Assembly: GCF_000317515.1 (NCBI RefSeq)
Contig: NC_019738.1
Span: forward strand, 5,420,001 to 5,484,000
Length of the DNA stretch: 64,000 nucleotides
Origin: Allocoleopsis franciscana PCC 7113
GTDB lineage: Bacteria; Cyanobacteriota; Cyanobacteriia; Cyanobacteriales; Coleofasciculaceae
Direction of reading: 5' to 3'
The notes under the pieces were generated by a model, which was not told the origin of the DNA, did not search any database, and saw only the letters and a list, made by a program, of their open reading frames with translations. Positions 1-64,000 of this stretch are shown here, one piece after another; the stretch's first letter is position 1; the number at the start of each line of letters is the position of its first letter. The position numbers and the translations under genes are program-made.

Positions 1-68
1 ACGACGAGTCTTTGGATGAGGTGCGTTTTATGAGTTTGTATAATGGTTTACTTGAGACTTTAAAGTAG
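1..68 (+). CDS. 3' end of a truncated gene of unknown function
   Basis: The window opens inside a plus-strand reading frame (codons from base 3). It encodes about 21 residues ending in ...YNGLLETLK and stops at TAG 66-68. Too little is visible to name a family. A convergent ferredoxin gene follows 93 bp later, so this is the end of a transcription unit. It could be a chance frame, but the acidic-amphipathic tail and lack of stops favour a real C-terminus. Confidence 0.4.
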   Translation, partial: DESLDEVRFMSLYNGLLETLK

Positions 69-161
69 AACAGAAAATGTTTTGAGCTGGAGTGTACATA
101 GAGGAGATGAAAAAGCGATCGCATCCAATTTCTCATTCCTCCCCTAACTCCAGCTCAAAAC

Positions 162-401
162 CTACCAATTTGGGTCAACATAGAGATTAATGGTTAACTC
201 TTTACGACCCGGTGGTACGGCTGTAATGCAGGCACAAATCGCTTCGCCATCATTGAGTTCTACCTCACAAGCATGACAAGTTCCCATCAAACAGCCAGTA
301 GGAATAAACACACCAGCGCGTTCAGCCACTTGCAACATTGGCTCTCCCACTTCGGCATCAACTATCACGTTATCGGGTAAAAATTGAATGCTAACAGTCA
401 T
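162..401 (-). CDS. [2Fe-2S] ferredoxin, short plant-type
   Basis: A 79-residue soluble electron carrier. Cysteines at 37, 42 and 45 form the C-x4-C-x2-C part of a plant-type [2Fe-2S] site; C56 or C58 supplies the fourth ligand. At 79 residues it is shorter than photosynthetic PetF (about 98) and lacks its strongly acidic profile, so it is more likely a specialised partner of an oxidoreductase than the main photosynthetic ferredoxin (inference). It lies 107 bp downstream of cobQ on the same strand and may be the last gene of that unit. Confidence 0.85.
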   Translation of the reverse strand: MTVSIQFLPDNVIVDAEVGEPMLQVAERAGVFIPTGCLMGTCHACEVELNDGEAICACITAVPPGRKELTINLYVDPNW

Positions 402-508
402 GGGTTGTTAGTGATTAATTACTAGTTTTTATCAAAAAAAGGATGGAGTATTCAATGATGTCAGGGGTATCGCTCCCCCCAAGATAATCTGAAGCATAAC
501 TTCACCCT

Positions 509-2020
509 TCATCCTTCTTTTTTAGCTTTTTGAGACGGTAAAAACGGGCTTAAATCTAAATTTTCTTCTACCGTATCCGCCAGCAAGTTTAACATCGTTT
601 CTCGTTGTTCGCGGTAATTCGCAACCCCTGTAGGAAGCGAGGGGAGTCCTCGTTGCTGTCGCAGAAAATTTAACCAGGCACGTCGCCAAGGCCCATTATC
701 AAACAGTCCGTGCAGGTAACTGCCCCAAACGGATTGATTAATGTCAACAATGCCTAAACCAGGGTCATCAAATAGAGGTTTACAAGATGACTGTGTATTT
801 CCTTCTTCAGACTCCACTAAGCGCGATCGCCCTTGATGAATTTCGTAACCTGTAACCGGTAAACCCACTTGAGGATAATTGGAGGTTACAATCCGCTGAC
901 GTGCGACTTTATTACCCGCAATCACTGTTTTTAAGGGTAACAAACTTAACCCTTGATAACGTCCTTCTTGCCCTTCAATTCCCTCTGGATCAGCGAGCAT
1001 TTTGCCCAACATTTGGAAACCCCCACAAATTCCTAACACTGTCCCTCCGGCAGCGGCGTACTCTTGGATAGCTGCTGCCATACCCGTTTTTTGTAGGACT
1101 AATAAATCAGCAATGGTAGTTTTAGTACCTGGGAGAATCACGGCATCTGGATGTCCCAAGGGTTGAGATGGCAGGACATATTTTACAGTGACGCTGGGTT
1201 CGGATTCGAGGGGGTCAAAATCCGTAAAATTGGAAATTCGGGGCAGTCGAATCACGGCAATCGTGATTTCGCTATTCGCCTTTTTTTGAAAGTTTCGTTC
1301 TAGCAAATCAAGGGAATCTTCGGCGGGGAATATCTGCTCCATCCAGGGAATCACACCCACGACGGGAATACCCGTGCGTTCTTCCAGCCAAGTGATACCG
1401 GAGTCCAAAAGCGATCGCTGGCCCCTAAACTTATTAATCACCACACCCTTAATTAAAGCGCGTTCTTCGGGTTCCAACAGTTCCAGAGTGCCGACGACAT
1501 GAGCAAAAGCTCCACCTCTATCAATATCCACCACCAGCAAGGTAGGCGCATTTAAATGCATCGCCACTCGCATATTCGTCAAGTCGCGGTGCTTAAGATT
1601 AATCTCCGCAGGGCTACCCGCACCTTCGCATACCACTAAATCAAAGTCATTCGTCAGACGCCGCAGGGATTCTTCAATCGCCTGCCAACCTTGAGTAAAA
1701 TACTGCTCATAGTAATCGGCTGCACTGACTTTGCCGACGGCTTTGCCCATGAGAATGACTTGGGATGTCATGTCCCCTTGGGGCTTGAGTAAGATGGGGT
1801 TCATTTCCACACAAGGCATTACCCCGGCAGCCCAAGCTTGTACCGCCTGTGCATGACCGATTTCTCCACCATTCGGCGTTACATAGGCATTCAGCGCCAT
1901 ATTCTGCCCTTTAAAGGGAGTGACACGCCAGCCGCGCCGCGAGAGAATACGACATAAAGCTGTGGCAACTAAAGATTTTCCTGCGTGGGAGGTTGTACCC
2001 ACGACCATAATGGCTTTCAT
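509..2020 (-). CDS. cobQ: cobyric acid synthase (adenosylcobyrinic acid a,c-diamide amidotransferase)
   Basis: Catalyses the four ATP- and glutamine-dependent amidations that turn adenosylcobyrinic acid a,c-diamide into adenosylcobyric acid in cobamide synthesis; cytosolic. The 503 residues have the family order: an N-terminal dethiobiotin-synthetase-like domain with nucleotide-binding GTTSHAGKS (residues 8-16), then a class I glutamine amidotransferase domain with the nucleophile in GICGG (C332) and the catalytic histidine in YLHG (H437). Length is normal (about 490-510). A conserved hypothetical gene lies 68 bp upstream on the same strand. The other cobamide gene, cobD-like, is 37 kb away. 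I saw no cobalamin riboswitch-like leader. Confidence 0.96.
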   Translation of the reverse strand: MKAIMVVGTTSHAGKSLVATALCRILSRRGWRVTPFKGQNMALNAYVTPNGGEIGHAQAVQAWAAGVMPCVEMNPILLKPQGDMTSQVILMGKAVGKVSAADYYEQYFTQGWQAIEESLRRLTNDFDLVVCEGAGSPAEINLKHRDLTNMRVAMHLNAPTLLVVDIDRGGAFAHVVGTLELLEPEERALIKGVVINKFRGQRSLLDSGITWLEERTGIPVVGVIPWMEQIFPAEDSLDLLERNFQKKANSEITIAVIRLPRISNFTDFDPLESEPSVTVKYVLPSQPLGHPDAVILPGTKTTIADLLVLQKTGMAAAIQEYAAAGGTVLGICGGFQMLGKMLADPEGIEGQEGRYQGLSLLPLKTVIAGNKVARQRIVTSNYPQVGLPVTGYEIHQGRSRLVESEEGNTQSSCKPLFDDPGLGIVDINQSVWGSYLHGLFDNGPWRRAWLNFLRQQRGLPSLPTGVANYREQRETMLNLLADTVEENLDLSPFLPSQKAKKEG

Positions 2021-2088
2021 ACTTTGGGTTAGTAGCTGGTTGTACTAGGCTGTCGCGAAAATGTAGACGCCACCGGTTGCAGGGTTAA

Positions 2089-2499
2089 TTAAAAAGGCAG
2101 TCTGAACCATCGACTCACCGCATTATAAAGCCGATCTAAAAAGGACGGGGGAGGGAGGGTTCCTCCTTGGTTTTCCCATTTTTCAACCAAATGACGCCCT
2201 AAAGGTGTTAAACGAAAACTATCCGTAATGCCCTGTCCATCGACTTCACGGCGTAAAATACCGACTTGAATTAACCACATTAACCCACTGTCGATCGCCA
2301 ATTCCGACAGGGGGCGTTTTGTGTAATCGTGTTCAACACCTTTTTGTCCTGCAATCGCTTGCAAGGAAACACTTTGCGATCGCATCGCTGCCAATAAAGG
2401 TAACTGGAAGGGTAAACACCGAATGGCTCGTTCTGCACGTTTGAGCGTGCTGGCAGAATATTGAATTGATTGAGTATCCAAAGGTTGAAGTGAAGTCAT
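2089..2499 (-). CDS. conserved cyanobacterial protein, Npun_F0494-like, possible winged-helix fold
   Basis: A 136-residue soluble protein without a signal peptide or membrane segment. I recognise it as similar to the Npun_F0494 family of cyanobacterial proteins of unknown function. The central part (about residues 35-108), with LLAAMRSQSVSLQAIA and a C-terminal FRLTPLGRHLVEKW, looks like a winged-helix domain, since the last motif resembles the wing and end of MarR/PadR-like proteins. A DNA-binding role is inference. It is the promoter-proximal neighbour of cobQ (68 bp gap) and diverges from the peroxiredoxin gene across 179 bp. Confidence 0.7.
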   Translation of the reverse strand: MTSLQPLDTQSIQYSASTLKRAERAIRCLPFQLPLLAAMRSQSVSLQAIAGQKGVEHDYTKRPLSELAIDSGLMWLIQVGILRREVDGQGITDSFRLTPLGRHLVEKWENQGGTLPPPSFLDRLYNAVSRWFRLPF

Positions 2500-2678
2500 C
2501 GCAACGGTTGGTAAATGAACACCCTACTGACCGCTGGTTCGGTTTTTCTATCTTAAGCGGTTTCTATCAGATCCCGCCCCATCGTTTCTAACCAGTACGG
2601 TTCATTTCTGGGAAAATTGTAATCTATTGTAATATCTAGAGTTGGAAGTTTACTTTAGACCAACAGGATACAAAAACG

Positions 2679-3113
2679 ATGGCTTTACAAGTTGGTATGG
2701 ATGCTCCGGCCTTTACCGCCAAAGACAGTGATGGCAATACCATTTCTCTGTCCGATTTAGCGGGTAAAACTGTTGTGTTGTATTTTTACCCCAAAGACGA
2801 CACCCCAGGCTGCACTAAACAAGCACAAAGCTTCCGGGACAACTACACCGAATACCAAGGCAAGGATATGGTTGTACTGGGTGTCAGCCGGGATAATGAA
2901 GCCTCCCATAAGCAATTTCAAGAAAAATATGGTCTACCTTTCCAGCTTCTAGCTGATACAGATGGAACCATTACCAAGGCTTACGATGTTGATGGAGGTG
3001 GTTATGCCAAGCGCGTTACCTACATCATCGACAGTAATGGCAAAATTGCTCATGTCGATGAGAAAGTCAATACAGCAAGCCACGCCCAAGATATCTTAGC
3101 GGCAATGGGCTAA
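2679..3113 (+). CDS. bcp: thioredoxin-dependent peroxiredoxin, BCP/PrxQ subfamily
   Basis: Reduces hydrogen peroxide and organic hydroperoxides using thiol reductants; cytosolic or thylakoid-associated. The 144 residues carry the peroxidatic motif YPKDDTPGCT with C45. Many BCP/PrxQ proteins have a resolving cysteine five residues later; here residue 50 is glutamine and there is no second cysteine in the protein, so it must work as a 1-Cys enzyme. It is a single-gene unit: divergent from the Npun_F0494-like gene upstream, with a hairpin terminator about 200 bp downstream facing a convergent gene. Confidence 0.93.
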   Translation: MALQVGMDAPAFTAKDSDGNTISLSDLAGKTVVLYFYPKDDTPGCTKQAQSFRDNYTEYQGKDMVVLGVSRDNEASHKQFQEKYGLPFQLLADTDGTITKAYDVDGGGYAKRVTYIIDSNGKIAHVDEKVNTASHAQDILAAMG

Positions 3114-3310
3114 TTGACCCGAATTTCTAGCAGTTCTCAAGTTACGTCCGTGTACATCCGAATAACCTAACCCCCCACTCCTCACTAAAGCTCCGGTTCC
3201 CTACTAGGGTTGCGGGAGTAAGAATCAAAGCCTCTCTCAAGAGTAGGAGAGAGGTTTGGAGAGAGGTTAGGGTTTACCTGATCCAATCGAGAAAAGCTAT
3301 ACATATGTTG

Positions 3311-3341
3311 AGGGGTACGGTTGAACGTACCCCTACTTTTT
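3311..3341 (+). terminator. rho-independent-type terminator after the peroxiredoxin gene
   Basis: A perfect 9-bp stem (AGGGGTACG at 3311-3319 with CGTACCCCT at 3326-3334) and a 6-nt loop is followed by ACTTTTT. The rest of 3114-3368 holds no gene. It contains a GAGAGAGG-rich imperfect repeat (about 3218-3275) of the kind scattered in cyanobacterial genomes, and short TAGC...TTCTCAA-like ends that resemble the repeat at 53915-54010. Confidence 0.6.
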
Positions 3342-3368
3342 AATCATTCATTTGGACAATCCGATTGA

Positions 3369-3785
3369 TTAATTGCCCTGTGGGTTTTCCGGCTGATTGT
3401 TAGTGGCTGGATTTTCTAAAAGTTGCGGTTCTGGATTGCCAATGAGTGCGCGTTGTTGGCGCTTGAATGCTTCCGCCGCATTATTCAGATTTCGATTTTG
3501 CTCTTGGGAATACTCGCCCATATCGCGCGTACCTCCCAATTGAGACTGATGAATCATTTGAAAGATGTTGAAGTCGCCACCCCCCAAGTTTCCACCAAAT
3601 GAATCTCTCTCATTTTGTCGAGACGAATCTGGGAAACTTTGAATATTGCCTGGTGCGGTTTGAGCCGAAGCCGCTTGAGGGAGAATCATTGAGGCGATGG
3701 CTAAGGTTGAAACGCCTACGCCAAGAGCTAATCGAGCGAAGCGCGTTGAGGCGAATGCTGAAACGAACGGGTTAGTGATCTTCAT
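3369..3785 (-). CDS. secreted protein of unknown function
   Basis: A 138-residue protein with a clear signal peptide: positively charged N-terminus, hydrophobic run LALGVGVSTLAIASMI (about residues 19-34), and probable cleavage after ASA near residue 41. The mature part is Gln/Asn-rich and hydrophilic, with a Gly-rich patch (FGGNLGGGDF) and a Pro/Asn-rich tail. I recognise no domain. It is probably periplasmic or exported. It follows the ABC-2 permease gene on the same strand at 39 bp, so co-transcription with the exporter is possible. Confidence 0.7.
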   Translation of the reverse strand: MKITNPFVSAFASTRFARLALGVGVSTLAIASMILPQAASAQTAPGNIQSFPDSSRQNERDSFGGNLGGGDFNIFQMIHQSQLGGTRDMGEYSQEQNRNLNNAAEAFKRQQRALIGNPEPQLLENPATNNQPENPQGN

Positions 3786-3824
3786 GGCGGTTTAGGGCAA
3801 ATTATGCTAACTCAATCATGACAT

Positions 3825-4748
3825 TTAAGAAATGCGGCGGCGCAGCAAAGGCTGAATTGCCACTAATATTACAGCATCAAAAACTAACAACACGAGCAGC
3901 GCTCCCCCAAAGGAAATGGACGCCCAAGGCGCTTGCATCACAATACTACCAAGTGACCAATCGCTGTGGTTATAGAGATAACGAATCGGTTCGATTGCAT
4001 AACTCAGAGGATTGAGGCTTGCCACAATTTGCAACCATCCCGGCATAAAGGATAGAGGGGCAAGCGCGGTACTGGCAAACAGCAAGGGCAAGTTGGTGAC
4101 AAAAATTACTGCAATTAATTCAATGTGTCCGGGTAGGGCAAATGCTAATCCCAAACTCAACGCTGTTACCCCGACCACTAACAACAGAACAATCAGGGTA
4201 ATTACTGCCAATCCGACTGGACTAGGGAAACCCGCCCCTAAAAAGGCGCAAGTAATAATAATTGCCGCCGCTTGAATCAAACTCAGAGCAATAATATAGA
4301 TCGCATTGGCGGCAACAATGGAGAACCGAGAAGCTAGAGGTGCCACCAGTAAGCGATTTAAGAAACCAAATTCTCGGTCAAACATCACTGGCAATCCAGC
4401 ATTCAGTGCACCGGCGAAGACGGTGAATACCAATACACCCGCACCCAGGAACTTTCCATAAGAAAGACCCTCACCAAATAAGTTTTGCGGCGCGTTTTGA
4501 AACAATGCTCCAAATAGAATGAGCCACATTAAAGGCTGAACAATTCCGGCAATTAAGGTAGAAGGACGCCGCTGTAATTGAATGAATAGACGCTTGGTCA
4601 GCGCTAAAGTTTCTTGGATAAATTCACCCAACCCTGGCTTATCGCTAATTAAAGTTTGATTGGATAGGTCGGGTTGTAAGCTAATCTCGGATTTAGAAGG
4701 AGTAATGGTTCCGCTCATTTTATTTTTTATCTTTCCAAGAGATTTCAA
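3825..4748 (-). CDS. ABC-2 type transporter permease (DrrB-like)
   Basis: Membrane subunit of an exporter; cytoplasmic membrane. The 307-residue protein has a hydrophilic N-terminus of about 60 residues followed by six hydrophobic segments, matching the ABC-2/DrrB family of drug or lipid exporters. A later start at M11 (base 4718) is possible. The ATPase gene lies immediately upstream (67 bp), the usual DrrA-DrrB arrangement. Substrate unknown: DrrAB homologues in cyanobacteria are numerous and mostly uncharacterised. Confidence 0.9.
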   Translation of the reverse strand: MKSLGKIKNKMSGTITPSKSEISLQPDLSNQTLISDKPGLGEFIQETLALTKRLFIQLQRRPSTLIAGIVQPLMWLILFGALFQNAPQNLFGEGLSYGKFLGAGVLVFTVFAGALNAGLPVMFDREFGFLNRLLVAPLASRFSIVAANAIYIIALSLIQAAAIIITCAFLGAGFPSPVGLAVITLIVLLLVVGVTALSLGLAFALPGHIELIAVIFVTNLPLLFASTALAPLSFMPGWLQIVASLNPLSYAIEPIRYLYNHSDWSLGSIVMQAPWASISFGGALLVLLVFDAVILVAIQPLLRRRIS

Positions 4749-4815
4749 TTGTCTTTTGTACAGCAGGCATTTTATCGGCTATTTTGAGCTAAATCGACAG
4801 AATGCCTCGGTTCTA

Positions 4816-5835
4816 CTACCGCATATTTTGTTTTTTCTCCACTTTGGGGTCGCGTGTCCCGGCAGCGGCGAGTTCTGCATCCATTAAGGTTCTACCCGTG
4901 GCAGCCAGGTAAACATCATCTAAACTGGGTCGGGATTGAGCAATGCCAAATGTGGGTAAACCCACGCCCTTCAAGGATTGCTGAATGCTCATTAAAGCAT
5001 CACTTTGAGATTTGACGACCAAGTTGAGGGAGTTACCCTGAGCACTGTTGATAATAATCTCTTGCACAAAGGGTAGAGTTTGCAGCATATCTTTGGCTTT
5101 TTCGGCTTCTTCAATCGGGGAGAACTCGCGAATACGCAGGGTAATGCGATCGCCTCCGACTCGATCTTTCAACTGGGAAGGGGTTCCCTCGGCAATCACA
5201 ATACCGCGATCGATAATGGCGACTCGATCTGCCAAGGCGTCAATTTCATCTAAATAGTGGCTGGTAATGACAACCGTGGTTCCCGCTTCCCGCAGTTTCC
5301 GCAATAAATCCCAAACCACATAGCGGCTTTCAATATCTAACCCGACGGTTGGTTCATCTAACACCAAAACTTCCGGTTGATGCAATAAACCCGCTGCTAA
5401 ATCGAGGCGTCTTTTCAGTCCTCCAGAGTAAGTGCCTGTCTTTTTATCGGCATATTCCTCTAAACCCAACAGCGTTATCACTTCCGCAATCCGCTTTTTA
5501 GACACACTACCGGGGAGGTGATACAGTGCCGCTTGGAGTTGCAAAAGTTCCCGTCCCGTGAGCATTTTATCAAGGGCGACTTCCTGAGCGACATAACCGA
5601 GGCGTCGTCGTGCTGCCCTAGGGTTGTCAATGGCGGAGATGCCAGAAACTTCAATTTTACCCGCGTCGGGTGTACTCAGGGTACACAGGCAGCGAATGGT
5701 GGTGGTTTTCCCTGAACCATTGGGGCCAAGTAACCCAAACAATTCACCGGGTTCTACTTTAAAGGAGATGTCCTTGACGGCTTCGACATCGCCGTAGCGC
5801 TTTTGTAGATTTTGGACTAAAACAACGGCAGCCAT
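4816..5835 (-). CDS. ABC transporter ATP-binding protein (DrrA-like)
   Basis: ATPase subunit of the exporter encoded with the adjacent permease. The 339 residues contain Walker A GPNGSGKTT (37-45), the ABC signature region YSGGLKRR (136-143; a G-L-K variant usual in the DrrA/CcmA group), Walker B VLVLDEP (156-162) and the switch histidine in TSHYLDE. The C-terminal ~100 residues form the DrrA-type accessory domain. It starts the two- or three-gene unit 5835-3369; the 660 bp upstream carry no gene. Confidence 0.95.
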   Translation of the reverse strand: MAAVVLVQNLQKRYGDVEAVKDISFKVEPGELFGLLGPNGSGKTTTIRCLCTLSTPDAGKIEVSGISAIDNPRAARRRLGYVAQEVALDKMLTGRELLQLQAALYHLPGSVSKKRIAEVITLLGLEEYADKKTGTYSGGLKRRLDLAAGLLHQPEVLVLDEPTVGLDIESRYVVWDLLRKLREAGTTVVITSHYLDEIDALADRVAIIDRGIVIAEGTPSQLKDRVGGDRITLRIREFSPIEEAEKAKDMLQTLPFVQEIIINSAQGNSLNLVVKSQSDALMSIQQSLKGVGLPTFGIAQSRPSLDDVYLAATGRTLMDAELAAAGTRDPKVEKKQNMR

Positions 5836-6144
5836 AAGTATTCCTCTGCCTGGATAGGCTACACAAATCTAAACACTCTTTCTTTCTATCTTAAAGGTTT
5901 AGGGGTGGGAGGGCGGTAAGCGCAGCTATGCTGTCGGTGATGCCTTCGACAAGCTTGGCTAACTCAGATCTTCCGCCTCGCCGTGAACGCTTCGCGAACC
6001 GGCTGACAGCTTAAACCCGTTAAAACTGACATCTTGCATCAGTTGCAACAACCGCCAGTGGTTAAAACCACTGTCTCATAGCTCGCATTCGTCTTCATAC
6101 GACTAGATAAAACTTTCAGTCCATTTCAATGGACTTGCTCTATG

Positions 6145-6168
6145 AGCCGTGGAATTAATTCCACGGCT
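6145..6168. repeat. 24-bp perfect palindrome
   Basis: AGCCGTGGAATT is followed directly by its exact reverse complement. There is no T-tract on either side, and the interval around it is gene-free. It is more likely a dispersed palindromic repeat than a terminator. Confidence 0.6.
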
Positions 6169-6259
6169 GATTTTTGGGCTTACTGACAAAGATGCAAGAT
6201 TTCAGCGGATTGGCGGGTAAAGTTGGCACTTGTACAAGAATTGAGATAACGTACTTCTC

Positions 6260-6367
6260 TAGTGGTCTGTCAAGGCAATTTTGACGAACAGTAGAAGTGT
6301 GTATGTACTAAGGCTCGGATTAAATTGAAGCGGCTCTATCCGTCAATTAGTTCTTGACAGACCACTA
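6260..6367. mobile_element. 108-bp MITE-like element, IS630/Tc1-mariner style
   Basis: Perfect 15-bp terminal inverted repeats (TAGTGGTCTGTCAAG at 6260-6274 and its complement at 6353-6367) bound 78 bp of non-coding DNA. A further inner match (TTGACG/CGTCAA) extends the inverted repeat. Each end begins with TA, consistent with the TA target duplication of IS630-type transposases. There is no coding capacity, so movement would need a transposase in trans. Family assignment rests on the TA and terminal sequence only. Confidence 0.7.
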
Positions 6368-6495
6368 GGAACGTGGCGGTTGATGAGTTGTTGGCTCAAA
6401 TGTTTAGTTTTTTGGAAACTGTCGGGTTGCAAGGAGTTGTTTTTCCATATCTACATCACTAAGCCTATCAAGTTCATAATGTTTGTCTTAATAGT

Positions 6496-7044
6496 TCATG
6501 GGGTGGGAGTAGATCTTATCCCCGATAAAGAGTTCGATAAAAAAGAAGCTGCTCTGTTTGCTGTTTCTTCAGACAAATGAATCTGTTTCAAATCAACTAA
6601 ACTTTCCTTGATAAAAGAATCTCTAACAAGTAGGCTTTCTCCACTGTTGAACGGAGTTTCATAAAAAACTTCACGAATTCCTGCTGAAATAACTAGCTTT
6701 AAACAGGAAAGGCAAGGCTCTAACGTGACATAAATACTAGCCCCTTCAGTAGATATGCCATGTTTAGCAGCTTGCGCGATCGCATTGGCTTCAGCATGAA
6801 CAGCACGGGATGGTAGGGTTTTGCTAGCGTCACAACTGCTTAAGCCAGGGTAACAGTATCCTTGTTCCGTACAATGAGCTGAGCCAGCAGGTGAACCGTT
6901 GTAACCAGTTGCCAAAATCTGCTTATTTTTAACAATTACTGCACCTACAGGGAAAGCTAGGCAGGTTGAGCGAGTTGCTGCTAGCTTTGCCAACATGAGA
7001 AAGTATTCATTCCATGTTGGTCTTTGAAATGATTCTTCTGTCAT
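6496..7044 (-). CDS. deoxycytidylate (dCMP) deaminase family protein
   Basis: Converts dCMP to dUMP, the substrate of thymidylate synthase; cytosolic zinc enzyme. The 182 residues include the zinc/catalytic motif HAEANAI (H83, E85) and PCLSC (C111, C114). Extra Cys/His residues before the active site (around 58-71) resemble the second zinc site of phage T4- and ComEB-type dCMP deaminases. Its ATG overlaps the TGA of the dUTPase gene by four bases (ATGA), so the two are translationally coupled. Both supply dUMP to ThyX, encoded divergently 1 kb away. Confidence 0.88.
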
Positions 7045-7664
7045 ATTCCTGTTGAGCCGAATCCTCCCTTTCCTCGGTGAGTTTCATCTAATTCTTCTAC
7101 ATTTTTTATTTCCACCGATAAAATTGTTGTAATAACCATTTGTGCTATTTTCATTCCAACTTCAACACGAAAAGGTAATTTACCGTGATTAATCAAAATT
7201 ACTCCAATTTCTCCTCGATAGCCTTGATCTATTGTCCCAGGAGTATTTAGTATTGTGACTTGATGTTTAAGAGCAAGACCACTACGTGGCCTAATCTGAG
7301 CCTCTGTTTCTGGAGGTAACTGAATACTAATACCAGTAGGGAGCAAGGCACTTTCACCAGGTTGAATAACAGTTTCTGAAGTTGAAAATAAGTCTAAGCC
7401 ACTGTCACCTTGATGAGCATATCGTGGTAGTTGGGCTTTTTCACTGAGAAACTTAACTTTTAATATTTTATTCTCTAGTTTTCCTTCTTGCCTGAGGAGT
7501 TCTTTTAGGAGTTCTATGCTCTCCTGTTGTTGCCTAATGAGTTCCTCTTGTTGCCGCCAGGCATTTGTCAATTGATCTCCTAAAGAAGGCGGTACTACTT
7601 TTTCCTCCGTCATTCTTTGGAGGATTTCTACGATCATGTAACTACACTCTAGTTTAGACAGCAA
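7041..7664 (-). CDS. dut: dUTP diphosphatase with N-terminal coiled-coil extension
   Basis: Hydrolyses dUTP to dUMP and pyrophosphate, keeping uracil out of DNA and feeding dTMP synthesis. The trimeric dUTPase core begins near residue 67 and shows all motifs: DSGLDL (87-92), RPRSGLA (125-131), [10 protein letters not shown] (144-153), and the C-terminal P-loop-like [10 protein letters not shown] (197-206). About 60 N-terminal residues form a Glu/Gln-rich probable coiled coil absent from standard dUTPases (about 150 aa). Starts at M10 or M18 are possible. First gene of the unit with dCMP deaminase (4-bp overlap). Confidence 0.93.
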
Positions 7665-8053
7665 ATTTACACTTTATAATATAAAATACTTGACGATGTC
7701 AAGACCTTGCCTTAAATATTTACTAAGCATGATAAACTAAGCATGATAAAATTAATTACTTTAAAACCTTTCTCCAGGACAGAGATTATGCCATAAAAAA
7801 CTACTTTTTTCAGTACTAAAGAAGTTACCGCCCAGGATTTTATATTTTTACAATATTTCTTTTGGATTGTTCGTTGTTGATTTGAGTCATAGACAAAACT
7901 TGAATGGAATGTTATAAAAACCTAATTTTTTGTAGCTTGGTTGATAAGTAAGTAGGTGCAGATATATGACCTGAAAAGGTAATTTTGTTGTTGGTGAATC
8001 TTAACTTAACATACTCAATTAAATTAGCTTAGCGGAAATGAGTTAGAGGCAAT
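7665..8053. promoter_or_regulatory. AT-rich divergent promoter region between dut and thyX
   Basis: This gene-free 389-bp interval lies between divergent starts and must carry promoters for both dUMP-metabolism units. It is strikingly AT-rich. A 14-bp tandem repeat (ACTAAGCATGATAA twice, 7722-7749) lies in it and could be an operator. AT-rich -10-like hexamers occur near 7672-7686 for the dut side, but I cannot fix a start point. Confidence 0.5.
7722..7749. repeat. tandem 14-bp direct repeat in the dut/thyX intergenic region
   Basis: Two adjacent perfect copies of ACTAAGCATGATAA. The position between divergent promoters makes a protein-binding site plausible, but no regulator is known from the sequence. 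Confidence 0.55.
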
Positions 8054-8776
8054 ATGGAAAAGTTTTGTGTCGATGTAATTGCTGCAACGTCAAATCCCCA
8101 ACAAGTAGTTTGGGCAGCAATGCATCAGGATTATTCAGAACAGTATGTTTGGGATAGCCACGAAAAATGGCCTGATGAGTCACGTTGTGGTGAACTGATT
8201 GTTAAGCATCTACTAGCGGGGGAAAGGGGACACTATGGCCCCATAGAACATCCACAAATTACTTTTAACGTTGGCTATTTTCCCCACTCAATGATGCAAC
8301 AAGTTCGTACTCATCGTGTTGGTGTTAGTTTCGATGTACAGTCATTTCGTTATACAGGACAAAGAATTGTTAATGTTGCCGAAGGGAAGCAAAATGTAGA
8401 AGAAGTTTTCTACCTCCGTCCTGTTGGAAATTACACAAATCGCCAAGGTAAGCGTTATTTTTATTCAGAAGAACAACGTGCAGAAGATATGAAATGGTGC
8501 CTAGAAGCATGTCAGCACTACAAAAAACGAATTGAGGAAGGGTTATCAGAAGAACACGCCAGAGGCTTAATTCCTTTCGACGCGAGACAGCATTTTGTCC
8601 TTAGTTGCAATATGCGATCGCTGATGCATCTTCTCGACCTGAGATGGAAAAAAGATGCCCAACTAGAAGCTCAAAAATTTTGTGAACTGCTCTTTGTTCA
8701 TTTTGAAAAATGGGCACCCGCTGTGGCACAATGGTATAAAGAAAACCGTGCCCAAAGAGCTAAATTATCTCCTTAA
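8054..8776 (+). CDS. thyX: FAD-dependent thymidylate synthase ThyX
   Basis: Makes dTMP from dUMP using methylenetetrahydrofolate, FAD and NADPH; cytosolic. The 240 residues carry the ThyX signature region as R85-THR-VGVSFDVQ-S97-FRY. The classical motif is RHR-x7-S; here it reads THR with eight residues before the serine, a variant I associate with cyanobacterial-type ThyX. The C-terminal region SCNMRSLMHLLDLR matches the conserved ThyX helix. No thyA is in the window. It diverges from dut and dCMP deaminase, which produce its substrate. Confidence 0.95.
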   Translation: MEKFCVDVIAATSNPQQVVWAAMHQDYSEQYVWDSHEKWPDESRCGELIVKHLLAGERGHYGPIEHPQITFNVGYFPHSMMQQVRTHRVGVSFDVQSFRYTGQRIVNVAEGKQNVEEVFYLRPVGNYTNRQGKRYFYSEEQRAEDMKWCLEACQHYKKRIEEGLSEEHARGLIPFDARQHFVLSCNMRSLMHLLDLRWKKDAQLEAQKFCELLFVHFEKWAPAVAQWYKENRAQRAKLSP

Positions 8777-8793
8777 TCAGGAAAATGCAAAAA

Positions 8794-8815
8794 AGCCCAG
8801 TCCTGTGACTGGGCT
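8794..8815 (-). terminator. terminator hairpin between thyX and the FAS1 remnant
   Basis: An 8-bp stem (AGCCCAGT/ACTGGGCT) with a 6-nt loop. Read on the minus strand it is followed by TTTTTTGCATTTT, so it is best suited to the FAS1 remnant. Located 18 bp after thyX, it may also stop thyX transcription. Confidence 0.65.
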
Positions 8816-8851
8816 GCTGGAACTCGTTGCTCTACTCAGGAAAATCGGCGC

Positions 8852-9130
8852 TTAATTCTGACTTACGGGTCTAGGTGTTGTTTCCAATTGAGACACAGTT
8901 TCTTGGGGTAAAATCACGTTGTCGATCGCATGAATGACACCGTTACGGGCTTGAATGTCGGCTTGCGTTACTTTGGCATTGTTGATAGTAACTGTACCGT
9001 CTTTATCCGGTTGAATCCTACGGGTGTACCCGCTAGAGTGTCAACATTTCCGGGCTGGAGCTGGCTGCTAACAATGATTTTTCCCCCATGACGATGAGCA
9101 ATGGTTCGTGCGATCGCCCCATAAATTCTT
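8852..9130 (-). pseudogene. fasciclin (FAS1) domain gene remnant, frameshifted
   Basis: From TAA at 8852-8854 the minus strand reads upward as a FAS1 C-terminus: ...DGTVTINNAKVTQADIQAR..GVIHAIDNVILPQETVSQL... The frame then hits a stop near 9035, but the matching sequence SSQLQPGNVDTLAGTPV continues in another frame, so there is one frameshift at about 9020-9030. Upstream of about 9075 the same frame reads AIARTIAHRHGGKI, which looks like the end of a histidine-kinase ATPase domain rather than FAS1. The remnant therefore seems truncated and joined to foreign sequence. FAS1 proteins are normally secreted adhesion proteins; no start or signal peptide remains. Confidence 0.7.
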
Positions 9131-9947
9131 CCACCTTTGGTCTACGTCAAATCTTGCAGCCGTCCCATAACTTGCCTAAACTTGTCACGAATCCCCTTGG
9201 GAAATCTTCACTATAAATGTCGTACCACTTCCCACTTTGCTCTCCACAGAAATTTGCCCTCTGTGAAGTTCCAAACACTTTTTAACGACAGCCAGTCCCA
9301 GCCCCGTGCCAACAATATTGCCAACATTTTTGCTGCGATAGAAAGGCTCATACAGCGCCTGTATGTCTTCTTTGGGAATTCCAATGCCTTCATCTTTGAC
9401 CTGAAAAATTACGGCTTGGGGGTCGCCACTTAAAATGAGATGAATATTGCCTCCTTCTGGCGAATACTTGATGGCATTCGAGAGCAAATTTCCCAGAATC
9501 GAATACAGTAACTTTTCATCTAGTAAGGCATGGGCACAGTCACCTTTGCTGACAAATTTAATCGAATGTCGTGGTTCGCTATCTAAGTTGATATCCTCTA
9601 CTAAATTTAGACAGAATGATTCTAAATCCAAAAGCTCTGGACGACACTCCAGCTTTCCGGCCTCGGCTCTAGTTAAGGTTAAGATATCTGTCAATAATTG
9701 GGTCATTAACCTAGCTGATGATTGAATGCGGTGCAGGTTCTTCTGTTTTTTATATTCACTCCAGGGTTGCTGGCTTTCTGCTAATATTTGTGATGAACCC
9801 AAAATCAAGCTTAAAGGCGTGCGAAATTCGTGAGAAACCATTGAAAAAAAGCGCAGTTTGAGGTCACTGAGTTCTTTTTCTTGCGCTAACTTATGCTGAT
9901 GAGCTGGGAGCATCCCAATTTTGCAAGAAGGCAAGAGAACGGGAAGT

Positions 9948-9974
9948 TTATTCGCGATTTTTACTCGCGAATAA
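9948..9974. repeat. IS left subterminal hairpin
   Basis: TTATTCGCGA and TCGCGAATAA form a 10-bp stem around a 7-nt loop TTTTTAC. With flanks (about 9943-9982) it is a direct repeat of 11612-11650 at the other end of the IS: the core 21 bp differ only in one loop base. Confidence 0.75.
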
Positions 9975-10034
9975 AGGCCGACTAGGCGGATGTTGCCCTA
10001 ACTGCGACAATTTAATTAGTTAGGGAGCCTCTTT

Positions 10035-11114
10035 ATGACAATGACACCAGAAGACAAAAAACTTTTAGCCGACCATATCAAGGCGATAGCTAAAATTCTC
10101 TATAAAAATACTCCACAAGAGAAAATTGAGACGTTAGAGGGGTATTGAAACAGCGGTGCGCGACCAAGTGCTAGAACATGTCAGCCCCCAAATAACCTTT
10201 TTTTTATCGGAGAAAAGACGGGAACAGAATCGGGACGCATCCGAACGATAAGAAGTTGTGTGGGTCGGATAAAAATCACTCAAAAACAAGCGTCACGTTT
10301 AGGAATTGAGCCGTATCGACGGTTAAGTCCTCTTCTGGAAAAATGCTGTTTATTACTTGCAGCAAATGAATCATTTCAAGATGCAGAGAATGACCTGAAA
10401 GTCTTGACCGGGGTAGAAGTAGGTCACAGCACTCATCATCGCCAAGCCCAGAAAGTAGAGCTATCGCCACCTAATATTAAACAAAAACTGACAGAAGTTT
10501 GTCTCGATGGTGGGAAAGTGCGTTTACGCTCACAGGAAAAAGGTAAACCCGCCTACTGGAAGGAGTATAAAACCGGACGACTACAAGGAATATATTACGG
10601 AGCCTTCTTTCAAGATAATTTTTCTCTAATTAATTGGGTGAACAGCCAAAACCTGGCTCGAACCATTTATTGCTTGGGTGATGGACACGATGGGGTGTGG
10701 AACCTATTTGCACAAATAGCCGACGACCAGACCCGACAAGAAATTCTTGACTGGTATCATTTGAAAGAGAACCTCTATAAAATTCAGGCATCGAAAAAGT
10801 TTTTAGAACAAATCGAAGCAGATTTGTGGCAAGGAGTGGTCGAAGAAGCGATTAGTAAACTCCGGAAAACTAACTATGTCGGGGCTACTAACTTTATAAG
10901 TTATCTACGTAAACATAGGCATCGCTTAGTCAATTATATGTACTTTCAAGCCGAACAATTAAGTTCGATTGCTTCGGGAGCTGTAGAGTCTGCGGTCAAA
11001 CAGATAGACAAGCGGCTACAAATAGTCGGCGCTCAATGGAAGTCCCAAAATTTACCGCAAATGCTGCAACTGCGGTGCGCTTATCTGAATCGACAGCTTG
11101 CTCCAAGCGCTTAA
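10035..11114 (+). pseudogene. ISKra4-like transposase gene with a compensating frameshift pair
   Basis: DDE-type transposase. The main frame (10260-11114 from GTG, open further upstream) encodes LSPLLEKCCLLLAANESF, the acidic CLDGGKVRLR and CLGDGHDGVWNLF regions, and GAVESAVKQIDKRLQ near the C-terminus, which I recognise as ISKra4-type. The 5' part starts at ATG 10035 (MTMTPEDKKLLADHIKAIAKIL) in the same frame but stops at TGA 10146-10148. Homology continues in another frame from GIETAVRDQVLEHVSPQI and returns at a run of eight T (10198-10205). So there is an extra G near 10140 and a missing T in the run. Unless recoded, the protein is N-terminally truncated. Confidence 0.85.
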
Positions 11115-11154
11115 AAAACCCAAAAACAGTATGAAAAGAAGCACGCTGCTTTTT

Positions 11155-11175
11155 TTCGCGAGTTACAATCGCGAA
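11155..11175. repeat. IS internal hairpin between transposase and passenger gene
   Basis: The stem TTCGCGA/TCGCGAA with 7-nt loop GTTACAA lies in the 79-bp gap between the two IS genes. The loop matches the outer hairpins better when read in reverse, so the passenger gene is flanked by hairpins in inverted orientation (this one and 11616-11640). It could also act as a transcription attenuator for the passenger gene. Confidence 0.7.
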
Positions 11176-11193
11176 TAATTAGGATTTATCTTT

Positions 11194-11604
11194 ATGCCTC
11201 GAAAGACTTCCAAGGATATTGAGCGAGATAAACTCGCTCGATTTGAGCGTATTAAAAAGGCGATAGCAGCGTTAGAAAAACAACAAAGACAAATATTAAA
11301 ACAGGGTGAGCTGGCTCCATCCGGGGCTTGGGTAGCGCGTTATCAAGTTCGGCAAAATAATAAGAAATATTGGTACTACAAATTACAAGTGCCGACTCCA
11401 TACTTCCCATGCGCGACCTCCGAAGAGTTGAGTAAATACAAGCATCTGGGGAAAGCTGGTACTACTGACCATATAGATGCTGTCATGTCTGTTTTTAGGC
11501 GTTCTGTTATCGATGAGATACAGAAGCTCATCCGTTCCCTAGATGATTGCTTGCTGGATATTACTTCTGGAGCCGAGCAGGAGGAAGAAAAACCGCAGGA
11601 TTGA
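11194..11604 (+). CDS. IS passenger protein of unknown function
   Basis: A 136-residue, basic N-terminal, soluble protein that I cannot assign to a family. Residues 4-40 (KTSKDIERDKLARFERIKKAIAALEKQQRQILKQ) predict a charged helix or coiled coil. Residues 44-90 contain APSGAWVARYQVRQNNKKYWYYKLQ, a compact aromatic beta-rich stretch reminiscent of small nucleic-acid-binding domains. The tail is acidic (GAEQEEEKPQD). It lies wholly inside the IS, 79 bp after the transposase and 12 bp before the right hairpin. A regulator, an accessory DNA-binding protein or an antitoxin-like cargo are all possible; none is shown by the sequence. Confidence 0.7.
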   Translation: MPRKTSKDIERDKLARFERIKKAIAALEKQQRQILKQGELAPSGAWVARYQVRQNNKKYWYYKLQVPTPYFPCATSEELSKYKHLGKAGTTDHIDAVMSVFRRSVIDEIQKLIRSLDDCLLDITSGAEQEEEKPQD

Positions 11605-11615
11605 ATCTCCCGAAG

Positions 11616-11640
11616 TATTCGCGATTATTACTCGCGAATA
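11616..11640. repeat. IS right subterminal hairpin
   Basis: TATTCGCGA and TCGCGAATA form a 9-bp stem around the loop TTATTAC. It starts 12 bp after the passenger gene and 39 bp inside the right terminal repeat, the same spacing and orientation as the left hairpin. Confidence 0.75.
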
Positions 11641-12369
11641 ATGGCTGTCCCTTTATTTTTGCACAATTGGGATGCTCCCGATGAGCTTCGGCATTTTGAC
11701 GTTTAACCATTTGTTGATAGAGTAATACATACACCCCAAAAAGAATTGCAAAACTCAAGAATGTGCCAATTTATTCTATCAGCATTCTGTGGCTAATACT
11801 AGTTTGAGACTTGCTGACTCTTTGTTCCAGTAATTGTTCTTCTTCGCGTTGCATTTGAGTAATAATGTGGCGAATCTCATACTGAAGTTTATTGTTTTTA
11901 TCGACTAGTGAAGTTTGAGCCGATATTGTTTATTTTCCTTGTTGGTAAAGGTTAATAGATTGCTCGAATAGAGCTAATCTTTGAGCAATTAGAGATTCGA
12001 GAATTGAGAGTCGTTGTTGTTGGCTAGGGCTATTGGCAAGCCGTTGCCGCAGTTGAGTGAGTTTGGGTTCAATACTTTGAATCGCTCTGTGATAACGCTC
12101 TAGCTCTGGCTCACTTCCATATAGAACGTAACCCCGTCGTCCGGATTCAGCATCGGTTAATGTTGCGAAGACATTGATCAGGTTATTGACTACTTTATGG
12201 GTATGTTCTAACTTCTCGGCGCTCTCCGTTAATTGAGTTGCATTGCGGTAGGAAACGAAGTTGACAAAACCCATCAGTAGTAATGCCAGACTCAACCCGA
12301 CTGCATTCAATTTTCCTTCGAGTGACCATTTCATGAAAAACTCAGTTGAGGAATTATGGCAAAAAGGAG

Positions 12370-12712
12370 ATGTTACTCCAGCAAGCAACCCTCAAACTAC
12401 TAGAAGCAGTTTTGGATTTCTTTGGCAGATTTGCAGGAGAAGACGCTAGAGGAGTATTTGCCGCAAAGGTGGCTGAAGAACGCTTTGGAGGTGGTGCGCG
12501 TTACTTCAGAACAGGAAAACGCCCTAGTGGAGTTGTTCAATAAGGAGTGGCTGTTTTTGGATGGCGTTGATGAGATTGCAGAGGGTTTCGTAGGGGTAGG
12601 GGCGCAAGGCCTTGCGCCCCTAAAGATGATCACATCTCAACTGGAAGGGTGGGTTGCAAAGGCACGGGTTGTGCTGAGTTGTCAGTTGAATGTTTGGGAA
12701 ACCAATCTATAG
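12370..12712 (+). pseudogene. NACHT-family NTPase fragment, frameshifted
   Basis: The fragment covers the segment after the P-loop (LLQQATLKLLEAV), then in another frame WISLADLQEKTLEEYLPQRWLKNALEVV, the Walker B region EWLFLDGVDEIAE and ITSQLEGWVAKARVVLSCQLNVWETNL, ending at TAG 12712. This order is typical of cyanobacterial NACHT proteins (STAND NTPases, some linked to anti-phage defence). Both the P-loop end and the whole C-terminal sensor are missing, and there is a frameshift near 12410. A 26-bp palindrome is inserted in frame after the Walker B motif. The 5' edge meets the start of the histidine-kinase pseudogene on the opposite strand. Confidence 0.75.
12597..12622. repeat. 26-bp perfect palindrome inserted in the NACHT remnant
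   Basis: TAGGGGCGCAAGG followed by its exact reverse complement. It adds in-frame residues (GAQGLAP) just after the Walker B motif, where related proteins are contiguous. Palindromes of this type are dispersed repeats in cyanobacteria. Confidence 0.65.
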
Positions 12713-12761
12713 CTGGTTCTATATCTGCCGCTACATGAGCCTGACAAGCACTACTTCCTCT

Positions 12762-12792
12762 CCGATTTCTGCCCGATTTCTGCCCGATTTTT
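12762..12792. repeat. 11+11+9 bp direct repeat, copy 1
   Basis: Two CCGATTTCTGC units and a third ending CCGATTTTT, preceded by TGACA...CTTCCTC. The same arrangement with one base changed per unit occurs at 22258-22288. It lies 150 bp upstream of the first MscS gene. Confidence 0.6.
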
Positions 12793-12941
12793 CAATTTTT
12801 TTATAGAAGAGTAGCTTCTTCAGCATCAGTCATGTTTTACACTCACAAGCCTAACCAAGATTAGCCAGCTAACTTTAGGCAGATGTGCAGTTTTTTACTT
12901 TCTATTATTATCAACTCAATTGACGAGAGCAACGAAGGCGT

Positions 12942-13931
12942 ATGAATTCTGAACCAGTATCAACGGCGTGGGGGAAAATACAGGCGATGACCAACAGCCT
13001 GATTCTCCTACTGCCAAATTTGGTACTCGCCTTAATCGTCTTTGCCGTCTTTTGGTTTGCGGCTAGAGCATTCAAGTCCCTAGTCAGACGCCTGACCCGC
13101 AGGCATCGACAGGCGAGGAATCTGGGACTGGTACTCGGACGTTTGTCGCAAGGCGTTGTTATTTTAGTCGGTTTATTTGTTGCCTTATCCATTGTCATCC
13201 CGTCATTCAAGGTAGGGGATTTAGTTCAACTGTTGGGCATTAGTGGTGTAGCTTTTGGCTTCGCCTTTCGGGACATTCTCCAAAACTTTCTAGCGGGTAT
13301 CTTAATTCTCTTAACCGAACCGTTCCAGATAGATGACCAAATTGTTTTCAAAAGCTTTGAGGGAACGGTTGAAGATATTCAGACTCGTGCCACAACCATT
13401 AGGACATACGATGGTCGTCGTGTTGTGATCCCGAATGCTGAGTTATTTACAAACTCGGTAACCGTTAACACCGCTTGGGACAACCGCCGACTACAGTATG
13501 ACGTTGGCATCGGTTATGGCGATGACATTGACCGTGCCAAGCAACTCATTATGGAAGCGGTTGCCAATTTAGAGGTGGTTTTGAGGGAGCCTGCCCCAGA
13601 TGTGTTGGTGATGGAGTTGGCTGAAAGTACAGTGAACATTCGCGTGCGCTGGTGGATTAGTCCGCCGCGACGTGCTGATGCTCTCGATACACGGGATCAG
13701 GTTCTCGCTGCTATCAAGAACAAGCTGACTGCTAACGGCATTGATTTGCCCTTCCCGACGCAGCAAATCTTGTTCCACGACCAAACCGAAGAGACAGATG
13801 GTAACCGTTCGCGTCAGCGTGAAGGATGGCCTGCTGGGAACAAGGCAGTACCGAACTCACGCAGCATCAGCGGTTCATTGAGACAACTGGTTGAGATGCG
13901 GACGCAAAGAGATGGGAACGGGAACGGATGA
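12942..13931 (+). CDS. MscS-family mechanosensitive ion channel
   Basis: A small-conductance mechanosensitive channel protein of 329 residues, cytoplasmic membrane; it opens under membrane tension to release osmolytes. Three transmembrane helices (about 18-40, 64-85, 93-120) are followed by the MscS beta domain (LTEPFQIDDQIVFKSFEGTVEDIQTRATTIRTYDGRRVVIPNAELFTNSV) and the C-terminal alpha/beta cage. The pore helix reads LLGISGVAFGFAFRDILQNFLAGILIL, with the Gly/Ala pattern of MscS TM3. It starts a plus-strand membrane-protein series (12.9-19.7 kb); DUF389 follows at 54 bp. Confidence 0.93.
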   Translation: MNSEPVSTAWGKIQAMTNSLILLLPNLVLALIVFAVFWFAARAFKSLVRRLTRRHRQARNLGLVLGRLSQGVVILVGLFVALSIVIPSFKVGDLVQLLGISGVAFGFAFRDILQNFLAGILILLTEPFQIDDQIVFKSFEGTVEDIQTRATTIRTYDGRRVVIPNAELFTNSVTVNTAWDNRRLQYDVGIGYGDDIDRAKQLIMEAVANLEVVLREPAPDVLVMELAESTVNIRVRWWISPPRRADALDTRDQVLAAIKNKLTANGIDLPFPTQQILFHDQTEETDGNRSRQREGWPAGNKAVPNSRSISGSLRQLVEMRTQRDGNGNG

Positions 13932-13984
13932 ATCAGTCTCTAAGATGGGTATCGTGGGATTGACAAAAATGCAGGTAATGTGAT

Positions 13985-15268
13985 ATGCGCCAACTACTGG
14001 TTCAAGTTCCACGGGGATGTGGGAAAAATGTCCTTGATATCGCCAAAGCTTGTGACGGGCAGAATCTCGTCCACTTTGAAGCGACTGGCAGAGAAAAACC
14101 CCTGGATGTGGTAATCGTTCACGTCCCCAACCAGAAAGTTGAAAAACTTCTGGGAGAGTTAGAATCGCTTCCGGAACTCCACGTTACATTAATTCCGCGT
14201 GGAGTCATCGCTCTAGAGCCACCAGCGTCTGAGGCACCCCAGCAGGTCAAAAACGTGCAGCCTCGCAGCCCCATCGAGATATTCCTCGCTGGTTTGCAAA
14301 GTGTCGGTTCGTGGAAAGGCTTTTTAGGATATGCAGTGGCTGGGGGGATCGTGGTTTGGAGCGGCTTGTTCACGAATACCAGCTATCTTTTGGTCGCGGC
14401 TATGCTGATTGCACCGTTTGCCGGACCTGCCATGAACACAGCGATCGCAACAGCGCGGGGCGACGCACACTTGCTCCAACGTACTCTCTTACGATACTTC
14501 GCAGCCCTTGCAGTGACAATCCTAGTGGCATGGGCGCTCTCGCTTATCTTACAGCAAGAAGTTGTAACCGCCTCCATGAGTTCCACGAGTAACGTGTCGT
14601 CGGTGGCAGTGCTGCTTCCCCTCATTGCCGGAGCAGCAGGCGCTTTGAACCTCGTGCAATCGGAAAGAAGTAGCCTGGTGTCGGGTGCCGCCGTGGGGAT
14701 GCTAGTTGCCGCTTCGCTGGCACCGCCTGCGGGAGTGGTGGGCATGGCAAGTGCAATGGGTCGATGGGACATGGCTGTGAACGGCTTGTTCGTGCTGTTG
14801 CTGCAACTGGTCGGCATCAATTTGTCTGCTTCTATTGTGTTCCGTATGTACGGTCTATCTGCGCGTGGAGCGCGTTACGATCGCGGAAAAAAATCGGTTT
14901 TTCCCGCCGCCCTTGCCGTCACGATCTTGGCGCTGGGAGGCTTACTGACTTGGCAGTTTTCTAGCTCTCCAGAACTTCAGCGTAGCAGCCGTTCGCAACG
15001 AGCCAATGCTGAAATCCAGAAGGTGGTGAACAGTAGTAATCTCGCACAACTGGTAGAAGCTGATGTTCGTTTTCCCAGCCCTAATATTAAAGGTCAGAAC
15101 ACGCTGCTGGGTACTGTTTACGTCCAGCGCAAAGCAGGTGTTACCGAGCCAGATCAACAAATCCGCGATCGCTTAACCAAGGATATTCAAACTCACTTAC
15201 TCCAACAAGGTTTTAACGTCACACCTTTAGTTGATGTCAGCGTCCTTGAGGCACCCAATATCCCATGA
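13985..15268 (+). CDS. DUF389 family membrane protein
   Basis: A 427-residue membrane protein. An N-terminal soluble domain (about 1-95; MRQLLVQVPRGCGKNVLDIAK) precedes the DUF389 core with about six membrane segments, including the conserved LLVAAMLIAPFAGPAMNTAIATARGD and GMLVAASLAPPAGVVGMASAMG motifs. A C-terminal soluble domain (about 330-427) follows. The biochemical function of DUF389 is not established. The next gene overlaps its stop by four bases (ATGA), so the two are translationally coupled. A second, shorter DUF389 gene lies at 19826-20809. Confidence 0.88.
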   Translation: MRQLLVQVPRGCGKNVLDIAKACDGQNLVHFEATGREKPLDVVIVHVPNQKVEKLLGELESLPELHVTLIPRGVIALEPPASEAPQQVKNVQPRSPIEIFLAGLQSVGSWKGFLGYAVAGGIVVWSGLFTNTSYLLVAAMLIAPFAGPAMNTAIATARGDAHLLQRTLLRYFAALAVTILVAWALSLILQQEVVTASMSSTSNVSSVAVLLPLIAGAAGALNLVQSERSSLVSGAAVGMLVAASLAPPAGVVGMASAMGRWDMAVNGLFVLLLQLVGINLSASIVFRMYGLSARGARYDRGKKSVFPAALAVTILALGGLLTWQFSSSPELQRSSRSQRANAEIQKVVNSSNLAQLVEADVRFPSPNIKGQNTLLGTVYVQRKAGVTEPDQQIRDRLTKDIQTHLLQQGFNVTPLVDVSVLEAPNIP

Positions 15269-16638
15269 AAAAAGTCAAGCTGCAAAGATTGTGGGATTCA
15301 CTCCACTCTAGCTACTGGTTCGTACCCACACTAATGGCAGCCGTAGCGGTTGCGTTGGCGTTTACGATGCTGACGCTGGACCGAATGGGCAAGATTGGGC
15401 CGCTAGAGAAGTGGGGCTGGATTTACACGGGTGGCCCAGACGGGGCGCGAGCGGTGCTTTCAGCCGTTGTGGGTTCGATGGTGAGTGTTACCGCTACATC
15501 CTTCTCAATTGCGATCGTTGCACTCCAGCTTGCCTCTTCAAATTTTGGTCCGCGACTGCTGCGTAATTTTATGCAGGATACCGGCAATCAAATCGTCCTT
15601 GGCACCTTTATTTCCACCTTCATCTACGGCTTGCTTGTCTTGCGGACTGTCCGGGGAGAGGACTACGACATATTTGTGCCGGAGATCTCGATTACGGTGG
15701 GTATCTTGCTGGCGCTGATTAGTATCGGCGTACTGATTTACTTTATCGATCACGCATCCACTATCATTCAGGCATCGCACATCATTTCTGAAGTGAGTAC
15801 CGATTTACACCGTGCGATCGAGCGGCTGTTTCCAGAAAAAATTGGGCATAGCGTGTCCCAAGCCAAGCATCAGGTGGGAGACATCCCAGCGTCGTTTGAC
15901 TCGGAAGCTTGCCTCATTCAAGCAACTGGCAGGGGTTATCTTCAAGCCATTAATGAAGAAGAATTGATGAAGCTTGCCTGCAAGCACGATCTCTTGTTAT
16001 ACGTCAAGCCTCGACCCGGAAAGTTTGTGATACAGGGCACCGATTTGGTCAGGGTGTTGCCTGAAGAACGGGTCGATCGGAAACTCGCCGAGCAGATCGA
16101 AAAGGCTTTTATTCTAGGCAAGGAACGGACTGAGCAGCAGGATATTGAGTTTCCGATCGATCAGTTGGTGGAAATTGCTCTGCGTGCCCTCTCTCCTGGA
16201 ATAAACGACCCGTTCACCGCAATTCGGTGTATTGACCGACTCAGTGCCGGACTATCCCGCCTCGCTCAAAGGGATTTCCCCTCTCCCTACCGCTACGATG
16301 AGGACGACCATCTGCGCGTGATTGCCAACCCAGTCACGTTCCCCCAACTCACTAACACAGCCTTTAACCAGATTCGACGGTATGGGAAAAGAGACGTGGC
16401 GGTAACGATTCGTTTGCTAGAAGCGATCGCACGCATTGCTCCTTACACCAGCAACAAGAAAGATCAAGCCGCGTTGCTACGTCATGCCCAGATGATCGAG
16501 CGAGGTAGCCGTGAGGAAGTGGCGGAGGAGTGTGATCGCGCTTGTGTTGAGGAGCGATACTGGGCAGTCGTTAAAGCCTTAGAGCGTTCAGAAGTCAAAA
16601 GTCAAAAGTCAAAAGTCAAAAGTGATGGTGAGTACTAA
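15265..16638 (+). CDS. DUF2254 family membrane protein
   Basis: A 457-residue protein with four N-terminal transmembrane helices (about 17-38, 62-90, 108-126, 143-164) and a large cytosolic or periplasmic domain. The conserved SMVSVTATSFSIAIVALQLASSNFGPRLLRNFM motif marks DUF2254, and SPGINDPFTAIRCIDRL in the soluble part is also family-typical. Function unknown. It overlaps the DUF389 gene by four bases. The last residues (SEVKSQKSKVKSQKSKVKSDGEY) are encoded by a heptanucleotide tandem repeat, so the C-terminus varies with copy number. Confidence 0.88.
   Translation: MKKVKLQRLWDSLHSSYWFVPTLMAAVAVALAFTMLTLDRMGKIGPLEKWGWIYTGGPDGARAVLSAVVGSMVSVTATSFSIAIVALQLASSNFGPRLLRNFMQDTGNQIVLGTFISTFIYGLLVLRTVRGEDYDIFVPEISITVGILLALISIGVLIYFIDHASTIIQASHIISEVSTDLHRAIERLFPEKIGHSVSQAKHQVGDIPASFDSEACLIQATGRGYLQAINEEELMKLACKHDLLLYVKPRPGKFVIQGTDLVRVLPEERVDRKLAEQIEKAFILGKERTEQQDIEFPIDQLVEIALRALSPGINDPFTAIRCIDRLSAGLSRLAQRDFPSPYRYDEDDHLRVIANPVTFPQLTNTAFNQIRRYGKRDVAVTIRLLEAIARIAPYTSNKKDQAALLRHAQMIERGSREEVAEECDRACVEERYWAVVKALERSEVKSQKSKVKSDGEY
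16594..16621. repeat. heptanucleotide repeat inside the DUF2254 gene
   Basis: Four perfect copies of GTCAAAA, a short tandem repeat class common in filamentous cyanobacteria. Adding one or two units would change the reading frame and the protein's end. Confidence 0.75.
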
Positions 16639-16668
16639 CCCATCGAGAGTAAGGAGGTAAGAGAAATA

Positions 16669-17787
16669 ATGCCTGAACCAATGGATTTTTTCCTTATTTT
16701 CTTAATAGAGGGATTGAACATCCAGACAGGAGAAGTCCCTCTACCGCTTTTTGGATTAGCTGGGATACTAATGTTAATAGGTGGCTTTCAAGTGCTACAA
16801 CTACTGAATTGGGCAAGCGAACGTTTGATATCTCCACAGGTCAAAGAAGTCTATCAAAAGGTGGTTGAGCCTTACCGGGGGTTGCTGGGAATCGTCGTCG
16901 CTTTGGCTACGGTCGAACTGATTATTCTCCTCATCCCCGCCCTTAGAAATTATCCATTAATTGAAGTACCAGTTAGTTTATCTTTAACAATTTGTATTAG
17001 CTGGTTTAGTTCCCGTCTCTTCCGACAGTTTTTTGATGTTTACCTCTTAGATGTTGCTTTTAAGAGGGGTCGTAAACTTAATAGTGAGTTTTTTGTTTTA
17101 GCTAAAGTCCTAGCTAATTTTATAATTTTATTAATAGCGGTTATTGTCTTTTCCGAAACCCATAAAATTAATATTTTCGGTTTATTAGCTAGCTTGGGAA
17201 TTGGTGGACTAGCTGTAGCTTTTGCCGCTCAAAAAATTTTGGAGCAATTATTAGGAGGAATTGTCCTTTATATTGATCGCCCTTTTGTTGTTGATGACTA
17301 TATCGGCTTACCGGATGGAGTTTTTGGCAAAGTTGAATCGATTGGCTTGCGTTCTACAAAAATTCGCACCTCTGGTAAAGGTACGCTGGTGATTGTGCCG
17401 AACAGTTCTCTAACACAGGTGAATATTGAGAACTTTACAGGTGCTAAAAAAGTCATGGCTATACTTAACTTAAATTTTCCTCAAAATATTCCGAATGAAG
17501 AACGTGCCTTGATTCAACAGGTGATTATGAAAAGCACTGATGATATTTTTGGTATAGACACCCGCAGCACTAGTGTAAATTTTCAAGACTTTGCTGATTC
17601 TGAATTAAAGAAAACGCAAGCACAAATTACCTTCTTTATTCTCGGTTCCGGTAACGTTTCGATGGAGTTACGCCGTCAGCTTTTGGATATTGCTAGTCAT
17701 AAATTGACGAATCAGTTGAAAGACTATGGAATTACTTTTATTATTGAAGAACCCACTGTTTATGTGGATGCACCAATTACTATTTGA
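16669..17787 (+). CDS. MscS-family mechanosensitive channel, first of a tandem pair
   Basis: A 372-residue MscS-like protein. Four to five hydrophobic segments precede the channel core, ending in the pore helix FGLLASLGIGGLAVAFAAQKILEQLLGGIVLYIDRPF and the beta domain GVFGKVESIGLRSTKIRTSGKGTLVIVPNSSLTQVNIENF. A strong Shine-Dalgarno (AAGGAGG) lies 10 bp before ATG 16669. Its stop TGA overlaps the TTG start of the next MscS gene by four bases. The two are clear paralogues, here a tandem duplication. Confidence 0.93.
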   Translation: MPEPMDFFLIFLIEGLNIQTGEVPLPLFGLAGILMLIGGFQVLQLLNWASERLISPQVKEVYQKVVEPYRGLLGIVVALATVELIILLIPALRNYPLIEVPVSLSLTICISWFSSRLFRQFFDVYLLDVAFKRGRKLNSEFFVLAKVLANFIILLIAVIVFSETHKINIFGLLASLGIGGLAVAFAAQKILEQLLGGIVLYIDRPFVVDDYIGLPDGVFGKVESIGLRSTKIRTSGKGTLVIVPNSSLTQVNIENFTGAKKVMAILNLNFPQNIPNEERALIQQVIMKSTDDIFGIDTRSTSVNFQDFADSELKKTQAQITFFILGSGNVSMELRRQLLDIASHKLTNQLKDYGITFIIEEPTVYVDAPITI

Positions 17788-18911
17788 ATAATTTGATGGA
17801 GATACTGAACCTAATAAATAGTCAAATAGATACCGTTAAGCCAGTTTTGTTAAGATTAGGGATATTCGGTTTATTTCTCCTCCTCTCTTGGATCGTTGGA
17901 CGCTATACCCCCTCAATTCTCAGACTGCTGATTCGGCGTTTTTTCCCCCACAAAGTAACGGCAATTTATGAAAATCTCATAGATCCGATTAGTCATTTGC
18001 TCAAGATTGCTGGAACGTTAATTCTCATTTCTGTCTCATTGAACTGGCTCAAGCCTTATCCGGGAATATACAGCTTTCTCAGTTTTTTCATCGATTTGGC
18101 AGTAACGATTAGCGTTGCTTGGTTAGTTTCTCGATTCTTTCGGCAGTTTGTTCGGGTCTATGGAATTAATTTAGTCCGCAAGTTGGGTCGAGAAGTTGAT
18201 GAACTTTTGCTGGTTTTTGAGACATTAGCTAATGTGGTGATTGGATTTATTGCTGTCTTGTCGTTTGCTCAGGGGCGATTCGATTTAGTGGGTTTAATGG
18301 CTGGTTTAGGCATTGGGGGATTAGCAATAGCGTTTGCGGCTCAAAAAACCCTAGAACAGCTTTTAGGAACGGTTGTATTGTATTTAGATCGCCCTTTTGT
18401 TCCAGGAGAATATATTCGTTTACCCCATTCCCAACAATTACCAGAGGGGCTGTTTGGACGAGTAGAATCGATTGGTTTGCGCTCCACAAAGATTCGCACG
18501 GCAGCTAAAAGTACGCTATTTATTGTTCCCAATTCTACCTTGGCAAATTTGGAAATTGAGAATATTACCAGGGGGAAGAAGGTGATGGTTTTGCTGTATT
18601 TGGATTTTGCGCGATCGCTCGAAGAACGGGAACACGCCTTAGTGCAACAAGTCATTAACGATTCTACCAATTCTGTATTTGGAATTGACCCAGGAAGTAC
18701 AAATATTACCCTGACCCTTGATGAGGAATTAGGAACCACTCGTGCTAGAGTAACATTCTTTATTTTGGGTTCAAGTGAAAGTTCGATTCAGCTAAGAAAG
18801 CGGCTTCTGGAACTAGCCAATAGTAAAATATCTAAAAAGTTACTGGCTTATAAAATTAATTTTACGATGCAAGAACCGATGATTTATGTTGAGTCACCTG
18901 TCACTATTTAG
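17784..18911 (+). CDS. MscS-family mechanosensitive channel, second of a tandem pair
   Basis: A 375-residue paralogue of the preceding gene with the same layout: N-terminal helices, pore helix LVGLMAGLGIGGLAIAFAAQKTLEQLLGTVVLYLDRPF, then the beta domain. It has a small insertion (PHSQQLPEG) before LFGRVESIGLRSTKIRT. The chosen start is TTG 17784, overlapping the upstream stop; ATG 17796 would give four residues fewer and is equally possible. Unlike MscS #1 at 12942, both tandem channels carry an extra N-terminal membrane region. Confidence 0.92.
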   Translation: MNNLMEILNLINSQIDTVKPVLLRLGIFGLFLLLSWIVGRYTPSILRLLIRRFFPHKVTAIYENLIDPISHLLKIAGTLILISVSLNWLKPYPGIYSFLSFFIDLAVTISVAWLVSRFFRQFVRVYGINLVRKLGREVDELLLVFETLANVVIGFIAVLSFAQGRFDLVGLMAGLGIGGLAIAFAAQKTLEQLLGTVVLYLDRPFVPGEYIRLPHSQQLPEGLFGRVESIGLRSTKIRTAAKSTLFIVPNSTLANLEIENITRGKKVMVLLYLDFARSLEEREHALVQQVINDSTNSVFGIDPGSTNITLTLDEELGTTRARVTFFILGSSESSIQLRKRLLELANSKISKKLLAYKINFTMQEPMIYVESPVTI

Positions 18912-19028
18912 AATTCTATTAGTGATTGGAAAGTCATTTTTTTAATCTTACTCTAGAAAGACGTAATTCCTTGGAACCCTACTTAGGGTTGAGATAGGAA
19001 AGATTCAATCTAGTAAAATTTCAATAAA

Positions 19029-19652
19029 ATGACTATGCAAAGTACAGTGGAGACACACAGGGTTCATCCCAACTTAGACCGAATAGGCAACAGGTTACGT
19101 TTGGTTGGTTGGGCTAGTTGGTGGATACAGCTAGGGTTCGGGGCTGTTTCTGTTCTGATGTTGTTATTTGCTATCTCTGGACGTAGCTTTAGCCGATCTA
19201 TCGCGCCTGCACCTGGAGTCCCAGTAACGGGTTACACCCAAGCAACAACGCCTGGACTTGGATTTAGTGTCTTTTGGGCAGTTTGTGGAATTTTGGTGTT
19301 GCTGTTTACTATTTATCTGGCTTTTCGTTTAACTCGCTTGGCAAAACGACTTCGCAATCCTAATCCAGAGTTACACCCCAAAAAAGCAGAGGTGATGCAG
19401 TTGTTGCGGATTGCTATAATTGCTGGTTTTGTGGGAATGCTGTTAACTATTTTAGGGAGTGGAGCAGGTTTGGGAGTACTACTATCAAAATCAATTGCTC
19501 AACCTCAAGGGGTAGCAATTTATGACCCAAATCGCGTCATTCGTTCTTTAGATATCTTCGTTGCCATGGCAGGTATGAACGGGATTGTTGCTCACTATGT
19601 CGGCACAGTGGCTTCTGGGGGACTGTTTATCTGGCTACATCCTCAGTTGTAA
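19029..19652 (+). CDS. DUF3611 family membrane protein
   Basis: A 207-residue protein with four transmembrane helices (about 27-50, 84-104, 126-152, 178-203). It matches the cyanobacterial/plastid DUF3611 family, as seen in IGNRLRLVGWASWWIQLGFGAVS and LRIAIIAGFVGMLLTILGSGAGLGVLL. Function unknown. A second in-frame ATG lies two codons in. It ends the plus-strand series; the following DUF389 gene converges. Confidence 0.8.
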   Translation: MTMQSTVETHRVHPNLDRIGNRLRLVGWASWWIQLGFGAVSVLMLLFAISGRSFSRSIAPAPGVPVTGYTQATTPGLGFSVFWAVCGILVLLFTIYLAFRLTRLAKRLRNPNPELHPKKAEVMQLLRIAIIAGFVGMLLTILGSGAGLGVLLSKSIAQPQGVAIYDPNRVIRSLDIFVAMAGMNGIVAHYVGTVASGGLFIWLHPQL

Positions 19653-19825
19653 TCAGTTGTAAGTAAGTCACCCTCCGAGGAAAAAGGAATCGTCTTTTTT
19701 CCGCTCCGAAGTTAGTGGTAAATATTTGAGGGGGTATACTTTCTAAGCTGTTTAAGAAATCGCCATTGTCATAAGATTCTCAATAAGAGTCGGCGGCGAT
19801 AAAAGAATTGTGTCGCAACAAAGGC

Positions 19826-20809
19826 TCATTTTTGTAATGATGTTTCCCGTTCAAGTGAATCAGAACCTCGTACTTCATGAACTCGACTAGAGCGAACGAT
19901 GATTGTAAACCGCTGCTTCATTTCTTTTTCAAGAAATTCTTCTACCAATCGCACTTGCTTAGGAGTGATGGGTTTATCTGCCTGAACATTTAAGTAAACT
20001 TCTGGAGGATTTTTGGTCCAATTGACCTCAGTTTTACTTAGCCGTACCTGTTGTCCTATTGTGATAGTGCGGTTGACCAGATTTTTTCTCAACGTCGCTT
20101 GTAGCTGGGATTGTTTCACCAACTGGAAAAAACTTGCTCCCAAAGGCAAAAGTAAAATACCAGTTAAACCCAAAATCCATCCTAAAGCATGGCTTATCTT
20201 GGCATAGCCCATCGTGATGAAAACGAGCATACAAGCAAGGGTAATCCCTAAGAGGTTAGTCAGGTATAGTAAAAACGCTCCCCAGCTAAATTGCCAAATT
20301 CCCTGAGATAAGGATAAACCTACTACACAAATTGGCGGCATTAAAGCCACCGCGATCGCAGTTCCCGCTAATGCATCACTAATTTTTGGTCGAACTTTAG
20401 CATAACCGCTAATACCCCCAGCCGCGACAGCAATTCCTAAGTCCACTAAATTCGGTTGAGTGCGTGAGAGGACTTCCGAACCAAACTCTGGAATTGCAAC
20501 TAAACTCCCCAACAATCCAGCCAAGAAAATAGATACTCCAGTGCCAACTCCTACTGAAATTAGGCTTTGGCGGAACAAATGCAAGTCTCCCTCCAAAGCG
20601 CTAAATGCTAGCGATCGCAATGGTAACATCAAGGGAGCAATAATCATTGCCCCAATAATTACGGCTGCACTGTTACTGATGAGTCCAAAGCTGGCAATCA
20701 GACAAGAACTAACAATCAGAACTACATAGTTCTGACTGAGTTCAGCATCAACTGTCAAAGACTCGTGTAGGTTTTTGAGTTCTTTCTGAGAGGCGTTGGG
20801 TTGGAGCAT
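19826..20809 (-). CDS. DUF389 family (TIGR00341-type) membrane protein
   Basis: A 327-residue protein with five or six membrane helices. The family motifs are clear: SNSAAVIIGAMIIAPLMLPLRSLAFSALEGD (about 45-76) and GTAIAVALMPPICVVGLSLSQG. Compared with the DUF389 protein at 13985-15268 it lacks the N-terminal soluble domain and has a C-terminal beta/alpha region (about 235-327). DUF389 function is unknown. It is transcribed convergently to the DUF3611 gene and separately from the three small genes at 20.9-21.9 kb, about 95 bp further upstream. Confidence 0.88.
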   Translation of the reverse strand: MLQPNASQKELKNLHESLTVDAELSQNYVVLIVSSCLIASFGLISNSAAVIIGAMIIAPLMLPLRSLAFSALEGDLHLFRQSLISVGVGTGVSIFLAGLLGSLVAIPEFGSEVLSRTQPNLVDLGIAVAAGGISGYAKVRPKISDALAGTAIAVALMPPICVVGLSLSQGIWQFSWGAFLLYLTNLLGITLACMLVFITMGYAKISHALGWILGLTGILLLPLGASFFQLVKQSQLQATLRKNLVNRTITIGQQVRLSKTEVNWTKNPPEVYLNVQADKPITPKQVRLVEEFLEKEMKQRFTIIVRSSRVHEVRGSDSLERETSLQK

Positions 20810-20904
20810 AAAAATCTTGACAGACTAGTTCCTAGTTCAATTATTTTTGCAAGGCTACACCCAATTAATTTTATTGCCTCTTCTGTTCAAAAGAACTAAG
20901 AAAA

Positions 20905-21171
20905 TTATAGCGATCGCCCCTTGTGCAAGTTTTTATCTAGAATGCCAAACAAGATGAGGAGAAAAGCGGATAAGCGCAATAAGTATAAGTCAGGAGTTGT
21001 TTCATTAGCATAGGGAGTAAAGCCTAGTAAAGTTCTATTAATTGCCAACATGAAAAAGGCTAAGGTAAAGCTAATAAATAAACGGTCTTTTGTCTCCTTC
21101 CAGAAACGCAGGAAAAACAATCCTGCTACTGCACATCCCATCGCAATTGTTCCCATGATAAAGCTTGTCAT
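20905..21171 (-). CDS. small membrane protein, DUF5985-like
   Basis: An 88-residue protein with three hydrophobic helices (about 2-20, 31-47, 64-79) and the charged motif LRFWKETKDRLFISFTLAFFMLAINR in between. ATG 21169-21171 is chosen because a GGGGGAG ribosome-binding site precedes it by 1-7 bases and because its TM1 starts there; a longer frame to 21288 would add 39 residues overlapping the neighbour gene. It is a diverged relative of the next gene. Function unknown. Confidence 0.65.
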   Translation of the reverse strand: MTSFIMGTIAMGCAVAGLFFLRFWKETKDRLFISFTLAFFMLAINRTLLGFTPYANETTPDLYLLRLSAFLLILFGILDKNLHKGRSL

Positions 21172-21218
21172 ACTCCCCCTACTTTTCTCTTTCAGTAGTT
21201 TCTTTCCGTAGGATAAGC

Positions 21219-21476
21219 TTACTTTGCTTCCCACACCAATCCATATAAAAGAAAAATTATACCAATTAATGGGACTGAAGTCCGCCAAGGTGATAGATCA
21301 ATTGAAGGAATAATCACTTTGTCAATAAAAAGAATCACATTATCTAGCGTAAACATGGCAAAACATAGTCCGCTCCACAACAGTAATCGAGCTTTACTTT
21401 TCCGATAACCTCGTAGAAGTAAAACGCAACAAGTAAAAGCAATGACGGCACACAGCATATAAACAATCCATGCCAT
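21219..21476 (-). CDS. small membrane protein, DUF5985-like
   Basis: An 85-residue protein with three hydrophobic helices (about 2-21, 32-49, 63-80). Between them are the basic turn RGYRKSKARLLLWSGLCFAMFTLDN and a conserved WRTSVPLIGIIFLLYG. It shares this layout with the gene at 20905-21171, so the two are probably paralogous subunits. The start M at 21474-21476 fits the SD-like AGGAAGAAG just upstream and sits in an almost abutting position to the upstream winged-helix gene's stop (21478). Confidence 0.65.
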   Translation of the reverse strand: MAWIVYMLCAVIAFTCCVLLLRGYRKSKARLLLWSGLCFAMFTLDNVILFIDKVIIPSIDLSPWRTSVPLIGIIFLLYGLVWEAK

Positions 21477-21477
21477 A

Positions 21478-21870
21478 TTATTCTTCTTCCTCACTTTTCA
21501 ACTTAAAAGCATCTGCAAATGATTGAATCGGATTCTTAGATAAAGAATAGATAAAATTAATCAGACTAACAGGATAGTATCGATCAAGCTGAGCTAATTG
21601 CTCAATCATGTTATCTACATCATCATTTTTTGGATTGTAGCTATAAAAATGCTCTTTATCTTGACGTTCAATTTTTAAAAATCCACGTTTATTTAAAAAC
21701 TTTAGGATTTCTTTCACAGTTGTATGGTGTAAATAAAGTTTCTTGCCTATATTGTAAATTGTCCATTTCTCATTACTATTTTCTTTAAAAAACAGCAAGA
21801 TTTTCAAACAATCTATTGTTTTAACATTATGAATAATAAACCGTTGAATTTCTTCGGAAAATTTTTCCAT
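21478..21870 (-). CDS. winged-helix transcriptional regulator (putative)
   Basis: A 130-residue protein. Residues 18-72 (DCLKILLFFKENSNEKWTIYNIGKKLYLHHTTVKEILKFLNKRGFLKIERQDKEHFYSYNP) form a winged helix-turn-helix with a recognition helix and basic wing. The C-terminal part is amphipathic and ends in acidic SEEEE. No ligand domain is visible. It is first in a three-gene unit with the two DUF5985-like genes and probably controls them (inference). A/T-rich codon use differs from the MscS genes nearby. Confidence 0.65.
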   Translation of the reverse strand: MEKFSEEIQRFIIHNVKTIDCLKILLFFKENSNEKWTIYNIGKKLYLHHTTVKEILKFLNKRGFLKIERQDKEHFYSYNPKNDDVDNMIEQLAQLDRYYPVSLINFIYSLSKNPIQSFADAFKLKSEEEE

Positions 21871-22519
21871 GTCTCTTGAGGATAGATACAGCTCGAATCA
21901 ATCGTTAAAGCTGATTTAATAAAGCTTGTTTATTTGCCCTATTACTATTAATTGAGTGCAATCATTTTGATAACCTTCCCAGAAGGTTTAACCGAAAAAA
22001 GCATTATACCTTCTAGTGGAATACGAACCTTTTCGATATAGCATCCTTCAAAAGGCTTAGGTTAAAGGTTTTGGCATGATCACAGGATTCTGTACCATAG
22101 GCAGAGTTAATGCGTTGACGCACAGGCTAGCACAATTCTAGATTTGTGACGCAGAGGCTGATTCCCCCAAAGCTGCAACATTTTTAGCAATGCCTCAATA
22201 AGTAGCTTGCCAACGGTGTCAATGGCAGACAGGCTCTAAGTGACAGAGACTTCCTCACCGATTTCTACCCGATTTCTACCCGATTTTTCGACTTATGAGG
22301 GATAACTTGAAGTTATAGCCTAGATTCACCCCTGTTTTAGTTTAAGGCAATTCAATGAAGATGCTGAAAATTTTGATATTGAAGTAGCGGAGTTGCCGCA
22401 GAAAAAATGATGTAAATGTTCTTGATATATTATACATATATGAAAATTATAGAAAAATAGCATTTTAGTTAAATTAAGGGATCTATCAATTAGCTCGGAT
22501 TTCGAGCAACTGCCACTAA
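21871..22519. other. gene-free interval
   Basis: No gene is supported in these ~650 bp. The interval contains the second copy of the 11+11+9 bp repeat (22258-22288) and an AT-rich stretch (about 22400-22490) with TATACATATATG that could be a promoter. Confidence 0.5.
22258..22288. repeat. 11+11+9 bp direct repeat, copy 2
   Basis: CCGATTTCTAC twice, then CCGATTTTT, preceded by TGACA...CTTCCTC. This is the same architecture as 12762-12792 with G changed to A in each full unit. The two copies lie on either side of the MscS/DUF389 cluster in the same orientation. Confidence 0.6.
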
Positions 22520-22699
22520 GTGGCAGTCAGGAATGGGGTTTATGTCCGGCAATCGCCATCGATTAACAGTGCTGTTGTCGGAGTTGTACCTAATAATAGA
22601 AATGTCACGATTGAGAACAAAGGCGCAAATGGCTGGGTACCCATTTCAGATCCTTTGCAAGGTTATGTATCTGCGGCTTATCTCGAATATGATACTTGA
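22520..22699 (+). pseudogene. SH3b-type domain fragment
   Basis: A 59-residue frame from GTG 22520 to TGA 22697-22699 reads VRNGVYVRQSPSINSAVVG..., then NVTIENKGANGWVPISDP, GYVSAAYLEYDT. The pattern (VRQSPS...V.G.V..NRNVTI...NGW..I...GYV...YL) is that of a bacterial SH3 domain from secreted or periplasmic proteins. An in-frame stop sits directly before it and no signal peptide is present, so it looks like the detached C-terminal domain of a lost gene. Confidence 0.55.
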
Positions 22700-23073
22700 T
22701 GGGATTGAGTTGAGTTATCGCTCCAGATGTTGAATGGTAAACGATGCAAGGCGTCCGACTCGGTGTACTTTTCGGTTTTGAAAATCTACGTTGATTTGTT
22801 GATTTTTTTTCTCATCCTGTGGAGTTTTACAGTCAGTGTTTTTCTAGCGAATTATCCTGAGACTTTCCCCTGCCACCTATAAGGGTATGGGAGTCGTGGG
22901 AACGATATAAATTTATTAAGATTTTATCTGTTTTCAATGCCTTAAATAGATTATTTTTTATAATATGGTATATAGTTTATGAGATAAGATAATCTCAAAC
23001 CAAACTCAAAAAATGGGTGATTTGCTGTCGTTGCCGTCAAGAAATATAACCGACGGTTTTAGGATACAGCAGC
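22700..23073. other. gene-free interval
   Basis: I see nothing beyond AT-rich sequence (22890-22990) and short frames without ribosome-binding sites. Confidence 0.4.
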
Positions 23074-23481
23074 TTGAGTTTTATTTTCTTGTGTCAAGAT
23101 ATCACATTTCCTATGATTTTGTCCCTGTTAACATGGATGGGAAGTGGAGTAACAGCTTTTCTTTGCACTCTGGTAAGGCGACAACATCATTTAATTGTCC
23201 AGCAACAGTTAGAAATTGAACGACATCTAGCCGCAGAGCAAGCAGCGGCACTCTCTCAAGCCCAAAAAATTCTGACAAGAACGGCTGATGATATTCACGA
23301 TAGACCACTACAGGAACTTAAGTTGGTTATGGATGATTTAGAACTTTTGCAGCTCGATCATTCAACTATAGATATTGATGCCACTCTAGATAAGCTCGAA
23401 AATATTGGATACGGAACCAAATTAATGAGCGCGATCGCGACTCAACTTCCTTGTCTGATAACTTGCACCATTCTCAATTAG
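23074..23481 (+). pseudogene. truncated sensor histidine kinase (HisKA_3-like dimerisation region only)
   Basis: A 135-residue frame with one transmembrane segment (about 13-34: MILSLLTWMGSGVTAFLCTLV), a coiled coil (QHHLIVQQQLEIERHLAAEQAAALSQAQKIL) and a DHp-like motif TADDIHDRPLQELKLVMDDLELLQ, where H is the probable phospho-acceptor. The ATP-binding domain is missing: after KLENIG the sequence runs into unrelated residues and stops. It may be a decayed kinase gene. The true start is unclear; another frame overlaps the first 140 bp. Confidence 0.55.
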
Positions 23482-23675
23482 CTACATAATCCACTCCATG
23501 TATCAAAAGCGCGATCGCCTCTATTGCCTGGTGTTCAGATGAACTTAGTACACTCAACTAGTCAGCTTTCATCCGTGCAATTGCTTAGTCAGACTAAACT
23601 TGAGCCTGGTTATGTGGCTACTGGCTCATCCAAATGAGCGAACGGTGAGATAATTCAATGGGCTTGGATGCTGTC

Positions 23676-26093
23676 CTAGACGTTGTTTAAAGCAAAAGAT
23701 AGGGAAATTCCTGGCTGTAAGTCCACCATTTCTCCGTGATAGATAATCGAGACAGAGGATTGATTCGTACTTGCGGCGGCAACATTCAGGCGATCGCCTA
23801 TCTTCTCAATTTGGAAATCGTTAGACTGAAGTTGCAAGCTTACCCGCAAATGGTTGATTGAAGTGGGGAAAGATGGATTGAGGTAGATCCGACCTCTATT
23901 CACTTTTAAACCGAGGTAATGGTGCTGGAGAACATATAGTGTCCCTGCCATTGCTCCCAGATGAATCCCACTTTTCACCTCATCACTACTAGCACCCGAT
24001 ACATCGGTAATGAGTGACTGGGTAAATAGCTGCCAGGATTTCTCCAGCTCAAGTTGAGACAAAGCCCCAGCATAGACAAAACGGGATAAGCTCGATTCAT
24101 GGGATGTGCGCTGAAGGTGATATGCCAGCGTTTGCTGCATCTGGTTCAGATCAAATGTATACCCCAGTCGTTGCAGCAGTGCTTCTATTTCTGCCTTGGA
24201 GAACAGAAAGAATAGCATTGCCAAATCTGCCTGTTTAGCAACTTGATAGCGATTGACATCATCACCCTTCGCCTCCAATACCCAGTTAATCCGCTCATGA
24301 TCAAACTGCTGCCAATCTAACTCTTGCAGGCGATCGAACCCTTCGTACTGGCTCAGACTCCCATTTTCATCAAAAACCACGCGCATTTTCCGGCTGACTG
24401 TATCCCAGTAGTCGATTTCCTCTTGACTCAGCTTTAGCCAATGGTAAAGCTCTCTTCTGCGAGAGGCGGGGAGTAAATCTAAGACTTCCTGAGCGCGGCA
24501 AAGTGTCCAAACCGCCATCAAGTTGGTGTAGGAGTTGTTGTTAATGCCTGATGTAGTTGCGTTGGGGTAGCCAGTGTGGTACTCATCTGGCCCCATAACT
24601 CCCAGAATTTCGTAGCGTTCAAATTCAGGATGGTAGGTGGCGAAACTTACCCAAAATCGAGCAACTTCGATGAGTAACTCAGCCCCGTAGTCGCAAAGGA
24701 ACATAATATCATTGGTGATGATGTAGTATTCCCAGACAGTATGGGCAACGATCGCGCTGATATGGCGCTGCAACTGGGTGTGATCGGGTGTCCAGTGACC
24801 AGAGAGTAAATTAAACTGAAAACGGGGGGTTTCTTCACCTCCAGTACTGGCACTGCGCCAGGGATACATTGCACCCCGATAACCCTGTTGATGAGCCAGA
24901 GCACGTGCGGCATTGAGACGACGATAGCGATACAACAATATTTCTCTAGCGATCGCCGGAAAGCGATAGATGAGAAATGGCAGCACAAAAACTTCATCCC
25001 AAAAAATATGTCCGCGATAGCCTTCACCATGCCAGCCACGAGCTGGTAAACCTGCATCCAGATCTGCTGTATGGGGTGAAAAGGTTTGGAGAATGTGAAA
25101 AATGTGCAGCCGTGCAATTCGCAGGTATTCGACTGGCTCAAATTCAAGATCGCAGCGCATCCATAGTCTTTCCCAAGCATGTTTGGAGGCATTCAATAAA
25201 TCTGTAAAACTAGGGGCAGTTAGCACGACTTCCTGCGACGCTTCAATACAACAGGCGATCGCAGGATCACGCGACGTATACAAAGCCGCTATTTTCTCGA
25301 TCGCAATCACCGCACCCCGATTAACATGGACTCGAATACACTCCCCGATTTGGGCTTTTTCCTGCTCAATGGTTCGCGTTGACTCGACCGCAGCACCATC
25401 CACCAACACCTGAGTACGTGCCGCCAATCCCAGTTCAACACGGGACTGACTGGTGCGCGTATTTAGCCAAATCCCTGCTGGTTCCAGGGTTCCTGTCGCT
25501 ATTGGCTCAAGGTGCTGCTTGTTGTAGGGTTCGTAGCGCTTAACATTATTATTGATGACCCGCCCATCGATCGCGGAGCGAATTTCTAGCTCCCCTGACC
25601 AGTTTTCGGCAATTAATTCTAAATGCAATCCCGCAAGGTGCGGTTGAGCCATACTGACAAATCGGTGTTCGTGCAGTTTTGTTTGCCGTCCGTCGCGATC
25701 GCGAAACTGAATCTCCCGCCGCAACACCCCGGAACGCAGATGCAAACTTTGTTGATAAGAAAGGATTTCGACTTGATCAATAGAAAACCAGTCTCCGCCA
25801 TCAATGCGAAACGTTAATGCTAACCAGTTGGGCAAATTGACCAGCGATTCATTCTCTACCGTCTCACCATTGACCTGGCTAACCAAACGATTGTAAAGAC
25901 CGGCTCGATAAGTGCCAGGATAGTGAATCTCATCTGCCGTCGCCTCAATCGCTGCTGCACGGGTGACAAAATAGCCATTTCCGACGGCAAACAACCCTTC
26001 CCGGTGTCCTTCATCCTGGGGGTCGTAGCCATCAAACGCCATGACCCAGGTATGTTCTGAGTCTGCGCTATCGTAATCAGAGAACATGGGCAT
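23676..26093 (-). CDS. glycoside hydrolase family 65 protein (trehalose/kojibiose/maltose phosphorylase-like)
   Basis: Family 65 enzymes split alpha-glucosidic disaccharides by phosphorolysis (or hydrolysis); cytosolic. About 805 residues: N-terminal beta-sandwich (about 1-250), linker, (alpha/alpha)6 barrel with WDEVFVLPFLIYRFP and VMGPDEYHTG carrying the catalytic acid (E504 from this start), and a C-terminal beta domain. The start at MPMFSDYDSADSEHTW (26093) is chosen because homology begins there; a frame continues to 26207 but overlaps the kinase gene deeply. It overlaps the PfkB gene by 17 bp and is probably in its operon. Substrate cannot be read from sequence. Confidence 0.88.
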   Translation of the reverse strand: MPMFSDYDSADSEHTWVMAFDGYDPQDEGHREGLFAVGNGYFVTRAAAIEATADEIHYPGTYRAGLYNRLVSQVNGETVENESLVNLPNWLALTFRIDGGDWFSIDQVEILSYQQSLHLRSGVLRREIQFRDRDGRQTKLHEHRFVSMAQPHLAGLHLELIAENWSGELEIRSAIDGRVINNNVKRYEPYNKQHLEPIATGTLEPAGIWLNTRTSQSRVELGLAARTQVLVDGAAVESTRTIEQEKAQIGECIRVHVNRGAVIAIEKIAALYTSRDPAIACCIEASQEVVLTAPSFTDLLNASKHAWERLWMRCDLEFEPVEYLRIARLHIFHILQTFSPHTADLDAGLPARGWHGEGYRGHIFWDEVFVLPFLIYRFPAIAREILLYRYRRLNAARALAHQQGYRGAMYPWRSASTGGEETPRFQFNLLSGHWTPDHTQLQRHISAIVAHTVWEYYIITNDIMFLCDYGAELLIEVARFWVSFATYHPEFERYEILGVMGPDEYHTGYPNATTSGINNNSYTNLMAVWTLCRAQEVLDLLPASRRRELYHWLKLSQEEIDYWDTVSRKMRVVFDENGSLSQYEGFDRLQELDWQQFDHERINWVLEAKGDDVNRYQVAKQADLAMLFFLFSKAEIEALLQRLGYTFDLNQMQQTLAYHLQRTSHESSLSRFVYAGALSQLELEKSWQLFTQSLITDVSGASSDEVKSGIHLGAMAGTLYVLQHHYLGLKVNRGRIYLNPSFPTSINHLRVSLQLQSNDFQIEKIGDRLNVAAASTNQSSVSIIYHGEMVDLQPGISLSFALNNV

Positions 26094-27033
26094 GATTGAC
26101 AATTTGCTCAAATAGTGCATCAAGTTGCGTTCGCGTCGGGTAAGCCGGTTGAGAACCATACTGGGTAACAGCCGCATGGGAAGCCGCCGTCGCCAAACAA
26201 GCCGCATCTAAAAGGGATTTTCCTTCAACAACGGCAACGGCTAGACCTCCTGCAAATGCATCACCTGCCCCAGTTGCATCAACCACATCCACGGGAGTCG
26301 GGGGAATATGCACAACCTGTTCGGAGTTCACTAGAACGCAACCTCCATCTTTTAGCTTCACAAAGGCATTCTTAACTCCCTGTTCTACCAGATAGCGACC
26401 CGCCTCAACCGCATGGTCAACAGAATCGATCGCAATCCCTGTTAACTGCTTTGCTTCCTGGGCATCGGGGACAATATAGCTGATTTGAGAAAACAACGAC
26501 TGATCCACATACTTTACCGGAGAAGGGTCAAGGATAACAGGAATGCCACGTTCATGGGCTGCCGAAATGCCGTGATTGGCAATAAAAGGAGTAATTTCAT
26601 AATCAACAACCAAAACTGACCCAGAGGGGGCGCTTTCAATGGCTGCACTCACCATTTCAACATCTTCTTCTGACCATTGGTAATTCGCATTGCCAGCTAG
26701 GAGAACACCTTTCTTGCCATCTGGCGGCACCGCAATCATGGAAACAGCAGTACTTTGACCCGCGACAGCCTGCACATATTGCAGATCGATATCTATTTCC
26801 CGTAGCGATCGCAATGCCTGTTCTTTCAAGTCATCGTCTCCCACATGACCGATTAACCGCGTAGAAATCCCCAGGCGACTCGCCAGATAGGCAACATTCG
26901 CTGCTTTTCCACCCCCCAATCGCACAAAATCGTGTGCTAGTAGTACCCCCTTACTCAAGTCTGGTTGGCGATCGACTCGCACTTGAAAATCAGCATTGAT
27001 ACTGCCGAGAGAAATCACCACTCCCTGACTCAT
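26077..27033 (-). CDS. PfkB/ribokinase-family carbohydrate kinase
   Basis: Phosphorylates a sugar or nucleoside with ATP; cytosolic. The 318 residues contain GGGKAANVAYLASRLG (40-55; substrate-binding region), the lid segment, and the signature DATGAGDAF (252-260) with the GAGD anion hole and catalytic D258. It is closest in layout to ribokinase. It is upstream of, and overlapping, the GH65 gene: a phosphorolytic enzyme plus sugar kinase would channel both products of a disaccharide into phosphosugars (inference). Divergent from the DUF262 remnant. Confidence 0.9.
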   Translation of the reverse strand: MSQGVVISLGSINADFQVRVDRQPDLSKGVLLAHDFVRLGGGKAANVAYLASRLGISTRLIGHVGDDDLKEQALRSLREIDIDLQYVQAVAGQSTAVSMIAVPPDGKKGVLLAGNANYQWSEEDVEMVSAAIESAPSGSVLVVDYEITPFIANHGISAAHERGIPVILDPSPVKYVDQSLFSQISYIVPDAQEAKQLTGIAIDSVDHAVEAGRYLVEQGVKNAFVKLKDGGCVLVNSEQVVHIPPTPVDVVDATGAGDAFAGGLAVAVVEGKSLLDAACLATAASHAAVTQYGSQPAYPTRTQLDALFEQIVNHAHVL

Positions 27034-27145
27034 GAGGTCATTACTCCTGAAATTCCTTCAAGAAAATTTTGGCAGCTTTTCTAATTCAACGCATGACTCT
27101 ACCGAAATATCTCTAATCCTTGTAACAATTATTCTGTTCGTGAGG

Positions 27146-27355
27146 ATGGAGGATGCAGAATTAGTGCTTCGCTTCTTTGCTCTACGGCATATTGACAATT
27201 TCCGAGGTGGAATGGAAAATTTTCTTAATTTTTATATGATGAAAAGTTTAGAATTCAATGATGTAGATATTGAGTTCCTTCATCATCTTTTTTGGGAATT
27301 GGGTAGAGAAGTACAAAAGTACAAGATTCTTTATAGAAGAAATTTTAGCAGGTGA
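27146..27355 (+). pseudogene. DUF262-family C-terminal fragment
   Basis: MEDAELVLRFFALRHIDNFRGGMENFLNFYM is the conserved start of the helical region that follows the DGQQR nuclease-like core in DUF262 (GmrS-related) proteins. The N-terminal DGQQR domain and most of the C-terminus are absent, and the frame ends at 27355. DUF262 proteins are linked to restriction of foreign DNA. It is adjacent to a HEPN-domain remnant, its usual partner in cyanobacteria. Confidence 0.55.
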
Positions 27356-27643
27356 AAACACTGTTGAAGGAACACTCAATGAACTAATAAGCTATCGAAA
27401 TGATGCAGCCTATGGTGCTGTTGTTGATAATGTCTTGGGTTCTAGTACATTACTAGTGCAAGAAGGCAGTTCGCGTAGCGTTCTCCGTAGGAGTAGAAAC
27501 AAGGCTAAAGGCAGAAGATAAGAACGCTTTTACACTAAGCTTTCTAACCTTTTTGGACTGGTGGGTTATTTTCGCCACGCTGCACTAGAATATGTGATTT
27601 TGTTGAAAGTTTGTGTCAATCCCTAGCTGAGTTAGTAACTTAA
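27309..27643 (+). pseudogene. MAE_28990/MAE_18760-like HEPN protein remnant
   Basis: One frame reads FIEEILAGENTVEGTLNELISYRNDAAYGAVVDNVLGSSTLL, where HEPN relatives have R-x4-6-H (here RNDAAYG, with histidine replaced by tyrosine). It then runs into a repeat (27465-27490, GCGTAGCGTTCTCCGTAGGAG type). The end DFVESLCQSLAELVT-stop reappears in another frame at 27596-27643. The gene is thus disrupted by a dispersed repeat and has lost the catalytic histidine. Confidence 0.6.
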
Positions 27644-27881
27644 TTTTGCCTGAAAACCGCTACGCCAGCAATAGCAGAAGTTAGCGGTGCTGTTTGGGTA
27701 ATTGGAGAGAATCGCAATCAGGCAGATAACGCAATAGTCAAACAAACACCCCCCTTTTGAGGGATGATTGCTATTCTTCAATACCCTAAAAGAGTTAGCA
27801 GGTTGCCCTTTTGGATAGAGGGCGGACAATTTCCTAAATGTGGGGGTTGGAGGAGCCATAGTGCTACCTCCCTGGTACCCC

Positions 27882-28982
27882 ATGACTATTGAAATGCCAG
27901 CCGTAATAATCAACTCCCAACGACTGGTAAAAACGTTTCTCTTTCCCCTGCTCATGCAACTATCTGACCGAACCACGCAAACCTTAATGGCAGTTATTGC
28001 CACAATCTTGATTGTGGCTGCCCTAAGAGCAACTCAACCCATTTCCATGCCCTTAGCGTTCGCGTTTTTTATTGCCGTTTTGGTATACCCACTCCAACGC
28101 TGGTTCAATCGTTATATACCTCATTGGTTAAGCTTGGTTCTGGTTCTATTGCTCTTAGCAGGAGTGTTGGGTTTAGCCGTGGGAGCATTGGAAATAAGTG
28201 CTGAAATTATTGAACCAAAGGCACCCGAATATCTGAATCGCCTGCAACAAATGGCAGAATCCGCGCAATCTTGGGCACAGGCGCGAGGTTTTCCAGTTTC
28301 GCAGTTTTCTTCTGGGCAAAACTCAAATCAACTCACTCAGGAGGCAATTGGTGGAATTAAATCACTCCTGTCTGCTCTAAGTTTGTTTGTGTTGGTAGTA
28401 TCGTTACTGGTTCTGTTGCTCTTAGAAGTCAATCAATACAAAGAAAAAACGCAGCGAGCATTTCCTTCTCGGACAAGCGATCGCCTAATTAATGCTGTCG
28501 GTAGTATGAGTGAAAAGCTACGTCGTTACCTTTTCGTCATGACTCTGACCAGTTTTTTAACAGGAGTATTGACCAGCATTTTGTGTTTTATTTTAGGAGT
28601 TGATTTGGCATTTGTTTGGGGGTTAATCGCTTTTGTTCTCAACTATATTCCGACATTAGGGTCAATTATTGCCGTCATTCCACCTACGCTAGTGGCTCTT
28701 GTTTTTAATGGGGTCGGTCGAGGGATTGCCACATTAATTGGTTTAGCGGTGCTCCAGGTGGCGATCGGTAATTTTGTCGATCCTCGCCTCCAAGGGAAAA
28801 CATTGCAGCTATCGCCGTTTATTGCGTTGATTTCCATCGTGTTTTGGGGATGGGTATGGGGCATTCCGGGTGCTATTTTGGGCGTACCGATGACGGTAGC
28901 AATTATTCTCCTTTGTCAGGAGTTTGACTCAACGCGAGGGATTGCAATTGTTCTGGGCGAAGTAGAAAAGAGTAAGTCATAA
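27882..28982 (+). CDS. AI-2E family transporter
   Basis: An integral membrane protein of the AI-2 exporter superfamily (members export quorum signals, Na+/Li+ in exchange for H+, or have unknown roles). It has about seven to eight helices: PISMPLAFAFFIAVLVYPLQRWF and LSLVLVLLLLAGVLGLAVGAL near the N-terminus, a central soluble loop, then FLTGVLTSILCFILGVDLAFVWGLIAFVLNYIPTLGSIIAVIPP, the family's conserved core. The start is uncertain: GTG 27840, ATG 27882 and ATG 27954 are all open and none has a clear ribosome-binding site. The Nramp-like gene follows 7 bp later, so co-transcription is likely. Confidence 0.87.
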   Translation: MTIEMPAVIINSQRLVKTFLFPLLMQLSDRTTQTLMAVIATILIVAALRATQPISMPLAFAFFIAVLVYPLQRWFNRYIPHWLSLVLVLLLLAGVLGLAVGALEISAEIIEPKAPEYLNRLQQMAESAQSWAQARGFPVSQFSSGQNSNQLTQEAIGGIKSLLSALSLFVLVVSLLVLLLLEVNQYKEKTQRAFPSRTSDRLINAVGSMSEKLRRYLFVMTLTSFLTGVLTSILCFILGVDLAFVWGLIAFVLNYIPTLGSIIAVIPPTLVALVFNGVGRGIATLIGLAVLQVAIGNFVDPRLQGKTLQLSPFIALISIVFWGWVWGIPGAILGVPMTVAIILLCQEFDSTRGIAIVLGEVEKSKS

Positions 28983-28989
28983 AACAAAC

Positions 28990-30402
28990 ATGAGTAATAG
29001 TAACCAAAGCAATTCATCGACCTCAAAGACAACAACTAATCCGAAAGAAAACCAAGAACAAACTGTACCCAAGCCACCGGAGGGGTGGAAGCGCTTAAAG
29101 TGGTTGGGACCTAGCTTTTTGTGGATGCTGTCTGCCGCTGGTTCTGGGGAGTTGCTGTTTACGCCTCGAATTGCCGCCCTCTATGGCTATTCTCTCCTGT
29201 GGGCGCTGCTTGCTGCTGTCGTTCTCAAATGGTTTATCAACCGCGAGGTGGGGCGCTTCTCCGTTTGTACGGGGGCAACGATACTCGAAGGTTTTAGGCG
29301 ACTTCCTGGCCCGAAAAACTGGGCAATCTGGCTGATTTTGGTGCCGCAGGTGGTTGTGGCGATCGCAACGGTTGCCGGACTCTCAGGTGCTGCTGCCACT
29401 GCACTGATTCTAGTAACGGGGGGAACGGTTCAGCTTTGGACAGTAATCATCATTGCTGTGACCGCTGCGATCGTTTTCCTGGGACAATACAAAACGGTGG
29501 AAAAAATTTCCTCCTATGTCGGGATTGCCCGCACAATTGCTGTAGTCGCTGCTGCCATCTTTGTTTTTCCCAACCTGAAGAACCTGGGCGCAGGGTTATT
29601 GCCGCAAATTCCCTCCGATGTGCAATATCAGGAAATCTTGCCTTGGCTAGGGTTTATGCTGGCAGGGGCAGCAGGGTTGATGTGGTATTCCTACTGGGTG
29701 GAAGCGAGAGGGTATGGTGCGGCGGCGCTTAAGCAAGAAGAACCCCTCGATCCCCATCAAATTAACGAAGAAGAACGCGATCGCTTAAAGGGTTGGACTA
29801 CCCTAATGACCCTATCCAACACCTTAGCGGTAGTCGGTGCGCTTTTGGCAGCATTATCGTTCCTGATTCTCGGTGGAGAATTGCTGCATCCCCAAGGTTT
29901 AGTGCCTAAAGAAAATCAGGTGGCGGAAACGTTAGGTAGTTTGCTTGGCAATCTTTGGGGACCCTTTGGTTTCTGGTTTATGATTGCGATTGTTTTTATT
30001 ACCTTTTGTAGCACCACGCTGTCAGTTCAGGATGGCTTTGGACGGATGTTTGCTGATGGGACAAATATTCTTTGCCAAGGGTTTGGCGTGCAGGGTCGGT
30101 GGACAAATGAAAAGTTTTTACGGAAAGCTTACATCGTAGGATTACTCGCAGTTCTACCGATTGGGATTTACCTAATTTTTGGTCAACCGATTGCTTTACT
30201 TCAGTTAGCTGGAGGCATTGAAGCTGCCCACATTCCGATTGTTACCGGGCTGACGCTTTACCTGAATCATCGAATGCTGCCTGAAAAATTACAACCGTCA
30301 AAAATCACCTGGGCAGGCACTGCGATCGCAGGACTGTTTTTCGCTGGTTTTGCAATTATCTATCTTCTCCAATTACTAGGGGTGATGGGTTCTAGCGGCT
30401 GA
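28990..30402 (+). CDS. Nramp-related transporter with non-canonical TM1 motif
   Basis: A 470-residue membrane protein with about eleven helices and the LeuT-like Nramp fold (LKWLGPSFLWMLSAAGSGELLFTPRIAALYGYSLLWALL at the start). In canonical Mn2+/Fe2+ Nramps the unwound TM1 carries DPGN; here residues 48-53 are SAAGSGE. The TM6 metal-binding methionine motif (MPH) is also not found; the equivalent stretch reads GLMWYSYWVEARGYG. The protein may transport another ion or substrate. The first 35 residues are a Ser/Thr/Asn-rich hydrophilic tail. Follows the AI-2E gene at 7 bp. Confidence 0.85.
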   Translation: MSNSNQSNSSTSKTTTNPKENQEQTVPKPPEGWKRLKWLGPSFLWMLSAAGSGELLFTPRIAALYGYSLLWALLAAVVLKWFINREVGRFSVCTGATILEGFRRLPGPKNWAIWLILVPQVVVAIATVAGLSGAAATALILVTGGTVQLWTVIIIAVTAAIVFLGQYKTVEKISSYVGIARTIAVVAAAIFVFPNLKNLGAGLLPQIPSDVQYQEILPWLGFMLAGAAGLMWYSYWVEARGYGAAALKQEEPLDPHQINEEERDRLKGWTTLMTLSNTLAVVGALLAALSFLILGGELLHPQGLVPKENQVAETLGSLLGNLWGPFGFWFMIAIVFITFCSTTLSVQDGFGRMFADGTNILCQGFGVQGRWTNEKFLRKAYIVGLLAVLPIGIYLIFGQPIALLQLAGGIEAAHIPIVTGLTLYLNHRMLPEKLQPSKITWAGTAIAGLFFAGFAIIYLLQLLGVMGSSG

Positions 30403-30453
30403 GCAATCGTTCGACAGCAAAGAACTCTAATATCCCGAAAGGAGATAAATAGG

Positions 30454-30579
30454 TTGAACCGACAAGTGCAATCACTAGAAGAGAGAATTACCAAGTTTGT
30501 AAGGTGCGTTCAACGTCGGAATACTGGAGAGATTCTGTTTGCCTGCGCTCTCATTGCTGTCTTTGCTTTGGATAGATGA
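30454..30579 (+). CDS. 41-residue protein coupled to the next small membrane protein
   Basis: From TTG 30454 to TGA 30577-30579, with Shine-Dalgarno AAAGGAGA 8 bases upstream. The product is MNRQVQSLEERITKF..., with a basic CVQRRNTGE and a hydrophobic ILFACALIAVFALDR. The TGA overlaps the ATG of the following gene (ATGA at 30576-30579), the pattern of translational coupling. No known family. The weak point is the TTG start; the ribosome-binding site and overlap argue for a real gene. Confidence 0.55.
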   Translation: MNRQVQSLEERITKFVRCVQRRNTGEILFACALIAVFALDR

Positions 30580-30851
30580 AAAGTACCAAATCAAACTTAA
30601 AAACCTGGTTAAGCCTAAGTGCGGGAACATTCTTAGGGCTAATTGCCATTAATTTGGGATTGCCAGCACTTTTCCTCATCTTGCGCGTACCATCATTCGC
30701 AGTGGGTAATAAGGACTTATGGATTTTGCGTTGGAAAAATGATGCGAGTGGATCTGGCATCGAATTCAATCTGGTGTTCTTGCTGATGGTTGCGATCGTT
30801 GTTGGCTTAGTGGGATTACTGATCAAAGTACAGAGCAAGCGTCACCGTTAG
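30576..30851 (+). CDS. small two-helix membrane protein of unknown function
   Basis: A 91-residue protein with two transmembrane helices (about 10-36 LSLSAGTFLGLIAINLGLPALFLIL and 65-84 LVFLLMVAIVVGLVGLLI) separated by a hydrophilic loop with NKDLWILRWKNDASGSG. No family recognised. It is translationally coupled to the 41-aa frame before it and followed 78 bp later by the HAD hydrolase, in line with the transporter genes. Confidence 0.65.
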   Translation: MKSTKSNLKTWLSLSAGTFLGLIAINLGLPALFLILRVPSFAVGNKDLWILRWKNDASGSGIEFNLVFLLMVAIVVGLVGLLIKVQSKRHR

Positions 30852-30929
30852 CAAAACATGAAGACTCAGATATGACCCAATGTTGCGCCAGATTACAGTA
30901 AAGATTAATCAATACGTGAGGTGATAACA

Positions 30930-31793
30930 ATGACCAAAGCGACCAAACCAGTCTCTAACCGCATTGCCCTAGCCTTTGACTTTGACGACACCCTCGTACC
31001 GGATACATTCGACCACTTGGTTGAAAACTGCGGCTTTGATCATCACGCATTTCGTAAAGAGCGAGTTCAGCCATTAATCGATAAGGGTTGGGAACCAATT
31101 CTGGCTAGATTTTACAGCCTGATTGAGGAATCAAAACAACGGGATCAGGACAAAATTACCAAAGAGTACCTCACCAAATTTGGTGAGGAATTAGCTCCCT
31201 TTGAAGGCGTACCTGAAATGTTTAAAAGGCTGCGGCAGAGTGCTAAAACGATAGTTCCAGATATCGAGGTTGAGTTCTACCTAATTACCTGCGGCATGGT
31301 AGAAATCGCTCGCCATACTTGCATCGCCTCTGAATTTACAGCCATGTGGGGATGTGAATTCAGCTACAACGAAGAGGGTGAAATTGAGTTTGTGAAACAA
31401 CTAGTTAGCCACACTGAAAAGACACGCTATCTCTTCCAACTCGCCAAGGGAATCGATAAGACAAATCAAGATGGACAGATGTTTGTCTATCGCGATGTCT
31501 CCCCGGAAGAACTGCACGTTCCCCTTCGTCAGGTGATTTACGTTGGCGATGGCTCCTCGGATATCCCTTGCTTTTCTCTAATGAATGAAGAGAACGGAGT
31601 AGCAATTGGTGTTTATAAAGGGAGTACAGTTCAAGAGTGGAACCGTGAGGTACAACTGAGTACCAGTCAGCGCGTTGCTAATCTAGCGGAGGCTGACTAT
31701 AGAGAGGATTCTGAACTGATGCGATCGCTAACACTAGCTGTCGAAAGTATGTGCAAACAAATCGCCCTCTTGCAACTCAGTGTTGGTGAATAG
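30930..31793 (+). CDS. HAD-superfamily hydrolase/phosphatase
   Basis: A 287-residue cytosolic hydrolase. Motif I is DFDDTLVPD (D17, D19), motif II threonine is in YLITCG, and the metal-binding acidic motif is in VIYVGDGSSDIPCF. A long helical cap follows motif I (about 25-110). The fold resembles phosphoserine-phosphatase-like HADs; the substrate is unknown, but the neighbourhood of GH13/GH65 and sugar kinase genes suggests a sugar phosphate (inference). Start at ATG 30930 with GAGGTGAT ahead of it; GTG 30921 is less likely. An ASRT-like gene follows at 92 bp. Confidence 0.87.
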   Translation: MTKATKPVSNRIALAFDFDDTLVPDTFDHLVENCGFDHHAFRKERVQPLIDKGWEPILARFYSLIEESKQRDQDKITKEYLTKFGEELAPFEGVPEMFKRLRQSAKTIVPDIEVEFYLITCGMVEIARHTCIASEFTAMWGCEFSYNEEGEIEFVKQLVSHTEKTRYLFQLAKGIDKTNQDGQMFVYRDVSPEELHVPLRQVIYVGDGSSDIPCFSLMNEENGVAIGVYKGSTVQEWNREVQLSTSQRVANLAEADYREDSELMRSLTLAVESMCKQIALLQLSVGE

Positions 31794-31885
31794 TTGGCGA
31801 TGGATGATTGACCGTTTTACCGGTCTCTTCATAAAAATGACTAAGTTTGTCATTGAATTAAATTCAAAACCGAAGGAGATACCTT

Positions 31886-32266
31886 ATGAACAAACCGATT
31901 GGACAAACACGATGGGCGATTGCAGAAGGTTACATTCCCAGTTGGGGTAATGGACCAGAACCGCAGTTCACGAGTCATGAAACTGCCTGTATGCTCAATA
32001 CTTCAGACCAGGATGCCCATGTTGAAATTACCATCTACTTTAGCGACAAAGAACCTGTTGGACCTTACCGAGTAACCGTTCCACCCAGGCGCACTCTTCA
32101 TCTGCGCTTCAACGACCTCACCGATCCCGAACCGATTCCTCGCGATACAGATTATGGCAGTGTGTTTGAGTCGGATGTGCCAATTGTTGTGCAGCATACC
32201 CGTCTCGATTCCCGTCAGTCTGAGAATGCACTACTCAGCACCATCGCTTATGGCAGCAACGATTAA
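31886..32266 (+). CDS. sensory-rhodopsin-transducer (ASRT) family protein
   Basis: A 126-residue soluble beta-sandwich protein closely matching the Anabaena sensory rhodopsin transducer: WAIAEGYIPSWGNGPEPQFTSHETACMLN, DAHVEITIYFSDKEPVGPYRVTVPPRRT, and VVQHTRLDSRQSENALLSTIAY near the end. Anabaena ASRT is a tetramer that interacts with a sensory rhodopsin, but the family is much wider and predicted to bind small molecules such as sugars. No rhodopsin gene is in this window. A good Shine-Dalgarno (GAAGGAGA) precedes ATG. Its neighbours are a HAD phosphatase and a GH13 trehalose-synthase-like gene. Confidence 0.92.
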   Translation: MNKPIGQTRWAIAEGYIPSWGNGPEPQFTSHETACMLNTSDQDAHVEITIYFSDKEPVGPYRVTVPPRRTLHLRFNDLTDPEPIPRDTDYGSVFESDVPIVVQHTRLDSRQSENALLSTIAYGSND

Positions 32267-32330
32267 ATCCCCGTTTTTGATAATAGATAATCACCTCCCA
32301 TTACCAATTTCCCATTAATAAATTTAACCG

Positions 32331-33965
32331 ATGAAAAATCTCTGGTACAAAGACGCAATTATCTACTCCTTAGATGTGGAGACATTTATGGATGTCAACG
32401 GCAATGGCATCGGTGACTTTATCGGACTCACCAAACGCCTGAACCACCTGGCTGGATTGGGAGTTACCTGCCTGTGGCTATTGCCGTTCTACCCCTCCCC
32501 AAACCGAGACAACGGCTACGACATCATGGACTATTACAACGTTGACCCGCGTCTGGGAACTCTGGGAGACTTTGTGGAGTTCATGCATCAGGCTCGCGAT
32601 CGCGGCATTCGTCTGATCATTGACCTTGTGGTCAATCACACCTCAAATCAACATCCGTGGTTCCAGTCCGCCCGCTCTGACAAAAACTCGAAGTATCGCG
32701 ACTACTACGTATGGACAGATAATCCCCCCAAAGACGCTCAAGACAAGGTGGCTTTTCCCGGTGTGCAGGAGAGTATCTGGGAATATGATGAACAAGCTGG
32801 CGCATACTATTTGCACCGATTCTATAAGGAACAGCCAGACTTAAATACTGCCAATCCAGAGGTGCGTGAGGAGATTCGCAAGATTATGGGTTTCTGGCTG
32901 GAACTTGGCGTATCCGGCTTTCGCATAGACGCTGCCCCATTCCTAATCGAGCCACTGGGTATGGAGAATGCCAAACGTGAGGAACTCCACAACCTTCTGT
33001 CTGACATGCGAGAATTTGTTTCGGAACGACGTGGCGATGGCGTGTTGCTAGCAGAGGCGAACGTCTCGCCTGACCAAATCCCCCTTTACTTTGGAGATGG
33101 GGACAGGATGAATATGCTATTCAACTTTTTGTTGAACCAGTATATCTTCCTCGCGTTGGCTAGGGAGCAGGCAGCCCCCATCATTGAGGGATTGAAAACA
33201 CTGCCCGATACCCCACATACAGGACAGTGGGTGAACTTTCTGCGTCACCACGATGAACTTACCCTTGATGGCCTCACCAAGGACGAACAGCAAGAGATTT
33301 TCGCCGCTTTTGCACCCGATGAGACGATGCAAATTTACGGGCATGGCATCCGCCGTCGTCTGGCACCCATGCTCGGAGGCGATCGCCATCGCCTAGAGTT
33401 GGCGTATAGCCTGCTATTTAGCTTGCCCGGTACACCCCTGCTGCGCTATGGCGATGAGATTGGTATGGGCGATGATTTATCGCTTGAAGGTCGTACCAGC
33501 GTCCGCACGCCTATGCAATGGTCAAACACTCAAAATGGAGGCTTCTCCACAGCGCCTCAAGATGCACTCACACGACCCGTGATTTCAGAAGGGGAGTACG
33601 GCTATCAGCAGGTCAATGCCACTACCGAGCAGCGTGACCCGAACTCATTGCTCAACTGGATGGAGCGGGTGATTCGCATACGCCAGCAATGCCCAGAGTT
33701 GGGTCGGGGGAAGTGGTGCATTTTGGAAACGGATGAGCCAAGTGTATTTGCCCACTGTTGCGAGTGGGAGGGTAACACTGTACTGACCGTGCATAATCTG
33801 GCAAAGCAACCTTGTACGGTCACCCTTAAATTGAAGGACTTCAAGCCAAAGCACCTAATGGAGCTGTTTGCAAATCGGCAGTACGAACCCTTTGACGGCA
33901 ATTCAAGTTCTATCGAAGTGGACGCATACGGGTATCGCTGGTTCCGCTCCGATAGTGTGCTTTAA
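32331..33965 (+). CDS. GH13 alpha-amylase family enzyme, trehalose-synthase-like
   Basis: A 544-residue TIM-barrel glycosidase. It begins MKNLWYKDAIIYSLDVETFMDVNGNGIGDF, typical of GH13 trehalose synthases and related glucosyltransferases. Catalytic residues are D200 (GFRID), E242 (LLAEAN) and D308 (RHHDEL); DLVVNHTS is the conserved second region. It lacks the C-terminal maltokinase seen in some TreS fusions and is about the length of the TreS catalytic chain. Maltose-trehalose interconversion is the leading guess; sucrose- or maltosyl-active relatives are alternatives. ASRT-like gene 64 bp upstream. Confidence 0.88.
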   Translation: MKNLWYKDAIIYSLDVETFMDVNGNGIGDFIGLTKRLNHLAGLGVTCLWLLPFYPSPNRDNGYDIMDYYNVDPRLGTLGDFVEFMHQARDRGIRLIIDLVVNHTSNQHPWFQSARSDKNSKYRDYYVWTDNPPKDAQDKVAFPGVQESIWEYDEQAGAYYLHRFYKEQPDLNTANPEVREEIRKIMGFWLELGVSGFRIDAAPFLIEPLGMENAKREELHNLLSDMREFVSERRGDGVLLAEANVSPDQIPLYFGDGDRMNMLFNFLLNQYIFLALAREQAAPIIEGLKTLPDTPHTGQWVNFLRHHDELTLDGLTKDEQQEIFAAFAPDETMQIYGHGIRRRLAPMLGGDRHRLELAYSLLFSLPGTPLLRYGDEIGMGDDLSLEGRTSVRTPMQWSNTQNGGFSTAPQDALTRPVISEGEYGYQQVNATTEQRDPNSLLNWMERVIRIRQQCPELGRGKWCILETDEPSVFAHCCEWEGNTVLTVHNLAKQPCTVTLKLKDFKPKHLMELFANRQYEPFDGNSSSIEVDAYGYRWFRSDSVL

Positions 33966-34017
33966 ACCATTCAAAATCAGGAGATTTCCTACATGAATAC
34001 CTTACACCCCTCCCCAA

Positions 34018-34101
34018 CCCTCCCCTTATCAAGGGGAGGGAGCAAGATTTTTCTTAACTTCCCCCCTTGCCAAGGGGGGATAGAGGGGGGTCATATTTTG
34101 A
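34018..34101. repeat. dispersed G/C-run palindromic repeat
   Basis: Two hairpins (CCCTCCCCTT-atc-AAGGGGAGGG at 34018-34040 and CCCCCCTTG-CCAAGGGGGG at 34061-34079) and a G-rich tail, a repeat type common between cyanobacterial genes. It starts right after an AGGAGA-spaced ATG (33993), as if inserted into the start of a lost gene. Confidence 0.6.
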
Positions 34102-34115
34102 TTCGTGCAGGAGGT

Positions 34116-34496
34116 CTAGGGATTTGTCAGAAAAGTAGGCAATTCCAGTAGATGAAAGTAAGCAAGAGCTGCCACGACCAAAGTGTAAAGCGTTGAGCCA
34201 CCCAAGCCAATCCATAAATCCCGTTTCGGGTTTCGCTGCTCTTGTCCCAGAAACATATCCATCGCTCCCATCTGCATCATCAAAATCCCTAATACATTGG
34301 AGAGCCAATAGCCAACAATCGTAAATGGCAAAAACCAGTCGGGATTCATCCAACTGACGAGATAGCCAAACAGTAGGGCAATCGGCAGATTAAAGAACAA
34401 GTCGTTCCACCACGAGAGGGGAGAGAGCATATAGCCAATCCCTAACAGAAAGCTACCTCGCAGTTTCTTGAACACGACCCTTACTCCCGCTATCAA
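34116..34496 (-). CDS. membrane protein of unknown function
   Basis: A 126-residue protein with three to four hydrophobic helices (about 30-49 DLFFNLPIALLFGYLVSW, 53-80 FLPFTIVGYWLSNVLGILMMQMG, 95-117 LWIGLGGSTLYTLVVAALAYF). No family recognised with confidence. It is convergent with the GH13 gene and divergent from the flavin oxidoreductase (62 bp). Overlapping frames in this stretch are inferior in composition. Confidence 0.65.
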   Translation of the reverse strand: MIAGVRVVFKKLRGSFLLGIGYMLSPLSWWNDLFFNLPIALLFGYLVSWMNPDWFLPFTIVGYWLSNVLGILMMQMGAMDMFLGQEQRNPKRDLWIGLGGSTLYTLVVAALAYFHLLELPTFLTNP

Positions 34497-34558
34497 CCAA
34501 TTGTTTAGATACGTTAAGCCTCATTAATTAGTATGACATCACACATCAAGGAATCATC

Positions 34559-35524
34559 ATGGTAAAGATTGCTTATCACGCTTCCCACGAACAGTTCAAG
34601 CCGAGCGCTCTTTTAAAATACGTTCAAATGGCCCAGCGTGCTGGATTCACGGCTGGCTCATCTTCTGACCACTTCCATCCCTGGAGCGATCGCCAAGGGG
34701 AAAGCGGCTTCTCTTGGGCATGGTTAGGCGCAGCCATGCAGGCAACATCTCTTCCCTTCGGCGTCATTTGCGCTCCGGGGCAACGGTATCACCCTGCCAT
34801 TGTTGCTCAGGCGGCGGCAACGCTGGCGGAAATGTTTCCCGATCGCTTGTGGGTGTCGCTGGCAAGTGGCGAAGCGCTTAATGAGCGAATTACTGGAGAA
34901 CACTGGCCTCCCAAATCCGAACGGAATGCTCGCCTCAAGGAATGTGTAGATATTATCCGTGCCTTGTGGGCGGGAGAAACGGTAACCCACTACGGGCGGG
35001 TGCGGGTTGAGGAGGCAAAGCTCTACACTCGACCTGAGATTCCCCTGCCAGTAATTGGAGCGGCTGTTACGGCTGAAACAGCCGAGTGGTTAGGCTCTTG
35101 GGCAGATGGACTCTACACAACCTCCCGCCCTCCTGAAGAACTCAAGAAGGTGGTAGAAGCGTTTTATCGAGGTGGGGGAGAGGGTAAGCCGATGTATCTT
35201 AAGGTGCAACTCTCCTACGCCAAAGATGAGACAGAGGCACGACTTGGAGCCTACGAGCAGTGGCGTACCAACATTTTTAGGAGCGTTGCCCTAGCGGAAC
35301 TGTGGACGCCTAAGCAATTTGATGCCGCCGCACAGTTTGTCAGACCGGAGGACATGGATCGCTGCGTGCGGATTTCTGCTGAACCCCAGCAGCACATTGA
35401 GTGGTTACAGAAGGATTTAGAACTCGGATTTAGTGAACTTGTCTTGCATAATGTGAACTTAGAGCAGGAGCAGTTCATCGAGGTTTTTGGGGAGAAAGTG
35501 CTGCCAGCGATCGCAAAGGGCTGA
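34559..35524 (+). CDS. LLM-class flavin-dependent oxidoreductase, TIGR03885-like
   Basis: A 321-residue luciferase-like TIM-barrel oxidoreductase. The N-terminus KIAYHASHEQFKPSALLKYVQMAQRAGFTAGSSSDHFHPWSDRQG and LPFGVICAPGQRYHPAIVAQAAATLAEMFPDR are characteristic of the bacterial luciferase/F420-dependent dehydrogenase superfamily. It resembles the TIGR03885 group, found also in organisms without F420, so FMN is the probable cofactor (inference). The substrate is unknown; homologues are often near carbohydrate or stress genes. It stands alone on its strand. Confidence 0.85.
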   Translation: MVKIAYHASHEQFKPSALLKYVQMAQRAGFTAGSSSDHFHPWSDRQGESGFSWAWLGAAMQATSLPFGVICAPGQRYHPAIVAQAAATLAEMFPDRLWVSLASGEALNERITGEHWPPKSERNARLKECVDIIRALWAGETVTHYGRVRVEEAKLYTRPEIPLPVIGAAVTAETAEWLGSWADGLYTTSRPPEELKKVVEAFYRGGGEGKPMYLKVQLSYAKDETEARLGAYEQWRTNIFRSVALAELWTPKQFDAAAQFVRPEDMDRCVRISAEPQQHIEWLQKDLELGFSELVLHNVNLEQEQFIEVFGEKVLPAIAKG

Positions 35525-35569
35525 GTCGAGTGGGTGAGAAAATGTTAGGATGAGCCGCCTTGTGAATGA

Positions 35570-37939
35570 ATGATTAATATCTCTGAGGCCATCGTCAGCG
35601 CCTTCCAGTTTTACCAGACGGGTAACTTATCTCACGCTGAATGGATCTGCCAGCAAATTCTTCAGCAGCAGCCTAATTCTACAGAAGCGTTGGATCTCCT
35701 CGGTAGGATGGCTCACCAAGTCGGCAAACTGGAAGAAGCGATCGCCTATTATCAAAAGTTAATTGCGCTCCTGCCAGACTATGCCGAAGCTTACTATCGC
35801 CTAGGTTCGGCTCTACAGTCAAAAGGTCAGCTTGCAGAAGCGATCGCTTTCTACCAACACGCGATCAAACTCCAGCCAGATTATACCGAAGCTCATTACA
35901 ACCTGGGCTATGCTTTCCATCAACAAGGAAATCTGCCTGCGGCTATTGAACACTATCAACAGGCGATCGCTCTCAATCCTAACCAGGCTGAGGCTCACGC
36001 TAACTTAGCTCATATTCTTCAACATCAGGGCCAAATTGAGGCGGCTATCACTCATTATCAGCAGGCGATCGCGATTAAACCAGATGTTCCCGAAATCTTC
36101 TACAACCTCGGCAATCTCTTGAAGCAGCAAAACCAACTGGATGCTGCGATGATTCAATATCAATGGGCGCTCGCTCTCAACCCTAATTATATAGATGCCC
36201 ATCTTCAGTTAGGTACATCTCTACACTCTTTAGGTAAGTATGAAGAGGCGATTATCTGCTATCAACAGGCGCTGACTTTAGAGCCAAATGTTCTCGATAC
36301 TTACCTTAAATTAGGCTGGGCGCTCATGCATTTGAGTCGCTTTGAAAAAGCTACACATTGTTTCCAGCAAGCTTTAATTCTGAACCCCGAACATCCGGAA
36401 GTCTACCAAAAACTGGCATTAGCTTTAGCCAGCCAGAATCAACTGGAAGAAGCCATCACTTCCTTCCAAAAAGCCTTACATCTAAACTCCAATTTTGTTG
36501 AAGCTTATTGGCAAAGTCACCTCCTCTTACCTATCCTTTATGATACTCAGGAACAGATTCAACACTGGCGTCAGCGCTTCTGTCGGGGACTCAATCACTT
36601 AATTCAACAAAGTGACTTCAATAGTAATGAAGGAATCAGGCAGATTTTGGCTGGATTAACAGCATCTGCCACTACCTTCTTGTTAAGTTATCAGGGTTTT
36701 AATGATCGAGGAATACAACGAAAGTATGGAACATTAGTTCATCGGGTGATGGCAACTATCTACCCTCAATGGACGAAACCTATGTCCATGCCTCAGCTCA
36801 GCCATCAAAGAAAGATTCGCGTCGGTTATCTCTCCGCTTATTTCAGAACACATACGGTCGCGTCTTTAACTTTAGGTTGGCTGAAAAACTGTGATAAAGA
36901 AAAATTGGAAATTTATAGTTACTACATTGGCTCTAAAGCCGATTTAACTACGGCAGAAATTTATTCTAATAGTGATAAGTATTATCACATTTATGGTGAT
37001 TTAAATAGCATTTGTGAGCAGGTAATAGCGGATAAGCTACATATCCTAGTTTTCACAGACATTGGTATGGATTCGCTAACGACTTACATCGCAGGATTAC
37101 GCCTTGCTCCCATCCAATGTATGACTTGGGGACATCCAGTCACTTCGGGATTACCAACCATTGATTACTTTTTATCGAGTGATTTAATGGAACCTCAAAA
37201 CGCTCAATCTCACTATTGGGAAAAGTTAGTTCGTTTACCTAATATTGGCATTTGTTATCAAAAGCCTGTTGTTTCTGAACTGACTAAAAGTCGTTCGGAA
37301 TTGAATTTACGCGAGGATACTATTATTTATCTTTGTTGTCAATCTTTATTTAAATATCTTCCTCAATTTGATACCATTTTTCCCAAAATTGCTCAACGTG
37401 TACCTCAAGCTCAATTTGCTTTCGTTTCTCATCCTGTCCCTGTTGTAACTGCCCAATTTATAACCCGTCTCAGTCGTGCGTTTGCTAACTTAAAATTAAA
37501 CTATAAAGACTATTGTGTGATTCTACCCAGACTAGAACGAGTGGATTACTTCAATCTTAATTTAGTGTCCAATGTTTTCCTTGATACCTTCTCTTGGTCA
37601 GGGGGAAATACAACCTTGGAAGCGATTGCTTGTGGTTTACCCATTGTGACTTGTCCGGGAGAGTTTATGCGTAGTCGTCACTCTTACGGAATTTTAAAAA
37701 GAATGGGAATTACAGAAACAATTGCTCAAGATGAAATTGAGTATGTTGAGATTGCTGTACGCTTAGGGATAGATACAAACTGGCGACAGGAAATTGTGCA
37801 AAAAATCTATGAACGTCATCATTGGTTATACAATGATAAAACTTGTGTTACTGCATTAGAAGATTTCTATCAAAGAGTAGTTTTATCGCAGCTTGGTAAA
37901 AGTGATAGTCTCAAGAAGACCAATAGCGGCGCAGATTAA
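35570..37939 (+). CDS. TPR and O-GlcNAc-transferase-like (GT41) protein
   Basis: A 789-residue protein. Residues 1-305 comprise about eight 34-residue tetratricopeptide repeats of the EAIAYYQKLIALLPDYAEAYYRLGSAL kind. Residues about 410-780 form a GT41 (SPINDLY/OGT) catalytic domain with KIRVGYLSAYFRTHTVA, PIQCMTWGHPVTSGLPTIDYFLSSDLMEP and FSWSGGNTTLEAIACGLPIVT, where the sugar-nucleotide diphosphate binds. It probably glycosylates proteins on Ser/Thr in the cytosol. A related role in glycosylating pili or surface proteins is inference. Its 3' end overlaps the convergent oxidoreductase gene by 29 bp. Confidence 0.92.
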   Translation: MINISEAIVSAFQFYQTGNLSHAEWICQQILQQQPNSTEALDLLGRMAHQVGKLEEAIAYYQKLIALLPDYAEAYYRLGSALQSKGQLAEAIAFYQHAIKLQPDYTEAHYNLGYAFHQQGNLPAAIEHYQQAIALNPNQAEAHANLAHILQHQGQIEAAITHYQQAIAIKPDVPEIFYNLGNLLKQQNQLDAAMIQYQWALALNPNYIDAHLQLGTSLHSLGKYEEAIICYQQALTLEPNVLDTYLKLGWALMHLSRFEKATHCFQQALILNPEHPEVYQKLALALASQNQLEEAITSFQKALHLNSNFVEAYWQSHLLLPILYDTQEQIQHWRQRFCRGLNHLIQQSDFNSNEGIRQILAGLTASATTFLLSYQGFNDRGIQRKYGTLVHRVMATIYPQWTKPMSMPQLSHQRKIRVGYLSAYFRTHTVASLTLGWLKNCDKEKLEIYSYYIGSKADLTTAEIYSNSDKYYHIYGDLNSICEQVIADKLHILVFTDIGMDSLTTYIAGLRLAPIQCMTWGHPVTSGLPTIDYFLSSDLMEPQNAQSHYWEKLVRLPNIGICYQKPVVSELTKSRSELNLREDTIIYLCCQSLFKYLPQFDTIFPKIAQRVPQAQFAFVSHPVPVVTAQFITRLSRAFANLKLNYKDYCVILPRLERVDYFNLNLVSNVFLDTFSWSGGNTTLEAIACGLPIVTCPGEFMRSRHSYGILKRMGITETIAQDEIEYVEIAVRLGIDTNWRQEIVQKIYERHHWLYNDKTCVTALEDFYQRVVLSQLGKSDSLKKTNSGAD

Positions 37940-39458
37940 AAAACCCTTCTAGAACATTTTGTAGGATAGAGTTTTGTCTGAGGCGTTGTTGTTGCCACTC
38001 CAGAGCCGTTTTATGAAAAATTTCTGACAACGTTGGGGAAATATGAGGGAAGTCAGTATGTAGTGAAGTTAGACCAAAGGGACTGGCTTTGATCTTAATC
38101 TTCTGGCGAATTGCAAGCGCGATCGCACCAATTAACTCACTTGCCTCTGAACCAACAATGGATGCACCTAAAATTTCCCCACTATGACGCCCAATGATTT
38201 TACAAAAACCAGTTGTTTGCCCTAATATCTGTGCTTTATCCAGCGTTTTGAAATATTGCCGCACCACAAACACATCCTTACCATAGCGCCGTCTGGCTTG
38301 CGCTTCCGTCAAACCCACTCGTGCTAATTGAGGAGCACACAAAATGGCCCAAGGAATTGAGCCATAATCAACTTTAAATAAGGGCGCAAATAAAGCATTG
38401 TTCAGAGCAATACTGGCTTCATACTGAGCAATATGAGTGAATGGATAACCCCCAGCCACATCCCCACAAGCATAGATACGAGGATTGGTGGTTTGTAGTT
38501 TCTCGTTCAGTTTCAGCCCTTGTCGAGTGTATTTAATTCCAACAGCTTCTAAATTTAAGCCTTCGACATTCGGCTGTTGACCCATAGCCAGCAAAATTTT
38601 ATCCGTTTCAATGGCTTGATTTCCGGCTTGAACCCAAATTTTATCCTCAATACGCCTTACCTGGGTTACTGGACTCTCGGTGAGAACGCGAATTCCCTCA
38701 GCCTCTAACTGAGCTTGCACGAGGTGAGACGCCTCTGAGTCTTCTTGGGGCAAAATTTGAGAGGTACTAGTAATGAGAGTAACCTCACAGTTGAGCCGCG
38801 CTAACGTCTGAGCAAGTTCAGTACCCATGGGAGTACCACCGATGATTAACCAGCTTCCCTGCAAGAGTCGGGTTGAAGGTTGAAGGTTGTTTTCTAAACT
38901 TTCAATCTGTAACTTGTCAGCCTGCAACTTTTCTTGCCAAATATCTGCTGGGGTGAAATAGCTAATCGTCTGCAACTCATCAATATTAGGAATCTCCAAG
39001 CGAGAACCCGTCGCGATGAGATAGGCACGCGCCCGCAGGCGTCGATTGTTGACGACAAAGCCAAGGTGAGGGCGTCGGCAAAATTCACCCTTACCAGTGA
39101 TTACATCAACGCCTAACGAGCCTAAGATAGCAGGAGAATTCTGTTGGGAGCAGGTATCAACGACTAAATGCGCCCACTGCATCGCTTCAGCCAATTGGAT
39201 AGATGGAACTTGCTGTTGTTCTGTTGAATCAGTGGTTGAACAATGGATACCCAATAGGGGGGCGTCACGTAGCTGCTGGAGGACATGCCCAACCTGAGCC
39301 AACGCTTGAGTGTAGATAGCTCCATCATCTAGACTGTTAGCCTGTAGCCGCAGAGGCTCGATGAGGGCAACACGAGCATTTAAACGGGCAGCAGCAACGG
39401 CGGCATAAGCACCGACAGGGCTGCCACCAATGACGATGAGGTCGTATTCGACGGTCAT
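37911..39458 (-). CDS. FAD/NAD(P)-dependent pyridine nucleotide-disulfide oxidoreductase-like protein without redox disulfide
   Basis: A 515-residue flavoprotein of the dihydrolipoamide dehydrogenase/mercuric reductase fold. The FAD site is DLIVIGGSPVGAYAAVAAARLNARVALIEP (6-35), the NAD(P) site is WLIIGGTPMGTELAQTLARLNCEV, and the second FAD contact is RIYACGDVAGGYPFTHIAQYEA. The C-terminal dimerisation domain has DFPHISPTLSEIFH. In classical members a CxxxxC disulfide follows the first Gly-rich motif; here this stretch (LRLQANSLDDGAIYTQA) has no cysteine, so it cannot be a normal disulfide reductase. A different electron acceptor is likely. Tail-to-tail overlap with the OGT gene (29 bp). Confidence 0.88.
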   Translation of the reverse strand: MTVEYDLIVIGGSPVGAYAAVAAARLNARVALIEPLRLQANSLDDGAIYTQALAQVGHVLQQLRDAPLLGIHCSTTDSTEQQQVPSIQLAEAMQWAHLVVDTCSQQNSPAILGSLGVDVITGKGEFCRRPHLGFVVNNRRLRARAYLIATGSRLEIPNIDELQTISYFTPADIWQEKLQADKLQIESLENNLQPSTRLLQGSWLIIGGTPMGTELAQTLARLNCEVTLITSTSQILPQEDSEASHLVQAQLEAEGIRVLTESPVTQVRRIEDKIWVQAGNQAIETDKILLAMGQQPNVEGLNLEAVGIKYTRQGLKLNEKLQTTNPRIYACGDVAGGYPFTHIAQYEASIALNNALFAPLFKVDYGSIPWAILCAPQLARVGLTEAQARRRYGKDVFVVRQYFKTLDKAQILGQTTGFCKIIGRHSGEILGASIVGSEASELIGAIALAIRQKIKIKASPFGLTSLHTDFPHISPTLSEIFHKTALEWQQQRLRQNSILQNVLEGFFNLRRYWSS

Positions 39459-39580
39459 TCGATTTTAGATTTTCGAGGGTTGATTGCTACGGTTTCATTG
39501 TGATCAGCCATGGGGCTATATTCAAGGAAATTCACAAGGAAAGGAGTTCAGAATGAAATTTCATTCTGCAACTCCTGTGT

Positions 39581-40657
39581 TTAAAGGATAGCCTCTAGAC
39601 CCTCTAGTAAGCGCTGGTTTTCCGCTTCTGTGCGGACGGCAACTCGGAAAAAGCGATCGCCTAATTCCGGAAAGCTCAGGCAGTCGCGGATTAAAATCCG
39701 GCTGTGTTTGAGCAGTTTTAAGAGTAGCTGTGAACTGGGTTGTTCAGATTGCACCAGTAAAAAGTTAGCGGCGCTGGGGTAGGGTTGCAACCCTGGTAAT
39801 AATGCTAAACCCTGAAACAGTTGCGATCGCGCTTTAGGGAGCCAGTCCCAGGTTTGTTGTTGAAATTGGGTATCGGCTACTACAGCCGTCGCTGCGGCAG
39901 CCGCTAAGATATTTACAGGCCAGGGGTCACGCCACTCCTGCCAGCGCCGCAGTCGGTCAGGGTGAGCGATACAATAGCCGACGCGTAATCCAGGGAGGCT
40001 GTAAAACTTGGTGAGCGATCGCAAAATCACCAAATTGGGATAGTCCTGCACCACTGAGATTAGACTTGGCTGCTGGTTGGGAGGCAGAAAGTCCATAAAG
40101 GCTTCATCTACCACAACCAGAGCAAATTGCGAAATTAGAGGTAAGATTGCCTCTCGATTAAATAACTGCCCACTGGGATTGTGCGGGTTATTCAGCAACA
40201 GACCCGATCGATTTTGAATTTCGGGTTTGAGATTTGGGATGGGTAAGGGTCGCTCTAAAACCTCACCACTCAAATCGATTGGGTATTTCCTGACCTTAGC
40301 CCCAAATGCCTCAAGGGCGCGTTGGTAATCGCTGAATGCTGGAGTGAGTAGGCAAGTCCCCTCCAGTTCAGATAGCTCCCTGGCAGCCCAAGTCAGAAGC
40401 TCAGCGGAGCCGTTACCGGGCAAAATCCAGTCAGGCGTCAGAGTTGGGTGAAACTGACTCAGAGACGCCCGCAGTTGAGCATAATCAGGGTCAGGATAGG
40501 CCGTTAGGTCTGCTAGGGCTTGCTCGATTGCCGCAAGAGCACTTTTTGGCGGTCCCAGTGGGTTGATACTCGCCGAAAAATCAAGAATCAAAGAAGGGGA
40601 ACAGCCTGCCAGTGCCGCTGCCCAGGCTAAATTTCCCCCGTGAGTCGGTCGTCTCAA
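39581..40657 (-). CDS. cobD: threonine-phosphate decarboxylase (CobD-like) / histidinol-phosphate aminotransferase family
   Basis: A PLP-dependent class I/II aminotransferase-fold enzyme of 358 residues. The N-terminus RRPTHGGNLAWAAALAGCSPSLILDFSASINPLGPP is typical of CobD, which decarboxylates L-threonine O-3-phosphate to aminopropanol phosphate, the nucleotide-loop linker in cobamides. The PLP lysine is K217 in SLTKFYSLPGLRVGY; NNPHNPSG and VVDEAFMDF are also conserved. Some cyanobacterial homologues may act in histidine synthesis instead. The HU gene lies 28 bp upstream on the same strand. Confidence 0.88.
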   Translation of the reverse strand: MRRPTHGGNLAWAAALAGCSPSLILDFSASINPLGPPKSALAAIEQALADLTAYPDPDYAQLRASLSQFHPTLTPDWILPGNGSAELLTWAARELSELEGTCLLTPAFSDYQRALEAFGAKVRKYPIDLSGEVLERPLPIPNLKPEIQNRSGLLLNNPHNPSGQLFNREAILPLISQFALVVVDEAFMDFLPPNQQPSLISVVQDYPNLVILRSLTKFYSLPGLRVGYCIAHPDRLRRWQEWRDPWPVNILAAAAATAVVADTQFQQQTWDWLPKARSQLFQGLALLPGLQPYPSAANFLLVQSEQPSSQLLLKLLKHSRILIRDCLSFPELGDRFFRVAVRTEAENQRLLEGLEAIL

Positions 40658-40685
40658 AGATACGTTCCGTTTATGTCATCAGCCG

Positions 40686-40970
40686 TTACTTATCGCTGGG
40701 TGCAACTTTCTCCTTAAACAGTTTCCCAGCCGAAAACGCAGGAACTTTAGTTGCCGGGATTTCCATTTTATCCCCGGTTTTTGGATTGCGACCCTCACGG
40801 GCTTTGCGCTCTCGGGACTCGAAAGAACCAAAGCCCACCAAAGTGACTTTGTCACCTTCGGAAACGGCTTCCATAATCGCTTCCAGTGCCGCCGAGAGGA
40901 CTGCATCGGCTTGCTTTTTGGTCACTTTTGCGTTTTCCGCTACCTTATCAACTAATTCACCTTTGTTCAT
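40686..40970 (-). CDS. HU-family DNA-binding protein
   Basis: A 94-residue nucleoid protein that binds and bends DNA as a dimer. MNKGELVDKVAENAKVTKKQADAVLSAALEAIMEAV is the N-terminal helical dimerisation part, and TLVGFGSFESRERKAREGRNPKTGDKMEIPATKVPAFSAGKLFKE is the DNA-binding beta-arm with the conserved RNPKTG. Length matches HU (90-94). A strong Shine-Dalgarno (AGAAGGAGA) precedes the ATG. Upstream gene-free stretch carries its promoter. Confidence 0.96.
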   Translation of the reverse strand: MNKGELVDKVAENAKVTKKQADAVLSAALEAIMEAVSEGDKVTLVGFGSFESRERKAREGRNPKTGDKMEIPATKVPAFSAGKLFKEKVAPSDK

Positions 40971-41454
40971 TCGGATTCTCCTTCTGTATTTGCATCACAG
41001 GTCAACTATTACGCTAAATCTCAGCTTCGAGATCTAGATACGTGACCCTAATTGCGGGGCTTTTCAACTCGAAATCGCTGCAACTCCCGCAGGCTCGAAG
41101 TTTCACTGCATTATTCTAAGGTCTCTACCGCAGATATGGATCGGTGAAAGCTTTAAGTTATGTGGATTTCAGGATTTTTGAGCCATTTAAGCCGAGAAAT
41201 TAGGAATTTATACTTATTCTTTTGGGGTTTTTCCCCTCAGTTAAGGGTTGGGAACACCTGAACCATCACCCAAACGAACCGGAGCAGAACGCTACCAGAG
41301 CCTGTTGAATCATTACAAGAAATCCAGCCAAAAATCAACTCCCTTTTAGCTATGGGAGTTTCAAGTCTGCCAGTGTAGGACTGAGCAACGATTAACTTAG
41401 CTTTCCCAGTCCACGCCGTCGTTTAAGACGGCGCTGAGTGATTTATGAGTTGGC
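40971..41454. other. gene-free interval, HU promoter side and pilQ terminator side
   Basis: No gene is supported in these 484 bp. The right end contains a 7-bp-stem hairpin (CGCCGTC-gtttaa-GACGGCG, 41414-41433) 22 bp after the pilQ stop; it has no T-tract, so its terminator role is weak. An HU promoter should lie near 40985-41040, with TTGACC as a -35-like element on the minus strand. Confidence 0.5.
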
Positions 41455-44187
41455 TTAAGGGGAAACACCTTGCCGTTGCAGAAGTTGACGTGTCTCCCGA
41501 CCTGGTGTGTAACTATAGCCAAACGACGAGCCTTGCGCGTCATCAATAATTTGCGGTGTGAGCAAAACAATCACCTCTTGCCGCTGATTTACCCGGCTGG
41601 TGCTTCTAAACAAAGCACCCAGAATCGGAATATCGCCTAAAATCGGCACCTTTCTGACTTCCGTTCGGTCTGACTCCTGAATGATGCCACTTAGGATGAG
41701 TGTTTGACCGTCTCGCAGGCGAATTTGACCCGATTGCAGTTGCCGCTCTTGTACCAAGGTGATTTGGCCTTGCGGCGTGCTTTGAGAACCCCCGATCGCA
41801 GACACAACTGGATTAACAGTTAGCGTGATAAAGCCGTTATCGTCAATCTTTTGGACATTAATCGGTAGGATTAAGCCCGCCCTCTTAATGATGGGTTCCT
41901 GTACCTGAGTGGTTAAGTTGGTCGTGGGGTCGGTTTGGGTCTGTAACCGGAATCCACCAAACACCTCCTGTGTCAGGTTAACTGTTGCTGTCTGACCCTC
42001 TTGGACGACGAGCGTCGGGTCAGTCAGAATCTTGGCGTTACCACTCGTAACCTGAGCCTGTAAGGCTGATAACAACCGTTTGGGGAATTGGAACAGGGAG
42101 GGGAGAGCAGTCGTAATTGAACCCGTCTGACCCGCTGTTGCCGTACTCGTACCATCCGCGTTAAACGTGATGATCGTATCTGTAGGGAGTGTAATACCGG
42201 TAATTCCTGGTCGGAGTGGATCAGTTAGCGTGACGGAACCTACTCCTCCAATCACAGTTGCATCTTGTTGGACAATTTGAACAGGGTTCTGACCGGGTTG
42301 ATTAAGAATTACGGTTCGAGATGCATTCGGAAGAGTGACAGTAGAGTTTGGATCTAGGAAAACACTACTGCCGGCAAAAGGATTATTGATGACGGGGGGA
42401 GTGGTAATACTGCCAGACAACTGTCCTTGAGTCGGTGGTCTAATGCCACCGTAATTGAAGGAAGCCGCTCCCCCATCATTGACAAAGAAGCTATCGCCAA
42501 TCCCAAAGGAGAAGCTAGCGTTAAAAACATCGGTTCCGGAGAGGTTAACGTCCACAATTTTGACGTTTACCGCGACTTGACGACGCCGCAGATCCAACTG
42601 CGTCAATAAGGCTGTGGCGATTTCTACTTTGCGCGGTTCCCCAATCAAGGTGATGGCTCCGAGACGCTCATCAGGGGACACAGCTAGCCCTCGTAGTACC
42701 AAGGGGCCTGTCAGTCCAGCTCCTCCTGCTCCTCCCGGCCCTCCGGCTGCGGCAGTTTCTTGGGGAGTGATTTTACTGACCTGCGTCTGAGTGTTTTGAA
42801 TTCTTTGAGCGGCTGCTCCTTCCCCAACAACGGTTAGAGTTGTCTGGGTTGTAATTTGCTGTTGCTCTGCCCCCTGAGAAATCAGAAAGCCCACAGCCTG
42901 CCCAACGGGGACTTGATTGAGGCGTAAGGTACGAGCGACGAGATTGCGAGCCGTATCGGGTAGTCTGGAACCGACAAAAATTGTGCGTCCGACTCGGTTT
43001 GCCTGGAGACCCGAAAGCTGGAGGACGTAGTTAAATACATCTTGAACCGGTTCGTTTTCCAGATCCAAAGAAATGGTCTGCTGTGCACCGCCTGCGGCTC
43101 CACCTGGAGCGCCCGATTGAGGTGTCCCCCCTCCATCAGTAAAAGCAAGGTTTAGGCCAGCCGAGCGAGCTAGGAGCGCCAAAACTTCTCGAACGGGAGC
43201 TTCTCGTAAAACCAGGCGGGGAACACGTACCCCTGTCCCCAAGTCAATCACACTAGCGGCCGCACTAATATTCGAGATCGCAATATCACCGACGGGTGGT
43301 GCGATTGCTCTGGGTAAAAGTGGAGGCGCTGGGGCAACGGGTTGTACTGTACCGGCTGGTCCTGCGGGTTGAACCGGAAAGCCATCAATCGTTATTTGCG
43401 GGTTGGGAACCAGTACGTCTGGTGCGGGAGCCTGCACTGGAGCTTGTGGCGCTGGTGCAGGAGCCACTGGGGCTTGCACCGGGACAACAGGTTGAGGTAC
43501 TGTCGTCTGAGCAATAGAAGTTGGAGTGGCGGGAGTCGGCGCTTGCTCAACCGGCCGAGCGATTGATTTCTGGGCAACAGAAGTTGGCGCGGCTTGATTT
43601 GGCGCTTCTTCAAGAGGTTGAGATATCGGCGTTTGGCTGACAGGAGTTGGAATTGTGGCGGGACTCGCCTCTGCCTTTGCCGCCTGTAGGGATGGAAGAT
43701 CTAAGGTCCCAGGTAAGACAGGATCATTATCATTGGGTGACGAGGTGACAGGATTAGAATCTTCTGCCTGAGGCGTGGCTTGTGTGCTAATCCCTAACGT
43801 GATTAAGTCCTGATTACTTTGAAGAACTTGACTCGTGGGAGGGTTGCTTGTACCGCTGACAGTAACTCTAACGCTGTTAGCATCTGGCTGGCTCACGACA
43901 ACAGAGCTAATACCGGGCATTGGATCGGCTTGGCTGAAGCTGTCGCCTTTGTTCAAACTTAGCTGAGTATTCACTAAATCAGCCACTAAATCATTACCAC
44001 GGCTCACCGTGAAAACCTGCGGACGCTGAGCGCCTGCTTTTGTCTCCAGAGTAAGTTGAAGTTCACCTCCACTGTTTTCGAGTCGCACAGCTGTCACCTG
44101 CGTCGTTACTGCTAAAGAGGGCTGTGTTGCTAACAGCGCTACTGCTCCTCCAATCACAATTCCACTCAATGCTTGAGCCTGTCTCAC
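41455..44187 (-). CDS. pilQ: type IV pilus secretin PilQ
   Basis: The outer-membrane channel for type IV pili, needed for motility and natural competence. The 910-residue protein has a signal peptide (cleavage after about residue 26), an AMIN domain (about 27-130), a long Pro/Ala/Gln-rich linker (about 150-300), secretin N-domains (about 315-590, with VPRLVLREAPVREVLALLARSAGLNLAFTDGG) and the C-terminal secretin barrel ending GDIPILGALFRSTSRVNQRQEVIVLLTPQII. GTG start (44185-44187) with GAGGAG upstream. It is last in pilM-N-O-Q, 261 bp after pilO. The AMIN domain is suited to binding peptidoglycan. Confidence 0.96.
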   Translation of the reverse strand: MRQAQALSGIVIGGAVALLATQPSLAVTTQVTAVRLENSGGELQLTLETKAGAQRPQVFTVSRGNDLVADLVNTQLSLNKGDSFSQADPMPGISSVVVSQPDANSVRVTVSGTSNPPTSQVLQSNQDLITLGISTQATPQAEDSNPVTSSPNDNDPVLPGTLDLPSLQAAKAEASPATIPTPVSQTPISQPLEEAPNQAAPTSVAQKSIARPVEQAPTPATPTSIAQTTVPQPVVPVQAPVAPAPAPQAPVQAPAPDVLVPNPQITIDGFPVQPAGPAGTVQPVAPAPPLLPRAIAPPVGDIAISNISAAASVIDLGTGVRVPRLVLREAPVREVLALLARSAGLNLAFTDGGGTPQSGAPGGAAGGAQQTISLDLENEPVQDVFNYVLQLSGLQANRVGRTIFVGSRLPDTARNLVARTLRLNQVPVGQAVGFLISQGAEQQQITTQTTLTVVGEGAAAQRIQNTQTQVSKITPQETAAAGGPGGAGGAGLTGPLVLRGLAVSPDERLGAITLIGEPRKVEIATALLTQLDLRRRQVAVNVKIVDVNLSGTDVFNASFSFGIGDSFFVNDGGAASFNYGGIRPPTQGQLSGSITTPPVINNPFAGSSVFLDPNSTVTLPNASRTVILNQPGQNPVQIVQQDATVIGGVGSVTLTDPLRPGITGITLPTDTIITFNADGTSTATAGQTGSITTALPSLFQFPKRLLSALQAQVTSGNAKILTDPTLVVQEGQTATVNLTQEVFGGFRLQTQTDPTTNLTTQVQEPIIKRAGLILPINVQKIDDNGFITLTVNPVVSAIGGSQSTPQGQITLVQERQLQSGQIRLRDGQTLILSGIIQESDRTEVRKVPILGDIPILGALFRSTSRVNQRQEVIVLLTPQIIDDAQGSSFGYSYTPGRETRQLLQRQGVSP

Positions 44188-44208
44188 GGTTCACTCCTCA
44201 CCTATAAG

Positions 44209-44227
44209 AGCTATTCTGCGAATAGCT
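44209..44227. promoter_or_regulatory. hairpin in the pilQ leader
   Basis: An 8-bp stem (AGCTATTC/GAATAGCT) with 3-nt loop, about 22 bp upstream of the pilQ GTG. It sits between pilO and pilQ, where the gap (261 bp) is much larger than in the rest of the operon, so it could be an attenuator, processing site or operator for a separate pilQ promoter. Confidence 0.35.
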
Positions 44228-44448
44228 TGATAGCAATTAACTTGTAAAAGTTAGGTATTATCATTCCCAAAACTCGGAAGAAATCTTCCTAATTTATGGG
44301 CTTTACCCCAATGGGAAAACTAATACCTCCCGACCTAGGTCACAAGATGTAGAATTCCTATTCGTACATTCCACTTCAGAAGGTCTTAAAGCTAATAGCT
44401 TACCTGCTAATCACACTATTTTTTACGTTTTTGTTGCTTTCTTTGGTT

Positions 44449-45243
44449 TTAGGGCGTAGGTTTTTGCCCAAGCTTAGTCAATGCGGCATTGGGTTCCTCC
44501 GGCTGCACCGGCATCAGTACCTCTAGCTTAAAGGTGGCTTTGAGGTTCGGCTTAGCATTCGCTACCACCCCTGCCTCGCCTGGTGTGTCTTTTTTACGGA
44601 CTCCGGGAACTGACTTGCCACTGGGGTCAACTAATACGAGGATCGGCTCATCACTCGTTTCGAGTTTAAAGTCTTTAACGAGCAATAGCGTCTGCAACCG
44701 CTCAAGACTCCGCATGATTGACTGAATTTGGTCGAAGCTACCAACAAGCTCTATGTTGATGGTTTTACGCTTCAGTTTGTCATTGACCTCTGCTCCCAAA
44801 GAACCATCTTTAATGACACCATCTGTCGGTGGTGGATTTTCTCCCGGATTATAGATTTGTAAAGCACCAGCTCTTTCTTTAATAGAGCTGTTGAGATTCA
44901 GCAACAAAGTATCCAGAGTTTTTTCATTGGCAAATAAACTGAGTACCTGCTTATTTTGTACTTTTGCGGCTTCTAACTCTTGCTTTTTCAGCGCAATTTT
45001 CTTTTTGGTCTCCTCCAGCCTCTTAATGTCGTCTTGGATTTTAGCCTTTTCCTCTTGTAATGTCTGATTCCGGGCCCACTCAGGCTGTACAACATTGACG
45101 AAGAGATAGGCAGCTCCCAACAGACCTAAGACAGCAAAAATTATTCCCCCTATTTTAGGGGTGAAGGTAATACCAAAAGCGGTTGGATAGTTAGGAGTTT
45201 CTACCTGACCTTCAGGAAGAAATTCTTCATCAGCGTATGTCAT
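44449..45243 (-). CDS. pilO: type IV pilus inner-membrane protein PilO
   Basis: The inner-membrane alignment protein that pairs with PilN and connects to the secretin. The 264 residues show one transmembrane helix (about 30-50 GGIIFAVLGLLGAAYLFVNVV), a coiled coil (about 58-98: LQEEKAKIQDDIKRLEETKKKIALKKQELEAAK) and a ferredoxin-like periplasmic domain (VGSFDQIQSIMRSLERL). The tail after 215 is extended compared with proteobacterial PilO, perhaps replacing the lipoprotein PilP, which cyanobacteria lack. Its ATG overlaps pilN's stop by four bases. Confidence 0.92.
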   Translation of the reverse strand: MTYADEEFLPEGQVETPNYPTAFGITFTPKIGGIIFAVLGLLGAAYLFVNVVQPEWARNQTLQEEKAKIQDDIKRLEETKKKIALKKQELEAAKVQNKQVLSLFANEKTLDTLLLNLNSSIKERAGALQIYNPGENPPPTDGVIKDGSLGAEVNDKLKRKTINIELVGSFDQIQSIMRSLERLQTLLLVKDFKLETSDEPILVLVDPSGKSVPGVRKKDTPGEAGVVANAKPNLKATFKLEVLMPVQPEEPNAALTKLGQKPTP

Positions 45244-46076
45244 TTTTGAAATACTCCTTTGTCCTGAAGGGTTCTAATTCGGGTTACGAGTCCAACAGCA
45301 CCTTTACGATCTAACTCTCTAATTAACTCCGAAGCTGGGACATCATTTAAACTCGTTTGAATTGTATATCCTACCGCTTTCGGAAGTTCGTATTTCACCT
45401 TGATTTGACTCTCATTGAATTCCAACTTGCTGGGACTCTCCTGCAACTTAGCAACAATTAATTGAGTTTCATCGCTCTTGAAGAAAGGAGAACGCTGAAG
45501 TGTCAAGAGGAAATAATTCACATCATCAAACGAGCGAGCAGAACCTGTAATTTGCAGCTTGGTCGTCATGTTATTGGATGGGCTAGCGGGTTGAGTTCCC
45601 GGTTTAGGATTTTTTGCCCCTGCCGCTGGAGCCGCTGTAGCTGCTGGAGCTGCTGGAGCCGCGACTTGTTTTTGCTCGATGGATAGAATTTGTACATTTG
45701 GGGGAACACGTTCCTGAATATCCTCCAACATCGCTGACCACGGCTTGATTTGATTAAAGACACTGGCCAGGGCGGCTGTTTCGCTCTTGACTCTATTGGT
45801 TTCGTCCGTGAGCTGCTTAATTTGTTGCTCTGCTTGCTTCAAGCCTCCCAGTGTCACATTCAACTGATTAATTTCTTCTTGTACTTGGGCATTTTGCTGT
45901 TGCAGGAACAACCATAAGCCCCCCACCAACCCTGGCAGGAGGAGGCCTACGGCGACGCCTATAATCAGTGGTGTCATCGACCCCGCAGGTGTCGGTGGAG
46001 CAGAAGCCCGCTCTCCTCCCCGTTGTCCGACAAGATCAGGCCGATCTTTGAGAAAATTAACATCTAGACTATACAT
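45240..46076 (-). CDS. pilN: type IV pilus inner-membrane protein PilN
   Basis: A 278-residue partner of PilM and PilO. The conserved cytosolic N-terminus MYSLDVNFLKDRPDL binds PilM. It is followed by one transmembrane helix (about 36-60 TPLIIGVAVGLLLPGLVGGLWLF), a coiled coil (QQQNAQVQEEINQLNVTLGGLKQAEQQIKQLTDETNRVKSE) and a periplasmic domain with ITGSARSFDDVNYFLLTLQRSPFF. Ala/Pro-rich low-complexity insert at about 145-165. Starts 4 bp after the pilM stop, and its stop overlaps pilO (ATGA). Confidence 0.93.
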   Translation of the reverse strand: MYSLDVNFLKDRPDLVGQRGGERASAPPTPAGSMTPLIIGVAVGLLLPGLVGGLWLFLQQQNAQVQEEINQLNVTLGGLKQAEQQIKQLTDETNRVKSETAALASVFNQIKPWSAMLEDIQERVPPNVQILSIEQKQVAAPAAPAATAAPAAGAKNPKPGTQPASPSNNMTTKLQITGSARSFDDVNYFLLTLQRSPFFKSDETQLIVAKLQESPSKLEFNESQIKVKYELPKAVGYTIQTSLNDVPASELIRELDRKGAVGLVTRIRTLQDKGVFQK

Positions 46077-46080
46077 GGCT

Positions 46081-47190
46081 TCAAACCTCTCGTAATCCTA
46101 ATCCCAGTACAGTGCCTAAGCCCGGTCGTTGCACTGAGGGAATTTCTTGGTCAACCTCCAGCGAAAGAGCAATCACTGGGTCTACCTGAGTAGTAGGTAA
46201 GCTTAAGCGTTGGGTGAAAAATTCATCCAGTTGTCCAATTCCACCTCCAGGACCGGCTAGTAATAGCTGAGCGACTTCTAGATTGTCGCTCTGATTTAAA
46301 TAAAAATCGATGGAGCGACGCAGTTCATCGGCGAGTTCTCCCAAGACTCTCAGCAGAGCTGCCATCCCTGGGTTAATCCCTGTAGCTCCAGTTCGTCCTC
46401 CTAACCCATCAGCGGGAACTGGTGGAATCGTCATCCCCTGTAGCAACTCTGTGTTCCTTGAGGTTGGTAAATTCATAGCTCGTGAAAGAGCGCTCTGGAG
46501 TTGGAACGTCCCGATGGGAACGGTACGAGAAAATTGAGGAACACCATCGACAATGATCGCAATCTCAGTGCTGTCAAATTCAATATCCACTAAGACAGCG
46601 GCTTCTTGGGGAGAAAACTGGCGCAGTTGCTCTCTCATCGTCCGAATCAGGGCAAAGCTATTAATCTCCAATACATCCACCTGTAATCCAGCTTGCCCAA
46701 ATGTATCCAGATAGGTATCTGTGATTTCCTTACGAGTGGCGACTAAGAGGACTTGCACCTTTTCAATGCCATCTTCATCTTGAAAGAAGCCCAGCTTCTG
46801 ATAATCCAAGTCTACTTCTTCACGGGGATAAGGTAGATACAGCCCCGCTTCATGGTTGAGTACCATGTCTCGAAGTTCTTGATCATCTAGCTCGGCGGGA
46901 ATAGGGATAATGCGGATAATGGCTTCCCGCATCGGTACGGCAGTGGCGACGCGATCAACTTTGAGTTTACTCTCGGCTAAGGCTGCCCTAATCAGTTCAG
47001 CTAAAGCTGGGGAGTCGGCAATTTTCCCATCTTGGAAAATCCCATCCGGAACCTCGTGAGAGTATAGGGTGGCAACCTTATAGCCCTGACCCTGCTTTCG
47101 CAATTGAGCGATATTAATTCGTTCTGGAGCCAATTCTATCCCGACGCCTTTCTTGCCCTTGGAAAACAGCCCTTGAAAACGGTTAAACAT
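46081..47190 (-). CDS. pilM: type IV pilus assembly ATPase-like protein PilM
   Basis: A cytosolic actin-like protein of 369 residues that anchors PilN to the cytoplasmic ring. KGKKGVGIELAPERINIAQLRKQGQGYKV starts the FtsA-like fold; VLVDIEFDSTEIAIIVDGVPQFSRTVPIGTFQLQSAL and LLLAGPGGGIGQLDEFFTQRL are the phosphate and adenosine motifs of the ATP site. A Gly-rich insert (DGLGGRTGATGI) is present. First gene of the pilM-N-O-Q cluster. Confidence 0.95.
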   Translation of the reverse strand: MFNRFQGLFSKGKKGVGIELAPERINIAQLRKQGQGYKVATLYSHEVPDGIFQDGKIADSPALAELIRAALAESKLKVDRVATAVPMREAIIRIIPIPAELDDQELRDMVLNHEAGLYLPYPREEVDLDYQKLGFFQDEDGIEKVQVLLVATRKEITDTYLDTFGQAGLQVDVLEINSFALIRTMREQLRQFSPQEAAVLVDIEFDSTEIAIIVDGVPQFSRTVPIGTFQLQSALSRAMNLPTSRNTELLQGMTIPPVPADGLGGRTGATGINPGMAALLRVLGELADELRRSIDFYLNQSDNLEVAQLLLAGPGGGIGQLDEFFTQRLSLPTTQVDPVIALSLEVDQEIPSVQRPGLGTVLGLGLREV

Positions 47191-47805
47191 ATCCTGGTTC
47201 AGCGGGAGCGAAAATTAAGATTAAGAGACGTGATGAGCTGAAAGATTTAATCTAACAAGATTAATACTGATGCATGGTACCCAATCTAGCTCACAAACAC
47301 CATGCTTAAGCGATATTTTCTCTAAGAATAAACAGGCAAGCTCCAACGGGAGGGAAGGTTGGTGCAAGAGCGATTCCAGAGCCTTTCGTCGCTTGGCTTA
47401 ATATTGTTATTTTGGCACCCCTAACGATTCTTTGCGCCTGCACTCAGCTTTGACGATTACGATTGTGCGATCGCTACGTCTTTTGAGAGAGGCAATATGC
47501 TGATTGAGCCAGGTACTCAACCTCAATCATCCATCCTTGCTCTTGATTCAAAATGAACCTAAAAGGGAGGTGGGGCGAGAGGCGGCAAGCAACAGGCGAC
47601 TCTTTCAATTTTAGTTTGCACAGAGGAAAGTGATAGCGCTGCCTCTAGTAGGTATCCGTCCAGCCGATTGTACAAAACGCAACTCTCAAGGGACTTGACT
47701 CCAAGGTAACGCTTCCAGAGACGCTCGCACCTTCAGTTGTCCTCTGCTTAGAGTAGGATCATTTACGGCTAATGCGATGCATCAAAATTAAAATTATAAG
47801 GTTAC
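47191..47805. other. gene-free divergent promoter interval
   Basis: A 615-bp interval between divergent pilM and the sugar-binding protein gene. I see no gene. It must contain both promoters; no clear sigma-70 pair can be fixed. It includes a stretch near 47590-47660 of mixed low-complexity sequence but no repeat. Confidence 0.45.
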
Positions 47806-49092
47806 ATGAGCAGAATCAGAACTTGGAAACGTTTAGGAATTTTGGCCTTGTTGGGGCTACTGTTGGGCTTGGTGATCAGTTGTCGTCCAACAGCCTCTTC
47901 CTCTAAAAATCCTGAGATTGAGTTCTGGACGATGCAATTGCAGCCGAAATTTAGCGATTACTTCAATCAACTCATCACTCGATTTGAAGCCGAAAATCCA
48001 GGTGTCAAGGTTCGCTGGGTAGATATTCCTTGGGCGGCAATGGAAAATAAAATCCTTACGGCGGTTTCGGCAAAAACCGCACCCGATGTGGTGAACTTGA
48101 ATCCGGGTTTTGCCTCCCAACTAGCATCCCGTAATGCTTGGTTGGAACTGGATAGCCGAGTTCCAGAGTCTGTCCGTCGGCAGTATTTACCCAACATTTG
48201 GAAAGACAGTACCCTCAACGGTAAAAGCTTTGGCATTCCTTGGTATCTCACCAGTCGGGTGACAATTTATAACAAAGATTTGTTGCAAAAAGCGGGAATT
48301 AGCCAACCCCCTGCTACTTACGCTGAACTGGCACAGGTAGCCAAACAAATTAAGGATAAGACGGGGAAGTATGCCTTCTTTGTCACAGTGGTTCCCGGAG
48401 ATTCGGGTGAGGTACTAGAATCCTTTGTACAGATGGGAGTAGAGTTAGTGGACGCTCAGGGTAAAGCGGCGTTTAATACTCCCAAAGGCAAAGCCACATT
48501 TCAGTATTGGGTAGATTTTTATCAACAGGGGCTAATACCCAAAGAAGCGCTCACCCAAGGGCATCGACGAGCGATCGAATTATATCAAGAGGGTGAGACG
48601 GCGCTGCTCTCTAGTGGTGCGGAGTTTATGGATACGATCGCTAAAAATGCCCCAAGCATTGCTAAAGCTTCAGCTACCGCCCCTCAGATTACCGGTGAGA
48701 CGGGTAAAAAGAATGTGGCGGTGATGAATATCGTGATTCCTCGCGATACAGATAATCCGGATGCCGCCCTAAAATTTGCGCTGTTTGTCACCAACACTGA
48801 GAATCAGTTGGCTTTTGCCAAAGCGGCGAACGTTTTGCCCTCCACACTAGAGGCATTGCAGCAGTATCGGCGATCGCTAACCAGTGATGGCAAAGCATTG
48901 CCTGTAGAACAAGCTAGAGATATCAGTGCCAGTCAAATGGAACAGGCACAAGTATTGATTCCAACCATGAAAAACCTCAACAAATTGCAAAAGGCCATTT
49001 ATGAAAATTTACAGGCGGCAATGTTGGGAGAAAAGACGGTAGATCAGGCAGTTACAGATGCTGCACAGGAATGGAATAGTAGTCTCTCTTGA
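47806..49092 (+). CDS. ABC transporter sugar-binding lipoprotein (family 1 extracellular solute-binding protein)
   Basis: A periplasmic, lipid-anchored substrate-binding protein of 428 residues. The signal peptide LGILALLGLLLGLVISC is followed by lipobox cysteine (C26) and a Ser-rich spacer. The body matches family 1 (maltose/glycerol-3-phosphate/trehalose-type) binding proteins: LITRFEAENPGVKVRWVDIPWAAMENKILTAVSAKTAPDVVNLNPGFASQLASR and YLTSRVTIYNKDLLQKAGI. The transport partners (membrane and ATPase subunits) are not in the window. The substrate is probably a glucosylglycerol/maltose-like sugar, but unproven. Confidence 0.9.
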   Translation: MSRIRTWKRLGILALLGLLLGLVISCRPTASSSKNPEIEFWTMQLQPKFSDYFNQLITRFEAENPGVKVRWVDIPWAAMENKILTAVSAKTAPDVVNLNPGFASQLASRNAWLELDSRVPESVRRQYLPNIWKDSTLNGKSFGIPWYLTSRVTIYNKDLLQKAGISQPPATYAELAQVAKQIKDKTGKYAFFVTVVPGDSGEVLESFVQMGVELVDAQGKAAFNTPKGKATFQYWVDFYQQGLIPKEALTQGHRRAIELYQEGETALLSSGAEFMDTIAKNAPSIAKASATAPQITGETGKKNVAVMNIVIPRDTDNPDAALKFALFVTNTENQLAFAKAANVLPSTLEALQQYRRSLTSDGKALPVEQARDISASQMEQAQVLIPTMKNLNKLQKAIYENLQAAMLGEKTVDQAVTDAAQEWNSSLS

Positions 49093-49149
49093 TAGGATGG
49101 ACGAATACAATTCTCCTTGGTATTTGACACAGAAAAGGAAATTTTTTCC

Positions 49150-49392
49150 ATGTCGTCCCTGCTAGAAAAATTAATGGAAGCCGGCTGGTGCTACGAAAGC
49201 AATCGGCCCCAGCATGAGAAAGAAATCAGTGAAATTTACAAAGACTGGGAGATTATTACTTATCCGGAATTAGCTTTACATTATCTCCCCACGGGAGAGT
49301 ATTTTATCGGATCAATTAAAACGAGTTCAAAGTCAAGTGTCATTCAAGCCAAAGTAGGATTAATCAAAGCTCTAATTGATTCAGCATCCTAA
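49150..49392 (+). CDS. small conserved protein of unknown function
   Basis: An 80-residue acidic soluble protein starting MSSLLEKLMEAGWCYESNRPQHEKEISEIYKDWEIITYPELALHYLPTGEYF. No family recognised. The ATG at 49150 is preceded by AAAGGAAA; a TTG start at 49117 would add 11 residues. It follows the sugar-binding protein gene by 57 bp on the same strand and precedes the esterase by 65 bp. Confidence 0.65.
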   Translation: MSSLLEKLMEAGWCYESNRPQHEKEISEIYKDWEIITYPELALHYLPTGEYFIGSIKTSSKSSVIQAKVGLIKALIDSAS

Positions 49393-49457
49393 TCAAAAAT
49401 GAGTTAGAGCCAATTATGCTGCTCGAAGCACGTCTTTAGATTTTGAGGTTGTGCGCG

Positions 49458-50243
49458 TTGAAAATCAAGCAATCCAGTCGGCGTCAATTTTTGTTAAAAG
49501 GGGTTAGCACTCTCTCTGCTAGCCTCCTATTAAAAGCTTGTCAAAAAGATTCCTCGTCTACTCAAGAGCCAACTCCTGTTAGCTTAGTAGATCCTTCTCA
49601 ATATTTGCAATTTATCTCAGTACCACCGGCTCAAGGACGAATGCCTGCCGGGTTAATTGTTTGCCTACATGGTAATGGAAGTACACCTGAGTTTATGGCA
49701 TCGTTTGCACCAGCCTTGAACCTCCCCCAATACCACCTTCTATTTCCTAGGGCACCCTTTTCTCATCCCACTGTTCCTGGCGGGAAGATGTGGTATGACT
49801 TAACAATTCAAAACTCCAAGCCGCAAATTGAAAACTACCAGCGCTTAGCGGAAAGCCGGCAACGGTTGACGAACTGGCTGAAGTCTCTGCAAGGTAGCTT
49901 TCGCCTCCCTCTATCACGCACGATTTTGAGTGGGTTGTCTCAAGGTGGAGCGATGACACTGGCTGTTGGCTTGACTTTGCCACTAGCGGGTTTGGTATCT
50001 TTGAGTGGCTATCTGCATCCAAATTCAACATCCAACCTAATGGGAAAAAACAGTTTTCCCCCTGTCTTGGTCGTGCATGGTAGACAAGATCAGATTATAC
50101 CTCTAAGTGAGGCTGAACTTGTGAGAAATACCCTATCTGATCTTGGGGTGAATGTGAATTATCAATTGTTTGACATAGGGCATGAAATTACACCACAGGT
50201 GTTAGCTGTGATGCGAAATTTTGTTTTAGAGACAATGCCTTAA
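49458..50243 (+). CDS. alpha/beta hydrolase (carboxylesterase-like), Tat/lipoprotein type
   Basis: An exported hydrolase of about 261 residues. RRQFLLKG (8-15) is a twin-arginine motif and the hydrophobic stretch ends at a lipobox-like LLKAC (C28), so it is probably a Tat-exported lipoprotein. The catalytic triad is visible: Ser in GLSQGG, Asp in HGRQD, His in DIGHE. The fold resembles phospholipase/carboxylesterase-type (YpfH/Est-like) hydrolases. TTG 49458 is favoured because GAGG lies 10 bp upstream; other starts at 49443 and 49450 are possible. Confidence 0.8.
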   Translation: MKIKQSSRRQFLLKGVSTLSASLLLKACQKDSSSTQEPTPVSLVDPSQYLQFISVPPAQGRMPAGLIVCLHGNGSTPEFMASFAPALNLPQYHLLFPRAPFSHPTVPGGKMWYDLTIQNSKPQIENYQRLAESRQRLTNWLKSLQGSFRLPLSRTILSGLSQGGAMTLAVGLTLPLAGLVSLSGYLHPNSTSNLMGKNSFPPVLVVHGRQDQIIPLSEAELVRNTLSDLGVNVNYQLFDIGHEITPQVLAVMRNFVLETMP

Positions 50244-50329
50244 AGCTGTGCGAATTTAGGACTGTGAAAGATGTTGGGTATGAGCGATATATCATGGCAC
50301 CCACTCTACACCCAACACCCAATACTTAA

Positions 50330-50983
50330 CTAACCGCGAACGGGTTCTTCGACTTTCCAGGGAATTGGCGCTGTATCTTCCTGGCGTTCCAAATACTTAC
50401 TCAGCGCATAAGCCATATCTCCACGAGTCATTGGTTCTAAGGGTTTAATCTGCTTTGTGGTGGCATCGACATTAATAAACCCCTCATATAACGCTGTGGC
50501 AACTGACTTTTTCGCCCAGTTTGGTATTCTATCTGAATCAGGATACTTAGAAAGCAATTCTGCAACAGTATCATCAGGAAACTGAAACACACCATAAGCC
50601 TGAGCCAAGATGGAAAAAGCTTCGGCACGAGTAACGCGTTGATTGGGAAAAAACTGTCCTGAACGATAGCCAGTCATGATGTTATTTTTCAGCACTAGCT
50701 GAATATCTTTATAAGCCCAGTGAGAAGCAGGAACATCTTGAATGGGAATCGCCGCTTGTTGCTGAGGTTGTCGTTGATCCAGCTTAAACGTTTTAACCAA
50801 AATCGAAGCGAGTTCCGCACGGTTGAGAATTCGTTCTGGACGAAAATTTCCATCCGGGTAGGGACTCATCAATTGAGCCGCCACTACCTGATCAATTGGA
50901 TCATTCGGTGCTGATTCTTGAGCCAAAGCGGGAACAGTTTGCAGCAAAAACATGAAAGATAGAATGCTAACAATTCGATGCAT
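50330..50983 (-). CDS. S-layer homology (SLH) domain protein
   Basis: A secreted protein of 217 residues: signal peptide MHRIVSILSFMFLLQTVPALA (cleavage after ALA about residue 21) and three SLH motifs, DQVVAAQLMSPYPDGNFRPERILNRAELASILVKTF, KDIQLVLKNNIMTGYRSGQFFPNQRVTRAEAFSILAQAY and a third degenerate one (ATALYEGFINVDATTKQIKPLEPMTRGDMAYALS). SLH domains anchor proteins to pyruvylated wall polymers or peptidoglycan. The ATG at 50981-50983 is chosen because the signal peptide starts there; the frame is open to 51064. Confidence 0.85.
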   Translation of the reverse strand: MHRIVSILSFMFLLQTVPALAQESAPNDPIDQVVAAQLMSPYPDGNFRPERILNRAELASILVKTFKLDQRQPQQQAAIPIQDVPASHWAYKDIQLVLKNNIMTGYRSGQFFPNQRVTRAEAFSILAQAYGVFQFPDDTVAELLSKYPDSDRIPNWAKKSVATALYEGFINVDATTKQIKPLEPMTRGDMAYALSKYLERQEDTAPIPWKVEEPVRG

Positions 50984-51747
50984 GATGATTGCTAACGCTG
51001 CTTTTTGCAACGCCACGAGTTTTACAAAAAGGATTGACGTTACTATTAACACAGAAGTTCTCAATTAGAGCAACCTAGTGCAGCGGGGCGGAAATAACCC
51101 ACCAGTTCAAAAAGGTTAAAAAGCTTACTGTAAAAGCAATATCTCTTCTGCCTTCTGCCTCCTGACTTCTGCCTTCTTGCACTAGGGGTTGAGGAAAGTG
51201 CCTGAACTTAGAGAACGATGAGGCTGAGGGCTAGGCCATCCTTTTCTACCTAATCGGAGCATATTGTGCTCAACCCGAACATGCCCTCCTTCGATTGGGT
51301 ACTTTAACAGTTGAGCGAGGCGAACATTCTAAATTATGCTCCAATCGATTCACCCAATAGCAGGAGGCGAACTCGGCAATGCCAAGCTGAAATAAAAAAT
51401 GGGTCTTCACGACCTTGTTGTGATGGATATCCGTTGAAAAACGCGCCTACCGTGTAAATATCAACGGTAGCAATATGCACTTAGGGTTGGGTGGCACCCC
51501 CTATCTCTATACCTAAATTTGTAGGTAGGCTGGATTGGCTTGCTAGCCAGGATTTTGAAGACTGTCTCAGATAATCTTTTTCCTTTTCAGGAACGAAGCC
51601 GTAAGTTGTTGAATCACTAAATTATCCGTTTGCAATTTTTGTACCAGAGAAACATCAGGAGCGGTAGATTAACCACAGCTCAAATCTTGGACTGCTGGCA
51701 AAGCTGCATTGTTTGTTTACTATCTTTTCTTTTGTGAAATTCTAATT
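50984..51747. other. gene-free interval with a heptamer repeat
   Basis: I see no gene in the ~640 bp between the divergent SLH genes. It includes a degenerate TTCTGCC heptamer repeat (51146-51180), GC-poor leader sequence for the large SLH gene, and a TGGATTGGCTTGCTAGCCAG palindrome near 51530-51549. Confidence 0.5.
51146..51180. repeat. heptanucleotide repeat (TTCTGCC)
   Basis: Five units: TTCTGCC, TTCTGCC, TCCTGAC, TTCTGCC, TTCTTGC. The same heptamer recurs at 54080-54114, so the large SLH gene lies between two copies. Confidence 0.65.
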
Positions 51748-53886
51748 ATGCCTCAAACTCTTTACGTCAATCCAGGAAGCGGTAGTGATAGTGCTGATGG
51801 TAGCCAGTCTGCCCCCTTCAAAACCATTAAGAAAGCACTCGAAAAAGCCCAATCTGATACCACCATTCAACTGGCAGCAGGGAATTACACAGCGTCTAGC
51901 GGAGAAGCTTTTCCCCTGAATATTCCCAGTGGGGTGAAGGTGGTGGGTAATGAAGGGAATAAAGGCAGTGGCATTTTAATTGAGGGTAGTGGGCAGTATA
52001 ACAGCCGTACCCAAGCGGGTCAGAATATCACGTTTTTAATGGAAAGTAATGCCGAACTGCGAGGAGTCACCGTTACCAATTTGGCAAGTCGAGGCACTGC
52101 CGTTTGGATTGAATCGACAGCCCCCACTGTTGCCAACTGCACCTTTACCAAGAGTAAGCGTGAGGGATTATTTGCCACAGGTGATGCTAATCCAGTCGTT
52201 CTGAATAATGATTTTCTGGACAATGATGGCAATGGCATCTCGATTACACGCAATAGCACAGGTGAATACCGAGGAAATATCTGCAAAGATGCAGGTTCTG
52301 GCATTAGCATTGATGGAACTTCTGCGCCCAAATTGGTCAATAACACCATTTCTGGAAATCGATATGGCTTGATTATTTCGGGTGAGTCTCGCCCCGTCTT
52401 GCGGAATAATCAGATTGAAAACAACACAGAAGAAGGTGTAGTTGTTACCAATAAGGCTGTACCCGATTTAGGCAGTAGCAAAGACCCCGGTAACAACACT
52501 ATTCGTAATAACGCTCAGCTTGATTTGAACAATGCCACTGGCAGCCAACTGATTTCCTTCGGCAATACCTTGAGTGCGTCGAAAGTGAAAGGGTCAATTA
52601 GTATTGATGGCATTGCCTCCAATGGTGGGGGATCATCTGGTGGCGATGGTGGTTCATCCGGTGGTGATGGTGGTTCGTCCGGTGGCGATGGCGATGGGAA
52701 GCCCCCCACGACTTTTGCAGATATTCAGAACCATTGGGCAAAACCGTTCATTCAGGCATTGCTGGATAAAGGACTCATTACAGGCTTTAGTAATGGCACC
52801 TTTAGACCCGATGATAAGATGACCCGTGCTCAATATGCCGCCTTGTTGGTCAAAGCCTTTAACCCAACCGCCAAACGAGACGCCACGAAATTCACCGATG
52901 TGGCGAATGACTTTTGGGCGAAGGATGTGATTCAACAAGCCTACCGCAGCCAATTTATCTCAGGATTTCCCAATAATACCTTCCGACCGAATGATAATGT
53001 CCAGCGCATTCAAGTGATTGTCTCACTCATCAGTGGTTTGGGCTTGGGTGCCTCGGATACGGGGATTTTAACCGCTTATGACGACCGCAACACCATTCCT
53101 GACTATGCCAAGGATGAAGTGGCGACGGCAACGAAGAAGCAGATTGTGGTGAATTATCCGCAAACCAAGCAACTCAACCCCAACAAAGAGGCGACTCGTG
53201 GGGAGGTGGCGGCTTTTGTTTATCAAGCGTTGGTGGATGCCAAGCAAGCCAGTGCCGTTAACTCTCCTTATATTGTCGCCGTTCAGCCGGATGCGGGAGG
53301 TGATGGCCTTGCTTTTACCGATATTAAGGGTCACTGGGCGGCTGATTTTATTAGTGCTTTAGCGAAAGAGGGTTTAATCAGTGGCTTTAAGGATGGCAGC
53401 TTTAAGCCGGATGAGAAGATGACTCGTGCTCAATATGCCGCCTTGCTGGTTAAAGCTTTTAATCCAACCGTAAAACGGGATACGGCGAAATTTACCGATG
53501 TGGCGAATGATTATTGGGCAAAGGATGTCATCCAACAAGCTTATCGCGGTGAATTCGTGTCCGGCTTCCCCAATAATACCTTCCGACCCAATGAGAATGT
53601 ACAGAAGGTGCAAGTATTGGTGTCAGTGGTGAATGGGTTGGGTTTATCGGCGTCTGATCCCAATGCTTTGACCGTTTACGATGACCGCACCAAGATTCCT
53701 GACTACGCCAAAGATGAAGTAACGACAGCCACGAAGAAGAAGATTGTGGTGAATTACCCACAAACCAAGCAACTTGATCCGACGAAGGAAGCAACCCGCG
53801 CTGAAGTAGCGGCAATCGTCTATCAGGCGCTGGTAGATGCCAAGAAGGTGAGTGCCATTAACTCTCCTTATGTCGTTTCTGCTTAA
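51748..53886 (+). CDS. DUF1565 beta-helix protein with duplicated SLH region
   Basis: A 712-residue surface protein. The start at ATG 51748 (MPQTLYVNPGSGSDSADGSQSAPFKTIKKALEKA) is the family start; a frame continues 13 codons upstream. Residues 1-285 are a DUF1565/parallel beta-helix domain with NNDFLDNDGNGISITRNSTGEYRGN-type rungs. A Gly/Ser/Asp linker (three GGSSGGDG repeats) follows, then six SLH motifs in two near-identical blocks (about 325-515 and 520-710). No classical signal peptide is visible; export may use another route. The repeat blocks arose by tandem duplication. Confidence 0.88.
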   Translation: MPQTLYVNPGSGSDSADGSQSAPFKTIKKALEKAQSDTTIQLAAGNYTASSGEAFPLNIPSGVKVVGNEGNKGSGILIEGSGQYNSRTQAGQNITFLMESNAELRGVTVTNLASRGTAVWIESTAPTVANCTFTKSKREGLFATGDANPVVLNNDFLDNDGNGISITRNSTGEYRGNICKDAGSGISIDGTSAPKLVNNTISGNRYGLIISGESRPVLRNNQIENNTEEGVVVTNKAVPDLGSSKDPGNNTIRNNAQLDLNNATGSQLISFGNTLSASKVKGSISIDGIASNGGGSSGGDGGSSGGDGGSSGGDGDGKPPTTFADIQNHWAKPFIQALLDKGLITGFSNGTFRPDDKMTRAQYAALLVKAFNPTAKRDATKFTDVANDFWAKDVIQQAYRSQFISGFPNNTFRPNDNVQRIQVIVSLISGLGLGASDTGILTAYDDRNTIPDYAKDEVATATKKQIVVNYPQTKQLNPNKEATRGEVAAFVYQALVDAKQASAVNSPYIVAVQPDAGGDGLAFTDIKGHWAADFISALAKEGLISGFKDGSFKPDEKMTRAQYAALLVKAFNPTVKRDTAKFTDVANDYWAKDVIQQAYRGEFVSGFPNNTFRPNENVQKVQVLVSVVNGLGLSASDPNALTVYDDRTKIPDYAKDEVTTATKKKIVVNYPQTKQLDPTKEATRAEVAAIVYQALVDAKKVSAINSPYVVSA

Positions 53887-53914
53887 CTCTGGAATGTTGA
53901 GATTGGGGATTTAG

Positions 53915-54010
53915 GATATAGCCGTTCTCAGTTGCGTAGAGTAGAGGGTCGGGAACATTTCGTACCTCTACCAAAGATTTGGATTTCACTCAATTGAGAA
54001 CCGCTATATC
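53915..54010. mobile_element. 96-bp MITE-like inverted-repeat element
   Basis: Ends GATATAGCCGTTCTCAGTTG (53915-53934) and CAATTGAGAACCGCTATATC (53991-54010) are complementary at 18 of 20 positions, with 56 bp of non-coding sequence between. It lies 28 bp after the SLH gene. A weaker relative of its ends flanks 3127-3302. Confidence 0.6.
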
Positions 54011-54079
54011 TTATAGCTGTCGCCATAAAGTTTAGGACTTTCTTTAACGGCTTTTACGACCACGTATCAGTCATAAATC

Positions 54080-54114
54080 TTCTGCCTTCTGCCTCCTGCC
54101 TTCTGCCTTCTGCT
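54080..54114. repeat. heptanucleotide repeat (TTCTGCC)
   Basis: Five units TTCTGCC, TTCTGCC, TCCTGCC, TTCTGCC, TTCTGCT. It abuts the 3' end of the small membrane-protein gene (stop at 54113-54115 on the minus strand). Confidence 0.7.
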
Positions 54115-54304
54115 ATAGCGATCGATATTTCCCGATTCGCCATAAAAAAGCGATCGCTAAAATTAAACTGGGTGTGAGTACAGCAATCAAGGCGTTCACG
54201 GATGTTGCGCCCACGGGTAAGCTAGGCCCCCCGTACTTAATCAGAACAGAAACTCCAAGGGAAAGGATGAAAACTTTGAGAATAAAGTTTGCTTGAGTAC
54301 TCAT
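54113..54304 (-). CDS. small membrane protein, conserved-looking
   Basis: A 63-residue protein with two hydrophobic helices (about 8-27 LKVFILSLGVSVLIKYGG and 37-55 NALIAVLTPSLILAIAFLW) separated by SLPVGATSV, ending in basic RIGKYRSL. No family assigned; I believe similar short proteins occur in other cyanobacteria. No strong ribosome-binding site. Confidence 0.55.
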   Translation of the reverse strand: MSTQANFILKVFILSLGVSVLIKYGGPSLPVGATSVNALIAVLTPSLILAIAFLWRIGKYRSL

Positions 54305-54611
54305 AAACTCAAAAAGTAAATCTTAAAATCCGCAGGATGTACTCAACAAGTGTAAGGTACCTGTTATAACCGTAGTACGTTACAGAACACTAAGTCATCG
54401 CTTCAAGGATTCCTTCTCCTATTCAATGGAGTCATACCCTGCATTTGGCTGCTTACGAACCATGGGATGATTCAGCAAAGACTTCGCCGATTGCAAACGC
54501 TTTTCGTGCGTTCCTCTCGCTGACACCCCCATTACCAGTGAGGGGTTCCGGATTAAACTATCGAAAGATTGAAGTCATCACTCACGTTAACTGCACTCCA
54601 ACTCTAACATC
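54305..54611. other. gene-free interval
   Basis: I see no gene, repeat or clear regulatory site in these 307 bp beyond the presumed promoter of the peptidoglycan-binding protein gene. Confidence 0.4.
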
Positions 54612-55736
54612 ATGAAGCTACAAGATTTTATCGGGAAAGACCTGAAATACAGCATGGAGGGAATTGCCACTGACAAAGAACTCGCCACCCAGATTCAAGT
54701 TTTGCTCATCGGTTTGAGACTCCTGGAACCGCCTGCTGACGGCAAGTTTGGCCCCATTTCTCAAAGGGCGCTCCAAAAATTTCAAACCCTGATGAAAATA
54801 AACGAGCCAGAACAGCTCGGAGCGGAAACGGCAAAGCAACTCATTGAAACTAAACCAGAAGATTTACCAACCCCTCCACTCAAGCTCGGCAATGACTTGG
54901 CGAGTCGTATTGTCAAGTATATGCAGCTTAAAAAATACGAAATTTTTCAGGGAATTGGAGAGTATAACATCGTTTACATTGAGGGGATGAACGCCGACGC
55001 TACCCTCAATAACGATCCCCCCAACTATTTTAATGACCGCAGGATGGTGATCCAGATTGTCGATGGCGTTCCGGCTATTGTTGGTAACTGGCAAGCTACA
55101 ACCGAGCCAGGATACCGTTATACTGAACGTCCTATGAATCCTGAGGGCGCAGCCCGCATCAAATTTGGTCAATATAAAGCTTGGCAGGTCGGGATTCATG
55201 GTACCGCTGACCGTCACGAAGCGCTCATACAAACAGGAGGAACGGTTACCGTACACCGAGACTTCAACAAAGACTACCAAAGAGTTGGCGACAAAGAAGA
55301 TACGGGGTACTTTGCGATTAACCAGCACTGGGGTTACGACTTGCCCAGCAACAACGTTTATTATGCCAGTGCGGGTTGTTTAGTTGGGCGCTTACGTCAG
55401 GGACATCGGGAGTTTATGAGCCTGATTAAAAAGGATCGACGCTTCCAGCTCAATAGCCGTTACATCTTCTATACGACGGTGATCTACGGACAGGATCTGA
55501 TGAAGGAAACTGGAGGGCTATCCGAATCGTTGCAACTTTTGAAGGAAGGTTCAAGTGGGCCGCTAGTCAAGCAACTACAGCAAGCTTTAAAAGATAAAGG
55601 ATTTAATCCTGGAACAATCGATGGCGTCTTTGGTTTAGGCACAAAAGCGGCTGTCAGAGCCTTTCAGCAGGCCAATAAGCTGGAGGCAGATGGGCTGGTA
55701 GGCAAGCAGACCTGGAATGCTCTGGGCATCGCATGA
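54612..55736 (+). CDS. peptidoglycan-binding domain protein with central unclassified domain
   Basis: A 374-residue protein. N-terminal PG_binding_1-type repeat (about 25-80: TQIQVLLIGLRLLEPPADGKFGPISQRALQKFQTLMKI) and C-terminal one (about 310-370: SGPLVKQLQQALKDKGFNPGTIDGVFGLGTKAAVRAFQQANKL). The middle (about 120-290) contains HGTADRHEALIQTGGTVTVHRDFNKDYQRVGDKEDTGYFAINQHWGYD and NVYYASAGCLVGRLRQGHREFM; its late, short Cys (SAGCLVGR) recalls L,D-transpeptidase-like/YkuD folds (S-x-G-C), but I am not certain. No signal peptide. A wall-processing enzyme is the likely job. Confidence 0.72.
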   Translation: MKLQDFIGKDLKYSMEGIATDKELATQIQVLLIGLRLLEPPADGKFGPISQRALQKFQTLMKINEPEQLGAETAKQLIETKPEDLPTPPLKLGNDLASRIVKYMQLKKYEIFQGIGEYNIVYIEGMNADATLNNDPPNYFNDRRMVIQIVDGVPAIVGNWQATTEPGYRYTERPMNPEGAARIKFGQYKAWQVGIHGTADRHEALIQTGGTVTVHRDFNKDYQRVGDKEDTGYFAINQHWGYDLPSNNVYYASAGCLVGRLRQGHREFMSLIKKDRRFQLNSRYIFYTTVIYGQDLMKETGGLSESLQLLKEGSSGPLVKQLQQALKDKGFNPGTIDGVFGLGTKAAVRAFQQANKLEADGLVGKQTWNALGIA

Positions 55737-55876
55737 GCTGATTCTTAGGGTCTGTGTAAAAATAACATCGCCATTTCCAGTAGGGGCTGAGGCTTCAGTC
55801 ATATCTTGGATGAGCAAGAATATGGGTAATGCTGTGCCCCTACTTCAACCACACCCCATCCCAACCCCTAACGGAC

Positions 55877-56254
55877 ATGAGAGAGCCTGATCCACTAGAA
55901 AATCGAGAACTTCAGCGTTTACAGATGTTTGTATACCTGATTCCTGTCTTTGGCTTTTTCCCTGCCCTGTGGACGCTGTATCGCCGTCAGGGGACGCGGG
56001 AACAACAGAGCGTGAGTCGCTTGTCTATTACCTTGGCGTTCGCTTGGCTGCTGGGTTACCTTTTATTAGCCGTCGGAGCAGGAGTGCCAACCTCGGAATT
56101 TTGGACGCTACGCTTGTTATTTATGAATAGTCTGCTGACTTCTGGCTATTTTGTCGTGAGTATTGGATTAATGGTACGTTTGTGGCAACGCAAGCCACCG
56201 CGTCTTCCTGGAATTACCCAGATTGCTGAGAAAACTTTACGCAAACACTTATAA
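55877..56254 (+). CDS. membrane protein of unknown function
   Basis: A 125-residue protein with three to four helices (about 17-36 MFVYLIPVFGFFPALWTLY, 53-72 ITLAFAWLLGYLLLAVGAG, 78-108). It starts MREPDPLENRELQRLQMFVYLIPVFGFF; a longer frame from 55829 is less likely since it covers low-complexity sequence. I recognise this kind of protein upstream of LCP-family genes in cyanobacteria; function unknown. The following LCP gene is 311 bp away, with no gene between. Confidence 0.68.
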   Translation: MREPDPLENRELQRLQMFVYLIPVFGFFPALWTLYRRQGTREQQSVSRLSITLAFAWLLGYLLLAVGAGVPTSEFWTLRLLFMNSLLTSGYFVVSIGLMVRLWQRKPPRLPGITQIAEKTLRKHL

Positions 56255-56565
56255 TTCAACCTCCCAGTATGAGCCTCTTGCCTCTTCGGCATGAGCCAGT
56301 GTTTAATAGTCTTTTTTGACAAATTGCTGGAATTCCTTCTAGGATTTACCGGGTTTTGCTGCAAACGGTCAGAAAAGCTGCTATGAGTGTTCTTATTCAA
56401 GACTTCATATTAGACTCAGGGTTAAGCATTAGACCTTTCCAGAAACTAGATTTCAGTTTAGGCAGCAAAAGAGTTCCAGGCTCTTTTTTGGAGAGGTTTA
56501 TATAGTGCATCGGTGAGTTATCTTCAGAGATTCCCATCCCTATTGCGTGTGTGTGAGGAAGCTAA

Positions 56566-58002
56566 GTGTCTGCTCGAAAAACTTATCAAAAATCTCCTTC
56601 GGGGCAGAACAGCGATTACGCCAAGTTTGCCAGCGAAGCTAATCGCCCCGTTCGGAAAAAGTCTTTCAAAGGAAAGTCAGGGCATTGGCTCTGGCTTTGG
56701 ATGGGCTTTACTGGTGTGGCTATGTTGTCGGCAACAGCAGGTGCGCTAGTAGCCGTATCACTCTCTAGTAAGCCCTTCCAGCAAAGTCTTCTCCGTCCTG
56801 ATGAGGCAGCAATGTTTACTCAGGGTGGAAGTATGGCTACAGGCAATATGCATTTACCAGAATTGACTCGACCTGTCAATATTTTAATTTTAGGAACTAA
56901 AGTTCTTGCCTCTGATTTAGGGGAGAAAGAGACGGATAAGCCTGCGTATGAGCTGATCAACTCTTTTGAGGGGAATACCGATACGATGCTCTTGCTCCGG
57001 TTTGACCCAGAGGCAAAGAGGTTAACCGCCCTCTCCATTCCTCGCGATACTCGCGCTTATATAGAGGGATATGGCACGACTAAAATCAATGCTGCCAATG
57101 TTCACGGCGGGCCGGCACTGACAGCGAAGACAGTAAGTGAGCTATTAGGGGGTGTTGGCATTGATCGCTATATCCGAGTGAATGTTCAAGGGATTCAAAG
57201 CCTGGTTGATGCGTTAGGAGGCGTCACCGTCTATGTCCCTCAAGACATGAAATATAAAGATGACTCTCAGCACCTTTACATCAACCTGAAGAAGGGCAAA
57301 CAGCATTTGGATGGGGAGAAAGCTCTACACCTTTTACGCTTTCGCTACGACAAAAATGGCGATATTGGTCGAGTGCAGCGGCAGCAACTCGTAATGCGGG
57401 CACTTACGGAGCAAGCACTCAATCCGACCACTTTGTCCCGGCTACCAAAAATTCTCTCCGTTATTCAGTCCCACATTGACACTAATTTAAGCGTAGAAGA
57501 ACTCGTTGCATTGGTGAGTTTTGGTGTCCAAACCAATCGCTCCAACATGCAAATGCTGATGGTGCCTGGTCAGTTTAACGGCGATGGGCGGCACGATGTT
57601 AGTTACTGGCTACCAGACAAACGCGGTATCCAGCGCATGGTAGCTCGATACTTTGACCAAGGCTTTAGCGAGACTCGTGAAGTTAACCCAGCCTATGTGC
57701 GAATTGCGATTCAAGATAGCACGGGTCAGCCAGAGGCTGCTTCTTCTGTGATCAAAAATCTTCAGGAAGCGGGCTACCGAAATATTTCCATTGATAATAA
57801 TTGGCACGAACCGTTGCGAGTTACTCGGATTGTCGCGCAGCAGGGAGACCCCCACAGCGCTACTGCCATCCGGGGTCATTTGGGATTGGGGGAGGTACGG
57901 GTGGAAAGCACAGGTAATCTGGGTTCAGATGTCACGATTCAGTTGGGTCAAGACTGGCTGCAAAAAGAAGCTTCTTCCCAACCGCGTTTTTCTACTTATT
58001 AA
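56566..58002 (+). CDS. LytR-CpsA-Psr (LCP) family cell-wall polymer ligase
   Basis: A 478-residue membrane-anchored enzyme that transfers polyprenyl-linked polysaccharide precursors to the cell wall. GTG start after GAGGAAG; a cytosolic N-terminus (about 1-40), one transmembrane helix (about 45-67 WLWLWMGFTGVAMLSATAGALVAVSL), then the LCP catalytic domain with PVNILILGTK, DTMLLLRFDPEAKRLTALSIPRDTRAYIEGYGTTKINAANVHGG and RVQRQQL (arginines bind the phosphates). C-terminal LytR_C domain at about 380-470 (VRIAIQDSTGQPEAASSVIKNLQEAGYRNISI). Nothing notable lies in the 311 bp before it. Confidence 0.93.
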   Translation: MSARKTYQKSPSGQNSDYAKFASEANRPVRKKSFKGKSGHWLWLWMGFTGVAMLSATAGALVAVSLSSKPFQQSLLRPDEAAMFTQGGSMATGNMHLPELTRPVNILILGTKVLASDLGEKETDKPAYELINSFEGNTDTMLLLRFDPEAKRLTALSIPRDTRAYIEGYGTTKINAANVHGGPALTAKTVSELLGGVGIDRYIRVNVQGIQSLVDALGGVTVYVPQDMKYKDDSQHLYINLKKGKQHLDGEKALHLLRFRYDKNGDIGRVQRQQLVMRALTEQALNPTTLSRLPKILSVIQSHIDTNLSVEELVALVSFGVQTNRSNMQMLMVPGQFNGDGRHDVSYWLPDKRGIQRMVARYFDQGFSETREVNPAYVRIAIQDSTGQPEAASSVIKNLQEAGYRNISIDNNWHEPLRVTRIVAQQGDPHSATAIRGHLGLGEVRVESTGNLGSDVTIQLGQDWLQKEASSQPRFSTY

Positions 58003-58032
58003 GTGTTGCCTATCTACTAGAAAAGACTAAAG

Positions 58033-58980
58033 CTAGGTCTGGGGATTCATTGACTCACTTTCATCCTGATAGACTTCAGCCTTCGTCGTGATCCAATCCT
58101 GCAAGATGGGATTAACCAGTTCTGGTGCTTCATCTTGAGGACAATGACCCACACCTTCTAAGGGAATAAACTTTTCGACTTGAGGATACTCTGCCAACTC
58201 TTGTCCCAAATTAATCGGTTCCCAGGGGTCTTCTGTTCCCCATAAAAATATCGCAGGACAAGGCAACAGAGGTAAAAGGTCTTCAGGTAACGGGCCTTGA
58301 GAATAGCGAGTGAAGGCCACAAATACATCTACCGCCCCAATGTCAGCCGCTGGTGCCATGAGCAGATCGACCAGTTCGTCGGACACGGCTTCAGGATTTT
58401 TATAGGCTTGTAAAAGGATATTACGCACAACCTTGGGCTTAGCCAGTTGACCAAAAAATAATTGACCAATCCACTTAATACTGAGCAAGCCTTGAACCAT
58501 TGGTGCTCCCATGCTTCGATACCAAGGTAGTTCAGCGCGTTTGCGGTCATGTAACAGCCGCAGAGAACAGTTGAGCATTGCTACTCCTAAAGCGATATCG
58601 GGATGATCCACGGCAGCTTGCATGGCAACAATACAGCCAATCGAGTTACCAACCAAAAAAGCCGGTTCACCAATAACTTCCCGGCAGAAATCAGCAACTT
58701 GCTGCCCCCAAGTTTCAAAAGTGTACTCAATTTCCAGCTTGGGTGTAGGCTTGGCTGATGCCCCAAAACCTATTAAGTCAATGGCATAACAACGGCAGTG
58801 TTCCCCTAGTACAGGTAAGTTCTTGCGCCAGTGTCCTAGAGATGCGCCAAAGCCATGAATTAACACAACGGCTGGCCCTGTGTTGCCTTTGGATTGATAG
58901 GCAATGGGGAAACTTCGCCAAGTCCAGGTTTTTGTTTGGGTGTTCGGGTTGATGGGGGTGGTGGAAGAAGAGAGAGTCAT
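58033..58980 (-). CDS. alpha/beta hydrolase fold protein
   Basis: A 315-residue cytosolic hydrolase. VVLIHGFGASLGHWRKNLPVLGEHCRCYAIDLIGFGASAKP is the oxyanion HG motif region; LVGNSIGC is the nucleophile elbow (Ser in GNSIG); WGTEDPWEP has the acid and EGVGHCPQDEAPE the catalytic His. It resembles the haloalkane dehalogenase/epoxide hydrolase-like group and cyanobacterial relatives of plant pheophytinase-type hydrolases. Substrate unknown. Convergent with the LCP gene (30 bp). Confidence 0.88.
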   Translation of the reverse strand: MTLSSSTTPINPNTQTKTWTWRSFPIAYQSKGNTGPAVVLIHGFGASLGHWRKNLPVLGEHCRCYAIDLIGFGASAKPTPKLEIEYTFETWGQQVADFCREVIGEPAFLVGNSIGCIVAMQAAVDHPDIALGVAMLNCSLRLLHDRKRAELPWYRSMGAPMVQGLLSIKWIGQLFFGQLAKPKVVRNILLQAYKNPEAVSDELVDLLMAPAADIGAVDVFVAFTRYSQGPLPEDLLPLLPCPAIFLWGTEDPWEPINLGQELAEYPQVEKFIPLEGVGHCPQDEAPELVNPILQDWITTKAEVYQDESESMNPQT

Positions 58981-59153
58981 GGAAGTTAAACGTGTGTTGG
59001 CGTACTCTTAGTTGGTCAAATTGCTTTCCCTGTTTATATTTTGTAACAAATATGACTTACTCTTCCTCACATAGCGACTTTTGGGATACTTAGGGAGGCT
59101 TGCCTAACGATTCACTGTCTTAAAATCAGAGAAAGTTCTACTTTCAAATCCCA

Positions 59154-59312
59154 ATGGATAAGTTGTTGTGTTGCTTTATCAAGATTGAAAAATCGATTCA
59201 GATTACTACTCTAATTGGGCTAGCGGTGTTCTTGAGTTACTTGGGATTTCTAAACTGTTGCAGTGATCGTACTCCTCCTGTCTCAAATACCTTGCCAACA
59301 ATACAGCAGTAG
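59154..59312 (+). CDS. small possible membrane protein
   Basis: A 52-residue frame from ATG 59154 (MDKLLCCFIKIEKSIQ, then TTLIGLAVFLSYLGFLNCC) to TAG. One transmembrane helix is flanked by Cys pairs. No clear ribosome-binding site and no known family. It could be chance; it is the only plausible frame in the 850-bp interval 58981-59830. Confidence 0.3.
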   Translation: MDKLLCCFIKIEKSIQITTLIGLAVFLSYLGFLNCCSDRTPPVSNTLPTIQQ

Positions 59313-59830
59313 GAAATACATCGGCACACTGATTGTCGGCATTTCAAGCTACACAATACGTTACGACAAGTCAGGTGAGGCAATCAGCCTACTCAGTTCT
59401 TTGTAGGAACCTACTATCAGCATCAAGGCGTTGTTGTTCATAAGCGATCGCTCACTCTTCTCTTTTATCACTTGTTCGATATAGTTCTGGACTAAAGGCA
59501 CTTGGATGCGATCGCACACCCATTGATACTGGCAACTGACCAACAGCGAGTCATATATAAACTTGCCGATTTTCTCAACCGACGAATTGCCCTATCGTTA
59601 ATAGAAGCTAGTTCTTTAACTCCGGTAAGCTACCGAACGTTTTGAACAACTAGCCCTGGGCTGAATCCATTCATCCCCCTTAACCAAAGTTACGACAACT
59701 GAGTCAGCGTCTGTCCTCTAGTCTGAGTGAAGGGCTAGAGTTCAACACAGCCGTTGACACAAGTTGTCTTTGCCGCTTCGTCGGAAATTATGTAACGATC
59801 ATTTTCTGCAAAGTTTTTGGTGTTCCTTTG
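59313..59830. other. gene-free interval before the ureohydrolase gene
   Basis: I see no convincing gene here. A minus-strand frame at 59361-59543 (60 residues) has no ribosome-binding site or recognised motif. The right side should contain the promoter of the ureohydrolase gene. Confidence 0.4.
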
Positions 59831-60736
59831 ATGCTCCTGCAAACATCTACTACCGTTGAGCCATTTCTAGGGCCTGAATTTCAGGCATCTTACGAAGCGT
59901 CACAAGTGGTCATTTTACCCATACCCTTTGAGGCGACAACCAGCTACCGCAAAGGCTGCCAAAATGGGCCAGAAGCGCTCCTAGAAGCCTCTGTGCAGCT
60001 CGATTACTATGATGATGAGCTCGATCGCGAAACCTGGAGAGATGCTCTCGTCCACACCCACTCCTATATCGCCGATACGCGCTCTTTGCCACCGATTTCC
60101 TCCGAGAAGATGCTGGAAGTCACTCGTGACACTGTGTCTCAACTGATTCAAGATGGCAAATTTGTCATTGCCTTAGGCGGCGAACACAGCATTACGACCG
60201 GTATTGTGGATGCCTACCGCATTGCCTTAAACGAACCCTTCACAGTGATTCAAATCGATGCCCATGGCGATATGCGCTATGAGTACGAAGGTTCGATTCA
60301 CAGCCATGCCTGCGTGATGCGCCGAATCATAGATATGGGGTTACCTACTCTCCCGGTTGGCATCCGCAGTCTGTGTAAAGAAGAGGCTGACTTGATTAAA
60401 GCCCAATCGATTCCCGTGATGTGGGCACGGGAGATTGCCAAAAATCCCAATTGGATCGAACAAGCGATCGCCAAAATTTCTACACCACGGGTATTTATCA
60501 CCATTGATGTCGATGGCATCGATCCCTCTATAATGCCGGGAGTTGGTACACCCGAACCGGGCGGATTGAGCTGGTATGGGCTGACTGACTTCCTCAGGCG
60601 AGTGTTTGAAACCCATCAAGTGATTGGTTGCGATGTCATGGAATTAGCACCTGTTGTTGATTCAGTGGTGTCTCAATTTACAGCCGCCAAATTAGTCTAT
60701 AAGTTAATTGGCTATCAAGCTAACGTAAAACGTTAG
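59831..60736 (+). CDS. speB: ureohydrolase family protein, agmatinase-like
   Basis: A 301-residue arginase/agmatinase-fold manganese enzyme; agmatinase hydrolyses agmatine to putrescine and urea. All metal-binding motifs are present: GGEHS (H119), IDAHGD (D143, H145, D147), and TIDVDGIDPS (D226, D228, D231); DPSIMPGVGTPEPGGL is conserved. Length and the PIPFEATTSYRKGCQNGP start match agmatinases. It could be a guanidino-acid hydrolase in cyanobacteria, so symbol is provisional. ATG 59831 is chosen over TTG 59828. A 28-bp hairpin follows the stop. Confidence 0.88.
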   Translation: MLLQTSTTVEPFLGPEFQASYEASQVVILPIPFEATTSYRKGCQNGPEALLEASVQLDYYDDELDRETWRDALVHTHSYIADTRSLPPISSEKMLEVTRDTVSQLIQDGKFVIALGGEHSITTGIVDAYRIALNEPFTVIQIDAHGDMRYEYEGSIHSHACVMRRIIDMGLPTLPVGIRSLCKEEADLIKAQSIPVMWAREIAKNPNWIEQAIAKISTPRVFITIDVDGIDPSIMPGVGTPEPGGLSWYGLTDFLRRVFETHQVIGCDVMELAPVVDSVVSQFTAAKLVYKLIGYQANVKR

Positions 60737-60744
60737 TAGAGCTA

Positions 60745-60772
60745 GATGAGGGCCAATTTTGACGCCCTCATC
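60745..60772 (+). terminator. hairpin terminator after the ureohydrolase gene
   Basis: A 9-bp stem (GATGAGGGC/GCCCTCATC) with a 10-nt loop, followed by TTTCATG. The T-tract is short, so efficiency is uncertain. Confidence 0.55.
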
Positions 60773-60838
60773 TTTCATGAAAACACTATTTAATGAGTTC
60801 GGGTCAAGGAAAAATTTTGTTGATAACAACTAAGCGAT

Positions 60839-61414
60839 ATGAATCTCATGGAAAAGACTGGAACTCCTGTTGGCAGTTATGCTCCGGATTTTGAACTACC
60901 AGGAATTGATGATAAGGTTCATCACCTCTCCTATTACCTACAAAATTGGCAAGTCATAGGAGTCATCTTCCTAAGCAACCACTGTCCTGTTGTCTTGTCT
61001 TATCTAGACAGACTCAAGCAAATTCAAGCTCAGTTTCAGAACCAAGGCTTTACCTTAATTGGTATTAACGCTAACGATGCTGAGCAAGACTCGGAAGAAA
61101 GCTTCAAAACTATGAAGCAATTTGCTCTGGCTCGGCAACTCAATTTTCCTTACCTTTGGGATTCTACTCAGGATGTGGCGCATAGCTTTGGAGTGGAAAG
61201 AACGCCGGAGGCGTTTGTGATCGATCACAAAGGAATTCTCCGCTATAACGGTCGAATTGACGATAATCCACAAGAGGAAAACGCCGTCACCGTGCCTTAT
61301 TTGCAAAATGCGATCGCGGCTTTACTCTCAGGACAAGAGGTTCATCCAGATGCAACAAAGGCAATTGGCTGCGCGATTAAGTGGCGAAACGAGTTAAAAA
61401 TGGGTAATGAGTAA
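60839..61414 (+). CDS. thioredoxin-fold redoxin (AhpC/TSA-like)
   Basis: A 191-residue thioredoxin-superfamily protein. It opens with GSYAPDFELPGIDDKVHHL, then IFLSNHCPVVLSYLDRLKQIQAQFQNQGFTLIGINANDAEQDSEE, WDSTQDVAHSFGVERTPEAFVIDHKGILRYNGRIDDNP. The active site has a single cysteine before proline (HCPVV) in place of CxxC, as in the family of redoxins typical of cyanobacteria with a peroxiredoxin-like or unknown activity. The final residues are encoded by a heptamer repeat. The start may be M1 or M4 (60848). Confidence 0.85.
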   Translation: MNLMEKTGTPVGSYAPDFELPGIDDKVHHLSYYLQNWQVIGVIFLSNHCPVVLSYLDRLKQIQAQFQNQGFTLIGINANDAEQDSEESFKTMKQFALARQLNFPYLWDSTQDVAHSFGVERTPEAFVIDHKGILRYNGRIDDNPQEENAVTVPYLQNAIAALLSGQEVHPDATKAIGCAIKWRNELKMGNE

Positions 61415-61431
61415 TGGGTAATGGGTAATGG
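61401..61431. repeat. heptanucleotide repeat at the redoxin 3' end
   Basis: TGGGTAA, TGAGTAA, TGGGTAA, TGGGTAA plus TGG. The second unit contains the stop TAA of the redoxin frame, so the repeat defines the protein's end (MGNE). Confidence 0.65.
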
Positions 61432-61516
61432 ATAAGACCAACATCGGTAATAGAGACAGACAAACCTCTAGACTGTTATCGTATGGGGGAGGAAATGGAG
61501 AAAAAAGAGTCGTAGC

Positions 61517-62245
61517 ATGGGGATAAAATACCGACGGGTTTTACTAAAGTTGAGCGGTGAAGCCTTGATGGGCGAACTGGGCTACGGTATTGATCCGAGT
61601 GTCGTTCAAGAAATTGCCACTGAAGTCGCCGAGGTGGTGGGTGAAGGCGTCCAAATGGCTATTGTTGTTGGCGGCGGTAACATCTTTCGTGGTATCAAAG
61701 CCTCAGCGGCAGGAATGGATCGGGCAACGGCTGACTACATCGGGATGATTGCCACGGTGATGAACGCTATGACTTTGCAAGATGCCTTAGAGCGAATGGG
61801 AATACCGACACGAGTTCAAACGGCGATCGCCATGCAAGAAGTGGCAGAACCCTATATCCGCCGTCGAGCTATTCGCCATCTGGAAAAAGGGCGTGTTGTA
61901 ATTTTTGGCGCAGGTAGTGGGAATCCTTTCTTTACGACTGACACAACGGCTGCTCTACGCGCCGCAGAAATCGATGCTGAAGTGATCTTTAAGGCGACGA
62001 AAGTCGATGGAATTTATGATTCCGACCCTCATCAAAATCCAACAGCCCGCCGCTTTCAGAGCCTTACCTACAGTCATGTCCTGACTCATGACTTGCGGGT
62101 GATGGACAGTACAGCGATCGCATTATGTAAAGAGAATAATATCCCGATTATGGTATTTGATCTTACGGTGCGGGGTAATATCCACCGCGCTGTTAAGGGA
62201 GAACCTGTCGGAACCATTGTGGGAGGTTTTTGTGAAGTTATCTGA
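61517..62245 (+). CDS. pyrH: UMP kinase
   Basis: Phosphorylates UMP to UDP with ATP in pyrimidine nucleotide synthesis; cytosolic hexamer. The 242 residues have [10 protein letters not shown] at the N-terminus, [62 protein letters not shown] and GTIVGG at the end, all family motifs. It overlaps frr by 14 bp (frr starts at 62232), the well-known pyrH-frr pair. Confidence 0.97.
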
Positions 62246-62780
62246 TGCTGAAAGTAATATGCAGAAAGCGGTAGAGGCGACTCAACGCGCTTTCAATACC
62301 ATTCGCACAGGTCGCGCCAATGCGACCCTACTCGACCGGGTAATGGTGGACTATTATGGTTCCCCTACACCCCTGAAGTCTCTGGCGAATATCAATACGC
62401 CGGATGCAAGTACCATTACCATCCAACCCTATGACAAGACCAGTCTGAACGTGGTCGAGAAAGCCATTCAACTATCAGACATTGGCTTGACTCCCAATAA
62501 CGATGGTCAGGTCATTCGGTTGAATGTTCCGCCATTAACCAGCGAACGCCGCAAGGAGTTTGTGAAAATGGCTAGCAAGTTTGCGGAAGAAGGGAAAGTT
62601 GCGATTCGCAATATTCGCCGCGACGCTGTTGACTCTGTCCGCAAACAGGAAAAAAGTAGTGAAATCTCTGAGGATGAGTCGAAAGATCTTCAGGACAAGA
62701 TTCAAAAACTGACGGATAAGCACATTGCCAAAATTGATGAGTTACTAGCGGAGAAGGAAAAAGATATCACAACGCTTTAA
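62232..62780 (+). CDS. frr: ribosome recycling factor
   Basis: Together with EF-G splits post-termination ribosomes. The GTG at 62232-62234 ([37 protein letters not shown]) is chosen: GGGAGG lies 5 bp upstream, and the product is 182 residues as in the family (about 183-186). The upstream frame to 62157 is shadow. Motifs [23 protein letters not shown] and [16 protein letters not shown] are typical. The start lies inside pyrH, translationally coupled. Confidence 0.97.
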
Positions 62781-63248
62781 TGCAGAGAGTCTCATACAAC
62801 TGAAAAGAGTGAGCCGACAAACCCCTTGTTTTCTTCAAGTTGATCAGAATGGAGTGGTGGCTCACTCCTCATGCTCAAAGAACTCTTTTCCTGTTCATAG
62901 GTAAGCTGGTCTTTGAAAAGTGTTAGCTGCGCGATGAAGTCTAGGAAGATAGACTGGCATTCGCCGCCCAATTACGCCTGTTTAGATTTTGAGAAAATGT
63001 AAAACTTTTATGAACTATTCTTTGCAGATCTAGCCAACCTGATACTCGGTGTAAATAATGAATGAAAGCTAAGGACTGTTCCGTTAGGCAGCGAAGCGAA
63101 GAAATCTCTCAAATAGTCCAGATATCCTGCCTAAAGCCCGGAAAATAATGGAGCAAGGCTTTAAATATTTGGGTGATGGTGAAAAATATCATTTCCCAAA
63201 TTTGCCAGTACCTAGAACTTAGGCATTTTGACATTAAGGAGAATCGAC
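62781..63248. other. gene-free interval with a C-terminal fragment
   Basis: A repeat with GCGAAGCGAAG (about 63095) precedes a short frame (63148-63222) reading MEQGFKYLGDGEKYHFPNLPVPRT, with in-frame extension to 63088 (PDILPKARKI...). It may be the end of a lost gene interrupted by the repeat. A GTGAGCC...GGCTCAC inverted repeat occurs at 62810-62867. Confidence 0.4.
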
Positions 63249-63686
63249 ATGGGACTTACCGATGGTCTGAATGACTCAAATAAAAAAGATAGCTTAGTGG
63301 CTGACACCGTAAATTTGATGGACGAACATGTCAATGCCAAGAGCGGGCTTGGTGGTATGGCATGGAAAGCCGCCTATGGAACTGTAAAGGGAGTCAAGCC
63401 AGGTTATATTGAAGGAGCTGTAGAACGGCTTCTGCCGGAATGCTTAGTAGCGCTCGATCCCATGTGGAGTGAGGGCGTACAGGCAGGTGACCCAGTTCAA
63501 CACCTTAGCCAGAACAGCTCTCGTGCGGCTGACGCATTGCTAGGTATCACCGATGCCAGAATCGAGAAAACCAGCAACGGCATGGTGCGAAGCGCCTATA
63601 AGCAACTTCGCGGGTCAGCCAAGAATGAGGTGGAGACGGCAGTACCCAGCTTAGCCAAAATCATCGATAAGTACACCAAGAGCTAA
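63249..63686 (+). CDS. DUF6918-like protein
   Basis: A 145-residue soluble protein starting MGLTDGLNDSNKKDSLVADTVNLMDEHVNAKSGLGGMAWKAAYGTVKGVKPGYIEGAVERLLPECLVALDPMW. It matches what I know of DUF6918, a family found in actinobacteria and cyanobacteria, function unknown. ATG 63249 is preceded by a strong AAGGAG. It stands alone, followed by a small membrane-protein gene. Confidence 0.75.
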   Translation: MGLTDGLNDSNKKDSLVADTVNLMDEHVNAKSGLGGMAWKAAYGTVKGVKPGYIEGAVERLLPECLVALDPMWSEGVQAGDPVQHLSQNSSRAADALLGITDARIEKTSNGMVRSAYKQLRGSAKNEVETAVPSLAKIIDKYTKS

Positions 63687-63876
63687 ATGGCGCTGACTTG
63701 ACCGATAAGAGCGGCAGAAGCCGGAGCCTGATTCCGTTCTCCTGCCGTTGATGACAACGTAAAGTCAGTATTCAACGCTCTCCGCTCTCAAGAGTGAGCC
63801 ACCCTCACAAGCCTTTAGTCGTCGATAATGAGGCATGAGAGTTTTGTTGTACTAGTGTCTTTGCGAGTATAGAGTG

Positions 63877-63987
63877 ATGGAAAATACTGAGTGGCTCAAT
63901 TGGGTGGCCGGTGGACTAGCGATCGCCATTTTCATTGGTGGAATGCTGATGATGTTCACAACCGTTTGGACAACCAAGAAAAAATAA
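63877..63987 (+). CDS. 36-residue single-helix membrane protein
   Basis: MENTEWLNWVAGGLAIAIFI, then GGMLMMFTTVWTTKKK: one transmembrane helix with basic end, a typical architecture of small cyanobacterial membrane subunits. It ends at TAA 63985-63987. I could not equate it with any of the known photosystem small subunits. No strong ribosome-binding site. It is too short to rely on coding statistics. Confidence 0.5.
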   Translation: MENTEWLNWVAGGLAIAIFIGGMLMMFTTVWTTKKK

Positions 63988-64000
63988 CTCAGTTAACCTT

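Follow-up and report, generated by a model that had tools for sequence, protein, structure and literature searches.

The presence in an insertion sequence (IS) of an accessory protein is, as such, a known idea. TnpB, an RNA-guided nuclease about 400 aa in length, is the product of an accessory gene found in the IS200/IS605 and IS607 families, whose transposases are different. Elements of the ISMich2 group, which is part of the ISKra4 family, generate target duplications of 8 bp. In the sections of a 2014 survey that deal with them, the ISMich2 elements are all plain ISs in which a -1 frame shift joins two open reading frames (ORFs), and passengers are reported for ISAzba1 and for four ISKra4 elements (PMC3942029); passenger ORFs are also mentioned for members of the IS4 family in a review (PMC2266710). 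The RAYT proteins are HUH transposases whose substrates are single-stranded REPs, often dispersed in more than 100 copies (PMC2817692, PMC8266576).

The IS described here lies in a 64,000-nucleotide stretch of the genome of Allocoleopsis franciscana PCC 7113 (referred to below as the window) and consists of an ISKra4-type, two-frame transposase and a 136-aa ORF, the passenger PAS. It resembles the ISMich2 group in having a transposase of the ISKra4 family, a predicted -1 frame shift and an 8-bp duplication, and its GGGAGCATCCC-type ends are also found in relatives that lack PAS. However, whereas the survey sections on the ISMich2 group describe plain ISs (PMC3942029), the window element adds PAS, found in 10/10 copies, and three palindromes, and the PAS module also occurs with unrelated transposase families. 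The nearest analogue in form is the RAYT/REP system (REPtron), where, as in the case of PAS, a small mobile-element protein is located between inverted palindromes that coevolve with it (PMC2817692, PMC8266576). PAS differs from it in accompanying a separate DDE transposase and in having sites that are nearly confined to IS elements, inside both ends, with no high-copy dispersal. PAS shows no match to RAYTs; no HUH (Y1) domain was recognised in the window protein, for which there was no Pfam or NCBIfam match and no HUH motif was seen by eye. Unlike TnpB, PAS is only 136 aa long and is accompanied by palindromic sites at the two ends of the element and in front of its gene. The pRiA4 Orf3-like passengers of ISAzba1 and the passenger ORFs of IS4 elements are, like PAS, IS passengers of unknown function, but no cis-sites shared across families are described for them in the portions of the two sources that mention them (PMC3942029, PMC2266710). 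No description of a PAS-palindrome module was found in an open-access literature library, and we rate the arrangement, in which one protein-operator pair would be common to many DDE transposase families, as new.

We propose, with a probability of roughly 0.6, that PAS and the palindromes form a portable protein-operator module and that PAS is a DNA-binding regulator of transposition. The observed basis for this consists of the architecture of the elements, the fixed spacing of the sites, the covariation between protein and site, and, for two types of transposase, the lack of end sites in relatives that carry no PAS.

Structure of the element and its copies

The features of the element are listed in Table 1. 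The original prediction, made from the sequence of the window, of a 1774-bp element with an 8-bp target duplication is borne out by the inverted repeats and by the duplication of GATGAGCT. Terminal inverted repeats are likewise present, and their predicted size (about 21 bp with one mismatch) has to be replaced by that given in the table. The ten copies in the genome differ from one another by single bases; eight of them are 1773–1774 bp in length and two are 1772 bp. Target duplications of 8–9 bp are present at eight of these copies, and L005 and L010 are without any. Copies and relatives devoid of the passenger or the hairpins had been envisaged as a sign of an accidental arrangement; the opposite result was obtained, and the 136-aa ORF is intact in all ten copies.

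Table 1. Positions in the window of the features of the PAS-bearing insertion sequence
Feature	Position	Strand	Remarks
Whole IS	9906..11679	+	Inverted repeats, target duplication, ten near-identical genome copies
Left terminal inverted repeat	9906..9929	+	24 nt, 22/24 (92%) complementary to 11656-11679
Right terminal inverted repeat	11656..11679	-	Partner of 9906-9929
Target-site duplication GATGAGCT, left copy	9898..9905	.	
Target-site duplication GATGAGCT, right copy	11680..11687	.	
Palindromic site 1 (hp1)	9950..9972	.	44 nt inside left end; ATTCGCGA-N7-TCGCGAAT
orfA of transposase	10035..10148	+	37 aa in window copy
Putative -1 slippery heptamer T_TTT_TTA, orfA to orfB	10200..10206	+	Frame change (predicted)
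orfB, main part of ISKra4-family transposase	10260..11114	+	NCBIfam NF033572
Palindromic site 2 (hp2)	11154..11176	.	Transposase/PAS interval; 17 nt before PAS start
PAS, 136-aa passenger	11194..11604	+	Family without database match; residue 84 is His
Palindromic site 3 (hp3)	11617..11639	.	40 nt inside right end

The reading of the transposase is broken in the window copy because of an extra G, private to this copy and located within the run at 10139-10142, which shortens orfA; in eight of the nine remaining copies orfA is 71 aa long, L010 being the one that deviates. The transition from orfA to orfB is predicted to involve a -1 shift at a T8 run. The frames of the two ORFs fit such a shift in the consensus copy and in L023 and L024, and the T8 context is also found in L002, L056 and L265; the same search did not find it in 13 further loci. 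The product of orfB scores above the cut-off of the ISKra4 equivalog model NF033572 (5.1e-79; 266 bits, cut-off 205), which supports the predicted link to this family, and the expected traits of the ISMich2 group, namely the 8-bp duplication (8–9 bp in eight of ten copies) and, judging from the frames, the -1 frame shift, are found as well. No match to an RNA family of Rfam was detected within the window.

Palindromic sites in the element and in the genome

The structures that had been described as three hairpins with identical stems are one 23-bp palindrome present at both subterminal positions and upstream of PAS, the repeated stretch being located at 9949-9978, 11153-11182 and 11616-11645. 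The direct or inverted orientation assigned to them is meaningless for the conserved part, since the arms are conserved in relatives and the loops of the end sites diverge. The supposed direct repeat amounts only to a resemblance between the loops of two palindromes. A nested direct repeat and a compound transposon were both rejected, as the three palindromes are conserved, the direct-repeat loops are not, and the same three-site architecture is found in unrelated ISs. The idea that deletion of the inner part leaves short MITEs was not supported either: the genome contains MITE-like pieces of about 111–166 bp whose inverted repeats are of the element's type, and the four that were examined match the element at the ends only and have no palindrome.

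The sites are more frequent than expected by chance: the genome, 7.97 Mb in size, contains the pattern TTCGCG-N9-CGCGAA 40 times, compared with a single occurrence of the reversed control pattern. Thirty of these perfect sites are accounted for by the three sites in each of the ten copies of the window IS, two bracket a PAS paralogue at C1:6886533, and seven are single sites in a 1688-bp NF041680-like IS that lacks PAS. Overall, 39 of the 40 are within or beside IS or PAS loci and one is elsewhere.

The PAS protein family

Of 388 genomes of the order, 90 proved to contain relatives of PAS when searched with a 20-row profile (E<=1e-8), and with the single PAS sequence as query relatives were detected in 37 of 388 genomes of the class. 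They are also present in 49 plasmid records and, within the databases searched, they are solely cyanobacterial. A phage origin was rejected, as no PAS relative was confirmed in viral contigs, and because none of 120 viral loci picked by the palindrome alone encodes PAS, the palindrome by itself is considered unspecific in GC-rich DNA. The 96 distinct PAS-like rows were reduced to 81 (E<1e-30, model start <=40), which form the basis of the counts given below. More distant PAS-like proteins (25–32% identity, many of them about 200 aa long) were excluded from these counts; a first scan of them revealed no such palindromes. At L044, a distantly homologous domain forms a fusion with an HNH nuclease.

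No match for PAS was found in Pfam, in NCBIfam (window protein) or in PHROGs, nor below E 0.07 among PDB sequences, and 0/20 members of the family matched PADLOC models, i.e., no known anti-phage defence family was recognised. The sole structure model (sequences of the window and L023) has a pLDDT of 48, which is too poor for use. Comparison of PAS with its homologs in L023, L054, L055 and L024 indicates purifying selection (dN/dS 0.05–0.13, with synonymous sites near saturation), and the value of 0.59 obtained against the very close L265 is based on few changes. The invariant residues comprise G, A, R, Y, W, L, F and one H, which switches to Y.

These characteristics bear on the possibility that PAS is an enzyme, either resolvase-like or a structure-specific nuclease acting on extruded cruciforms, which cuts or rearranges DNA at the palindromes and would thereby resolve cointegrates or process transposition intermediates. 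Such a role would be in keeping with the AT-rich loops and perfect arms, which favour extrusion, with the placement of sites in the middle as well as at both ends, and with the nuclease fusion at L044. However, no catalytic signature was recognised in the protein, which has no Pfam, NCBIfam or PHROG match, its invariant residues include only one H, itself exchangeable for Y, three sites per element are odd for a resolution site, and no deletion product between sites was found in the element's own genome. We consider an enzymatic function of this kind to be quite unlikely.

Position of the sites relative to PAS and to the element ends

Palindromes of 6 bp that begin with TTC show a peak at a spacer of 9, with 35 upstream and 37 downstream of the 81 PAS genes, compared with 9 in the controls (eight control windows per locus). 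With a relaxed 23-nt site, matches were obtained upstream of 55/81, downstream of 60/80 and on both sides of 50/80, in comparison to 69/1236 control windows. The clades without a TTC core carry TTAGCG-N9-CGCTAA with unchanged geometry, and when both cores are admitted, sites are present upstream of 61/81 and downstream of 71/81 PAS, leaving 20/81 without a recognised upstream site and 10/81 without a downstream one. The site finders were tuned with the data in view, the results least affected by this being the spacing test with its control windows and the newly fetched loci discussed below.

An inverted repeat was found for 52 of the 71 loci with a downstream site, 17 having none and two too little flank. 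A second end site was present in 41/52 of these elements (internal control windows, 14/208). The distances between site and end are correlated for the two ends (r=0.76) and are within 5 nt of each other in 31/41; they vary by family (22/22, 34/34, 49/49, 93/95), with 44/40 in the window element. As the distances agree though the inverted repeats are unrelated, it follows that elements with unrelated repeats place the same palindrome inside both ends. The IS701-like group forms an exception, since the left end site is missing in 8/9 and the sole candidate, in L053, matches poorly.

Among 57 loci that carry relatives of the ISKra4-type and IS4_3-type transposases but no PAS (42 of them with an inverted repeat), none has sites at both ends, a comparison in which TTC-type cores were searched. 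These comprise 28 ISKra4-type loci (20 with inverted repeats, most elements being 1165–1270 bp long) and 29 of the IS4_3 type (22 with inverted repeats), and the inverted repeats are similar when the elements are closely related. A few loci, e.g., L354, L359 and L368, showed a single weak match close to one end. Hence, the end sites track PAS and not the transposase.

Transposases associated with PAS

PAS adjoins transposases of at least eight families as named by profile, viz. ISKra4, IS4 (two types, NF033592 and NF033590), IS1182, NF041680, DUF6399, IS701-like and ISL3. The profile score of the IS701-like group is below the cut-off, and the ISL3 case is a fragment at the PAS paralogue of the window's own genome. 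The ISKra4 transposases beside PAS include the window type, a second type such as that in L085, and the divergent L310, which is below the cut-off. The 81 distinct PAS are distributed among ISKra4 of the window type (17), IS701-like (11), DUF6399 (10), IS4_1 (10), IS4_3 (7), the second ISKra4 type (7), NF041680 (6), IS1182 (2), divergent ISKra4 (2) and ISL3 (1), with no transposase found for the remaining 8.

The closest relatives of the window PAS (67–76%) adjoin the same ISKra4-type transposase and those of 36–50% adjoin others; the ISKra4 transposases are paired with at least three separate PAS lineages. The PAS tree shows 17 changes of transposase label, compared with a minimum of 11 and with 56 in shuffles. 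This indicates that PAS has mostly been inherited together with its transposase, with several crossings between families. In G375, a 549-bp stretch that includes PAS is common to two places.

The same label changes, which imply movement of PAS between families, could also be explained if PAS and the palindromes were a selfish, self-mobile hitch-hiker of the RAYT/REP kind that inserts into ISs without serving them, and both the bracketing of PAS by two sites and the duplicated stretch in G375 are compatible with this. The outer sites, however, are at family-typical and end-symmetric distances within the inverted repeats of the host IS, free PAS units with a target duplication of their own were not encountered, and the concentration of 30 of the 40 perfect genomic sites in the PAS element is unlike that of dispersed REPs. 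We regard a hitch-hiker as very improbable.

Covariation of PAS and the palindrome

The distances between PAS proteins and those between their sites are correlated in a Mantel test (r=0.54, 0/2000 permutations), performed on the 74 of 81 PAS that have a site and exceed 100 aa. The correlation is also observed between different transposase families (r=0.39, 0/2000 permutations), and it is weaker on family means (r=0.44, 158/5000 permutations).

A single residue was found to follow the core of the site. Residue 84, which is part of the motif KY(H/Y)LGKAG, is His where the sites have a TTC core and Tyr where they have a TTA core, and this rule holds without exception in 87/87 rows (70 His/TTC and 17 Tyr/TTA). 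The tree-trait test contained 92 rows, of which these 87 were core-labelled, the labels of L277 and L291 (A) and of L300 (C) being assigned by hand after viewing the sites. The switch at residue 84 arose twice independently, once in the clade that unites the second-type ISKra4 with the IS4 element L277 and once in most NF041680 elements; with two switches only, a formal independent-pairs test has no power to reach significance. L277 has a transposase of the IS4_3 type, as do the TTC elements L080 and L270; its PAS, however, groups within the Tyr84 clade, and all three sites of the element are built from TTAGCG half-sites.

After the rule had been seen, 32 further loci were fetched, of which 30 were used (L452 had no PAS row and the L438 protein was already in the set). 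A recognised site was present in 20 of these (16 His, 4 Tyr) and none was recognised in the other 10 (5 His, 5 Tyr). The core agreed with the residue in 19/20 (His with TTC in 15/16, Tyr with TTA in 4/4), L453 (His), which has one TTA-type and one TTC-type half, being counted as not agreeing. Since one residue of PAS predicts one letter of the palindrome, PAS very probably reads the palindrome. The covariation, the residue-84 rule and the new loci strongly support the original suggestion of the passenger as binding partner of the hairpins, and from these sequence comparisons we strongly infer that PAS physically binds the palindrome.

Nature of the ligand and proposed mechanism

The palindromes might alternatively be bound as RNA hairpins, PAS then being a regulator at the RNA level that acts, through hairpins preceding and following the genes, by blocking translation, by attenuation or by shielding against outside-in transcripts. 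The sites are hairpin-capable and closely flank the PAS gene on either side, they are present at both ends, where read-through transcripts enter, and their two arms change together. Selection on an RNA stem is, however, expected to spare G.U pairs, and in 121 distinct sites G.U (20) and A.C (18) are represented equally among the mismatches, which favours recognition of double-stranded DNA over that of an RNA hairpin; a T.C mismatch is moreover fixed in the upstream and downstream sites of the IS4_1 clade. The fixed spacing and the end symmetry in divergent elements also point toward double-stranded DNA half-sites, for in these elements hp1 is past the 3' end of the gene for the transposase and still has the same distance to the element end as hp3. 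Additionally, the sites in the window are not followed by a uridine tract. Regulation through RNA is thus judged unlikely, and the ligand is taken to be DNA, not RNA, as far as the pattern of site variation can indicate.

With DNA as the probable ligand, PAS would be a sequence-specific DNA-binding protein, probably a dimer, that recognises the 23-bp palindrome through half-sites approximately 8 bp long (e.g., [A/G]TTCGCGW) with 7 bp between them. A point against the module is that the half-sites are 15 bp apart from centre to centre and hence on approximately opposite faces of B-DNA, which is unusual for a simple dimer. The sites of an element are placed inside both ends at nearly equal distance, with a third upstream of the PAS gene, which in divergent gene pairs is intergenic. 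Binding of PAS at both ends may modulate synapsis or the access of transposase to the ends, and binding at the internal site may regulate expression of PAS itself and often also that of the transposase. Most likely, PAS controls transposition, as a repressor or a cofactor, and is subject to autoregulation. PAS and its sites would have moved as a control module among unrelated cyanobacterial IS families. The most general form of this proposal, in which at least eight unrelated cyanobacterial transposase families share an exchangeable control system made up of PAS and a cognate 23-bp operator situated inside the two ends as well as in front of the PAS gene, with His84 specifying C and Tyr84 specifying A at position 4 of the half-site, is one to which we give even odds.

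Significance

Cyanobacteria are a phylum rich in ISs, and to our knowledge most regulators of transposition in bacteria have been described for individual ISs. A module of protein and operator found across many transposase families, with symmetrically placed sites inside unrelated ends, would represent a general layer of IS control in cyanobacteria. The PAS family (about 130 aa, without database match) comes with a likely ligand, with sites of fixed geometry and with a rule that links residue and base, and the module would account for the conserved small 'hypothetical' ORF of several cyanobacterial ISs. If the proposal is correct, the specificity of transposon regulation could be read and predicted from residue 84 of PAS, and cross-talk among the ISs of one genome, including PAS-less ISs that carry a site, would become testable.

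Insertion site and variant forms

From the reading frames on either side, the window IS appears to lie within a sensor histidine kinase gene of the minus strand and to split it: a HisKA-like motif is seen by eye in the window ORF list on one side of the element and a CHASE3-like start on the other. The orfA frame of this copy is broken by a private extra G. The private changes in other copies of the IS (loci L007-L010) are single-base only and at other positions.

Coordinates of the features
Feature	Sequence	Positions	Strand
Extra G in orfA	window	10139-10142	
Putative kinase gene part	window	9185-9934	-
Putative kinase gene part	window	11930-12388	-
Fusion of a distant PAS-like domain with an HNH nuclease domain (PF13391)	locus L044	1348-2214	+

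Besides this fusion, a 94-aa truncated passenger protein (PAS) of the Tyr84 type is repeated in many copies (locus L446, genome G468); nine places with it are listed in this genome, and these copies are apparently frame-shifted.

Related elements and sites

At locus L065 (genome G375), a 549-bp stretch holds PAS together with two sites, but of the element ends just the right one; the stretch is also found in a longer element at L063. In the IS4_3 elements of loci L062 and L293, the downstream site has a spacer of 11, not 9. ISKra4-type inverted repeats also occur on MITE-like pieces of ~111-166 bp (L458, L459, L460, L462), and the palindrome is absent from these four pieces. Lastly, a 1688-bp IS without PAS, whose transposase is by eye NF041680-like, is present in seven copies in the same genome as the window (L222-L227 and L229). 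It carries one TTCGCG-N9-CGCGAA site, ~70 bp in from one end, and cross-regulation of this PAS-less element is possible.
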